DNA from: Apostichopus japonicus
Lineage: Eukaryota > Echinodermata > Holothuroidea > Aspidochirotida > Stichopodidae
Direction: 5' to 3'
NCBI RefSeq assembly: GCF_037975245.1
Contig: NC_092574.1
Span: 23,871,713 to 23,935,712 of the forward strand
Length of the DNA stretch: 64,000 bases
Under the pieces are notes generated by a model. It did not search any database, was not told where the DNA came from, and worked only from the letters and a program-made list of their open reading frames with translations. Numbering within the stretch: the first letter of the stretch is position 1; every line of letters starts with the position of its first letter. Shown one piece after another: positions 1-64,000 of this stretch. The position numbers and the translations under genes were made by a program.

Positions 1-629
1 CCCATTTTGTAAGTATTGATCTCTAAATATCATGGGGATATGTGCCTAAATTAGTTTTTCCTTTACATTGTACAATAAGTAGTCAGTCTACTTCATCCCA
101 AAAGGCTGGAAAAATTCAATCTATCCTCTCTCCCAACAATCTCCGATGACGAGTTACTTTCAACGAGGTACTGCCAGTCCTATGTACAGAGTTACCAAAT
201 TTTATCCGAAGATATTGGGACAAGTTTCAACCTGGAGGAGAGGGAAGGGGGTTTAGGTCAAGGGTTCCCTTCATAGGTTTAGAAAATATTGATTTTGAGG
301 ACTACCTACACTGATCTCAATGGTAGTGGCCAAACTCCCAACTTAAAAGTGAGAATATACTTTATGGCAATATATATCTCAAACTGCTGAATGTCCATTA
401 TAGCAAAGTTGGCAACCAAATGGCTAAATCACCTTTGAGATTGTTGAGAAATATTTCTTGGTTAGCACTAGCTGGACTAGACAGCATGAACCATATCAGT
501 TTACAAGTGCCAATTTCTTTTTGTTTCCAACTATATCCAATGGCATAAAATTTTCAGCCATTTTCCAAATGTAGTCAACTCTGATTAAACCAAGCACTGA
601 CCCCACCATGACTGTTCATATTATATTAC
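1..629. other. PCF11 intron sequence, no exon seen
   Basis: This lies downstream of the second PCF11 coding exon, on the - strand sense. I looked for the next CID-domain exon on the - strand and did not find a convincing one, so it is presumably off the left end of the window. No repeat or RNA gene was recognised. Confidence 0.5.
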
Positions 630-3600
630 CTGGGCAAATACTCCACTGAAATTCTGGACAAGGTTCTTCGTAAATAACCCCAGGTACGGTCCACCTTTGA
701 CATTCTTGATGATGGAATCCATGAGATAGACGACTGGTAATTTCTCAGTAGCTTGAGCCTGTGTAGGTAGAAGAATATTCAATGACCTTTCGTTCCCTTG
801 TAACTGGGGTGTTGTTTTCAAGGACATTTCCTTAGTCAACATTTTTTCCCTTCCTTCCCCGTTTTTTTTTTATGCTAAATAATGAGTATCAAGAATGGGT
901 TTATGAAAATTCAATATCCAGTTTTGGACACCAGTAGGCATTTACTGCACTCGACTAGTTGATTTTCATATTAATCTTACCATCTTGAAATATGAAATCA
1001 CAACCTATTTGGTTTTGTCATCTCAGATTCTTCCCTCTGCAAACTTCCTCAAATAGCCACTTTCTTTGAGCTATAATTCTTTTCTAAAGTTCAAAGGGGT
1101 CAAACAGAATATGAGACGCAAGTGATGTTTTAGAAATTTTGCTGTTTGCGACCACACATTGTTTATATTAATGTGCCACACCCTTTTTTTCTACCCAATA
1201 ATTCTTGCCATGCAAATAGCAACACAAATGTCTAATGCCTTCAAAGCTGCTCTTCAAGACTATAAGACCATCTACTCCAATTCCTTCTTAGTCATGTTTG
1301 CAAGTTTCATGCCTCAAGGACAGGATCTTTGACTTGAAATATTGGTAGAAATCTCCATCAATCCAAACAGCGAAGCCTTTATATGTAAAGGTGCCACGTC
1401 TTCATCCTGGTTTCTTCTTGATGTGCGTTATATGCAAGAACAACAACTTAGTGAGGGTCCTTTATTTGCAGATCCAGTTTGCACATTGCCATTTCAAGTT
1501 TTTGTTCATTGGGACAAAGAGTTGGGTACTTCTGTACAAGAAACAGCAAGGCAGAGTTCAGACTTCTAAGTATTAGAAGCAGTGCCAAAAGACTTTCCCT
1601 GGATAGCGAGTGTAGAGGATGGCAATCAGAAACAAAATTCCTGTTCATAGACATGTAATACGGCAGTTCCAGCCTTATCAGTTTAAGGTCTTTTGTATTT
1701 ACAGAAGAATGGGACAAATAGTTCACATCACCCACTACACTCTAGAGCCGGAGAAAGTATGTTTGTTATATGACCTCTACTAGCAGTTGAAAACCAGCAG
1801 AGAGAGACCAATGCAATGGTAAATTACACATATATATTTCTTCATACATCATAGTATAACAAGGTATTAAATGAACATTCCATAATACAATCTTATTCAC
1901 ATAGTCCCTTCAGAGAAGAAAAGAGATTTGGCAAATGATCAATGAATTTATTTAGAATATAAAGCTACTGCCATACACTGGGCTTTTACATCTTATCTTC
2001 ACACATAGTACAAAGTACATAGTACAAAATCTATGCATGCTATGTACTGGTTCCAAAATGCAGAGCTTCCATATCACTGACCACATGCAAAGTGACAAAG
2101 CAATCAACAGAAACTTATTAAAAGCCCTCCTTGTCAGATTTCATCATTACAGGCATAGCAAGTACAGATGCAAATAACATAGCTGTGGACACACTGAGAC
2201 AAGATGACTGTGTGCATAGGCACCTTCAACTGAAGAAGTTATTTTTAGGTGACGGTCCTGTAATTGACAATTTCCTATTACTGATATGTAAATTTTGTGA
2301 TAACAAAGTGGGAACAATCTTACAAAAAATCACAAATATGCACTGGTAAACTAAGACTTGTTAGCAAAAGGCAGATGACCTTCTGTATCAAAATGTTTAG
2401 GGCATTTTTATTAACAAATTTCAGGAAGCTGAAAGTTTGCAATAAAGATAAAACCTTGTTTATGAGAAACTACAGTTCTAATCCAACATGTTGCTAGGAC
2501 AATCTCTCTTATTGCAGAGTATCTAACGGGCGACACAGATTCCTGTAATTCAGTTAACTGTTAACAACTGAGCTCACCTAGGCCTAAGAAATCCTACTGT
2601 TGACTTCAATCAATGACATTAAGTGATCACTTTTGTTCAATTATAACAATAATTTGATGGCAAGACTGTAGTACTCCAACACTTTTGTGATGAAACCTTT
2701 TGTAAGAACAGCTCATTTGTTTGATTCTGAACGACAGCCAACAAATGACAATGAAGGCACGATGGTATATGTTAACTACATAAATGTTGATGTATAGGGC
2801 AGCAGTGACGGGTATTGCTCTATTTTGCTCTGGGGTTAAATACTTTCCGCAACTATGTGATTTCACAGATGTCTTGATAAGATCCCACCAGAAATAACCA
2901 ATATTCCTGCTTGAAGGAACAATTTCACTGACATCACACATGGACAGTTTACTAATTCTGATAAATGGTTGAAATAATTCATGGAAGCCACATAATAGAG
3001 AAATTATGTTCTGCTGTACAACTTTCATGCCTAGCCTGAAGGTAATTTTCATCGAGATGGTAATTTAAAGTTTAAGTTTATATTGCAAAAGTGCTTAGCC
3101 TAGGCTACATTTTGAAGTTGATTTTCAAACAGGGGTTTTATGTGTTGATCACAGCAGCTAAGAATGTTTTTTACATAGTATGCAAAGTTTGAGGTCATGT
3201 AAAGTTTAAGTATGAAATCACCGTCTGAATTGTTATTACTATTCTAACCTAGGCTGAACGAAAGGGGTGGGACAGGAAAGTTGGATAGTAACTGGGTGGT
3301 AACATCAAACCTATTGATAACAAGTAGAAGTTTGCTTTACTAAGCTAGAACTATTAAGATTTGCCTTGGGATGAAGTCCATTAGTTTTCATCACATCATT
3401 GTAAATGAACATACCATTGCAAACTAGATGTGCAGTATTTGCATATGAGGGCTTAGGGGCTAACACAGTTGTAAAAACTAATGAAGCTATTCTTTTGCAT
3501 AGCTTCAAACATGATATAGACAAGGAATTATTGTGATCATATTCTGCTGTAACGTCATACGCACATATTACTGAACATCCAAACTTGTAATGATACATTC

Positions 3601-4059
3601 AACAACAATGACAAGACGACCACTACAGTACTGGTGTAGTCTAACGCTCTCATTGTGATCGACAGCTGTAGCACGACACTGTCATGTAACGCGTCGACGG
3701 GTCGTGTAGACCTGTTCCGGCAAGTCCTACTGTACTGCACTAGCCTAGGCTCTAGCCTACCATGTGAAAATTCACAGGCTAGGCTAAGGCTTACGTGCCC
3801 TAGCCTAGATATCGTAAAATTAAAAAGAAAAATTAATTAAACATTAGAGTGTTCATGTAACTGGATCGGTGATAAACTATTAATATTTCTGGCAACTTCT
3901 AGCGACCTTTTGCATTCTTTTCTCGATCAATCGAACGATATGAACGGCGTGTTCCTTGTTCTCATCGGCTAGCATCGTCAACATATTGATGAGCGGTTTA
4001 CTGTTGATCTTCAGGTCTTCTAAAGACGCTTCGTAGTCTTGGCACACCACCGCTGCCAT
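630..4059 (-). CDS. PCF11: PCF11 cleavage/termination factor, first two coding exons (partial)
   Basis: PCF11 is a subunit of cleavage factor II in pre-mRNA 3'-end formation; its N-terminal CID binds the phosphorylated RNA polymerase II C-terminal domain and helps terminate transcription. Coding exons are 4059-3907 (residues 1-51) and 758-630 (residues 52-94). Exon 1 carries DYEASLEDLKINSKPLI and NMLTMLADEN, the start of the CID helices. Exon 2 carries the signature EKLPVVYLMDSIIKNV followed by LFTKNLVQNF. Both exons are whole codons, and the junction aligns without a gap to the vertebrate protein as I remember it. The exon 1 donor (AAAAG then GTCGCT) is weak; the exon 2 acceptor (CACAG) and donor (CAG then GTAATA) are good. 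The start was chosen because it opens the conserved block. The vertebrate protein is about 1,500 residues, so most of the gene lies off the left edge. Family assignment is from recognition of the CID sequence. Confidence 0.9.
759..3906 (-). other. PCF11 intron 1
   Basis: A 3.1-kb intron between the two PCF11 coding exons. Open frames of up to 141 codons occur here, but none shows a recognisable motif or codon bias. No transposon ends with target duplications were found. Confidence 0.75.
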
Positions 4060-4990
4060 TTTGATTGTGTTCCAGAGGCTGTATTTTGGTTGAATTAAAA
4101 ATTACATGGCAATTCAAATGTCATTTAGTCGGAGTTGACAATTATTTTCCTGCAACAGTTTTGGGAGCGCCAGTCTCTTCTCGATGGTTCTTCTTTGGAG
4201 TACACATAGTTGCGCATTTGATTAGCTGTAAATATGTACTGTGCACTATATCTATTAACATGTCGTGGTGCCCATATCAGTCAGCAGGTCTAGCGTATGT
4301 TACATAGTTCAACGAAGGGTTGAGAATTACAATTGAATCTGATTGGCCCATTGCAATAACCAAATCTAGGGGACTTAACAGCTATAGTTCACCTGTATAA
4401 GACAAAAAATACAATTTAACCAAAAATATGTAACTTAAATATTAGAAATAATTATATAAAGACAATAAAATTACTTTTATTACAGAATTTAACATTTTTT
4501 GCATATTTGATACCAAATAAATTGAGTTCTGATGAATATCATTTAACCAATCAACGATCTCGTATTTCACAAACATTTAGAACTGAGCTACGGCGGTCGT
4601 GTAGGTGAATTATTTGTAGCATTGGACATGGCTTAGTAGAATTGAACAATTGTTTCATATGTGTGTGGGTGAAAGGCTCAACTGTTGTTATTAAGCCGAT
4701 ACCAAGAAATTAATGAAGTTTTTATAGCTCTGGTATGGTATGGAGAATGCATTTGGGTGAATACCAAAGAACTATACCAATACAACTGCACAATGGCACG
4801 CCGTTTGTTCCTACCATATTTTAATCTTTCTTATATTTTCAACGTCGATGACATTTACATTTTTTGTCGTCTTGCGTAATATGTTTTCAGTTTCGACACA
4901 TCCCGATCGCCAACTTCTGTCTAAGTCTCCGATCAGAAAGCATCAAAAGCATAGGCGTAGCTAGAGAAAACTTCGTGTTTTTATTTCTCA
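4060..4990. other. PCF11 5' flank
   Basis: This is the presumed promoter and 5' UTR side of PCF11. No TATA box or clear CpG island was seen. An 80-codon open frame on the + strand is not supported by any motif. The stretch ends at the target duplication of the first hAT nest. Confidence 0.4.
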
Positions 4991-5264
4991 ATGCTATTCA
5001 AGGGCGGCGAAAGCACTTTTAATCTAGGGGGGGGGGGGGCACCGACATCAAAGGGCACTTTGCAGAAATTCGATTGGACTGATGCTGCCTTATATTTAGT
5101 ACCCTTTATAACTCTCATTTGCGTATACACATCACTCCATCAACGCCCCCCCCCCCCCCTTGAAGGTAAATATGCATACTAGCACTGCAATAACCAATGT
5201 GCAAAATGGGAAACAAGGAACAAGTTTGCTTTTGAGACAAAATGAGGGGAAATCATGCTAGTTG

Positions 5265-6357
5265 CAGTGGCGGCGGAACCGGGGGGGGGGGGGCTTGGGG
5301 GGGCTCAGCCCCCCAATAAAAAAGTTGAGGGGGCAAATGCATGATAAGCCCCCCCAATATTTACCAAGGCTCCGAAACGTGCATCTGCCCATTTTTCAAT
5401 GCATACTTGTCGATCTGTCCGATGCACACGTATACTCTATAGGTGTAATAATTTAAGTAATTGCTGGGGGACCCTCGGCCCGTCCCCTGGCTATAGACCA
5501 CATTGTCACCCCAACCGCGTCTTCACGCCCCGTGAAAAGTGGAAGCAGTGAGTGTGAGTACCGGTAAGCGTAACACAATTTCGTCTTAGGCCAATGATTT
5601 TCCTCATTTCAGCCAGTTCTCCAACATCCCCTTACTTAGTGGCGGAGCGTCCATATATACAGTCAGGGGGCGGATACCCCCCCCCCCCCCCTGACGGACT
5701 CAAATGGACTGCTGGCGCCCTTTTCAGCTTTTCACTACTTTTTACTAATCGCGATTTTTGACTATTTTATTGCGCTCTCATATATACCTATTGACATTTG
5801 TCATATTCTGTTGGTGTAATTTTCCGACAAAATGGCGACGACACCTATTTATTCTCCATTTATCTGCAAGTTAGCAAGGCCCCGGAGAGGGTCATTTCCT
5901 GCAATCTAGGAAGTATCTTTACTCAAAAATTTTCTGTACGCTCCGCGCCAACCTGTGGTGGCGCTCCGCTTAGATAGTGTCGAAAGCGCCCCTACAGACC
6001 ATTCTTGCCCTCCCTGACCAATACTCTAGCTCCGCCACTGCCCTTACTACACTCAAAAACATCTTTGCGAGTACACTACGAGTAATAGCTACTCTCTTAA
6101 AAAAACATCGAATATACAAATTACAATGTTTTTACAGACTTTTACGTGCAATCTGAGAAATTGCAGGCTTGAGACCCATATTTTAGGGCTAGGTATTCGC
6201 AGCATTAAACACTCGGAAAGTGCCGTTTCTGGCCATCTGGGGGTTTGAAAAAACCCAAAATTTTCTTGTACGCTCCGCGCCAACCGATGGTGGCGCTCCG
6301 CTTAGATAGTCTCCACACATTAGCCCCCCCAATAATTTTTCCGTTCCGCCGCGCCTG
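5265..6357. mobile_element. hAT-type element inside nest 1
   Basis: The left end CAGTGGCGGCGGAAC pairs with the right end GTTCCGCCGCGCCTG (two mismatches in 15). It is flanked by the 8-bp duplication GCTAGTTG at 5257-5264 and 6358-6365. It carries another miniature element at 5637-6040. No coding capacity is seen. Near its right end it holds the CTATCTAAGCGGAGCG motif in reverse orientation (6268-6310). Confidence 0.88.
5637..6040. mobile_element. hAT miniature element, copy A
   Basis: A 404-bp element with ends (T/C)AGTGGCGGAGC and GCTCCGCCACTG, flanked by the 8-bp duplication CCCTTACT at 5629-5636 and 6041-6048. It is the sister of the copy at 12121-12511, with near full-length similarity. 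The first base is T where the right end predicts C. No open frame of note. Confidence 0.92.
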
Positions 6358-6548
6358 GCTAGTTGCTAAAGTAGGAATCTTCCGAATTAGAGTTTATTCT
6401 TGTTAATATCTTAACAATTTTTTTTGTATTTTTTGTATGAACGACTATCTGAGCGGAGCCCCACCATCAGTTGGCGCGGAGAGTACAAGATAATTTGTGG
6501 TTTTACAAACCCCTCAGATGGCCGGAAACGGCCCTTCCCGAGTGTTCA

Positions 6549-7324
6549 CAGGGGCGTAGCGAGCGGGGGGGTGTGGGGGGGGGGGTGTCACACCCCCCCA
6601 ATAATTTGGTCGCTGTCGGCAAATTTTGGGTCTGTCGGCAAAAGGAGAAAAGGTGAAGAGAGCGGAAGGGGAAGAAAGAAGGAAAGCTGAATAGAGAAAG
6701 GGAGAACGGGAGCTTCTTCCGTCCCAAATTTGACTTAAAATATGCACCAGATTGCATCTAAGGACGTTTCAAAACTAAAAATTTTCCAAAGGGGAGGGGT
6801 AGACCCCCTAACCTTAGACCCCTCCCCCATTTCAGTCACCACTTCCAGATCCGTCGGCAAATCAAATTTGACTTAAAATATGCACCAGATTGCATCTAAG
6901 GACGTTTCAAAACTAAAAATTTTCCAAAGGGGAGGGGGACACCCCCTCCCCTTAGACCCCTCCCCCATTTCAGTCACCACTTCCAGATCCGTCGGCAAAT
7001 CAAATTTGACTTAAAATATACACCAGATTGCATCTAAGGACGTTTCAAAACTAAAAATTTTCCAAAGGGGAGGGGTAGACCCCCTAACCTTAGACCCCTC
7101 CCCCATTTCAGTCACCACTTCCAGATCCGTCGGCAATTGAAATTTGACTTAAAATATACACCAGTTTGCATCTAAGGACGTTTCAAATCTAAAAAATTGC
7201 CAAAGGGGAGGGGACACCCCCTCCCCTTAGACCCCTCCCCCATTTCAGTCACCACTTCCAGATCCGTCGGCAAATCAAATTCTCCACACCCCCCCCCAAC
7301 AAAAAAACATTCGCTACGCCCCTG
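6549..7324. mobile_element. hAT-type element with internal tandem array
   Basis: A 776-bp element with perfect 14-bp ends CAGGGGCGTAGCGA and TCGCTACGCCCCTG, flanked by the 8-bp duplication AGTGTTCA at 6541-6548 and 7325-7332. Most of its interior is a 138-bp tandem array. It sits inside the outer element 4999-7462. Confidence 0.92.
6725..7276. repeat. 138-bp tandem repeat, four copies, inside a hAT element
   Basis: Four copies begin near 6725, 6863, 7001 and 7139, exactly 138 bp apart. Each contains TTGACTTAAAATAT, GGACGTTTCAAA and a GGGGAGGGG...CCCCTCCCCC foldback, and ends at CCAGATCCGTCGGCAA. Copies are over 90 percent alike by eye, so the array is young. Confidence 0.9.
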
Positions 7325-7470
7325 AGTGTTCATTCTGGTTCCCTGGCTGCTTACTTGAGACACCTCAATTTTTATGTAGAAAAGGGCACATTTTTAACCT
7401 GAGGAAAAGTGGGGGGGGGGGGTACGTGCCCCCTGTGCCCCCCCCCGGTTCCGCCGCCCTTGATGCTATT

Positions 7471-8971
7471 GTAGGGGAAACTGCAGGTACAACTTATCTT
7501 CTACATAAACATATTTTTATGACAATTTTTTAAATATATATTTGGGGGGGATATTCTTGGGCTTCCGGGTCCCATGGCTCAGCCACTGATTTAATGTACA
7601 AACAAAGTCAGTAAATAGTTATTCCCGGCGCAACAGAACTTCATACAGTCATATATTCTCTGCTAGATATTCAAATATGGTCACCTTGGGTCAAAATTCT
7701 TAAACTGTTTTTATTACAACCTTCGAGGAAATTTTCCTCACTGGGGCATTCAATCATTTTGTGTGTTCCTTAAATATGTCTGAGACCAATTCGGAGAGTA
7801 AACACCTCCAGGAATGTACTTTTTGAAAACTTCAAGCAATTATAGCATGCTATTATTTGGGGCCTGTACCGACTAGCTGAAGGCAGAACGTGTAAGATAA
7901 TCACGAAATTCATGAATACAACGAAAACATTATTCGAAAATTTTGCAAATGTTAATGAACCTTCCAAATGTACTAGATACAATATATATAAGGGCATATC
8001 AATTGAGTTAACATTGACTTGATCGCGCTGGATTGCACTTACAATTTTTTATTAACAAGAAACGTTGTCTTTTAACTTATACCACCTCGAGCAGAAAGTG
8101 AGACAGAGGATACACGTTTCAGCCTAAACAACAAGACCTTTTTCGGTCGGGACTATGACAGTTTTGTTTTTATTATTATTACAAACCTTTGGGGTTTATC
8201 TCTATTTTCGTCGTTCAGTGCTGTAATGTTGGTGCAATTTCACGGTATCAATTTGTTCCAAATTCCTACATATATCTATTTATAATGAAATCTTAGCATT
8301 TTGAGATGTAGCTTTGATATCGTGACTTCAAAATTATGTATACGAACTATACGGGAATTGCTTACAGCCCTTTTCCAGAGTCCAATCCTCAAAGGCCGGG
8401 TATAAATAGCAGTGCTGTTGTAGATAAGGGCTACGGCGATTACACAATTACGATTACGCGATTATGCAGGCTGTATGTTCAGAACTCGGATTCGATTGTC
8501 AAAATACTTGCATTTGTATTCGATTTGGACGAGTATAGTTAGAAACATTATTTATGTTAATCGGACGCTACAATCAGCAGGAAGTCGCATAAATTTGGTC
8601 TGTATATAGGCCCTAGACCTGTACCCCACATGCAAGATCGCACATGTAGCTTGGTGTACTACCACGTACATAGAGGCAGAACAACAATACTTTAACAGTG
8701 CCAGCCGGCAAGGGTCAAGTCGAGGCCCTTGTTTTATGGGTTCTCGAACATTATGAGACACAAAAATAAAAGGAAAGGCCGGGGAGACATTTAATTCGTC
8801 ATAGAGAAATCTGTTACCGAATATCCGTTTCAATAAACGATTTTTTAGGGTGTGGTAAATTATCCACCGATAGAAAGCTATATATGAATGAGACCTTTAT
8901 CATGTAATCCACTGCGCGCCTGTAAACGAAGCCGTATACGGCTATACAGTAAATTTAAGCTGCCTTGCTCA
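7471..8971. other. Intergenic, no feature seen
   Basis: Roughly 1.5 kb between the first hAT nest and the CCCAGGTAGC element. Short open frames (up to 93 codons on the - strand at 8552-8833) show no motif. Nothing else was recognised. Confidence 0.4.
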
Positions 8972-9346
8972 CCCAGGTAGCAAGCCCATATTGAGCCCAT
9001 ATGGGATTTACCTGGGTGACCTAGGAATGGGCTAACCCATATTCAGCGCATATATTTCCCAAATAAGTAGCCCAAAAGGGCCCCAGATGAACCCTACATT
9101 ATCAGCCCATACTAAGCCCACATATGATTCATATATATATAATCCTATATTAATTATTAACCAATTAGTTGCCCACGTGGGCCCCATTTCTATACAACAT
9201 GGGCTATCGGGCTAATTAACCCATATGGGTCCCATATGAATCTTTGGTGCAAAATTTAATGGGGCCTATGTGTTACATCCCACGTGGGACCCATATCTTG
9301 GCCCATATGCATCCCATATGATACCCATGTGGGCTTGCTACCTGGG
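8972..9346. mobile_element. Terminal-inverted-repeat miniature element (CCCAGGTAGCAAGCCCA)
   Basis: A 375-bp non-coding element with perfect 17-bp inverted ends CCCAGGTAGCAAGCCCA and TGGGCTTGCTACCTGGG. The interior is full of short CCCATAT / ATATGGG motifs in both orientations, so it can fold extensively. Only a possible 2-bp CA duplication flanks it, so the superfamily is not assigned. Confidence 0.8.
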
Positions 9347-10635
9347 CACTTGAATTGAGGCAGAGCCGGGGCGCAAGGAATTAATTAAAGGGGGGGGGGG
9401 AAGACTCGCGCAAAAAGAAACGTCTAATGTCGGTAATCTGACCTAGTTTCGAATGAGGTGTAACGAAAGTTTTAGACACCACCATCGATCCCAGAAAATA
9501 AGCACAGAGCTTGCTACCTTCGGTAATTAGATACTAGTGTAGGCTACTGTCAGTACATATATACAGCTGCGGTCAATACCCACAGCACAGTGTACAAACG
9601 ATACAGCCAAGGACATCTCATGATGATGTCCAGCTAAAGATAACAATGTATCACGTTTAGTTTCATCATGGAGCTATAAACAGAGCTCCATGGTTTCATT
9701 ACTGTCTGCATTTTGTAGCGACAAGCAGAAAAGTTCACTTGCAAGCAGGGGCGTCAATCCGATTTGAAAAGTGGTGGGGGACGTAATCGATTCGAGTTTT
9801 GCGGCCGTAAGTACTATCAGAGCCGCATATAGAGATCTCTATATAAGGCTCTGAGTACTATCTAAGCGGAGCGCCACCATCGGTTGGCCCGCAGCGTGCC
9901 AAGAAAATTTCAGATTTCAATACCTGCCAGATCGCTGGAGATGGCACTTGTCAGGCTGGATAGCAGCCATCTAGTTGCGTGATATCGGGTGAAAATTACA
10001 AATTCGTCACTCAGGAAATCTGCAATAAAGTTCATGCGACCTTCATTTTTGGTGGATTATTTCTTTTATTAGTGATTCCAATTGACATGAACATTAGAAC
10101 CCAGTGCAAGTTGACAAATGATGTGGCGAACTGGAACCCCAGCCCCATTATGCCCTAGGATAGAATACCCCTCAATTGTTCGAACCCATGACAACTAACA
10201 ATCTGTGAATAAATTTTATCGTCAGACTTAGAAAAGGTCCCATGTGAGTGGGGGGCTAAAGTGATGAGGGCATCCAAATAAATCAGTGGTTGTTCGTTGG
10301 AGTCCTCACGCAAGTTACCTCGGTTGCTAGGTGGATCTGCATCTGGTAATCGGGTGAATTCTGATCGGAGCGTACTATGTAACCACCGTGTACCAAGGAA
10401 CGTAGCTAATGCCTGATGATTGAGGGGGGGGGGTGTATTTGAAAATCCAACTGGATGGGTTTAAGCCAGAAAATTCCGACTGCTGCTTTGTACCCCCCCC
10501 CCACCCTCGCGCTACTCGTCAACGATAGGGTCAGTGTCAGTCAGACACCCAATCTTTCGCGACTGCACTTTTGTTCCGAACTTTTTTTCGATACATTTGT
10601 ACCCACTGTGGCACTCATTTCACAAATTTATTAGC

Positions 10636-10990
10636 CCCCCCCCCACCCCAACCAAATATTTTTGTGAAATTTCGGTCAAAACGCTGATAAATTTTCGGGC
10701 ACCTACTGAAAGAAAGATAATTTGCAACGTGTTTTTCAGTAGTTAAACTTATATTATTATTACCATTAATATTGTAACGACTTTCAAATAATTGTAACCA
10801 ATATGGAAGGGTAATAAGACGGAAATGATTGTATGCTATTTGCATGCGATGTAAAAACCGATGCATGTCTATATAATATGCATTAACATGTGGAACGCGC
10901 GCGTAGCGCGCGACAAATTTTGGTTATATTTTTCGGGCAAGTCGTTACAACCCCCCCCCCCCCCAAATCAAATTGGCTCCTACGCCTATG
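10636..10990. mobile_element. Left-truncated hAT copy related to 11839-12806
   Basis: It shares the interior of the element at 11839-12806, including TTTTCGGGCACCTACTG, AACCAATATGGAAGGGTAAT and a GC-alternating hairpin (10895-10912), and ends with the same GGCTCCTACGCCTATG terminus. No matching left terminus or target duplication is present. Confidence 0.75.
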
Positions 10991-11201
10991 ACGGTAGTTC
11001 TATTAGGCATTTTTTAATTGGAGTATTCAAAATCATACGAAGTTTTGTACGGTGGAGTATAAGAATCGCGAGATACAATTTCTCAAAGTGGCAAGGCAAA
11101 CGTGGTAAATATGACAGATTAAAGGTAAATTTTGACCGACATTTTTCAATTTTTAGGTCATGCACAATCACAGGAATAAATGAATAGGCCAAGATAAACT
11201 A

Positions 11202-11236
11202 GAGTGCGACAGTCGGAAATTCCGACTGTCGCACTC
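11202..11236. repeat. 35-bp near-perfect palindrome
   Basis: Two 17-bp arms (GAGTGCGACAGTCGGAA and its exact complement) separated by one base. It would extrude as a tight hairpin. It lies in hAT-derived sequence. Confidence 0.9.
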
Positions 11237-11838
11237 CAATTTTCCAACTATCGTCAGTTTGACCAAGTTTGGGGTGAGACACTCACACACCCCCCTCTAG
11301 CGACGTCCCTGTGTGTACCCAGTGTTCTCACTGTGGAGTAAACTCCGGTATCACTTAACAACAAGGTAACATGGGATGCGCTGCCACGGAATATGCTCCA
11401 TATTTCATTTCTCCAATATTAGGGAACGGGCACCGTCTTTGAAACACCATCTACAACTAAACAACCACTATGTACAAGCTTTGGCTCTAGCTATGAAGTG
11501 CTGTCTCTTATGATAATGACGGAGCGCATTATAGTTTTCAACTGGAATCGCCCGAAGATGCGGCGTCTGTAATCCGAGGAACCAACGAACTTAACTCCTC
11601 AGGCTTCAACTGGGCTAGACGATCGCGGTGAATATAGCACACTATCACATGGTTCAGCCTCTGTTGAGTCATGGTGCTCCGTATAGCCATGTCTTCAAAC
11701 GCCTCAAAGCATTAAAAGATCTCTCGGCTTCCGTCGAACTGGCGGAGGAGACGAGGAGCAACCACAAGAGAGCTTCGACTTCACCAAACATAGCCCGTAC
11801 CGCTGGGTTCATCAACCTGAATATTTGTCTATACCCTT

Positions 11839-12806
11839 CATAGGCGTAGGAGGCGGGGGGGGGGGGGGGGCTGGGGGGGCTGCAGCCCCCCCAACCAATT
11901 ATTTTTGTGAAAATTCGGGCAATATGCTGAGAATTTTTCGGGCACCTACTGGAAGAATAATAATTTGCAGTGTGTTTTTCATTTTTTGGGGGGGGTGAAA
12001 ATTCGGCAATATGCTGAGTATTTTTCGGGCACTTACTGAAAGAGTAACAATTTGCAGTGTGTTTTTCAATTTTTTGGGTGAAAATTTGGACAATACGCTG
12101 AGAATTTTTTGGGCACCTACCAGTGGCGGAGCGTCCATACAGTCAGAGGGGGCGGATGCCCCCCTGACGGACTCAAACGGACTGCTGGCGCCCTTTTCAG
12201 CTTTTTACCACTTTCTACTTATTCGCGATTATTGACTTTTTTATTGCGCTCTGAAATACCTATTGACATTTGTCACATTTTGTTGGTGCAATTTTCTGAC
12301 AAATGGCGATGACACCTATTTATTCTTCGTTTATCTGTAAATTAGCTAGGCCTGGAAAGGGTGATTTCCGGCGATCTAGGGAGTATCTTTACTCAAAAAT
12401 TTTTTGCACGCTCCGCGCCAACCCGTGGTGGCGCTCCGCTTAGATAGTGTCGAAAGCGCCCCTACAGACCATTCTCTCTCCCCCTGACCAATACCCCTAG
12501 CTCCGCCACTGGCACCTACTGAAAGAAGAAAAATTTGCAATGTGTTTTTCAATAGTTAAACTTATATTATTATTATTATTGTTGTAACGACTTCCCCAAT
12601 AATTATAACCAATATGGAAGGGTAATAACACGAAAAATGATTTTATGTTATTGGCATGTGATGTAATAAGGGATGAATGCCTACATGATATGCACAATAA
12701 CATGCGCGGAACGCGCGCGGAGCGCGCGAAAAATTTTGGTTATATTTTTCGGGCAAGTCGTTACAGCCCCCCCCCCCCCAAATCAAATGAGGCTCCTACG
12801 CCTATG
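11839..12806. mobile_element. hAT-type element, third layer of nest 2
   Basis: Perfect 14-bp ends CATAGGCGTAGGAG and CTCCTACGCCTATG, flanked by the 8-bp duplication ATACCCTT at 11831-11838 and 12807-12814. It is interrupted by the miniature element at 12121-12511. It contains a GC-alternating hairpin near 12711-12728 and has no coding capacity. The left part repeats an internal segment two or three times (CGGGCACCTACTG... at about 11940, 12027 and 12110). Confidence 0.92.
12121..12511. mobile_element. hAT miniature element, copy B
   Basis: A 391-bp element with ends CAGTGGCGGAGC and GCTCCGCCACTG, flanked by the 8-bp duplication GCACCTAC at 12113-12120 and 12512-12519. It is the sister of copy A at 5637-6040. 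It is the innermost and therefore youngest layer of nest 2. Confidence 0.94.
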
Positions 12807-13189
12807 ATACCCTTCAACCGACAACAACTGGAACTGGCCTCGAAAGAAAGGCAGACTAAGCTTAAGATTGTCGGAGAGCTCAGGGTACCAACTCACGAGA
12901 TCTGGTGGAATTCTCCATTCAGCAACATTGAGTGATATTCGATGATATGAATCCTGAGATGTGTAAGTCCTAACCAAATAGAGACTCGACATTACTCTTC
13001 TTCCAAATGTGTGTGTGGGGGGGACATTTGATATTGTTTCCCCCACCCATCGAAATGTGGGGGGACGTGTCCAGGGGGGGACGGGGGACGTGTCCCCCCG
13101 TCCCCCCCCCTGGATTGCAAGCTTGCAAGCAACGGAAAGTTAACTTTTTCAGAGCGCGGCACGCGGTTTGGGGCGGGTCTTCAATGCCT

Positions 13190-13664
13190 TTAAGGTAAAT
13201 CCAGCCCTATATGAATGGATTAATCAGCTATGTATGGAAATGTCATTTGTTACTTTAGTTAAATAAATATATTTCGGAAACCAACTTTGCCAAAATATGT
13301 TTCTCACAGTTTCACAATATATACATCTTGAAGATAGAGAGAAGACGTTTGTGTTCTCGTTTTCGTTTCCAAGGTGTGATGTTTGCTTTTGTCGGTATTG
13401 GTTTTAGCCTCAGTTTTCGATTTCGTGAACGGTTTTGGTTTTGTTTTCGTGTTTATCTTTGGCTTTGATTGCGTTTGTTATTTTACCATTTATTTAATTA
13501 TCACTTTGCTTATTCTTTTGTGAATGTATGTGTTTTGTTTATTTAATTTATTTTTTATCATTGTTGTTGTTAACGGCACTATTCGGCTTTCGTAAATTCC
13601 ATTCACTTCATGTATTTCAAATGGTCATGTGTAGCAAGTTCTATCATATCCACAGCATTCGTAC
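13190..13664. other. Intergenic, T/G-rich
   Basis: Between nest 2 and the next hAT element. 13345-13480 is a degenerate run of GTTTTCG/GGTTTTG-like motifs. No gene is supported. Confidence 0.4.
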
Positions 13665-14108
13665 CAGTGTTACCAGAGTTAGCGTTTTTACACTAGATCT
13701 AGCGTTTTTAGTCATTTGTGGGGTTCTAGCGCACGTTTTTTCTAATTTTGGTAATTCTACCGTTTTTTGCCTAAAACTAGTTCAATTTACCAAAAATTGA
13801 CCACTTTTCAGATTATTTAGACAAAATTCTTACTTGGAGACCCATCCAAATTTATTTTGAGTATTTTTGCCCAATCTTCGGAACTTCCTACCGAAAATTT
13901 CCATATTTTTTTCAAATTTTCTGGGTCAGACTATCACTCAAATCAACTATTCAAAATCTATTTTGTGATCGGTGACCATTCATCCTACGAATCTGTGCTA
14001 AATTGACTCCAAACAACACGAATGTTAGGGAAACTACCATTTAGCGTTTTCTAGGGTTTTATTTTCGCAAATCTAGCGTTTTTTCGTCAACTGTCGCTGG
14101 TAACGCTG
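13665..14108. mobile_element. hAT-type miniature element
   Basis: A 444-bp element. The left end CAGTGTTACCAG pairs with the right end CTGGTAACGCTG (one mismatch in 12). It is flanked by the 8-bp duplication ATTCGTAC at 13657-13664 and 14109-14116. The phrase TAGCGTTTT recurs near both ends. It lies about 0.4 kb upstream of the inferred first exon boundary of PGAP2. Confidence 0.92.
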
Positions 14109-14116
14109 ATTCGTAC

Positions 14117-14509
14117 ATATATCTGTTATCATACAGCTGTGTATGCGGAAGATATTGCTATATTACTAATTAGCAGTTACATGTTGTTGTAGTTCTGATC
14201 CATTACGGAAATGGAATATTTATGAGTTACGTGGTATCCTTTTGTGTAAATCTTGCTTGCAATCCTCCTATGCCTGTTTTGGAGAACGGATAAAGTTTGT
14301 CTGCCGAACAATTTCAATGATGCATTGCAAACATAAAATCGACTGATTTCGCGGAACTGGTAAATAAAATAGGCCTGTTCTAGTGGTACTACCATCTCCG
14401 TGTATAGTCTTTAAAATATCTAGCCTAATTGTAGCCTAAAATAAGTCGAAAACTTGATGGTTTAGCAAAAATTAGCATCTTTGCCGACCCACTATGTGAT
14501 ACTACTCAG
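14117..14509 (+). promoter_or_regulatory. Probable PGAP2 promoter and 5' UTR exon
   Basis: The first coding exon of PGAP2 is preceded by a real acceptor (TTTTCACAG, ending at 14940), which implies an upstream non-coding exon. A consensus donor, CTCAG then GTAAGA, ends a candidate exon at 14509. The exon start and promoter elements cannot be placed; no TATA box is seen. Confidence 0.5.
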
Positions 14510-14943
14510 GTAAGATTATTTTTGATTAATAATACATTTATAGGCTGTGCCACACTAAATTAGTTAGAATAGCCTAGTCTTTTCGGCTAGCTCTATTGTA
14601 TGCTTAATTTTATACCAATCTATTCCGTCTGTCATTTCAGAGCTTTTGAAAAAATACCCTATAGGCAATGAAGGCTCATCAATTATTGAAAGAGGCACTT
14701 TAGAGTCTTTTTGAATAATGAAGCTTGAGATGTCAGATCAAATTTATGACTGTTAAAGTCTGACAGTTTCTGTAATGAAATTTTTTACCATTAATGCATA
14801 CGTTTGAATCAAAACCGGCTTTGCTAAATGAGTCTTTTCATCATTTGTCTAAAGATTTCATTAGTCCAACTCAAGAATTAAAGCTTGCTTTGAATTCAGT
14901 TTTCTTCCAAGTTTGACATTTTGTTCCTTTATTTTCACAGGTC

Positions 14944-17771
14944 ATGATGACAAAGAAAAGTTCGAGAGATCCCTTTGAGATGACAGATGATGTCGTGTAT
15001 ATTCCGTTTAGAGGGGCTACCATTGTGAGCTCGATAATAGTGTCCGGTGGTTTCGTCCTTTGCATAATTCTTGCATTAGTATATCACTTTGAGCGTACAA
15101 CTTGGACACATTGTCAGGTAATATGTTACAACGTATACTTAGTTGCTATTATGATAACTTAACAATCCAATTTTGAGGATTTTCACAAGCCTTACTGATC
15201 ATTATTCTAAAGAAGATCGGTTCTTTTTCAAACAAAGAAACCCAAAGCCTTTTGGCTTTCAAGTTTTATCAACCAAGATGATCATCCATTTTTTAAAAAG
15301 CTAACATAAACTCCAACAAAGTCTTTGAGACCAAAGTTGAAGGTAACAAAATTGTTGACCTCAGATGACCTATTGTCCATTTTTTTGACTGCTGGATAGG
15401 ATAGTTTTGGAATGAAAACATTGATTTCAGAAATTTTTCTCCAACACATTCTAGTGCTCTAGATAATCAAACATGACATATAGACATTCACGAGCTAATT
15501 AGATAGTTTACATGTAAACCTATCAATGCACTTCAATCAATGTATTAAAAAGTAAGTGGTCATGTTTCAATTTTTTCCAGGTTCCCAATTACCTTCCATC
15601 GATTAGTGCTGCAATATCTGTACCACCATCTGCATATATATGGAGGCTTGTGGTGGCCTCTTGTGCATCACAAAGACTATGTACTGTTGTTTTTCATCAC
15701 AAGCATTATTCCAACATCTTTGTCCCAAACTCATACTACAGAAGACTGTGTAAACTTTGTTTTGGGTCTGAGTTTCTGGAGAATCTTTGCCTAATTGGTT
15801 TAACATGTATTTCATCAACAGAAAACCACGGTAGGTATTGAAATTAGTCATAGTATTTGTTTCCTAAGCGTATTGTTTTTTTTTTTGCCCAGGCGTCAGA
15901 AAATGTATCTAATTTTCAGAGCTACATAGCTATTGTCCATAGTCCAAGCCTCCAAGGTAACTTTCATGTATTCCGAGCATCAAATCGGACGGGTGGTTGT
16001 CTGGTGTTTTGTAGCGCAGTCTTCGTGCAAGCTACTGAGGTGTGGGCCTAACAGTTTGTGCACTGTCCGCTAGCCTAACTTACTAAATAAATTGACTTAG
16101 TTGAAATTGTTTTTGGCTCTTCTAAGTTTTATTACTGACCACAAAAGAGAATTTCATTTCTACCTTGGTTACCAGTGAGTTCAATACCACTACTATGTGC
16201 ACACTAATTAAAGCTGCTTGATTCAGATATGTTCTCTTCTGGCTTTCAACTTCAAGGAATTCATGATGAATTTTAGTTAGGACAGATATGTTTTCATGCC
16301 CTCTTAGGTACATGTAGTAAAAGCAGGTCTATTTATTGTAGGAGACTTTTGATAATGTGGAAAACAAGTTAAATATAGTATTTTGATTATTTCACTTTCT
16401 TCCCTAAACCTATTAATCTTTGTTTGGTAATTTATGTATTGATTAGTATTCTCTGTCTTATTTCAGGCTTGCACGCGATGTTCTTCATTGGTTTCCAGCT
16501 GTTCGCAGTTATCTTTATGTTTCTCATGTGCATTGTGTATAGCATGGCCACAATGTCAGAAGACAATTCGGTGAGAAATCAATAAGTTATACTCTTTTGT
16601 CTCAGATCACATGTTGGAGCAGTTTGCTGATGCCTGTAATAGCCAACCTATAGTGGTAAGTGGAACTTGGTAGAATTTAATCCCACTCGGACCACCCATG
16701 TGAGTGTTGGATTAGTCTACTGGCTTACTGGTCACGAAAGGGATTAGTTTCATATGAGGTGGTGCCCAAATGCGTCACTTGTGTCCAATACCCAGTGATG
16801 TCGGTTGGATCTCTGAGCAGCAGCAAATTATGCACTGCCAGTCTGTTGCTGTACCCATGTAACGCCTAGTCTGTGTCATGAATGGATCAATTAACACATG
16901 CAAGGGGTATTGCAACATTTAATGTTAAAATATTTATTGTGAAGTAACTATTGCACTGGAGGGTGGTGTTTAAAGTAGTGCTATAAGGTTTGGTGTCAGT
17001 TTAACCAAAGTTTGGGTGTTCAGTAAAAGATTCACTGTCAATTGCTATTGCTTTAGTATCGTCATTTACTATTGCTTTAATATATTCTTTTACTATTGCT
17101 TTTACAGAACACAAAATCACTCAAATGGAAGTGGGGGGCTTTCTTGACAAACGTTGCTGCTTTCGTTTTAGCGATGGGTTCTTATTATCTTCACAATGCA
17201 TATTGTAGACCAGGCGGTAAGTATGTTGGACTAGTTGCACTGACTAATTACAAGCTGCCTGTCAGTTTATATGACCAACTAGAATAAAATAAGTATCTCC
17301 ACAACCTGATCATCCACCACACCCTACCCCCCCCCCCCTTCCCAAATCCCTCCCTTGGTTCCTTTTCAACTCCTGCTTACAATAAGAAAGCTTGAAAGAG
17401 GATACTTAGTTGAATCAACAGGAAAAGAGATCAAAGGCTCTGTCTATCATCGTGTAGCATTTCTATTGTATGTTGCTAGTCAAAGTTAATTGTTTGAAGT
17501 GAGAGGTACATTATAACAGAAAATTTGTCAAAAGTTGAATGAAGGTGCAGGATTACCTTTTTTTACATTTATAATTTTTAGGTGCCCTAACTAATAATGT
17601 GTATCTTTTTCTTGTTTTGGTGTGCGTTCCTTTCCTACAGTGTATACGGTCTTCGCCTTCTTCGAGTACATTATTGTCCTGAGTAATATTGCATACCATG
17701 TACGCGTAAGCCTTGACTTTAGTGACAGGGAGATCCGATTCGGAGTCAGACAAAGCAACAAAAACTCGTAA
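14944..17771 (+). CDS. PGAP2: PGAP2, post-GPI attachment to proteins factor 2
   Basis: PGAP2 is a multi-pass Golgi membrane protein of the Frag1/DRAM/Sfk1 family, needed to remodel the fatty acid of GPI anchors. Coding exons are 14944-15117, 15581-15830, 15900-15956, 16467-16570, 17108-17216 and 17641-17771. The phases close exactly to 274 residues (human about 254). Diagnostic stretches are THCQVPNYLPSISAAI across the first junction, SEFLENLCLIGLTCISSTEN in exon 2, SYYLHNAYCRPG in exon 5 and VYTVFAFFEYIIVLSN in exon 6. Hydrophobic segments lie near residues 24-48, 125-139, 165-186, 205-223 and 232-252. The start is the first ATG after the acceptor; a second ATG follows at once. For exon 3 I used the second AG (after GCGTC), because the first gives a stop. 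The stop codon overlaps a perfect donor motif (GTAAGT at 17768), so an alternative tail is possible. Confidence 0.93.
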
Positions 17772-20700
17772 GTATCAAGGGTCCTCGGAATGGATAAATG
17801 TATTCTTTCTTTATATACAGTGCAATAAGCAAGATTTCACTATTATAAAGTGCTTTCATAATGGCTTCAAGGTTCTTTCTTTTTCCAAGTTACCTGATGG
17901 ATATGTTGAGCTTTTTGACAGTCATTAGCAACGATAGGATATTTAGAGTACATATATAGTATATATAACTGTCTCTTTCAATTTACATTAAGATTATTTT
18001 GGGCAATAATTCATGCTATGAAAAAACTTGCTGGCCAAGTGGTATTTCGAATCTTTGCTCTTCTCTTATACTCAGGTTAAACTAAGTTTACTTTCAGAGT
18101 GATAGAAGGTTCAACTGAGGTGCAACAAATTCAAGGGTGTTTTTATTCTCCCCTGAAGGCACTCAGTGGAAATTGATTTTTTTTTTTAAATTTCAAGTCT
18201 TGCATCTTTGGCTTGCTGATTAAAAGTTGTGTTGGAGTTGCATGTTTAGCTTTCAAAATGAGTTTAAAGATCATCCACAGTATAAAAATGGATTTGAAAC
18301 AGAAGTGCTTCATTGTCCATATTTTGATCTCTTCTGTTTTTTGAAGGTGTAGATGACTGAGCTCCTGTACAAATTCAAGCGGTTACTCATAAAACTGAAC
18401 AGAAATGATGTCAGCTTATATTAGAGAACCTTACTTCAGAGGCTCATTCATCAAGTTAAAGGATGCCTTTAGGCGGAAGAATTTTAGTGATGATTTGTTA
18501 AAGTCCAAGAAGTATGAAGAAAGTGAGTGCTGGTAGTGTTTCTACAGCTGTTTCAGTTTCAAGTTATTCACCTTTAAAATTATGCTAAATCTCTGGAGTG
18601 CTCCTTTAAGACTAAACCTAATAATGATGTGTGCTGCTCCTCAGTGTAGGCCTTAATGTCGATGTCTATTTTAATCCATTGTTTATCAATTTTTAATAAC
18701 TGAATCAGAGCAGGTTCTATTAATTTCATATAAACAACGGATCACCGTTGGATGTCATTCAACACTATTTACCTTTGACAACTTTGCAATGCATTGAAAA
18801 CATAGTCATTTAAAGCCAATGAAAGTCTACGGTTTTCTCATAAATATATTGTCCAGTTACTTTAGCAGATGAAAACAGAGCGGTTGCAATGTTCATTTCT
18901 CAAAAAGTGAAAAGTGTTATAGAAATATAACATTGACTGATACTAGTGTTTTTATCAGTGTAGCATGTCAAAATTAATGTTGTTAATAAAGGCCCATCCA
19001 TGAATGATACTCCCACCTAATCTGGCTTGATATCATTTGGTTTTGCTTTTACCGTTGCTTTGGTGGATAAACAGATAAGCAGAAAAATTTTAACTTGTTC
19101 AGATCATGGTCAATCAAACTTTTTGTTTAGTAGATATGGAAAGACTAATGATGTTTTGTGCATGTGTTGCTTTCATTGCCCTTTTTTGTGCTGTTCGATC
19201 TAAAACCAGATTTGTCTTTAAATTTTGTGAGATGTGTAACTGCTGCAGTATAAACATATGAAAGCGCTCGTACGCTTTGATGGTAAGCCATTTATATTTC
19301 CGTCATATGTAGAACTTCTGCTATACTTAACATACTTGTACTACAAAGTTTCTAAATGAAAAATTTCTGTAAGATTATTTTACTCTCCTTGTGATGAAGA
19401 AATTTGAATATCTTTTTCTTGAGCTAGAGAAAGCTCACTTTATTACTTTGAGCCCTTGCCATTAACTTGATTGATTAACTTGATTGCATTGATCAATTTA
19501 TTGATCTATCCGTTTGATCAATCAGCTCAAATATAGCAGTAATTCTCATTAGTAACATCCTGTGAAATGTTATGATTGTTATCGCTATACCATGTGAAAT
19601 GCAGGAATGCTTTACAGAGATGGAAAACATGCAGAACGATTCCTGAACCACCACTTTCTAGGCCAAGATCTTATGGGTTGTTGTCACAAATTTGCAATGT
19701 ATAACAATTTATAACATCATTACTTCTAAAATAGCACTAGGCAGATTGACAATTAATTTTGTGCTCGCAGGTTTCCAGTGATCTTGCCTCTAAATTAGGC
19801 CAAGCCAGATTCCATCTGTCGTGTCAAGTAGTCAGACCTGCCAACCCCTTTTGCAAGCCTGCCCCCGCATCCTTCCTACTGTTTAAGGTAGTAACTAGCA
19901 CAACCTTGCATTTAATGCACCATTAGACGTCTAAAATTTTAATATTTTTCTGGGCAGGATGCCCCCAGACCCCCTACATGGGAGTTGGCTTCAAAGAAAG
20001 GGCCATGCCCCCTGCATTAACAAATCCGGAATCTTCCCCTGGTACTTCTCATGTTAAGAATAACTGATTCATCACTCGTGCTCTTGGTTTAGTATCCTTT
20101 ATTTTCTTACCAATATATAAGTATCTACATATTGTCACATTTGGCATTCCAAGGGTTGGAAGTAAATTGACATGAGCCTAAATTTTAGCATGCTAAAAGT
20201 GCTAGAAGTTTTCAAAAGCAACTTCCTAGAGGCTGTGATTAGTACCAGCCATTGGGAATTGTTATAAAATAGACATTTGATTATCATAGTATGGAATCAA
20301 TTTTTACGGTTGCAGGAAAAAACTGGTTGTAAATGCCGCATTGGGTGTCCATTTTCTGACTCTAGCATATTTGGAAGCAATACTGATGACTTTTGAGAGC
20401 TATGTGCTTTGACTCACTCAGGTCAAGAAGTCAAAATGTTTTAAACTTGATTGTATCTTAGAAATTTTTGATTGTTATGCAAAAGTTTAAGCTATGATGG
20501 ATAAATATGCAATATTTGTTGTTGTTTCTTTCCTTCTCTTCTGAAGTCTAAATGAATATATGATGCTTTGCTATTCTGACTTTGGCCTCTTCTTAGTTCT
20601 TTCAAGCTTAGATATTTCCAGCTAATGCCCATATCAAGAATAGTTATTTTTGTAATCCTTGGAAAATTACTGTTAAGTGTGAATATTTCTATCAGCCTTC

Positions 20701-21151
20701 AGAATAGACTAATGTTGAAAATTCCGTCATGTTGTTGTGATTTGTAATAAATGTTCAACATGTCTACTATGAACAGAGCAGTAGTAATATTCACCCTTGG
20801 TTTTGCTCATAGTTAGCTCAGTACTAGTGACTAGAAATGCAAGAGTTTGTTAAGGTTGGTTTCTCCAGACAATAAGAAATTGGGGAACATACTAATATGT
20901 AAATCTGTCAAGAATCACATTTTTTTTAAATTCCCTAATGAGTTACGCATGTATTAAATGATGTTCATTCATACTTAGTAAAGATTCCTAAATCCTATTG
21001 GTCCATTCAGGTCAGCTGACCGTGGTTAATCCTGTGAGTAACGCACGGTAAAATTACGGGGCATCACTTAAATAAATCTTTGGTTATATGTAACCAGAAA
21101 TGTTTTGTTTTATGATTTTTCCCCCACACAAATGGTAGTGTATGAATGAAC
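17772..21151 (+). other. PGAP2 3' UTR and downstream sequence
   Basis: This probably begins as the PGAP2 3' UTR. AATAAA signals occur at 18985-18990 and near 20746. A short open frame (18406-18537) starting MMSAYIREPYFRG ends next to a donor-like GTGAGT; it could be a stray or alternative exon but has no support. No other gene was recognised. Confidence 0.4.
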
Positions 21152-21317
21152 GGGGTTAATCAACGGTCTAGCGTGCGTTACTCACATGATTAATGCACTC
21201 CGAGTGTTAATGCTATCGCTGGATGCACTCGGGCTCCGCCCTCGTGCATCGCTTGCATTATCCCCCGATCGTGCATTAATCCTGTGAGTAACGCACGCTA
21301 GACTGTTGATTAACCCC
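21152..21317. repeat. Foldback element with about 46-bp inverted arms
   Basis: Arms 21152-21198 and 21271-21317 are inverted copies containing CTAGCGTGCGTTACTCACA and its complement, around a GC-rich 72-bp spacer. A third, partial arm (GTGAGTAACGCACGG) lies just upstream near 21035. Foldback or miniature transposon is the likely class; no target duplication was identified. Confidence 0.8.
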
Positions 21318-21849
21318 TTATTAATCCTTTGTTTATAAATTGTCATAATTCAATCAAAAACATGTTCTTTTAGCTTGAAAGGGTCATGTATCAATATTAA
21401 GAATGGTATAGAAAACCTGAACTGATGGCGGGCTTGTTATTAACGCTCTGCAACGTTACCAAGGTTACTGTCTTTTGCCCCAAGTCATCTATTTAAGACT
21501 CTACATTCTTGGACCTTTAACTCATTCCAAAACAGATTTTACTGGTTGATGCCAAAAGTCAAGATGGATCATTAGTGTCAGCTTTGTCAGTGTTAGATAT
21601 CTTATTTATGTTATATGTCTGAAGAAGTAAAAATATATTTATGAGCTAAAGAAGGAAGATATATGTTACTAACTAACTGGTCTCAGATTTCCTCATTTTT
21701 TAAGTTGTACAAAGTTTGGGAATTTAGAATGCCATCCAACCGCGGCAGAGAGATTTCAGAACCCAAGGACTGGATATCCTTTGTAGTGAATTAATTCTTT
21801 GAGATACTCATTATGGTTTGCACCCAACAAATCCTGAATCACTCATACA

Positions 21850-22937
21850 AATGCAAGACCCTATACCACTACTGTCTAATCAATGCAAGTCCCTATACCA
21901 CTACTGTCTAATCAATACAAGACCCTATACCACTACTGTCTAATTAATGCAAGTCCTTATACCACTACTGTCTAATCAATGCAAGAACCTATACCACTAC
22001 TGTCTAATCAATGCAAGACCCTATACCACTACTGTCTAATCAATACAAGACCCTTTACTACTACTGTCTAATCAATACAAGAACCTATACCACTACTGTC
22101 TAATCAATGCAAGACCCTATACCACTACTGTCTAATCAATACAAGACCCTTTACTACTACTGTCTAATCAATACAAGACCCTATACCACTACTGTCTAAT
22201 CAATACAAGACCCTTTACTACTACTGTCTAATCAATGCAAGTCCCTCTACCACTACTGTCTAATCAATGCAAGTCCCTATACCACTACTGTCTAATCAAT
22301 ACAAGTCCCTCTACCACTACTGTCTAATCAATACAAGTCCCTATACCACTACTGTCTAATCAATACAAGACCCTTTACTACTACTGTCTAATCAATACAA
22401 GACCCTATACCACTACTGTCTAATCAATGCAAGACCCTTTACTACTACTGTCTAATCAATACAAGACCCTCTACCACTACTGTCTAATCAATGCAAGACC
22501 CTTTACTACTACTGTCTAATCAATGCAAGTCCCTATACCACTACTGTCTAATCAATGCAAGTCCCTATACCACTACTGTCTAATCAATGCAAGTCCCTAT
22601 ACCACTACTGTCTAATCAATGCAAGTCCCTCTACCACTACTGTCTAATCAATGCAAGTCCCTATACCACTACTGTCTTATCAATACAAGACCTATACCAC
22701 TACTGTCTAATCAATGCAAGACCCTCTACCACTACTGTCTTATCAATGCAAGTCCCTATACCACTTCTGTCTAATCAATGCAAGACCCTCTACCACTACT
22801 GTCTAATCAATGCAAGACCCTCTACCACTACTGTCTAATCAATGCAAGACCCTTTACCACTACTGTCTTATCAATACAAGACCCTATACCACTACTGACT
22901 AATCAATACAAGACTATACTACTACTGTCTAATCAAT
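21850..22937. repeat. 32-bp minisatellite, about 34 copies
   Basis: A tandem array with a 32-bp unit built from TCTAATCAATGCAAG followed by (T/A)CCCTATACCACTACTG. Copies differ at a few fixed positions: GCA or ACA, and ATACCAC, TTACTAC or CTACCAC. A few units are one base shorter. Because 32 is not a multiple of three, apparent open frames in the array are a by-product of its 96-bp phase cycle. It lies between PGAP2 and the 3' end of UCHL3. Confidence 0.97.
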
Positions 22938-25900
22938 ATGGACGTATTATTTGAGCACTGACACAAATGCCTCCCCCCCTTTCTCCATCACTTTCTCCTC
23001 CCACTCAAAATACAACCTGCGATTTAAATTTTTTCTCCACTAAAAATAATCTTTTTTTTTTTTACAATTATGGTTATGTAAAATTTACTCAGTCAAAAAT
23101 TAATTTCTATTTTGAACTTATTGAAATTAAATCTGATCACCAAATTTTCTACCAGTGTAAATCTTCTTTTAAGTGAAAGGAATTTCTTTCAAGTTGGACA
23201 TAAACCTAATTACAAATAGCTCTAAACAAAATTATTATTTTTCAGAAAGAAAAGAAAAAGGAATAATGAGAAGAGTTGTGGATTTTTATGTTCTGCATAT
23301 GTTTTATATTCTGGGCTGCTTTAAGCTAAATCATGTACAATATCATAACATCTAAACAACTTCCATTGAATTTCCATTGAAGATATATATAACAAAATGT
23401 GTTTCAGTTTTACATTAACACATATTATATCGACTCACTGTATATTAGTTTCAGACAATTACATATTGAAGAGTAGAAGCTTAATACCTCTTTAAGTTTA
23501 ACTTTCATGTGATTCATCTTGTTCCACTGGCAGTAAGTGAAAGGACACATTTATAAAGATCATTTGTTTATGGTGTATCACGCATGGTTCATTAAAATGG
23601 TCATTGTAAGAAGCACATTAAATCCGGAGAGCATGTGATATCATAAAACGCCGGGAGACTCCCTGTACTAGACGTCGAGTCTGGTCTTATGTAATTCTGA
23701 CAGTATCACACAGCTGATTAGACACTTGTAGTTCAAATTGACTGCTATAAATTTTATTTGGCAAATCTGGTTCTTCCATGTGTGTGCTATTCTGTTGCCA
23801 TGACATTTTGTTTGCTGCTATGCAAAGTTTCTCTTGCCATGGCAGGTGGGAAGAGTAGGTATTTTACACAAGGTTGGGAGAGGATAAATGATGACCATTT
23901 GCATAGAATCATCATAAGTTTGAGAGAAATCTTTATAGCATCAACAAAACTTTCTGTTACCAAGGCAAAGTCCCTACCTCTATCGATCTACTGTTCCATT
24001 GCATTTCATACTAAAGTACTTTCTAAATGGTCACAGACAAACATATATTTTTCAGCACATGTAATGTCCAGTCATGAGAGCCTCATAATGTCACGTTGTA
24101 CATACGATAGAAAGATGGCAGAATGATTCCACAATCTGAAACAAGTATGCTTGTGAATAAGATGAGGGTCCTTGAACAGATACATTAAAAGAATGACAAT
24201 TTATAGCATGTAACTCACTCATGCTAACAAATTCTAACATTCACACTGAGATAAGACAATCCACAAAAGACCAAAATAGATACTCAAAATGAAAGACTAT
24301 TCCATGCACAGCTTTAAAAGTGATGGACAGGATGTAGAATTAACTTTTATTTAGTGAATGAAAGTAACATCGAAACAGACATAAATTTATGTATGTTACG
24401 AAGGAAATTAAAACCAATGGAAGCTCGCGATTAACTCACAATCAAGAGAACCATACACTCACAAATACACAATATTTTACTAAGATCACAAGATTTAAAC
24501 AAGTTTATCGCAGATGTCTTCCATACATTAACGCCAGTAGTAAGGTTATTGTCAAATCCCAGTCCATGAACTTAGTGAATTCATACAAACATTCTGCTAA
24601 GACTTCAGTGAAAAGCCAATCAAATGTTTCTATGTCGAAATATAAGCTCGGAATACTGAGAATTTGACGTAGAAAGTGTACAGTAGATAAAGTTTGTACA
24701 AGCATTTAGACGTGTATACTGTACAACTTTATGTACACATTGTGCAAAGGCTATAGAATGTTTACATTTCCAGAGGACTGCATAATCGGTGGTTTCTTTT
24801 TCTCAGTATAGGAAGCACAACAACAATTACATCAATCAACATGTTTCAGCTTTGCAAGGAGTATTAGTCACACCTCGGTAGCACAAACTGTTATAAGAGG
24901 TGGGATTTTTGTGGTGTATGATGGTGAATATGTGATGTATTTTTGTACTTCCCCATTAGTGACTCGGAAGGATCTTATTCACTCAAGATAAAAATACAGC
25001 TGCATGACTCCTGCAGATAAGCAATCACTGTACAGTCTATGGACATACATGCATAAACAATAAGGTCCATAACTAGGTGTGAGTTCTTTGATGATGTACA
25101 AATAGTATTACACACAGTAGTAAGATAATGGCTACAGTAATCACCCAGCTTATGTTTGCAGAGTGTGATATTAAAATGACTGAGTGAACAGGGAATGATC
25201 CAAGAAAGAATATCATGTTACACCAGAGTTTTGATTAATATACCTGGTCTTTTCTTTGAAACTGGTATGGGAAAGTGTACAAAATGTGCATTCTGCTGTA
25301 TACATCTGTGACAGAACACATAGCATGGATACATTCCACTAGCTACAACCAGAATGTATTGAGCTGCTCAATAAATTGTCAATGATTTTATCATGACATT
25401 TGACAGTTAGATTTCAGTTGCAAATTGTATTTAACAAGGTTTTTATGTAGCCCTTTTATAATAGACTAACATTATATTCTACATATCAATAAGCATGATG
25501 CATCATTTGCATATTCAATCATGTTGTAACATGTTTCAGCTGCGGTAATCTTTACTAACTCCTGTAGCATCAATCTGATTATGGACTGAGAGCACTTTGA
25601 ACCTTATACAGCAATGAGCTAAACACATAGTTTCCAGAGGCTTACAATATCACCATCAAGGACTCAAGAACATGACGTAAGAATATTTCTTGCACTCTTA
25701 ATCACATACTTTACATCTACAATTGCACATATTCCTCATATTATGTCATGCCATATACAACAAATGGTTATCACTTTATAGAACCCATGCAATGAAGGGC
25801 TGCAAGCACAACAAACGTGTAGGTCTTTTACATTCGTAGCAGATTTACAATGTATGCTGGTAACATCACAGCATCCATACACTGCAGAGTATAATGTTAG

Positions 25901-26107
25901 GTTGTTTCATCATAGCTGACAGTATATGTATAATGTAGGGATAAACCTATTATCTATAAAGGCCTGTTACATCACAGCACCATTGCAATGTAGGTAGACA
26001 TGCATATTCAACTTTTTACAAGGTAATTACTCTTTGCATAAAATGAAATGTTTCCGATGCACATCGATCGGTAACTAACACATAAAACAACCACTAGGAA
26101 TGACTGA
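22938..26107. other. Intergenic, no gene recognised
   Basis: AT-rich sequence between the minisatellite and the UCHL3 3' end. A 122-codon frame at 23758-24126 and a 92-codon frame at 24389-24667 have no motif and no splice context. No transposon ends were found. Confidence 0.45.
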
Positions 26108-26113
26108 TTTATT
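26108..26113 (-). terminator. Candidate UCHL3 polyadenylation signal
   Basis: AATAAA on the - strand, about 120 bases past the UCHL3 stop codon, a normal 3' UTR spacing. Confidence 0.5.
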
Positions 26114-26230
26114 TAAGTTGTTGCTAAACTGTCAACGGCTGTACATCTGAGCATCGCTGAAACACAGAGACCAGGAATGAAGCAATAACAACCAAGCATA
26201 GCATTTTCAGGCTGTCCAGAGGCTATGCAA

Positions 26231-29200
26231 TTAGTCCTTCTTGGCGAGAGCCACCACAGTGAATCGAACTTCATTCGGATCGTGTTTCATAAATTCCTGG
26301 CAAACTTTCGCTGCGTCCTACATGGAAACAGATAAAAGGAGAACTGTAATACCAAACCAGATTCAGGCATGATGGAGTCTTCTCACTGAATAAACTTTAA
26401 ACATTGATCAAATGAGGTACTATCCAAGAGCACTTCCTACCAGATGCACCAACTCTAACATTACAAACTTTATGAGGTACTTTCCAAAAGCAGGGCACCA
26501 GTTGCACCAACTCTAACATACAAACTCTAGGACCATGAGTTACTTCATGTTGCCTTAAAATCATGCAGCTATTAGTTTTACTTGGTCACCTGATAACAAC
26601 ATTAGCCTAGAACTGATATGTAAATTAGGCTGAAGCCACATAGGTTTGCTTGATCAGAGTAAGTGATGGTATTAAGTTTGGACAAAATTACCCCATTTTC
26701 TGTTTTCTTTCTTTGAAGTATATACTCCCTAACATCTGTTTTGAGAATAATGCAACATACAAACAATACATATATATATATACATATCTAGTGTTGATGT
26801 ATTTGTGTAACATGAAACTTAACTACCAAGCTGCACAGTAATATACACAGTTTAATGACATTCATGGGCTGAACATTAATGTAGCTGTATCAATTGTTTC
26901 AACTATTTAGTTGTTCACATTACTATGAATTTACTCAGTTTCAGTCAAAACTACTCACAGCTTGTTCTAATTCTATTTTCACCCTATAAACCCCTTCACA
27001 CCAATTTCCATTGTATTTTTATATGATTGGCTGAATAAATATCTATCTATCTAAAATATCTCTCTAGAGACTACTCTACAAAAAAATATGAATTGATAAA
27101 TGAAACAAGAGCCCAAGGGCACTGTGGTTCCTTGCTTGGGGTATATGACAATACACATAATATTATCAAGCAAGATTGGGCTGAAATAGTCCATGTAATT
27201 GTGGTCCTACATGTTCCCATGAAGTAACCAACACTATAGCCAACACTTTTGTGATCACAAAATGTGATCAGATTTTTTATCAAAAGGCACTTTTTAGATC
27301 TAAATATGGCGTCGCAAATGTAAGAAATATAAGAGACCTACAAGCGTGTCAACAGATATGATAACAATGGTGACCTCAGATGACATGACCTTTAAGTTTC
27401 AAAATGTTCCACCACCCCATTCACAACTTGTCCCAAAATATCAACCATGTCACACCTTGGCATTGAGATTTAATTGCATTAAATGTCAAAAAATTAACTT
27501 TGAACTTGTATGTAACTTCACACACAAAGGTCACCCGGAGGTCAACCAATTGACATTTTTGATCGGTGAGACCTAACTAGAGCATGACTGTAAAAATTCA
27601 AACATTTTTTCTTTGCCCATTTCCTCCCCCCATAATACTACTTTTTTAACATTAGCTGACCTTTGGTGACCTTGGATCACATTTGAAAATATTCCCCTAT
27701 ACCATTTGCAACTTGTCCAAAAAAATCAACCTTGTCACACCTTGGCACTGGGAGTTATTGCATTAAATGTGTGAAAATTAACTTTGACCTCAAATAACTT
27801 CGCACACGAAGGTCAAATGGGGGTCAACCCATTGACATTTATGATCAGAAGGTACCTTTAACATCTGAAAATAGTATCGAAACTGTAAAAATCCACAAAA
27901 CACGAAAAGGTCACCAGAGGTCAAATTGAGGTCAAGGGTCACCCAGATGCGGGTCAACAATTGGATTACATTGAAGCAACTCCCAACCCTAATGGACAAT
28001 TTGTTCTCAAGTTGTCGCAAAAATACTAGTTTTTTATCATTAATTGACCTTTGGTGACCTTGTATCACATGACTGTTAAGTTTGAAAATATTCCCCTATA
28101 CCATTTGCAACTACTCCAAAAATAACAAGCTTGTCACACCTTGGAACTGGGAGTTATTGCATTAAATGTCTGAAAATTAACTTTGACCTATTATAACTTC
28201 GCACAAGAAGGTCACACGGGGTTCAACCGATTGACATTTATGATCAGAAGGTACCTTTGACATCTGAAAATAGCATCGAAACTGTAAAAATCCACAAAAC
28301 ACGAAAAGGTCACCAGAGGTCAAATTGAGGTCAAGGGTCACCCAGATGCGGGTTGACAATTGGATTGCATTGAAGCAACTCCCAACCCTAATGGACAATT
28401 TGTTCTCAAGTTATTGCAAAAATACTAGTTTTTTATCATTAATTGACCTTTGGTGACCTCGGATCACATGACCGTTAAGTTTGAAAATATTCCCCTATAC
28501 CATTTGCAACTTGTCTCAAAATATCAACTGTGTAACACCTAGGCACTGGGAGTTATTACACTAAATGTCTGAAAATTAACTTTGACCTCATATAACTTAA
28601 CATACAAAGGTCACCTTGGGTCAACTTATTGACATTTTTGATTGATGAGACCTAAATTAGAGCATCAAACTATACAAAATCAAACATTCTTTTCTTTGCC
28701 CATTTTCTACCCCCAAAATACTAGTTTTTTGACATTAATTGACCTTTGGTGACCTCGGATCACATGACTGTTAAGTTTGAAAATATTCCCCTATACCATT
28801 TGCAACTTGTCCAAAAATATCAACCATGCCACACCTTGGAACTGGGAGTTGTTGCATTAAATGTCTGAAAATTAACTTTGACCTTGTATAACTTCGCACA
28901 CGAAGGTCACACGGGTGTCAACCAATTGACATTTTTGATCGGAAGGTACCTTTGATATCCAAATCTAGCATCAAAACCAAACATTTTCTTTTTTGATCGT
29001 TTCCTCCCAAAATAAGCACATTTTTTCTAATGTGACCTTTGACCTTTTGACCTTGGTTTCAGATGTAGTTTAATCTCCTGATTCAAAAAAACAAAACAAA
29101 AAGTCTGTACAACCATCCTAACTCCGACCGAAAAACTTTGACCCCATATAACTTCGCACATAAAGGTCACACGGGGTCAACCTGTTGACATTTATGATCA

Positions 29201-32200
29201 GAAGGAACCTTTGACATCTGAAAATAGCAACGAAACTGTAAAAATCCCAAAAACACGAAAAGGTCACCAGAGGTCAAATTGAGGTCAAGGGTCACCCAGA
29301 TGCGGGTCGACAATTGGATTACATTGAGGCAACTCCCAACCCTAACAGACATATCGTTCTCAAGTTATTGCAAAAATACTAGTTTTTTATCATTAATTGA
29401 CCTTTGGTGACCTCGGATCACATGACCGTTAAGTTTAAAAATGCTCCCCTAACCAGTTCACAACTTGTCCCAAAATATCAATCTTGTCGCACATTGGCAC
29501 TGGGAGTTATTGCAGTTTTAATATTTTCGGTTTTTGGACCATAACTGACCTTTGGTGACCTTTGTGGGCACCAAAAACAATAGGGCACACCTTCTCCATA
29601 TGGGGGATCTATAGTCCAAGTTTGCCCTCAATCCAACATTTCCTTATTGAGATAGAGCGTACCCAAGCAAGTGTCACAGACGCACACACACACATACACA
29701 CACACACACACGCCAACCTGACTGCATAGGTTCCTTTTGCTAAAGCAAGGAACCAAAAAATTAATTACATTGAGGAATGTATCAGCCGTGGTTGCTCCAT
29801 GATTGATGGGAAATTCCTTACGCCCATCCATCTCATAAATACACCCATCCTTGTTGATCAGAGCAATAAAATGATTGTTTACATGGTCTTCTGCTGAGGG
29901 AGCCTGAAAAATAAGAGAAAGGGAGAATTTATTAGCAAGGTGATAATCTACTTATAAAAATTACAAGATCTGCCGTTTGTATCTTAGAACGATAATCTTT
30001 AAAGACAACAATGGAAATAATACATAAAAAAAAAATAAGAAAAGAAGAGCTCACAAAAACACATATTACCATTACCAATAATTGGTATACAGACATCAGG
30101 TGTGAATTTATATTGGTAAGTATTCATCTGTGTTAAAATGTCAAATATATTTATATCACATTTCAATTCTGTACCCCACAAAGTACAATATTGCTCATAT
30201 CCCCGGTAGAATATCTAAATCATCACATCACGTGGATCAGAGTAATTATGAATCTGTTGTATCTCACGTCGTCACTGTCTGTGATATTGGGCGGAAGGCG
30301 TCTAATAACACAACAACAACTTTGCAACCATATCGATGTGGCACAGGTACTGTCAATAACAACACAAACGACCTTGCTCCACCCTGGTAAACATGGACCT
30401 ATGGAAACTGAGGGGTACATACAGGGTGCCCTCTCCCCATACTGGTCTGGATCCCAATTAAATGTTAAATAATTAATTCAAACATTGAGGTTAAGATATG
30501 AAAAAATTATGGAGAAAAACACCCTAAAATTTACAAGTTTATGATTAGTCTGCAGTCAGTTTTTACCTTGAAAAATGATATAACTCTGTATAAAGAATCA
30601 CTTTTCTCTCAAAGTAATATATGCTCAATTGAATTAAATACTAAAGCAGAAACTTACTGCATTGCACACTCCAAAAGACAAATATTTGTATAAAGTTCCA
30701 TAAATAGCCTTGAAAAGAAATGTTGTATTGGGACAAGACAGTTAACAGTAATAATTAGGTCTTTGTTCATATTTATGAGAGAAAGCTTACCTCTGTTTGT
30801 CCTTCTTGTGCACTCTCCTCATGGGCCACAGATAAGCTTTTATCACTCTCCATATAAGTTGCCCTTTCATCTGGAGAGAGTGCTTTAGTCTTCTCAGCAA
30901 ATTCTTTTAGAGGGCTTTCTAAAGGACAAGTTAATAACAGCATGCATGTTAAGCATGTCCTTAGTTTTAATGGAAAATATGACAAAGTAACACATTACTT
31001 AAAGAGAAATAGAATCACTCTTCTTTGTAGTTAGAATTTCTCAAAATGCAACTTGTTGTAGAAATATTACATATTTCTCTGAATAAGCAAGTCAAATATT
31101 ACAATGAAAATGAACACCTTTTTTTCTTTTTTAAACTAGATATCGTTCTAAACACATGATCATCAACATGTATGATTCAGTTAAACAAAGGATAGCGACA
31201 CTTAATTTAAATACCTGCTAGGCTGATACCAGCTGTAACAGTTTAAGGCTAGCCCCACACTATACAAGTTGAGTTGCATCTTTCAAAGTCGTATAGTGTG
31301 CGGCTAGCTTAAGGCATTTCAAAGAAGCAAATAATTGTGATACAATAGCGCATATTTCGTCTATACATCTTTAATCTGCTGTCTTACCTAAGTTCACTTG
31401 TTCTTGTACATTCAATACAGCATGTAACAATCCTACTGTTCCACACGCATTCCCAATGGTCTGCTTCAGAAAGTAAACATTAGGACTGACAGTCTGACCA
31501 TCTCTCTCTATTGCAATTAGTCTCTCCCTATCTGCTTTCTTAATCTATGAAAGAAAGAAACCAATGTCAGCCATGACCATCTCTTATTCTTTTAACCCCC
31601 TCCCTCCCCCCTCCCCCCCTGGTAACACATTGCATAATTCTATACAGATTGCTATAGAAGTACATCTTCAATATGTTAAAGGAGACACAAAACCCAACTA
31701 TCATCATTAGCTGATATGATGGAAATCTTTGTGATGAAGAACTCACCCATACAGCTAAAGCAGAACCTTGCTCTTTTGGGGAGATATCATAGCTTAAAAG
31801 CTGTTTCTGAGGACTGTCACTTTGAAAATCGGTCACTAGTATAGATCTGTTTAACATTAAACATTCACATTTTCAAGGTAAAATGTTTAACCGTATTGAC
31901 ATTGAAATTCAAAATGTTCACTATCCAGAAAGAACAGTCTTCCTATGTGGAATACAGACACATATAAATGTATAAATACATATGAGCAAATGGACATTTC
32001 TTTTACCAATTTTGTGCTAGCAATGCAGCTCTGCCACCAACCATCCCTTTAATAACTTTTACAGAGTAACTTGACATTGTGTATTCACTGTGAAATATTT
32101 TCACAACTTACTGCCAAAGCCAGAGTCACTTGGTATAAATCACAGAGAATAAAGCAAATTTTGAAACCATGTGAGATAACCTTTTGACCCCCTGAGCCAA

Positions 32201-35200
32201 TTTTGAGACAACCTGTTGACCTCTTGAAACTCATAAAACTGATAAGGGCCACTTCAGTGTGTTTAAATCAACTGGCACAAGAGTTTCAACTCTTTGAAGC
32301 AGATTTGATTCCTATCTGGCTATGTATTGTTGAAGATTTTTCCTTTCACGAAAATAAACTGATCTAGGGTTTTTGTACTCCCCAAGCTGTCAATATCTCA
32401 AAAACGGTACATAGGAATTAAATGCAAATTTCACCAGAATGCTTCAAAGATTATGTTCCTCTTTAACATATGACCTTGACTACAGTATTCTTTTAATATT
32501 TCTTTGCAAGTACTTGCTTTTCTTGGCTTACATTTTCCGTCTCAGGAAATAGCAAGATTAAAGCCACCACAGGTTGAGGTAACATAGCGAGGAGATCAGG
32601 GTCCAAACCAAACACATCAGTAAACATCCAAGCCTTGGACATCCCTAGTTTGTACATATACTGTGTAAGAAAAAGTAAAAAGAGTACAGTATAAAGCTGC
32701 TTTTTTCTCTCAGAGAGATTTTGAAAGTTAAGCAAATAATTCAGAATATTTACGGACATACATGAATCTCAAAGTTACAATGCAAAACCATACCAAATTG
32801 TTTTATTATATCCACAGGTTGATAAAAAATTTACTTTTGTGAATAACCTCAGGGGCGGATGCAGGATTTGTGACAGGGGGGGGGTCTGACTTGTCCAGCC
32901 GCACCTGAACGTAAGACTATCTAAGCAGAGCGCCACCATCGGTTGGTGCAGAGCGTACCAGAAAATTTTTGGCTTTACAAATCCCCCAGATGGCCGGAAA
33001 CGGCACTTCCCGAGTATTCTAATCTGCATGTACCTAGCCTGAAAATATGGATCTCATGTCTGCAATTTCTCAATTGATGAGAAAAAAACAATCTATGAAA
33101 TATGGTAATACATATCAGATGAGTTGAGATGATACAAAAATCATAATGCCTTTAGCCCCCAATCCCCCTCTCGTTCCGTCACCACTGTTTGATGCAGGGC
33201 CGGATCCAGGATTCTGGAAGGGTGAGGGGTTTGGCCTCCAGTGATCCTAGGGTCTAAGGGGAGTGGGTTTCCTTCTATCCATTGTGAAATTCTTGGATAT
33301 TTAAGTACAACAGGGAAGCCCCTTCAATTTAGCCATGCAAAGCACCTCTTTTTTTTTTCTTTTTTTTTTCTTTTTTTTTTTTGGCCAAGAGCAGGGGGGG
33401 TCCGGACCCCCTGGACCCCCCTCTGGATCCGCGCCTGAACCTTGCCTCCTCGAATTTATTTAGTGTGGCTGCAACATCACAGAATCACTTTGTCTGGACT
33501 CACCAACATTATTACAACGAGCTCTGATATACTGAGATCAGTTTCCAAAAAGCCCTTTATAGACATCAAAGGAGAAAGACATTTATCCAGAAAATGTGCC
33601 AATACATATTGTGAATTGAGATTTCTAATTTAGCATTAGAGAAGTCAGATGGAATATGACTGACTTAATCAAGTTAATAATGAATAATATGATTCAAAGT
33701 GAAATCTAATATTGTACCCTTGTAAGAAACACATATTTGATAATTAATGACCTCAGTCTGACCCTGTCTACTGATAATAAAGAGCTGGATTGCATTGAGC
33801 ACATTGCTCTGACGAATTGCTGTTTTCCACAAGTTCTTGTTCACCTCAACTCATCAATAAAAATGTTCAATAAATAATTTAAGACGATAAAACAACATAT
33901 AAATCTAACCAGTTGAAATATATCATCTAAACAAAAAATTTCATAGCTAACACAGATGGCCTCGACAAACTTCAGGGGTGAGCGTTGATGCATCCGTTTA
34001 CATAGAACACTTCAACAGTCAGCTTTTCTGGCAATATGACAAGTAAATAAGGCTGTTGTTTTTTGTGATGAAACCTGGCATGGCTGGGCAATAATGGATC
34101 AGTAGAACTGCATGTATTCACTGCAATCTTTTTGATATTAATCAAACTTTACTAACCTTTGTCATCACCTGTGAAAACAAAATGAAGAAATATTTGTGCT
34201 TTGTAAGTTGAAAACTACATAAACAGTCATAACATATTATTTCTGTTTACTTTGAGTTTAATCACTATAGAGCTTATCTTCTTTATGATACCCTCTTTAC
34301 CTACAAAACATTGTGATATGTAATGCAAAATTGAGAAATCAATGACAGTATGATTAAGAAAGGGAGAATGAGGAGGCCAAAAGTATTGTAAGATAAGATA
34401 GTTTCATCATTGTCATCATCACTTAGTAGCACTGAAATTTGTTGACATTCTAAGTGACATATTCAGGTGAAAGTTTGTAAATGTGACTTTTATGTAATAG
34501 TATGTTACAAAAGATTTCAAGTACAGGCTTAACTTTAGTACTTATTTTAGTAATTAGTAAATCAACTATGATCTGACCTCAACTGGAACACGTCTAAGTA
34601 CTGAGTTAAAGTAGTTGTCAGGTATTAAAGTAAGGTACTGACTTATGTCACACACTGCACAAGAGTACAGTAACTCTGTACTAATATGACATGTTAGCCT
34701 TGATATTCAAATTAAAGCTGTACGTTAGATGTACATAGGCCTAACTTTGTTTAACTTTAAGAAGGCCTAGGCCTATAACTTAGGGGTAGGATTAATAGGC
34801 TAGGCCTAAATTGTCTTTGGCAAACCTTTAAGTTTGGGTTGACATAGGGTACTATAGCCTTGCATGAACTTGCTAAAAGTATAGTCAGTATTGCGAAGTT
34901 CGGACCCTGCGAAGTTCGGACACCCCTAAGAAATACACGATTTCACCATGAAAACCTACAGCAAGAGACAATTTCAAGAAAAACTACGAAGCTACAGTTA
35001 TTTTCTCTCCAAAATGACCTGTGTGCAAGCAAGTACTTACATATTTGCCAAAAAAGGAAGTTACAGTTTGGCGAGTTTTAAGGCTTAAGTGTCCGAACTT
35101 CGCAGTGTCCATGCTACTACTACTAGGCCTTCTACTAGGATATTCTTTTTCTACACTGGCTTAAAGTCTAGCGTAGCTTACGCCAAATGTTAGGCCTAGT

Positions 35201-35395
35201 TAAGTTAGTCTAACGTTAAGCCTATTCCCCTAGAATATTCTGGGCCTAACGTGTGGTCGCTAGGCTAGTGGGGCGTAGGCCAATTGCAATTTTGTTTATT
35301 TACAGCTGTTTTTTCATAACAATGGGAATTATACATACCTCTGGGTTGGACTCCAAAGGAATCCAGCGTGAAATGGAAGCATCAGTTCCAGGCAT
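26231..35395 (-). CDS. UCHL3: UCHL3-type ubiquitin C-terminal hydrolase
   Basis: A cysteine protease of the UCH family (C12) that removes small adducts from the C terminus of ubiquitin or NEDD8; cytosolic and nuclear. Coding exons are 35395-35339, 34168-34157, 32660-32532, 31544-31388, 30918-30791, 29903-29769 and 26317-26231. The phases close to 234 residues (human UCHL3 230). The catalytic set is intact: Gln94 and Cys100 in [12 protein letters not shown], His172 in NNHFIALI and Asp187 in [13 protein letters not shown]. The crossover-loop region (about residues 150-170) contains [16 protein letters not shown], as in UCHL3. The C terminus [13 protein letters not shown] also fits UCHL3 better than UCHL1. 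All introns are GT-AG. Exon 2 is only 12 nt (VMTK). The start [19 protein letters not shown] matches the family start WLPLEANPE. It runs head-to-head with CHM, 431 bp away. The last intron holds a diverged repeat array. Confidence 0.97.
26318..29768. repeat. Diverged long-period repeats in the last UCHL3 intron
   Basis: From about 27350 to 29600, blocks recur in the same order. TGACCTTTGGTGACCT occurs at 27657, 28045, 28444, 28740, 29398 and 29546 (the last base of the motif varies). Each is usually followed by CCCCTATACCATTTGCAAC and GGGAGTTATTGCATTAAATG. A second block with CACCCAGATGCGGGT occurs at about 27938, 28337 and 29290. Spacing is roughly 150 to 660 bp, mostly 300-400. Copies are diverged and rearranged. 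A short (CA)n tract follows at 29683-29713. The rest of the intron (26318-27300) has a ~65-bp duplication near 26407-26520. Confidence 0.8.
30000..30780. other. UCHL3 intron 5, no feature recognised
   Basis: Contains two overlapping open frames of about 90 codons on the + strand (30130-30472). Their translations have no recognisable domain. The block 30195-30450 is more GC-rich than its surroundings and could be a short interspersed repeat, but no tRNA-type promoter boxes or ends were identified. Confidence 0.35.
31248..31308. repeat. Short hairpin repeat with 18-bp arms
   Basis: GCTAGCCCCACACTATAC and GTATAGTGTGCGGCTAGC pair with one mismatch around a 25-bp loop, inside UCHL3 intron 4. It resembles a very small foldback element. 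Confidence 0.8.
32850..33060. mobile_element. hAT-related fragment in UCHL3 intron 2
   Basis: Begins CAGGGGCGGATGCAGG with a G run, a hAT-like terminus, and includes the shared motif CTATCTAAGCAGAGCG...GGTTGGTGCAGAGCG (32916-32957) followed by CAGATGGCCGGAAACGGC, as in nest 1. No matching right end or 8-bp duplication was found. Confidence 0.6.
33195..33436. mobile_element. hAT-like miniature element in UCHL3 intron 2
   Basis: The left end CAGGGCCGGATCCAG pairs with the right end CTGGATCCGCGCCTG (two mismatches in 15). The two 8-bp flanks do not match, so the target duplication has decayed or the ends belong to different insertions. Confidence 0.6.
34157..34168 (-). CDS. UCHL3: UCHL3 12-nt microexon (VMTK)
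   Basis: The four codons GTG ATG ACA AAG lie between a TTTTCACAG acceptor and a GTTAGT donor. Including them makes the protein align gap-free across the conserved N-terminal block (human VTNQ at the same place). Skipping them would delete four residues but keep the frame. The flanking introns are about 1.5 and 1.2 kb. Confidence 0.85.
34908..35104. mobile_element. Miniature inverted-repeat element in UCHL3 intron 1
   Basis: The 16-bp perfect inverted ends TGCGAAGTTCGGACAC and GTGTCCGAACTTCGCA bound a 197-bp element. A further partial copy of the end (GCGAAGTTCGGACC) lies just outside at 34893. The target duplication is unclear. Confidence 0.8.
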
Positions 35396-35826
35396 TTTGA
35401 AGTGATAACACAGGACAAAGTGACCAATGCCTTGAACCCGTTTTGACTCTGACTGGGGTTACGTTAATGAATGTCCGCTGCAATAAGTTCGTTTTGTTAA
35501 TAAGTTCTTCATCAAGGTTTATCGTCAAGCGAGGTAACTGCGCACGCATTGTCATAATCATAGTTGACCAGACAGAGAAAACATGCGTGCTGATATTTCA
35601 GTGAGACAAAGCCATAGACAAAGCAAAGACTATCTTTTACATAACTTTACAATGGTAGTGGCAACCATGACTAGGATGGGCAGGGCAGGTGGCAATGAAC
35701 AAAACAAGCACACATTCTAAATTGAGTTGGATCCGTGAATTAGTTAGTGAATTCTTGTTTCGAAACTGGACCAGAATTGGAATACTGTTGCTTCATTGCT
35801 TTCCAAAAAGCTTTCATATCATCCTC
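35396..35826. promoter_or_regulatory. Head-to-head promoter interval of UCHL3 and CHM
   Basis: 431 bp separate the two start codons, which face apart. There is no TATA box at a sensible place. A CTGCGCACGCAT stretch at 35538-35549 resembles an NRF-1 site, a motif common in bidirectional promoters. An ATG at 35689 is in frame with the CHM start and would add 46 residues; I did not use it. Bidirectional promoter function is inferred from geometry. Confidence 0.55.
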
Positions 35827-38800
35827 ATGGCTGATGATCTGCCAACAGAATATGAGGATATTATCCTCGGAACTGGTAAGACAGCTGAGAATGGCGTTTG
35901 TTGTTGAGCCATTGGCTAATGTTATTGTTAGGCGGTAGGTTTTGCATTGTTAATCATGACGTGACATACGTTATCGATCATAATAAACCTAACGTTACAA
36001 TTCAATGTAGGACTCGGAGGCTGGGTAATGCAATCTTGAGCACAACCTGAACCATGAATTTCTCTTTGCTAAAATATCAGTGAATCATGAAGGAATATAA
36101 CCAACCCAAGCAAATCAAGTAAAATATGCCCATAACATTACCTTAAATTTTGATCAAATGCCATACAAAGGAAAACAAAAATACAGATTGATTAAACTCA
36201 GACTTAAAAAAAAATGAGGAAAGCCTGCTCACCTTCATCAAACACATCAATTCTTTCCACAGCACCATCAAATTCACCTCTGATTACTCTAACCAACAGG
36301 TTATCTTTCTTGATGTGACTGTTCGCAAGGAACACGGTTCTCTCTCAACAGACTTATACACCAAGCCCACAGACACACACCAGTATCTCCATTCTTCAAG
36401 CTGCCATCCCCGTCACTGCAAGTCTGGAATTGCCTACAGTCAAGCACTTCGTCTTCTTCGCATTTGCTCTAACAATTCCTCTTTCATTCGCCATGCAGAT
36501 GCTTTGGAAAAACACCTTACTGCCAGGGGCCATAGTGCCAGAAGGGTGCGTGAAGCCATTCAGAGAGTCCGCTCCCTTTCCAGATCATCTACTTTGGCAG
36601 TGAAGGACAAAAAGGGACGAGATTGCGACAACAAGCTGCCCCTGGTTGTAACTTTCCACCCAAATCTTCCTCCTCTTCAGAAAATCACCTCTAACAACCA
36701 CAACATTCTCCTTACTTCCAATAGACTCCAACGAGCCGTCCCTGAAAACCCATCATCGCCTACAGACGACCCCGCAACCTACAAGACCTTCTTGTGCCTG
36801 CTGCTGTTCCACCTCTAACTTCTAACCCTACACCCATTCAGCATTGTACTTTAAAATGTGACCGTACTTCGAGATGCATCGTCTGCAGCCACCACATTGT
36901 CGAATCCAATTCCATCACCAGCCACAGCATGCAACTCACACACAAGACTAAGGGTCACATCACTTGCACTACCACCAATGTCATCTATCTGATCTCCTGA
37001 TCAATGTCATCTATCTGATCTCCTGTAGAGTTTGCGGCATCCAGTATGTTGGCGAAACCAAAACCACCCTCAAGAAGCGATTCTGTGGTCACAACTCCAC
37101 AGTCAACACCATGAAGACTGAGACCCCAGTTGGAGAACATTTTAACCTTCCCAACCATACCATTAACGACATGTCCCTACAGGGGATTGAATCCTTAGGT
37201 AGCCGTCCTGACCTAGTACGAATCAGCAGAGAGGGGCTGTGGATGCAACGCCTTGGCACCATTCAACCTCATGGGTTGAACATTCAGGAAGGACATGACT
37301 AACTTTTCTTCTGTCCCCCACTCCTTTTCCCTCCCCCCTCCCCTTCACTCATCCTCTCACAGCTCTCTTCCCCTCTTTTTTTCTCCACACCTTCCTGTCT
37401 TTGTCTCTTTCCAGTTTATTCCCTACCCTGTTCCTTTAATCCTCTCTTTGTCCCTCCACTTTATCTCCTACCTCTCCTCTTCTCCTGTTGCTTTCTTCTC
37501 TCCATCCCTTGTCTACTTATAATCCCCTTTCATCAATTTCATTGTGTTCACCGTTCTCATTAACCTGTCTGTATTCTGTGCGTGTTTTTGTCCCTTCTGT
37601 TACTGTAACTTGTCATTTAGCCTCTGAAAAAGATCCTGCTAGGATCGAAACGTCAGGCCAACTTACTTTTATATAAACTCAAACTTGTCAAAGTCATATT
37701 ATTTGAGATGGCAAACCGCAAATTTAAGCTGTTGACTGGTGGTCAAATGCCTCAATGTTAAGTGTAAAGCAAGAGAAACTTGAACCTCTATTGCAAGCTA
37801 CTTTGAGTAACATAAGCCTTTAACCTTTTTATTAATCTTTTACTTTCTTATCTTTATGATAATATTTATATATTATGTATATATTTTTATATTCTTAGTC
37901 TTTACTCCTGTTTATAAATATGTTTATATTTATACTGGTGATAAATAAGTAACACAGGAACCATGTAGTGTTTTATAAGAGACACAGTTCAGAGCCTTCC
38001 AAGTGCTAAACAAAATTGGAACACTGAATTATTCTCTTCAAATGTTTTTTTCCCCTTCAAACTAATATAGGTCTTCAAGAGAGTATTCTAGCAGCTGCAC
38101 TTGCCAGAATTGGTAGACGAGTCCTTCATTTTGACAGGTAACAAACAGCAAACTTTTCTTTATTAGGTTGAGAATGCAGGCTTACTTAATGAGAACGATG
38201 AGCAATTTGTGTGTTTGAAATATTTGGTTACTAGTATTAAAATGCTTATTTGTATTAATGCTAAATTGACAATGAATGGTTGATAGTTACAAATTAAGTA
38301 AAACTTAAAATACTGTTAACATTGTCATGGAAAAGACATAGTGTATGGCATTAATTTACCATAAGAACAAACACATAGAAAATACAAACACCTCTCATTA
38401 TATACTTTCCATAGATTTATGTGGACTTTTTTTCTAACTCATGAATATTAAATATAACATAATACTTAGGCAAAGCCTGATCTGGCCAAAAAGGAAATGA
38501 ATCGAGGTAACTAAGCTAAAAAAAGCTCAATACCCACAAAGGAAAAGAAGTGCTAGAATGTTTAGCATAACAAAGAAACACATGATTTCTTAACCATAAC
38601 AAGCAACTCCGCATGCCACTTAATATTCTTTTGCATCTCATTTGCATAATAAAAGTGATATAATGTTTACACCTCTACATTAACATGATCCAATGCAAGG
38701 CATGCATGATGGAAATATTAAGAAGGAAACAAACCCATCCAATATTTTTGCCAAAGGGATGAACAGCCTCAATCAGAAATGGCCCAAAAAAACAATCAGA

Positions 38801-41800
38801 TTGCTTTTTTTTTTTAAAGGAATAACTACTACAGCGGAGAATGGGCTTCTTTTCATCTACAAGGGATTTTGGAGTGGATCGACAATTATCAGGTAAACCA
38901 AGTTTTCATGACTTTTAATAAGTCTTTATTTCTGTCATTGTCTGGTTTGAAACAAATATCAAATGAATAGACTGACCAGTTCTTGTTAATTTACACCTCC
39001 TTTCTACCATTTCAATTTGAATTGCCTGTTAAAAAACATTTCTGATAAATAAATGTAAATACCATATATTCAGGTGCATGCAATAATTAATGCTTTTGCA
39101 ATTTTTCAATGTAAAGTAGTGTCTTAAATTATTAACGTGGCACAATAAATTCTACACTACTGTAATTTGCTTACAAGCCATAGTTTAGCTCTTTTTTGAA
39201 CCTGTGGATTGCTAGAGCTTTCATATATCCTTGTCCAGTATCACCAAAGCATATAAAATTTGGAGTTAAAGTTCAACAAGGGTGTGACTGCATTTACTTG
39301 ATAAAAGTTGACAATGAAGTGAGACAAATGTTCCATGAAAATCTTATCGTGGTCTTCTTATCTCATCAGACACCGGCAGATGATGCAGGTCTTAGTGATG
39401 AAGCTGCTGCAACTTTACGGGAAGAGAGACCAAGCCCTGATATTGAAGATGGATTAACACTTTTGAGTATACCTAATGTCCCATCAGCAGTCTATAACCT
39501 GACCACCAATCGCTATGTGAGGTAAGTTTACACAGCTTCTGTAACTTATATTGCAATTTGACAACATTAATGACATGAACAGATATAGTAACCTAATTCA
39601 TTTGACTTCACCTAGACAGGGCTAGACAGTTAAATAGATACTTGACTTCTCTTTAAAAGGTGATATTCCAACTCCTGCCTTGAAAGGGATTGGAAGGGGG
39701 GTCTTTACCACAACAGAAGAAGACCTCATTTGACAGAGTAAGGCAGATTTTAACCTGTCTTATCATTTTATAACATAATCACAAAATTCATTTCAAAATT
39801 GATAAGTTTTTAGACTATGCTCACCTTAACTTGTGGAAAGGTCACAATTTAGTTAATGTAATGTGCCATAAATAGTTTCCATTATCTTGAAGCTTATTAC
39901 TGTGTTAGCAACATAAAATCTCCCATTGTACAAATCAAATAATGAGTACTGTTTAATATATAGAGTCTATTCATTTCAGAACTGATTTTCAGGACTTATT
40001 CTATGCCTACAGCACATTTTTCAGTGCCGCAGACAAAATCAGTCATAGCCTTTTTTTCATATAAAAGTGCAATTTCTATTTCTAAAGTACCAGAATTTGT
40101 TACTGCCATCAAGCGATAATATAACTACCAGCTGGAAATGAATAATTTCTCGATTTTATGAGTGCAAAGCAGAAGGATCTTGAGAGTAGTGAACTGACGT
40201 TGTACAGTTGTACTGATTAAATACAACCAACAAACCAGTAGCATCGAGGGCCAGTTCAGAAAATTTGTCTCCGGTAGTGAACTGAAGTTGTTATAGTTGT
40301 ATTAATTAAATACAACCAACAAACCAGTAGTGTTGAGGGCCAGGTCAGGACCTGGATATAAATTCTTCATTTTTCATTTAGTATTTTAAACAATAATAAT
40401 GTATTATTCCTTACCCTATCCTTCCCTGAGCGCCCTAAGTTGGCCTTCCCGAACCCCAATCACCAGCCTCCTCTCGTCAGGCCTGCCAACTGTTGCTTCA
40501 TCTTAGCCAATGTCAGCATAGTTCTTCTTTGTTTAAAATGTTCGCAGTGATGCAATCCTAGAGGAAGAAGAGGCAAAACCTACAGAGGGTGATTCTTCGC
40601 AATCCGCTGATCCTGTAGAAAGAACAGACGGTAACCAGACTGTGGAGACTCCTGAGAATCCTGAAGGTAATCAGCAGGACAGTGCTGCCTCTGTGGAGAC
40701 TATTGAGAATCCTGAAGGGAATCAGCAGGCTGATAGCCATGAAACTGTTGCCTCTTTGGAGATTTCAGCTGGCAATAGCACAGAGCTTCCCTTGGCAGGA
40801 ACTGATAGCACTCAGCCAATAACAAACAGAGCTGACCATACAGACATTAGCCAAGAGCCAATTACTCAAAGCTCAGATACAAATAGTACTGCAGAGGATG
40901 ACCCTGTAGGAGCAAATGCAGATGGTGTGGAGAATCAAGAGACGGAGGGGATGGTACCGGATGATCCATCTGATCCGCCTGATCCACCATCAGTGGTTGA
41001 CAGTGGTGAGGAGGATCACAGCGGCAATGCGGTCGGCGGGGATGACTCGGATAACGGCAGCGCTGCAGATGCAACCAGGAGGAAAATATGGACGTGGCAG
41101 GAAATATATGACCAATGGCGTAAATTCAATATAGACCTAGCACCGAAGGTATGAGAAAAAATGGTGAATAGCACGTAAGTGAGTTAGAAAACTAACATAG
41201 AAATACACTGAACTTGACTCAAGTAATAGCATTGATGGCTTTTACTGTACTTGCCCTTTTAATATTTGATCCAAATGATGGAACAAAAAGTTGCAATACC
41301 TCTGCTTGTACCATTGGGACCTCTCCTTATGTTATCACTCAACTTAAGTTTCAAATCGTAGGTAGTATCAGTTCTAGTCTAAGAGTACCATGGGAGGCAT
41401 AAAAACAAGCAGCCTTCATATGTCATGAGAACAGCTGAGTTAACTGAAATGGGTGTATTGAACATACAGTATTGTCCGATTTAGGTAGAGGGAAGTTACA
41501 CTGTCAGTGTCCCTTTCAAAATTTGAATTTGGGCCATCAGGTTTACTCATAAAAAATAAAAAAATGCTCTTCTACTGAAGCTACATAGGTTGTACATCTT
41601 TCTAAAATTATGTCAAGCCATGTAGACAACTAGCGCCAAACACCTGTGAAAATGGGAACTAGTGTGGAAAGTGTTACATGGATGCCTAGCACTAAAGGAA
41701 TGAGAAAACTACAAACAGTGGGAAAGTAATATGGGTAATTTATGTAGTAAGGTAGTCATTGGCATGACTTAAAAGTGAGGCATCAAGAACCAGATCAGGC

Positions 41801-44800
41801 CCGGGGACAATTTTCTCACTTTATCCTTCCCTATTTTCCTGTGGACTTTTCCTGTGATCCTGAGACTCCAGGCTGTACCTGCCTGGACATATCACAGAAA
41901 CTATGAGATCTGATGACAAGATCAGATGGGCTGCTAGTCATGAACCATGTAGGATTCCATAAATATCCAATGTTGAATTGTTTTAGTTTCACTTCAAATA
42001 TGTTTCTTTGATATGCTGGACATTCATGCATCTGGATACAGGGTCAGCCGGATAGAGGACAGTGTACTGGATTGCCGGACTGTCTGGCCTTATGCTATAC
42101 GTTGCCCTAAAAGCATGTGATATTCATGAACAGTGGGGAAATTAAATATGAATTTGTAGCACTAGTAGAGGCATCTGAACATGGTGAAGAGTGGAGAATG
42201 TAAAATGGATATTTAGCACCAAAGCATTTGAAGTAGTCAGCAATGAGGAAGGAAAGCAGTGCAGTTGCCTAGTAACACAGGTTTGCAATAAAAAGTGAAC
42301 AGTGAAGAAATTTATATGTAGCACGAAAGGCATTTTAAACTGAGGTTTAGTGAAGAAAGTATGAAGAGATGAAAGTGAGTTCAGAAGAGGAAATGGTCAG
42401 GATTATTTCAATAATCATGACATAACAAGCATTTTTGCACTGTTGCAACACTTTGGGATGTTTATGATATTAATAGCCACAAGCTGATTTTTTTTATCAA
42501 TCTGTAATCAGATGTGCCAATACTTGTACTGTTCATTTGCATATATGTCTTTTACTGTTGAATATTCAGCTGATGTTTTGCCGCGGTAATATGGTGGATA
42601 TCTTGGTCCAGTCAAGGATAAGCCGCTACGCTGAGTTCAAAGCTGTCACAAGATTGCTTACGAGCATCAACGACAAACTGGAGCATGTAAGATTGTAGCA
42701 AGATTTACTGCTCTTATTACTTTTATTGACCAGACAGAAAAAAAGATTGTTTTCTAATTGCATGATTGTTTGTTGCATTGGTAGCGTAGATACACTGTGA
42801 CACATGCACTCTGTCTTTGTTATGGGTGTAATATGTTTCATGGCTTCCAGCTGTTTTAACATGATAACCTCAGGAGCCAAATGAAGCTTGAAGGGTTGCT
42901 GGGATACAAACATTGTCTGAGACCCTAGGTACATCGGCATAACCACTCAGATGTACAAATTCTCTGGGGTTATGCTGAGTTGCATGTTCTTGAGGACAGT
43001 GAGAAGTAGAAACCAACATGTGAGCAAGTCAAACCTTAACAAGATACAGATAATTTAATAAATTTATAATTTAATTAATTTATAAATTTAAATTTAAAAT
43101 TTAAAATTATAAATTTAAAATAAATTTAATAAAATAACAAGATACAGATAAAAAAATAACAAGATACAGAAAACAAAAACCTACGAGTAGGAGAGATATG
43201 ATAGAAAACCCAAGTACTTTGGGGGACACCTTTAACTGCTAGAGAGGTGTGAGGGAGGGAGAGGGTGGGTCTGGAGATTTGCCCAAATAGTTCCCAATCG
43301 CCCTCAAAGATGAGAGGAACCATTTATGCAGCAAATAAAAAACTGTAAGGATGGAGTCATACTGTCATGAAACTTATGACATTGTATGTCATCTTAAATG
43401 AGAAGAGACAGATCAGTTTTGACAATTGATATCACAGGTTGATTGTTATATAATTTGGGCCATGTCATAATTGCTGACCACTACACTAACCTTTGTGGTG
43501 CTCAAGCCTTTAAAACCAATGATCCACAAATTTTTAAGGCCCACCACAATCTTCCAAGAGGACTGAGCCACAACCCACCAGATCTCTCAGAGTGAATTCT
43601 CAGAATGCATGAAGTTAACTCAGTGGACGACTTGGTATTGATAAAATAACGTAAGCAAGTTCCAAAAACTGCAGTAGCAAAAGACTCACAACCCACCAAT
43701 AAAACACTTTTGGGTCACCCACCCATGGCTTGCAGACTTTCATTCTAAAATAGGTTGTTTATCATTCCAAATTTTCCATGATACTGGATGGCTCTGAAAC
43801 ATTGTATTGTTACATATATTGTTTATGCCTGTGTAGGTCCCATGTTCGAGGTCTGATGTGTTCAGCAGTCGTTATGTTTCAATGCTGGAGAAGAGAATGC
43901 TGATGAAGCTCATAGAATTTGTTCTCCATTATCAAGACAGGACTGACGATTATGAAGGTAATTAATCATTGTTTTAATTATTTTTGTGGCCAATAAATAT
44001 TTTTCTATATTCTTAGCACTAAAAACTATTAAGTTAAAGTCATGCACAAAATGCACATCATGCACAAAATATTGCATGATCCTAATGTGTAGTTTGCAGT
44101 TCCTCTTAATTATAGGTTTGGAATGGTTGGATTTGAACCAAATGTCAGCAGAGTTGAACTGAGGGCCAAAAGTAAAACCTTATTTACAATGCAAAAGTTT
44201 GATTAAGCATTAGACTACAAATTGGCAAAACATTAAAGTCTTGTGTCTAAAATTGATTGAAATGAACGTTTGTGGCAACTGTTTTGTGGTCATGACCTTG
44301 ACCAAAATATGAGGAAACTTTGAATTCTTCTGCAGATCATTTCTAAGACAGGTTCATTAAAACCTTCTGGAAAGGACATGTAACTAAATGACCTTTTGTT
44401 AAAATTTGTCAAATTTGAAATGTATCAGATAGTTTAAGACATGACTAGATTATGAACTACTTAGTCTCCTGAACTTCTTGTCATTAGACAATATTTTCAC
44501 TGCACTATTGATCCCTACCCCCTCCCCCTCCTTCTCCACCTCTATCAACCCCAAGCCCTTTTTCATTACATTGCCACTTGTCATTGAAAACTATAGTGTC
44601 ACCAGTAGAGTGTCAGTATCAGTTTCAGAAATAATTGCACACCCACATATTCCAAATGTTTCTTGTGAAGTTTGAATACAGACTTAAATCATTCTAGGAG
44701 CAGGGTTGGATTTGAAGTGCATAGTCTTGTGGTTGGGCTGTTATAGCCAGCATATGACGGAAAAGTACACATTGTTGCTACAGTGTACGAAATTCTTTAT

Positions 44801-47800
44801 TGATCTTAACATTAATTTTACAGCCTACTTTTATATATCATCACCCAGGTTTCAAAGATAAACCGTTCTCGGAATTTCTACAGAAGAGGAAGCTGACGCC
44901 AACCTTGCAGCACTTTGTCATTCATTCCATCGCCATGGTAACAGCCAGCACACCTACAGAGGAGGTATGGCTTTTACCATCTGTTATGGGTATAGCTAGA
45001 CTGTGTCATTGGGTTGATACCATCCAGTTTAAGTCTAGCTGGACCATAGGTTGCATCCCACTATTAATTACTCCATTGACTTACAAACAAATTTATAACT
45101 GTCTGAGGTCACCTGTTACAGATATCAGTATCGAGTTTTGCAAATTCTTCAAAGCACCTTAAATGTAATCAGATATTTGTGCCATTATTAGTTGAAATTT
45201 GATTCTTTGACATCCAATTGTAAAGATAATAACATAAAATATGCAAAAGATGTCATCTAAGTACTCAATACTTTCTCTGAGGTTAACCTCTTAGGGCTGA
45301 TGTACATTCCTATAATTGTGTTATGGCTCTAACTAGCCTATATCATATGTGTAATACTATTCAGTGTGGGTGTCACCAGTGTATAAAGCCTGATGCAAAT
45401 TTCTTATATCAAAATTATATTTTGGTTTGACTGTATTTCCTATTTAGTGTAGGGTACAAACATATATTCACTTGCAATGGTACAGTGGATCGGCCACTGT
45501 GAATACAAGGCAAGCAGGTTATAGAGTGTGTTCTGAATCACTAAATTAACAAGCATTTCCAATGTTGTATATTTTTTTGGTGGGAAAAGTACATAAGCGT
45601 CCACAAAGAAGATAAACTATGAAACTTACTGATAGACTTTTGGCAAGTGGTAAACAACAAACTGTTTCTAATTTCATTTCAGTGGAATCATTTCTTTGCA
45701 AATTACCACCTATTGACAAACAGATGTAGTTTTGTTACAAGTTGGTTTTTCTCTACAGGTTACACATCATCTTTCACGATTCATTCTGTTTTTACTCAAC
45801 TTAGGCTTTACAAGCAATGCAATTCTTCTTGAAATCTTTGGGTCGCTATGGCAACACAGCCTTTTTGTGGACACTGTATGGAAGTGGCGAATTACCGCAG
45901 TGTTTCTGCAGGTAAGTTTGATTGTCGCATGTTACATTTTCGAAAGCTCGGTAACATTACTTCAATGTTATATCTTTAATAATAATGCCCTTGTTTATCA
46001 ACACACAATCAGTTCAATTCAAAACATGAATTGGGCACGTTTGCTAGCAGGCTTTATCGGCCGTAGTACCATAAAAACAAGAATTCAGGCTACACAGTGA
46101 ACACTGTGTAGCCTGGATTCTGTACAGAAAGAACTAATGACCCACAGGTACCTGTGAAATGTGTCCTTTGAATGGCCCGCACTGCTACGGATATGTTATG
46201 CGAGAGAAGATATTCTGTAAGTGAAACTCATATTGTATCAAACTTTATATAAAAGTGATATTGACCAGTTGTTGTTGTTGGTGTCGTTTTTGTTTGTCAT
46301 TTTAGTTTTTGTTTACTTGTAGAATGGCTGCTGTGTTTGGTGGTATCTACATGCTTCGGACAACAGCTACTTCCCTCATACTAGATTCTGCAAAGTAAGT
46401 TCTTCTCTGTCATGGAAAATTTAAATCTAGTCAACCTTAGATTTTTATAGTCACCACTTGGCATTTGTTAGTCAAAAAGATAAAATATTTTCATTGCCAT
46501 GATGTTATGTAATTAGATGGCGCTGGATTTTAATTGGAGTGATAATTTTGGCAGTTTGCACTGCCAGGTTTTTAGTGCAAGCATGTTGTGGTATGTGAAG
46601 ACAAAGAGATGCAAAGTTTGCATGACAAGTCTTAGGTGGTTAATTTGATTGTTTTATGGTACAGATGGAGAATATTTCCATCTCTGCATATTTTTTTTAT
46701 TTTTTTTTATTTAGAACACTTTATCAAACTCAAAGGATGGAGCAATTGTGAATTAGTCTGTGTACAGTAGTAGACTAACCCAAGGGGCTCGTATAGTTGT
46801 AAATGGGATTTGCGTGTGAAACGTCTGGTAAATATCATTTATGAATGGAGCATTATTTTGTGAGGCTAAAATTATACAAAGAGGTGTGTTTTCTTCTGAT
46901 GTGTAAATTGGGTATTATTACACTCCACAGTGTCCATTGTGTCCATGTTAGGACATCACATCCATTTTGCTTCAAGTTCACTCGTGGTACAAAATGTCTA
47001 TTTCAGGTGATGTTATCTCGAAAACGGTTTCATAGGAATTGAATGCAAATTTCACGGGGATGCTTAGAATGTGTTCCCACTATCATAAGTAACAAATAAA
47101 TATTTACCTGGACCTTCCCTTTACTGGGACAAAACATAGGAACCTCGATGCATTACTGCATTATTATTATTATTTTTTTTCCAGTGTATGTAAGGGCATG
47201 ATTGATTCAGAAGGAAGACGTCTATCGTGCAAGTAAGTTTACTCATTTTCATAATCAACAGTTTCACGTGTCTTGCTTTGGTCTGAAGTGAATAAAAAAA
47301 AAAGAATCACAGACAACGTTCACATGCACAATGCTAATAAAATTCACCACTTTGGAAGGATAAAAGGCAGTTATTTGAACCTGGATACTGTTATAAAGTT
47401 TGTATTTTCATTTCTTTTTGAAGTTTAAGTATTGAATGGATGAGTTTGTATAGACAACAATTAACCCAAATTTAAAAGTTTAATTAAACTGTTCGATCTT
47501 TTCCTCAATTACCAGGAATGTCATTATGGACCACTCTTATGCAACTTCCAAGATGGATGGACCTGCCAGGTAAAACTAGTATCCTTCAGTTGTTGCTTAT
47601 GACACATGTACACATACCAGGCACACAAAACCATCAACGAAAGTGTACATACTTTTAAAGGATAAATTTGATATGTTTTAGTCCAAGAAAAAAGAACAAA
47701 AAAATGGAGTACTAGCAATGTTTCTTTATCTTTTCTGGTTTTCAAGTTATTCACTTTCTTAAATCCCTCGACTGCTCCGATTCCTCAGTGCAGGCTTTAT

Positions 47801-50800
47801 TGTAATAAGCTTAATCTTTTGTTTTCTAAATTCTAATAAATTTTCCTTTAACATAAAATATAAACAACAGAGCAAATTTGGATGACATTCAGCACTCTCT
47901 GTCCTTGACAAATGTGTAAGATATTACAAATGTGTCATTTAGGGGCACCAACTTTTCACCATGCTACATTTGGTTTCTATTATTAGGGTAAGGAACAATA
48001 TTTCAGCTAAAGAAGGCTTGATAAAATAATCAGAATGTGGGTAGAATCAGGGTAAGGTAGAGCCAGTATGTTACCCAAAGAACGAGAGGCCAGGATCCAT
48101 AATGTCTTCTTTCTTCATGAAGCCTGTATCTCCTTGGTTTGGGTTTTGTCAACAAACATTTGCATCAATTTGGTTCTCTAAAGTTGACTTTCCCCAAGAA
48201 ATGTTTCTGAGGTCATTTGATCGTTATTTCTCTACAGCTTTGTTTCTCGAGCTGTTCTGTTTACGGATAGATCACTTAAGGAAAGTCAACAAGAAGAGGT
48301 AAGAATTACACTAACACCTAATTCAGTTTAATTTTATGACCTAGATTTTCATCGAGGTTTTTCTGAATAGTATTACTTTAATTACTTGTCAACTCGTTTA
48401 TTGTAATAGTCAATCAAATACACCGTGCTCATCTGTAAATCGCATGCACAGTGCTCATCCTGTAGCTATTTTGAAATGCTAACATTGACTCAACAGACCT
48501 CTAATGAAGGGCTAAGAATCAGGTTACCTGTTATTTCCTCCCCCCCCCCTCACATATCCTGCATACCTCTTCCTCAACGAGGGGTCTAAACCCTGCTGAT
48601 ATCTGTGACTAATTTTGGTTTGGCTGCCATGGTTTCTTGGTCAAGGCGATACCTCATAGTATGGTATAATATCATATCATTCCACTTTTATGTTCCCTCC
48701 ATGATGTTTATCATTCATTTGTGTTAAGTAATTTTGTCTCTAAACATTTGTAGCAAGTGCAAATTTATTTGTGTGATCTCTCACAACAGATCACCTTCCT
48801 CACCATTCCACCACCGAATCCCGGTGAAGAACCAGTCCGAGTCCTAGAGATAGGCAGTGCTGCTTGTGCCTCTCCCAAAGGGATATGTAAGTCATATGAT
48901 CTTCAGTTTGTTGTCATGGTAATCAACACAAAAACCCCCGCATGGGACGGTCCATTCTCATATAGATTCTTCATTGTCTCACACTACATTCACGGCATAT
49001 GTGTTATACATATATACTTATTGTTATACTTACATATTGCTATATGGTTTCAGATTATGTTTGTGAACACTTGGCATTATAAATTGCCTAATGTAAACTT
49101 TCTAAAGCTAATCTCATTTGTGGTCAAAAGAGAATTCTTTTAATATTTGTTTAATATATGACTCTCTTTCACATTGCATTGTGTTAGGTTTGAACAAAGT
49201 TGATGGTAGTTGTGAGCCTCTGATAAAGTGGGAATGAGAGTTCAAAGGTCATGCTATTTAGAATGAAAATACTTTTATGTATCCAAATATTTAATTACTG
49301 AGTACATGCTTCATGTAGTGCTCACAGAATCTATCTGCCATTATTTAATGAGATAAACCCATCAAGACAACTGTGTCCATTAAACCGACAAGACCCAAAC
49401 AGGCATCTCAGTGCCTTGTATCCATTTGTACCTTTTTAAGGGCATAGATGGCTCATTTGAAGGGCATTACAAGTTTGAAATCATCCTTGAAAATCTCTGC
49501 CAACCAGATTGACTTCAGTTTTGGTCTTTTCCTACAGTTGTTGTGCACTTGACAAGAAAGTGTATGACATGTGATGCACAAAGGGATTTGATGCCTTTTG
49601 TTAAAAGTCTTTTCCAGGATCTTGAAGGAGGTTTGTGCATCTTGTTTGGTTTTTAATTCCTCTTTTTGGAAGCGAAAAATTTTAATAGTATATTAGCTTT
49701 TCAAAGTTTTTTTGTTTTTGTTTAATGGAATTTGTAAACTTGTTGATTTTTTATTCAAACTTCAGGAGGATTTTTTTAGATACTTTAAAAGATTGTATCA
49801 TTACCAGCGAAGAATTTAAACTCATACAGCCAGTTGATGCAATAAGAAAATTACATACCTTGCTCAAAACTAATGAAATTCTCTTTTATCCATCTCCCCT
49901 TCTATAAGGAACCATTTCATCGTAAGAATCATATCACCACTCTTAAAACGAAAATGTACATTACGCTATCACTTTTTTCAACCACAAGGGGTAAAAAAAT
50001 TCCGGGTTGTCGAGGAAAATAGATCATTTTTTTAGATGTACAGAAATCATGATAATTTATGTGGGCAAATTGTTCTTGCGTTAAGTTATCGGTGTAATGT
50101 TTTCAATGAGAAATATGTTTCATGATCTGACAGAGCTGGACCAATCAAGCGAGCAGCCAAAGGTGCTTTGGTCACTGATGTTTAGTTACGAAGACAAAAC
50201 TAATTTCACGATACAAGAGTTACGGAAGGACCAACCTGAAGGGGTACATGTGACGGGAGGACCGGGGTGTTCTGTCGGGTACCAACATGCCGTCAGACAG
50301 GTATGATCAAAATAAAATAAAACTGTTAGTAAACTGCTTATCCACTAGAGAGCCTGTGTAGGAGAATGTGTAAAAGTAAGTTGGCCTGACGTTTCGATCC
50401 TAGCAGGATCTTCTTCAACGGCTAAATGACAAGTAACAGTAACAGAAGGGACAAAATCACGCACAAAATACAGACAGGTTAATGAGCATGGTGAACACAA
50501 AGAGATAGATGTAAGGGGATTAGTAGACAAGGGATGGAGGGAAGAAAGAAAGAAACCAACAGGGGAAGAGGAGAGGTAGGAGATAAACAGTGGACGGACA
50601 AAGAGAGGATTAAAGGAAGGGGGTAGGGAATAAACTGGAGAAGGACAAAGACAGAAAGGTGTGGAGAAAAAAGGGTGGAAGAGTATGATGGCGTAGCTTG
50701 TATTACCGATCTTTAAACCCAATCAGTCATGTGTCATTCTTGTCAATGCTATGGGAGAGACCTAAGATATGACACTTTGGCCCATATCTTGATGATATCT

Positions 50801-53800
50801 TGATGACACTTTGGCCCACGGTGTAAATGAGTTTCCAATCGTTTCAATGCGTGTGACGCTGTGTTTTGCATTGTGCCTCGTTCTTGCGCATATCGTCGTG
50901 CGTGTGAGTTGCGTTCTTTGTTTAAATTAGCCTGTATTCTGTTTGCTTCTGGTTTATTCTAATCAATTGATTTACAGTAACAAAAACGTTTGATGACGAT
51001 TGACGTATATTTGTTTTGTAAAGATAACGATTGATGACCATTGACGTATATTTGTTTTGTATAGGATTAAAGCCAAAAGTTTCATTCACAATATAACAGA
51101 TTACAGATCAGATCAAATCAGATTAACAGAATGACCGTCTGGAACTGATTTAAATATTTACTTAGTTCAACGATTTAATATCTGCGTTGTGTGAATTTTG
51201 GATGTGTTAAGGTTCGAAAACAAATCTCAGACTAGGAGATTACACACGGTATCTTGCTACTGGTGCTATCATTTTATTATCTTTTCATTTGCTGGGTGAG
51301 GTTTGGGGTGGAGAGGCGGGGCATGGTCTAGTTCCTTTGCCTTCTTCTGGAAGCTATTTGTGTAGATTTGTTTTCTTGACTGCAGTGACATAAAAAAACT
51401 ACCATCATGTTTAAGGCTACCTTTGAAATGGATATTGGAATGTTGATTACTCCCAAGTCTCATTTAGGATAAAATGGGCTTAATTGTGTAATGTTTATCA
51501 AAGATATCCTTGCCACAGCTGGCGCAAGATTAACAATGCATGAGATAACTCTGATAAAAGTATTGCATAATATCTGTTGTTTGTTGGCTTTTGTGTGTAC
51601 AGGCTAAGGACATATTTGAACAGATCTGCCCTGGCGAGGAGTTCCTGCCTCCTGCACCTAATCCTGAGGACATTATCTTTGAAGAACCAACTGGTGATAA
51701 CCCTGGACATGGGAAGAAGGTATTGTTAAAAGTCAATAGTGTTGTACAAGAGTAAACAAAACGGAGGTTGATAGTCAGAAAATACAAGAACAAAACAGGT
51801 GGTCAGAATTCTTGGTCAAATATATATGATGGGGGAAGAAACTTAGGGGCTTGACGGTGTCGGTTAATTGGTGATTAAGTAGCAGCACTGCAAAGAGGGG
51901 TGTGTTGGAGTACTTATCTATTCAGTAGCTACGTAGCTATGCAGTTGGAGGGTCAATCATTATTAAATGCAGGAAATGCAAAAAAAAAATAAAAACAGCT
52001 ATGAAGGAAAGGTATATAAACACTTATATGTCATTGGGGAATTTTAAAGACACTGATGTTATAGGGGCATATTTGAAAATAGTTATATAGGCTGGGATTT
52101 TGTGAAGCATGTCATAATAAACCAGCTATGAAGGAAAGGTACATAAACACATATATATCATTGGGGAATTTTAAAGACAGTGATGTAATAGGGGCGTATT
52201 GAAAATAGTTATATAGGCTGGGATTTTGTGAAGCATGTCAGGTAATCATGGATTATATTATGCTGTTTTTATTATGTTACCAGGAGATATGAAACAGTTA
52301 AAAGTTTCCAGGGATCATTCAAATTCAGTTTCATGCCGCGAAAGTGTGTATTAGCTACAGGTTGCATCGCTAAACCCACCGTTTGTGCTGAACGACAGTT
52401 TTTTTTTCCAGTTGGTTAGCTGAGTGATCAGTCCCATCTTTTTGCACAGTAGTTGAGCTGCCTATCTGTCTATTATGCAACTCATCACACAGCTAGTAGC
52501 CAAGTCACTATCATTTTTTGTGCAGTGCACATATTCTTCCACATGCTATACGGTCACAATTATAATGTAACAATAAACTTGACAATGCGAATGTTTTGTA
52601 GATTTGTACGGTGCAAATCTATCAAACTTCCACAATAATTAAAAAATATGTTTGGAAAGAAGAAAAGAATTCATATAATAAAAAATTCATAAAAAATCCT
52701 AAACTTAAAGAGTATCTAGAACCTCCACAATCTCATCTCTGCAAAATATGTGTAACTAAAACCTGCAGCAGATTAATAGCTATAATGGAGATGGTTCTAT
52801 GCACTGCACATGTTGTATGTGTAATTATAGGGTAGTATCAAACATTAGCAATCTCTTACCAGTAGTTCTAGCAAAAATGATGGGCAGTTCAAGGCAGACA
52901 TTGGCAAGGTGTGAACAAATCAACTATATCAAACTCACTTATCCCAGTCTGTTTGCAGGAGAGATAACGTTTCAGTAAGTTGAGGTCAAGAGAGCTGAAA
53001 AATGTACTAATGCAGCACATGACAGCTAATTCTGGTCATGTGCTTGCTGTTGGCAATTGCATTGTTTTTCTACCAGTACACATTATGAGCAAATACACAT
53101 GATCAGGCGAGAGACATTCGTAAGTCAAAAAGTTTGCATGATTTCCATACCTACCATAATCCCTGTATTACTGCTTTTTATGAGCAAATGTTATTTGGTT
53201 GTTTTCATAAGCCTGTAGAGTATTACAGATCTCTATTGCAATGCAAGTGAGCAACTTCAACGCAGCCAGTAGATGTTCAATGCACTTTGCATTTTGCAGC
53301 AATTGGCTCAAATTGTGAACCCAGGAATGATTTGAAAAAGGTGCCAGGTAACGAGAGATGGTTAATGAATTTAAGTAAATGTAGCTATTATTTGAAACAG
53401 ATTTATTGAAACATTTCCAATTAGCTAGAGGGATTGGTTATTAAGGTTTAGCTAAGTTAGCTAATTGGCCATGTTTGAAAGAAAGGCATTTGATTGGCTA
53501 AAAATTGTATTTGTCGCTAAATTGGCCGATTGCATCACAGGAGGAGAGAAGGGGAAGCTGACTGGGTGGAGGGGGGGCAACCCAGACCTGTCAAGAACAC
53601 CCTTCCTGGATTTAAAGGGTGTGAAGACTCACGCCAAAAGAAACGTCTGTTCCCCAGAGGTTTACTAACCCAATGGAGATTTACTCACATGGTAGTGTGG
53701 TTTATTTTAGCAAATCTAAAAAGCATTGAATGTGTCTCTACAACTTATTTATTTTACCTTCCAAGGCTGGATTTGAAGCTGAGAGTCAGGAAGAGAAAGA

Positions 53801-54029
53801 CCAACATGAAGCTATTACATCAGCTTCAGGCAGTCTACAGGAGACTGACCAATCACGATCAAGTAGTCTACCAGGGGCAGACCAATCAGAATCAAGCAGC
53901 CTACCAGGTGCTGACCAATCAGGATCAAGTAGCATATCAGGGGCTGATGATTTAACTTCAAAAGAAGAATTAAAAGAAGAATCGAAAAATGAGAGTCAAA
54001 CAAAGGGGAAAGATCACAAATCAGAGTAA
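35827..54029 (+). CDS. CHM: Rab escort protein 1 (Rab geranylgeranyltransferase component A)
   Basis: REP binds newly made Rab GTPases, presents them to geranylgeranyltransferase II and delivers them to membranes. Coding exons are 35827-35875, 38071-38137, 38820-38892, 39370-39521, 40548-41148, 42570-42686, 43837-43957, 44849-44964, 45805-45911, 46323-46394, 47185-47232, 47516-47569, 48238-48298, 48790-48886, 49538-49630, 50134-50300, 51603-51719 and 53766-54029. The phases close to 791 residues (human 653). The N terminus [20 protein letters not shown] matches the GDI/REP nucleotide-fold motif. Other landmarks are [12 protein letters not shown] (exon 3), [14 protein letters not shown] (6), [21 protein letters not shown] (in part; 8), [20 protein letters not shown] (9), [11 protein letters not shown] (13), [13 protein letters not shown] (16) and [13 protein letters not shown] (17). 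The extra length is in an acidic linker and the tail. The start is the conserved MAD; a longer in-frame start exists. It diverges from UCHL3. Confidence 0.97.
36213..36818 (+). pseudogene. Penelope-like reverse transcriptase, C-terminal fragment
   Basis: About 200 codons without a stop, similar to the thumb and downstream part of Penelope-like reverse transcriptases. The catalytic core is absent because the element is truncated. The frame is lost at about 36790-36818, where the next segment continues in another frame. Confidence 0.85.
36819..37302 (+). pseudogene. Penelope-like zinc linker and GIY-YIG endonuclease, frameshifted
   Basis: A Cys/His linker (about 36855-36890) leads into a GIY-YIG domain with the paired motif YLIS...GIQYVGET, the conserved Arg in [10 protein letters not shown], and a later Glu in GEHF. 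A roughly 26-bp tandem duplication puts a stop just before the domain. The frame ends after EGHD at 37302. Confidence 0.85.
37618..37659 (+). ncRNA. Degenerate hammerhead-ribozyme-like motif of the Penelope-like element
   Basis: Order of parts: GCCT (stem I strand), CTGAAAA (core), GATCCT-GCT-AGGATC (6-bp stem II, 3-nt loop), GAAAC (core), GTC (cleavage triplet), AGGC (stem I strand). The consensus core is CTGANGA; here position 8 is A instead of G, so this copy is probably inactive. Penelope-like elements are known to carry minimal hammerheads. Confidence 0.65.
40186..40351. repeat. Tandem duplication of about 80 bp in CHM intron 4
   Basis: Two copies start at 40186 and 40274 with GTAGTGAACTGA and share ATACAACCAACAAACCAGTA and GAGGGCCAG. 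A simple local duplication just upstream of exon 5. Confidence 0.85.
40548..41148 (+). CDS. CHM: CHM exon 5, acidic linker
   Basis: The largest exon (601 nt, about residues 114-314). It is rich in Glu, Asp, Ser, Asn and Gln, with an imperfect internal repeat: ENPEGNQQ occurs twice, preceded by VET. It ends in [15 protein letters not shown], where REP homology resumes. This is the REP-specific insertion that separates the two conserved GDI-like blocks; it is disordered in composition and longer than in vertebrates. Confidence 0.93.
43050..43160. repeat. AT-only low-complexity tract in CHM intron 6
   Basis: TTTAAATTTA-like words in both orientations with almost no G or C, followed by a short AACAAGATACAGA repeat (three copies). 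Confidence 0.8.
46081..46120. repeat. 40-bp imperfect palindrome in CHM intron 9
   Basis: CAGGCTACACAGTG and its exact complement are separated by AA, with further near-symmetry out to GAATTC / GGATTC. It can form a hairpin. Confidence 0.85.
50345..50725 (-). mobile_element. 3'-end fragment of a Penelope-like element in CHM intron 16
   Basis: An inverted relative of 37303-37680: the same purine/pyrimidine-rich tail and 3' motif on the opposite strand. All coding sequence is missing. It lies in the intron between exons 16 and 17. Confidence 0.85.
50383..50425 (-). ncRNA. Second hammerhead-like motif, Penelope-like fragment
   Basis: On the - strand: TTGAAGA (core), GATCCT-GCT-AGGATC (stem II), GAAAC, GTC, AGGCC. 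The first core base is T where the hammerhead needs C, a different lesion from the copy at 37618. Together the two copies imply an ancestral CTGAAGA core, which fits CTGANGA. Confidence 0.65.
51996..52240. repeat. Tandem duplication of about 120 bp in CHM intron 17
   Basis: Two copies beginning CAGCTATGAAGGAAAGGTA at 51996 and 52123, each ending GGGATTTTGTGAAGCATGTCA. They are about 94 percent alike by eye. Confidence 0.9.
53616..53655. mobile_element. Single terminus of the TTAA-flanked family
   Basis: TTAA followed by AGGGTGTGAAGACTC and CAAAAGAAACGTCT matches the end of the copies at 9389 and (inverted) 57138. The rest of the element is absent. Confidence 0.6.
53766..54029 (+). CDS. CHM: CHM last exon, Ser-rich repeated tail
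   Basis: Codes for residues 705-791. Three near-identical 11-residue units of the form ADQSxSSSLPG occur in a row, then a Lys/Glu-rich end ([17 protein letters not shown]) and the stop at 54027. The tail lies beyond the conserved REP core. Confidence 0.93.
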   Translation, partial: AGFEAESQEEKDQHEAITSASGSLQETDQSRSSSLPGADQSESSSLPGADQSGSSSISGADDLTSKEELKEESKNESQTKGKDHKSE

Positions 54030-54037
54030 TGAGGTCC

Positions 54038-54043
54038 AATAAA
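54038..54043 (+). terminator. Candidate CHM polyadenylation signal
   Basis: AATAAA only nine bases past the stop codon; a second AATAAA lies near 54563. Either could be used, so the 3' UTR is about 30 or 550 bases. Confidence 0.4.
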
Positions 54044-54668
54044 GCATTACTGCTTTTTGGTGCAATCAATTCTTTTCTTGTCTGTTGTTCATTTAAATGT
54101 TTTGTTAATATTGCGTTCCCCAAAAAGAGAATTTAAGGCATCCACAAACCAGTCTAAACATTTTTTGATATGCATTATCACATTTTGTTCTTAGACCGAC
54201 CCCAATGTGCCCTTAAGACTCAATGGCAGTTACCATGTCTCTCCCCTCTCCTACCACTTTAAGAAGTAAATCAATGTCTTGCATTGAAGGCTTTCAGAAC
54301 TTTTAACTGGAGACAACTTTCCTTGTTCTTCATGGTATCTCACTATGTCATACATAGTTTAGGGCTTTACTGATGACATTAAGCATAATCATATCTGTAC
54401 CAAAAGAATGCACCTGAAAATGTACCAACAGTAGTTCAGCTGTTGCTTAAGGTATCAACTCAAAGGGTTTCTTCATACCAAAGTCATTCCTCACTTAATT
54501 AAACTATGCATGATCTGTCCATTGTTAGATTATATATAGATATTTTGATGTATTTTTTTTAGCAATAAAAATGTTACAATGGGGTGGGAAGTAGGTATAA
54601 CCTCATCAGTAAATTTAAATAAAAACTTCAGCCCAAAGTTTTATATGCAAATTAGGCTAGAAATATAT

Positions 54669-56260
54669 CAGGCATGAGACTCTTCCGCGGAAACGCGGAT
54701 TTCCGATTTTTTTTCTTCTCATTTTCGCGTTTTTTCTCGTAATTCGCGTTTTTTATTATTTTTTATTATTAGCTCATACCAGCATGCTGGTGTGAGCTAT
54801 TGTTACAGTGCGGCGTCTATCACTCTATCATTCTATCACTCTATCCGTCAACAATTGGTAAAACCGCTCCCACTCGCACAGTGTTTGATGGAATTTCATG
54901 AAACTTGGACACAAGGACCATTAGGTATAGGTCCATCAGAGATGGTCCGAAATTTGGGGTCAAAGGTCACCTGTGGGCCGTAATGGGCCATTTTGTGGAA
55001 ATACGCAAAATGCTTCTTCTCCTACAGATTCCATGGTACAATGTTGAGGGTTTGTCACGATAGTACTATGGTAGTTTTACCTTCAGGGTGTTCATGAATT
55101 TGAGATCAAAGATCAACTAGGGGTCCTTTGTGGCCCGGGCCGCGGCCCTATATTTTCAAATTGCTCCTGTTCATACAGTGTATGGCCAATTATAATGAAA
55201 CTTGGTCACAATGTTCCTCGGGATGAGAGTTACGAGGGGTGTTCGGAAAATTGAGGTCAAATGTCATTTAGGGGGTCATAGGGGGTCATTCTTTGTAATA
55301 TTTTCAAATATCTCAATCTCCTCAAGATTTTGATGGATCATATTCAAAGTTGAACTGATGATTGTTGGATTGTGTATGAATAAGGTGATGCCTAAAAATT
55401 TTTGGTCAAAAGTTAATTAATTACAATTAATCCCCATTGTTTAAAAAAAATCTGAGCCTTCACTTTTTGCCAAAGCTCCTTTAATTTGTCTCCCAGTCCC
55501 TGCAGTGTCTGTTTACATTTGTGGTTAAGCTCTGCAGAGGCTGTTAGTGGAATTAAAGCAGGACTGGGAGTTGTTATTAACTGTTGAACTGTAAGCATGA
55601 GAGCCCTATAGCCAATCAGCACTTGCCGATTCTTAGAAGTCTTTGAGCCTGAGGTATGTAGGCAGCTTGTGAAGTTATGTCTTGTAGGGAGTGCTTGTGA
55701 AGTTATTTCTGCTAAGGTAGAAGGAAGAAAGTTTAATAGGGTAGGTCAGTGGTATTGTATGAGAGAGTGGGTAAAATAGGATTTAAAGGGGAAAATAGGA
55801 ATTATAGCCAGTGGTGTGGCCAGGATTCTGCTAATGGAGGGGGGGGGGGGTATCCCTCATGGGCCCAAAATTGGTTTTGTGGGCCATACATTTTTAAGCT
55901 CGAAAAGGTATGAGCTTCTGCACCATTGGTGCTCTAGTTATTATTATTATATATTTTATTTTTTTTTATTTTTTGCCGAACATGCTGGACTGTGAAGGGA
56001 AGGAACACCAAATTTGACCAGTGGTGGAATCAAGTAGCACAAAGCAAGCAAAAAAGCTAATGGATAAATTATACAAGCAGAAATTCCACACTTTTTTGGC
56101 AAGTTACGTGATGTGATAGATTCCATCTAGAGTCCACCATTTTGCAGCTAAGCCCTCCTTACCTGACAACAAATTTCTAAAGGGGAGGGGGACACCCCCT
56201 CCCCCAGGACGGCTATCGATAAATTTCAGATTTTTTTTCCCCGGCTCAGTCTCATCCCTG
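54669..56260. mobile_element. Inverted-repeat element with CAGG(C/G)ATGAGACT ends
   Basis: The left end CAGGCATGAGACT pairs with the right end AGTCTCATCCCTG (one mismatch in 13). Flanks are AT-rich (AAATATAT and ATATATAC), so no clean duplication can be claimed. Inside are a GCTCATACCAGCATGC palindrome family, (TTA)n tracts and a CAGTGGTGTGGCCAGG hAT-like start near 55810, so this may be a composite. Confidence 0.5.
54771..54798. repeat. 28-bp palindrome AGCTCATACCAGCATGC...
   Basis: A perfect 14-bp core (ACCAGCATGCTGGT) inside a 28-bp near-palindrome. It starts a repeat that continues to about 55400 with phrases such as TGAAACTTGG(A/T)CACAA. Confidence 0.85.
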
Positions 56261-56778
56261 ATATATACATCTGCTAAGGAAGTCATGTGGTAGGTCTTTC
56301 GTTGAGCCTTGATGCTGCTAATAATATATGAGTAATGTAATATCTGGAGGTATTTCATGCGGATGGTTTTTATGTTCTAACGCTCACGCCTATAACAGTG
56401 ATAGAAGACATGGTTAATACATTCACCATAACCCACAATGGATTTACCAATTTGTCAGTAAGAATGTCAATTTAATGAAAATTGACGAGGTGTAATATTT
56501 AAATGAGACAAACAGTCGGATTAGCATGTCAAACCCCAAACCAGAGTTACTTGTAATGGTACTGCATGCTGTAGTTTAAATCTGTGCTAGATATGCTATA
56601 ATAAAACATTAATAATAATAATTAATAAATGTTAAAAAATTTCAGAAATTTAGAAACACAATTTTGTTTTATTTCTTTGGCAGGGGTGCAATATCTATTT
56701 GTATCAGTTTGTTTTTCTTCTTTCTTTTTTGAGACATGAATCATTGCAGTAACATATCGATGTAAAGTGAGCAATTAA

Positions 56779-57138
56779 AGGCATTGAAGACTCGCCCCAA
56801 ACCGCATGCGGCCATTTGAAAAAGTTAACTTTCCGTTACTTGCAAGTGAAGTTTTGTTTGTGTCGCTACAAAGTGCGGACAGTAATGAAACGTGATACCT
56901 TGTTATCTTTTATCTAGACCTGAGATGTCCATCGCTGCTATTATATGTACACTGTGTTGTGGGTATTGACTGTAGCTAAATGTACTGACTGCACTAGTGT
57001 CTAATTACCGACGGTAGCAAGCTGTGTGTGTATTTTCTGGGATCGATGGTGGTGTCTAACACTTCTGTTACACCTCATTCGAAACTAGGTCAGATTACCG
57101 GCATGAGATGTTTCTTTGTGCTCAAGTCTTCACACCCT
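56779..57138. mobile_element. TTAA-flanked miniature element, intact copy
   Basis: A 360-bp element between TTAA at 56775-56778 and 57139-57142. Ends AGGCATTGAAGACTCG and CAAGTCTTCACACCCT are inverted repeats with a few mismatches. It is the uninterrupted relative of the nest 2 outer element. Kolobok-like by its AGG terminus and TTAA duplication; this is inference. Confidence 0.75.
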
Positions 57139-59500
57139 TTAAGGTGTTATTCAATGGATTTTTGTACTATACATCAACACTTCTCTTTGCTTTACTATAT
57201 AAACCATGCTGTGAATATTAACCTTGATGGTGTAAAAAATTGTGATGCAAAGCACAAGAGTGGATCCTGAGAGATATTTGGTAGTTTTTGCCAGTTGTCA
57301 ACAAATCTACTTATAGCTTTCAGGAAGTGCCAAAGGAGATTAATAAGGTATTCTAATTGTTAAGATCAAGCTCAGCTATTTCTCATGCATTCTGAACATG
57401 GATACTGAGGGGGTGGGGGGGTCTGATTCTGTGGGGTGGGGGGTCTGGTGGCTTATGGTTCTGTCCTGATGGAAAATGCTGGGTTGTGGGCCTCAAGGTT
57501 TGTGGGAACACAGATATATATGATTAACTTTCTTAAATTTAGGATATGAATAAGTAGCAAAGAATATATAAACTCGGGGTATTCTAGTGCTAATACGCTG
57601 GCAGCTGATCTTGTGTGAAGGTCACCTTGTAGTCCAAAACATGTAGAACACAACAGAATGGTCTCTGTGGAGGCAAAGGGGAGCAACAGTAGAGGGCATG
57701 TGAATAAACACAGCACTTCGCAGCACAGCACTTTGCAGCAAACACAGCACAGCACTTTGCACAAATTTGCAACTCACAAAGGAAATTTTAATCTTTTTAT
57801 TGAATTTACTGGAAATATTACATAACTGGTGCACTACAGTTGCGATAGGAAAATTTCCAACATGTTTCTATCTCAACTTTTTAGCAGTTTGTTTACATCA
57901 AACTTGGAATTCAGATAAACGCAAGTAGACAGAACAATGAGGTAACATGTCTAACGACTACAATCATGAAGTTGCAGAAAACAAGTGTTTAATAGTACAA
58001 ATGCAGTATTGTAGAGTACATACCTAGCTAGATAAAAAATAATGGTAAAGGCATACAGTGAACTTTTCAACCTCCCATCAGGGTCAGATATGGGTAACAC
58101 TATCAACCCAATATTTCTTTACTAAATATCAGATGCTTCCAGATTTGTCAGCAGCTCACATATGTGTGGTTGGCTCAAAACAATATTTCCTTCACAAGTA
58201 ACAGGCTTTCTCAAGATATAAATTATCTCTTGTAACATGACCTATAGTGTAAAATAACATGTTTGGTACATGTTTGGTACATACCATGGTAGCTAATAAG
58301 TTATGGTGAAGGCTTGCAGTGAACTTTTCAACTCTCTTCAAGTTCAGATATAGGTCACCCTCATTGTAACACTATCAACCCCCTTTTCTTTCTTTTTTTC
58401 CTCTTTTTTTTTATCATAAATATCAGATGCTTGTCAACTTCCAGATATGTGTGGTTGGCTTCAGACAACATTTCCTTCAAAAGTGACAGTTAAGATATAA
58501 ATGATCTCTTTTGACATTACCTATTAAAAAACAATACCATGTTTAGTGCTGGGGGAAGTTACAGTACTGCATAACACAACTCATTCTTTTAAGACAACCC
58601 ACCAAATGTTCATCTAAGACATCCATTTGACACACTACAAAACAGGTAAAGAGTGATGGTAGTAAATATTAAATGGTTAAAGTAGCAACCCCTCACCTCC
58701 CCTACCCACCCCATCCCCAACCACACCTTTATGTTAAAGTATTGATGGAAATTAATAATTTAAACAATCAGCTGATAAGCATTGTTCAAATATTTGAAAA
58801 TGAATGTTAAACCCTCCAATGTGGCATTCTTTGAAATTATTTGTAGAACATATGTATACATGATTAAACATATTTAATCAAGTGACCAGTGTAATTCAAA
58901 CAATTTGATAAATTTAAATATACATATTAAAATCATTTTTTGTATATATCTTGGTTATTTTTCTCTCATCTGTTATGTGAATTTAAGTAACTGACATATT
59001 AATACAGCAGACATATTCAATTAATTTGAGTTCCTGATTCAAACATGTTTCAAGACAATTTCCAACTAATTTTTTAATCTATGATAAATGAAAGAGAACA
59101 CAGAAACATATCCACTATACTATTAGTTCAATTGTGCCCAATGGGGGATTGCATCTGTTTAATATATGTACTGCATATAAATAATAATGGTATTATAAAG
59201 TAACTTACATTAACCATGACTATTACCGTATGAATATGCATCGGTTAATATATTTAACACCAGTATCTCATTTACCCATAATGCCTGTTCATTAATTGTA
59301 CATAAATTGATTAATAGGTAATGTAATACTATGATTTGGTGACTGCAACAACTCTTATGCTTCCCATCTGTTTAAGACCAATGATAGCCTATTACTACTA
59401 CTACATATTACATAACTTAAATATATCATATACTAGGATTAAATATCATAAAAGAATACATTGGGATAAACAAAGACTACCAAGGAATGTTACCAAATCA
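57139..59500. repeat. Intergenic or 3' UTR sequence with a diverged tandem duplication
   Basis: 58047-58245 and 58310-58545 are diverged direct copies (CAGTGAACTTTTCAAC, ACACTATCAACCC, ATATCAGATGCTT, TGTGTGGTTGGCT). 57700-57765 has a short CAGCACTTTGCAG repeat. The remainder shows nothing recognised. Confidence 0.6.
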
Positions 59501-59521
59501 TAGACAACTTTTCTTGGAAGA

Positions 59522-60170
59522 GATCCTATTAATTTCTCAAATCTTTGGTTTAGTTGAGGTGATCAGAAAGTAAACACATAAAATAAGATCCATGTGTATA
59601 GTGAGTTAACATCAATATTTGCCTTTGTGTTTTCTCTGATATAGAACATCCCCCCCCCCCCCCCAAATGTTAAAATAGAACAAAGATGACCAAATCATAA
59701 AAAAGGCAGCAAATTTTAGTGACAACCACCATTTCATGGAAAGGATCCTATTAATTTCTCAAATCTTTGGTTTAATTGAGGTGATCAGAAAGTAAACACA
59801 TAAAATAAGATCCATGTGTATAGTGAGTTAACATCAATATTTGCCTTTATGTTTTCTCTGATATAGAACCCCCCTCCCCCCCCCCAAAGAAAAAATAGAT
59901 GACCAAATCATAAAAAAAACAGCAAATTTTAGTGACAAACCACAATTTCTTGGAAAGGATCCTATTAATTTCTCAAATCTTTGGTTTAATTGAGGTGATC
60001 ACAAAGTAAACACATAAAAATAGGATCCTTGTGTATAGTGAGTTAGCATCAATATTTGCCTTTGTGTTTTCTCTGATATAGAATTCCCCCACCCCCCCCC
60101 AAAAAAAATTGATGACCAAATAATAAAAAAAGGCAGCAACTTTTACTGACAACTATTGAAAAAAGAAAAC
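59522..60170. repeat. Three tandem copies of a ~215-bp unit
   Basis: Copies start GATCCTATTAATTTCTCAAA at 59522, 59744 and 59958. Each holds GAGGTGATCA, TGTGTATAGTGAGTTA and a variable C run (CCCCCC) before GATGACCAAAT. Close similarity suggests recent duplication. Confidence 0.93.
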
Positions 60171-60646
60171 ATTTGTTACACTACTGAAGACAAGCAGCAT
60201 TTAATTTGAAAGCAGAAAGTTTTGAGATATATCACTTATAGCACACGTTTCTTTACTATTTTCTAAATAAAATCGATCTCTAAATATATTACAAGGAAAC
60301 TAAATTACAACCTCTATTCACAAAATGATGGTATATAGATTTCTTATTATTGCATCCTAGTCAACAGTATATATGTTGCACTACAAAGTACTATTCATTA
60401 CAAGGGTTGACACAGTTGAAATATTAGTATGCAGCAACATCATGAAAAGATTAGGGTTTCATTAAATTAAATTTAAATGAAAAAAAAAAAAAACTTGCTT
60501 AGGCTAGATTAATAACTTAATATAGAATTACTATAATTTTGGATTTAGAAATAACATGAAAGAGTTTGAAATTGTTAGGGAGAGTCTTCAAATCCTTGGG
60601 TCATGGGGTGGAGTTAGTTATGCACCCTCCATGTTCTCCTCATACT

Positions 60647-60738
60647 CTAACTTGGATCCTCTGAAACATCGTGAGAAGAATCGAAAGCGGTGTTTACGAT
60701 TCCACTCTGATCCAAATCGGTAGACTGCTCAATCTTAT
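60647..60738 (-). CDS. Possible last coding exon of an unidentified gene
   Basis: After a good acceptor (TTCTTCACAG) the phase-1 frame reads KIEQSTDLDQSGIVNTAFDS, continues for nine more codons and stops at TAG (60647-60649). It is acidic and Ser-rich, like the cytoplasmic tail of many proteins. I do not recognise it. It joins in phase to the candidate exon at 63393-63363. Support is only splice signals and phase. Confidence 0.4.
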
Positions 60739-63362
60739 CTGTGAAGAAGAAAAAATCCATGTGAGAGACATTGTATGGTGACCACTGACTTGGACATCAA
60801 TAACATGAGGAGGAGACATGAAAACTTGAGAAGATGACATGGGTCATAGGTTGTAGGAAACTTGGCATATTTTGTGATGTTAACACATGTAGATGTACAA
60901 AATAAATACAGATTAAATGCAGTTAAAACAAGTGAAAGTGACTATGCAGTGAGCCCAGAATTGCAAAATCTTTGAAATTTCTGGTGGATAATTTTAAACA
61001 CGGTGTTCGCTGCACTTTTGGGGCTAGTACTTTTGTGTTCAGATATTTACTGCACTTTAATTGAATCAATTAAATAGAGCAGTTAGCCGTTAGAACAAAT
61101 AAGCTGGAATCGAGAAGAGATTTAAGAGCGAATCATGTCTATATTTAACACACACACACAACCCTTTCAGCCATCACCTCAATTGTGAAATTGGATCTTT
61201 ACCTGACAGGGAAAGGTAGATATGGGAATACAAAAAAACAGACTGGAACATTGAACACATGAAGGTCTCTTTTAAGTAAACCAGAAATCCAACAAGCTTT
61301 GATGGCTCTATGGCACATTATCAATGAGAAAATTTCATATAACACTGCAACAACAAAATTTTGTGACTATACTGCTTTAAATTAAAGTAATGCCATCAAT
61401 GTTGACCTTCCGAAAAATTAATGTCGATCTTTGGATGATCTTAAATGTGTACGTGCCAAGGAATCGTGCAGCCTTTAGGCTTGCTAGTCAGAAATGAATT
61501 AATGTTTTGAATAAATTTTAAATGAACTGATAAGGTATAATCAAACATACATATGTAACTGAAGAATGTATGAGGATTTTAACCTTGTGAGTTACACAAC
61601 TGTAGACAATGTGTAAGCAGTACCTATTCATCCAAGTATGTACATAGTACAGATGCAGACACAGGACAACAGTATGTATGCAAAACAGTATGTATGCAAA
61701 ATTGGAAAATACTCAGGATTTACGGATGAATGACTCTGTACACTCTTCTCTGTGGCGTCTATACACGGAGCGGACTTGTTAGTAAAGGACAACTAAAAAC
61801 TGTGACACACTACGTGCAGCACCAGGCTGTACTACTGTAATTCTATGGGAGTGCTGAAACTCTGTGCATCATGCTATACCTATACCCAGTAAAGACAGTT
61901 AATATGTTGGATACTAAAGTATGCGCAGCTACAGGGGATAAGGGGTGGGGGGAGGCAGGGTAACAAGTATCTCACATACTGTTATAAAAGTGTTTTTCTT
62001 GATGTATTAAGTTTTGAGGTACAAATGTATATGAGTAACCTCTTATAATTTAGAATGGGTTGTGAATATCATCCAGAGTGTACTGATAATAAAATAGTTC
62101 ACACAATCTATACATATATACACAGTTTGTGAAAGCAACTTGCAATCATGATTATAAGTATAACTAGAGGACAGACACATGTTAGTTTAATTGTTTTCTT
62201 TTCTGAAAGACAAGGTCAGTCTTGCACTTTAATAACATTGAAAGAGGGGAAAAAAAGGGGAAAGGAAAAAAAGGGGAAAGGAAAAAAAGAAGAAAGCTAT
62301 TAGAATGTGGTATTACCTGTCAAATATGTGCAAATTATATCAAGTCCACTATGTTTTGGCAACATGTTCACAGTACCCTTAAAGGTAAATTTATGTGGTG
62401 TACAATATGAATCATACAAAGAGAGCTATGTTGCATTTACAGTACTCCCTCCTGTAGGCTACCCTCCCAAACATCATCTTAACTCTTGCTGAAAGAACCC
62501 ATAGCATATAAATAACCCATTAGTTTATCGTTGTCTATATTGTATTACACTGCTAGAGCAATGGAAACTCAAAATCATCTCTGTAACAATTGATTATTAT
62601 ATCGCAACAATGTATGATGGCACCACAGCTGTGACCAATTAACATCTATACTGTAGCCCGGCCACTGAGTATGTGGACAAGAGTGAATCTTAGGAGCCAA
62701 AGTGAGCGGACAGTAACTAACGAAAGACGAAGAAGAAGAGCAAGAACATGAGAAGCAATGAAATGGCTGATGGAAGAATGGTCAGGCTCAGACATCCACA
62801 TGAAACTTACCATGGAATTAAGCCATATTGGCAACAGCAGTTCATGCACCTAAACTACTGTACGCTAATCCAAAACAACAGAGAAAAAAAGTCAAACACA
62901 TGCACATACAGTAAAAACATGGGTTGAAACTTCAAAGAGAATTCCCATTTTCTCTCAGCCCCAATGGAATTGAAGTAACTCTTCACAGCTTGAGCAGTTG
63001 TTCCACCCCAGCCCCCCAACCCCCTACCCGCCCCACCTATCCATACACAAACACAACGGTATATTATATACACACATGGATATGTATAACCACAATTCTA
63101 TACAGTAGTTGATAAAAGGATGGATATGGGAGAACAGGACTAAAAGGAGAGGAAAGGGGAGGAAGGTAGAAGAACATAAGGAGTGGGGTGGGGAAAGAGA
63201 AAGAAACTGAAGGAGGGAGGTCAGGGGGTCAAGATGGTATGTCATCATAATTATGATAATTACATCGAAACATTCAACCAACCAAATGGAGAGGGGAACA
63301 AAAAAGGCATTCCAAAGCAGAGCAATAAACACAACTAACATATATATATTAGCTTTGATTAC
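60739..63362. other. Putative intron of the unidentified - strand gene
   Basis: No confident exon. A 39-nt candidate on the - strand ending at a GTAAGT donor near 62813 would introduce a stop in the phase needed here. 62240-62300 is a GGGAAAGGAAAAAA purine tract. Confidence 0.35.
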
Positions 63363-63393
63363 CTGACACTTCCTTAGTATACCTACAGATGTC
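63363..63393 (-). CDS. Possible 31-nt penultimate exon of the unidentified gene
   Basis: AATTTAG acceptor, then codons for DICRYTKEVS plus one base, then GTAATC donor. The phase fits both the exon at 60738 and the one at the window edge. The acceptor's pyrimidine tract is weak. Confidence 0.3.
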
Positions 63394-63963
63394 CTAAATT
63401 GAAGTTTCCTCTGCTGATAATAGTGAAAAATGAAAAAAAAAAAGATGAAAAGAGAAAGAGCTACACATGACATACTTAGAATAGTTGATCTTTCCTTTGT
63501 CACCCCTGTGCAGGGGATACCTTCCTGAGAGAGGGGGTCAAGGGGAGGGGGCTTCCCCTTCCCTTTGAGATATTTGGTTTATCATGTTAGGTGGCTTAGA
63601 TGCAAAATGGTGCTAACTTTGGCAAGGCTTTGAAGTGACTATATGATCGAAGTGTGGCATGCCCCCCCCTTGACTGGTACCTGAGGTGGACTGCCCCCCC
63701 CCCTTAGTATGCCACATGGAGCCACATGAAGTTCAGCAAAAAAAACGGGCAATTGGTTAGCTAAACTACAAGTTGGCTATCTGGTAAAGAAAAAATATCT
63801 CTCTAGGGGCCTGTGTATAACATAGCATAATGATACAGAACTACTGTAGGTGTATGTAAAATTTCTTCTTGCAAATTTCAAAATGGTTCTAAAACATGAT
63901 CTGAGTGAAATTAATCATTGGTGCCCTTTAACATCTTCCAATTTCAAAGTTAATGTAGCATAC

Positions 63964-64000
63964 CTTGTGTATCCTTTTGACTCCAGAGACCAGAGGTAAA
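63964..64000 (-). CDS. Possible exon of the unidentified gene, cut by the window edge
   Basis: Ends at a strong donor (CACAAG then GTATGC). In the phase that joins the 63393 exon it reads LPLVSGVKRIHK. The gene would continue beyond the right edge. No family recognised. Confidence 0.35.

Follow-up and report, generated by a model that had tools for sequence, protein, structure and literature searches.

Structure of the nested insertion

The 64,000-nucleotide stretch of Apostichopus japonicus DNA analysed here (the window) contains a nest of ordinary DNA transposons (Table 1). The nest described for this DNA in the preliminary description is real, although it had been mis-layered. The outermost unit has TTAA at 9385-9388 and at 13190-13193, and the duplications assigned to the three inner layers were found where they had been read, CTTGCAAG of level 2 at 9738-9745 and 13122-13129, ATACCCTT of level 3 at 11831-11838 and 12807-12814, and GCACCTAC around level 4 at 12113-12120 and 12512-12519. 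The relative of the outer element elsewhere in the window is indeed uninterrupted and lies on the reverse strand. The outer arms align with it continuously save for level 2, a 26-bp hairpin together with one copy of a duplication, and smaller insertions and deletions. Of the four insertion generations that had been proposed, a TTAA element containing a hAT element containing a hAT-like element stands, whereas the fourth level is not a separate event at this locus. There were three nested arrivals instead, and level 4 travels inside level 3 within an amplified composite family. Two small hairpin inserts with target duplications, listed in Table 1 as footprints 1 and 2, had been overlooked.

Table 1. 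Features of the nest, of its relatives in the window and of the transposase loci (positions in the window unless a locus is named)
Feature	Position	Strand	Remarks
Outer TTAA element, TTAA duplications included (element itself 9389-13189)	9385..13193	+	Kolobok/T2-like by target and terminal AG
Relative of outer element, uninterrupted	56779..57138	-	Lacks the 26-bp hairpin and level 2 (alignment)
Level 2 hAT element	9746..13121	.	Duplication CTTGCAAG; last 9 nt on the right replaced by CAAG
Level 3 hAT-like element carrying level 4	11839..12806	.	Duplication ATACCCTT
Level 4 miniature element	12121..12511	.	Inside the level-3 subfamily beforehand; no separate insertion here
Footprint 1, 26-bp hairpin	9667..9692	+	17-18-nt P-type arm joined to 8-9-nt arm
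Footprint 2, 36-bp hairpin (18+18 nt)	9818..9853	+	8-bp duplication AGTACTAT at 9810-9817 and 9854-9861
Level-3-like stretch native to level-2 family	10630..10991	+	Spanned by a single match of about 2 kb (9854/9856-11840) in L130-L133
35-bp hairpin native to level-2 family, no insert	11202..11236	+	Flanks shared in 19 fetched copies
P transposase ORF with RAG1 N-terminal (importin-binding) domain upstream of RNase H core	L051:3957-5981	minus	
P transposase ORF with RAG1 N-terminal (importin-binding) domain upstream of RNase H core	L050:2824-4752	plus	
RAG1 N-terminal domain match under cut-off, third locus	L048:2876-4759	plus	

The outer element is one of a family of repeats, for which 40 of 2815 candidates were scored. 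It has TTAA on both sides and RR-type ends beginning AGG, and a TTAA duplication with RR-type ends is how Kolobok is defined in PMC6004289. The Kolobok/T2-MITE elements of Xenopus described there share the TTAA target and ends that start with AG, but the right end of our element, AGGCA, falls outside the AGGRR given in that source. Target and terminal AG suggest that the outer element is Kolobok/T2-like.

The level-2 family was examined in five fetched copies (L130-L134). The match to 9854/9856-11840 and the match starting at 12807 adjoin each other in L130-L133, so that level 3 is absent there, and the level-3 site was crossed without a break in 40 of 40 scored copies of the family, in a query that joins the two sides of the site as if empty, which favours uninterrupted copies, and for which 40 of 404 candidates were scored. 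Because level-2 family copies run across its site, level 3 has inserted into level 2. All five fetched copies end on the right in GGATTGACGCCCATG, followed in L130, L131 and L133 by the same 8 bp as precede the left end. At the right end of the window copy (13112-13129), GGATTG is followed by CAAG and then by CTTGCAAG, the last 9 bases of the family copies being gone, and this end may be a repair scar.

Membership of level 2 in the hAT superfamily is indicated by its duplications and by the PF05699 relics of the family copies. Duplications of 8 bp and inverted ends, which start with CA as in other hAT elements, are found in the window copy, its right terminus being lost, and in L130, L131 and L133. 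The hAT dimerisation domain PF05699 was matched as a relic above the cut-off in L131 and L134, and below it in L132. The window copy differs from the superfamily in that the three ORFs scanned had no domain match. Two further candidates for insertion into level 2 were rejected. The stretch at 10630-10991, considered as a second level-3-like insertion, lies within sequence of the level-2 family, and the hairpin at 11202-11236, considered as a third insert, has flanking sequence common to 19 fetched copies. The latter gave 423 forward and 400 reverse matches in the genome (at most 2 mismatches), at largely identical places, the hairpin being nearly self-complementary.

Levels 3 and 4 as a composite element

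Levels 3 and 4 both have the 8-bp duplication and inverted ends of hAT elements. It had been proposed that four successive insertions took place here and that the divergences of the layers form a clean relative clock, and all three inner duplications that such a series calls for are present. However, a query made of level 4 with both copies of GCACCTAC was matched at a minimum from 2 to 406 of its 407 positions in 35 of the 39 other copies among the best 40 of 3203 candidates, the window's own copy being the fortieth, so that the repeat is continuous across the boundary claimed for level 4, an outcome that the preliminary description had itself named as a refutation. The remaining four copies begin at query positions 3, 6, 10 and 10. 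Level-3 sequence flanks level 4 on both sides in all ten copies fetched with flanks. In six of the ten the composite has both ends and exact 8-bp duplications of its own, while the remaining four fail the exact end motif at one end or at both. Because of the six copies with their own exact duplications we take the composite to move as one unit, and it would appear that level 4 entered a level-3 ancestor and that the composite spread afterwards.

The order of the divergences also departs from the nesting. The layer dating that had been called for gave K2P distances of 0.052 for the outer element, 0.019 for level 2, 0.043 for levels 3 and 4 together and 0.023 for the level 4 part, each measured between the window copy and the majority of the fetched copies, which for the outer element and levels 2-4 were high-scoring hits and non-random. 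These distances do not date the landings, because family copies differed already before landing here. Four successive insertions at this locus are thus scarcely credible. In the three-arrival order, a Kolobok-like TTAA miniature element was hit by a hAT element, which in turn was hit by a composite hAT-like element carrying its miniature element from earlier.

Hairpin inserts in the window as probable excision footprints

When the 64-kb window was scanned for inserts of 14-60 bp of the form CA...TG, with inverted ends exact over 7 bp or more and a perfect duplication of 6-9 bp, two matches were returned, footprints 1 and 2, both inside the nest. Footprint 1 lies between two copies of the 7-bp sequence GTTTCAT (9660-9666 and 9693-9699) and is absent from the uninterrupted relative in the window and from all 13 readable copies of the outer element (15 fetched). 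The site of footprint 2 is uninserted in four of the five fetched level-2 copies, the fifth (L134) being unreadable there. It is very probable that the hairpins are excision footprints of P-superfamily transposons set on an ordinary nest of three arrivals, and that hundreds more were made likewise across the genome.

One P-type transposon would have entered the outer arm and another level 2, and both would have left later. The P-superfamily transposase would make a staggered cut, at the element border on one strand and about 18 nt further in on the other, each broken flank keeping an 18-nt tail of the terminal repeat. The tails could then be trimmed and end-joined at short microhomology to leave the target duplication and a short hairpin. 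The staggered cut itself, the end-joining pathway and parents like those of the present day as makers of the footprints are what we infer. Footprint 1 is consistent with a full tail that was joined, through a shared A, to a trimmed one. Five bases immediately to its left, GTTTA at 9655-9659, are extra in comparison with other outer copies and are without explanation under the excision reading.

The nearest parallel is the P element of Drosophila melanogaster. Its transposase is described as leaving 17-nt 3' tails (PMC2895639, PMC7776569), and its end-joining products as consisting of two tails with microhomology or filler between them, flanked on each side by the duplication (PMC2895639). As in the excision junctions given in these two sources, the junctions found here consist of a duplication, up to a full tail of each end and microhomology or filler, but the duplication is of 7 rather than 8 bp, the tails would be of about 18 nt and the terminal repeat is another one. 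Here, moreover, the junctions are natural and lie at hundreds of places, in contrast to those from the Drosophila assays. Galileo, a member of the P superfamily in Drosophila (PMC2775673), is reported with a 7-bp duplication and a palindrome-like consensus, GTAGTAC, comparable to GTTTAAC here. The terminal repeats of Galileo are described in that source as long and internally repetitive, whereas here they are of 33 bp.

Probable footprints across the genome

The 26-mer of footprint 1 occurs exactly at 29 places in the genome, and its reversed-pattern control at none. When the arms CATGGAGCT and AGCTCCATG were required within 48 bp, 801 places were found (control 0). Among the 50 of these that were listed the insides differ, being mostly pieces of the same kinds of end, and the longest is of 38 bp where 48 were allowed. 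These and the other genome counts of repeats are lower bounds. Two-armed footprints were fetched at 39 places outside the window, 21 of them (L001-L020 and L040) picked by the exact 26-mer from its 29 places. The 7-bp duplication is exact in 35 and has one mismatch in three, and L086 is the only one in which two of the seven bases differ. With flanks swapped between loci as a control, 4 of 1482 pairings matched exactly. When the most frequent base is taken position by position, the exact duplications give the consensus GTTTAAC. A further set, L108-L119, was picked for variety.

The 17-mer CATGGAGCTATAAACAG gave 697 matches, a count in which footprints with two full arms enter twice and parent ends are included (8 of 100 listed). 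The limit of the arms was followed at 40 sites, made up of 23 places on C3 in list order and 17 footprints on C1 and C2, with the first 17 bases required. Beyond these bases, agreement with the parent is 32 of 40 at position 18 and falls to 5, 7 and 9 of 40 at the next three positions (19-21), at or under the chance level of 10 of 40. Footprint arms accordingly end at 17-18 nt, an indirect readout of the cut position from sequence, in which base 18 may at some sites derive from the other side by microhomology, so that at such sites the arm may be of 17 or 18 nt. The C3 places (L080-L099 and L105-L107) are 23 of the 26 on that contig among the first 100 matches of the 17-mer, the three omitted being parent ends. 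L053-L070 are 18 of the 17-mer places on C1 and C2 outside the two-arm list, though not all of them, and L068 is a parent end. At the 40 sites the second duplication is exact in 15, has one mismatch in five, is reduced to a 4-base suffix in four and is not recognisable in 16, and this last group may be explained by trimming into the flank.

It could be argued that the hairpins are very small mobile elements of 26-36 bp that transpose as such by means of a P-type transposase. The recurrence of an identical 26-mer at 29 places, flanked by target duplications wherever it was fetched, would agree with this. However, the same two ends yield many different junctions, one-armed and flank-trimmed forms are common, and the full-length parents described below share the same ends and the same duplication length. 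A unit of 26 bp should also be too short for binding and pairing both ends. We consider such mini-elements very improbable and read the hairpins as excision footprints, because about 18 nt of an end is kept at most, the junctions are varied and the duplications match.

Footprints outnumber the remaining full ends of parents, with 697 matches of the 17-mer against 51 of a parent terminal 32-mer. This scarcity of parent ends might be taken to mean that the footprints are somatic, or come from a programme of developmental excision, and that the assembly shows somatic empty sites. Against this, footprints are common to duplicated loci with similar flanks (L004/L005, L015/L016 and L087-L089), and one has turned into a tandem array, in which a 35-bp unit made of the footprint and its 7-bp duplication is repeated in 16.2 copies (L071 321-881; C2, about 31.519 Mb). 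Both observations argue that the footprints are inherited. The same assembly also contains full-length copies, and a somatic or developmental origin appears very improbable. Since several footprints are copies of one another (L087-L089, L058/L092 and L066/L093, with one flank in common in L085/L086), the independent excision events are fewer than the counts. An inverted pair of 17-mers about 1 kb apart on C2 was considered as an intact element and rejected, the two being separate footprints (L052).

To our knowledge, what is known of the repair of P excision comes for the most part from fly and cell-line assays. The finding of interest here is the natural archive that P-type excision scars form in this genome, and a partial and weak literature search found no publication of a genome-wide set of natural P-type footprints. 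One assembly offers hundreds of inherited junctions that go back to the same starting ends, with full-length parents alongside, which makes it possible to measure the spectrum of repair, where the cut falls and how many past jumps there were per surviving copy. If there are so many more footprints than copies, copy number understates the past activity of such elements.

Full-length parents and their transposase

The terminal 32-mer of the parent had no match in its control and was counted in the genome with at most 3 mismatches. Seven inverted pairs were fetched. They are 4450-5099 bp long, with 33-bp terminal repeats and exact 7-bp duplications in all seven, and contain no open frame of more than 156 aa. 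A related copy of 10,646 bp on C17 has GCCCAAC on both sides. Its 675-aa ORF matches PF21787 (E 2.2e-26) and PF12560, RAG1_imp_bd (9.8e-11), and a second ORF matches PF21788 (E 3.6e-6). Among PDB sequences the transposase matches that of the Drosophila P element (6p5a, E 5.6e-7) and RAG1 (0.0004). The P-type transposase core, an RNase H domain with a GTP-binding insertion, together with terminal inverted repeats of about 30 bp and duplications of 7-8 bp, places the parent of footprint 1 in the P superfamily.

PF12560 was found at two places in the genome (14 candidates scored), both in ORFs of P transposases, which are 53% identical over 645 columns. No THAP domain was detected at E 0.01 in the 675-aa ORF, the scan covering this ORF only, and RAG1_imp_bd lies there. 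A THAP domain is reported for known P proteins (PMC1562414), and N-RAG-TP of Aplysia is described as an element of RAG1 N-terminal-like sequence (PMC8355894). For a fusion of the RAG1 N-terminal domain with a P transposase, the search of the literature, again partial and weak, found no publication. PF21787 has 45 matches in the genome, and 11 places were fetched (L041-L051). No end pair with an exact duplication was seen inside the fetched stretches, the far end of L051 lying outside and being located later.

It is possible, and we suggest it tentatively as something short of an even chance, that the genome is an archive of many hundreds of footprints left by a P lineage in which a domain like the N-terminal part of RAG1 replaces THAP, the stagger being of 18 nt and the duplication of 7 bp. 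A P transposase with such a domain bears on the origin of that part of RAG1. If the RAG1-like domain does stand in place of THAP, the N-terminal region of RAG1 and this P-element domain would share an origin in mobile elements.

A second family and further variants

The 18-nt arm of footprint 2, CAGAGCCGCATATAGAGA, of what is here called the CAGAGCC family, occurs at six places in the genome. As the pattern required all 18 nt, these places cannot show where the arm stops. An exact 8-bp duplication is present at four of the six, the window, L100, L102 and L103. In L100, L102 and L103 the arm is joined to a short piece of the other end, while in the window copy the second arm is complete. L104 has a piece of the other end and no duplication. 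In L101, also without duplication, the sequence after the arm could be flank or element. A pattern that allowed a variable core for footprint 2 matched the window copy alone. The layout of these places suggests that the CAGAGCC family may likewise be of P-type origin.

Other inner sequence, such as ATTACCGAA or AAACCTGGG, is seen in some footprints, for example L108, L109, L111 and L112, and these variants suggest that there could be several related P families with similar first bases. Apart from this, a different copy of the outer TTAA family (L106) apparently has a P-type footprint of its own elsewhere in the element.
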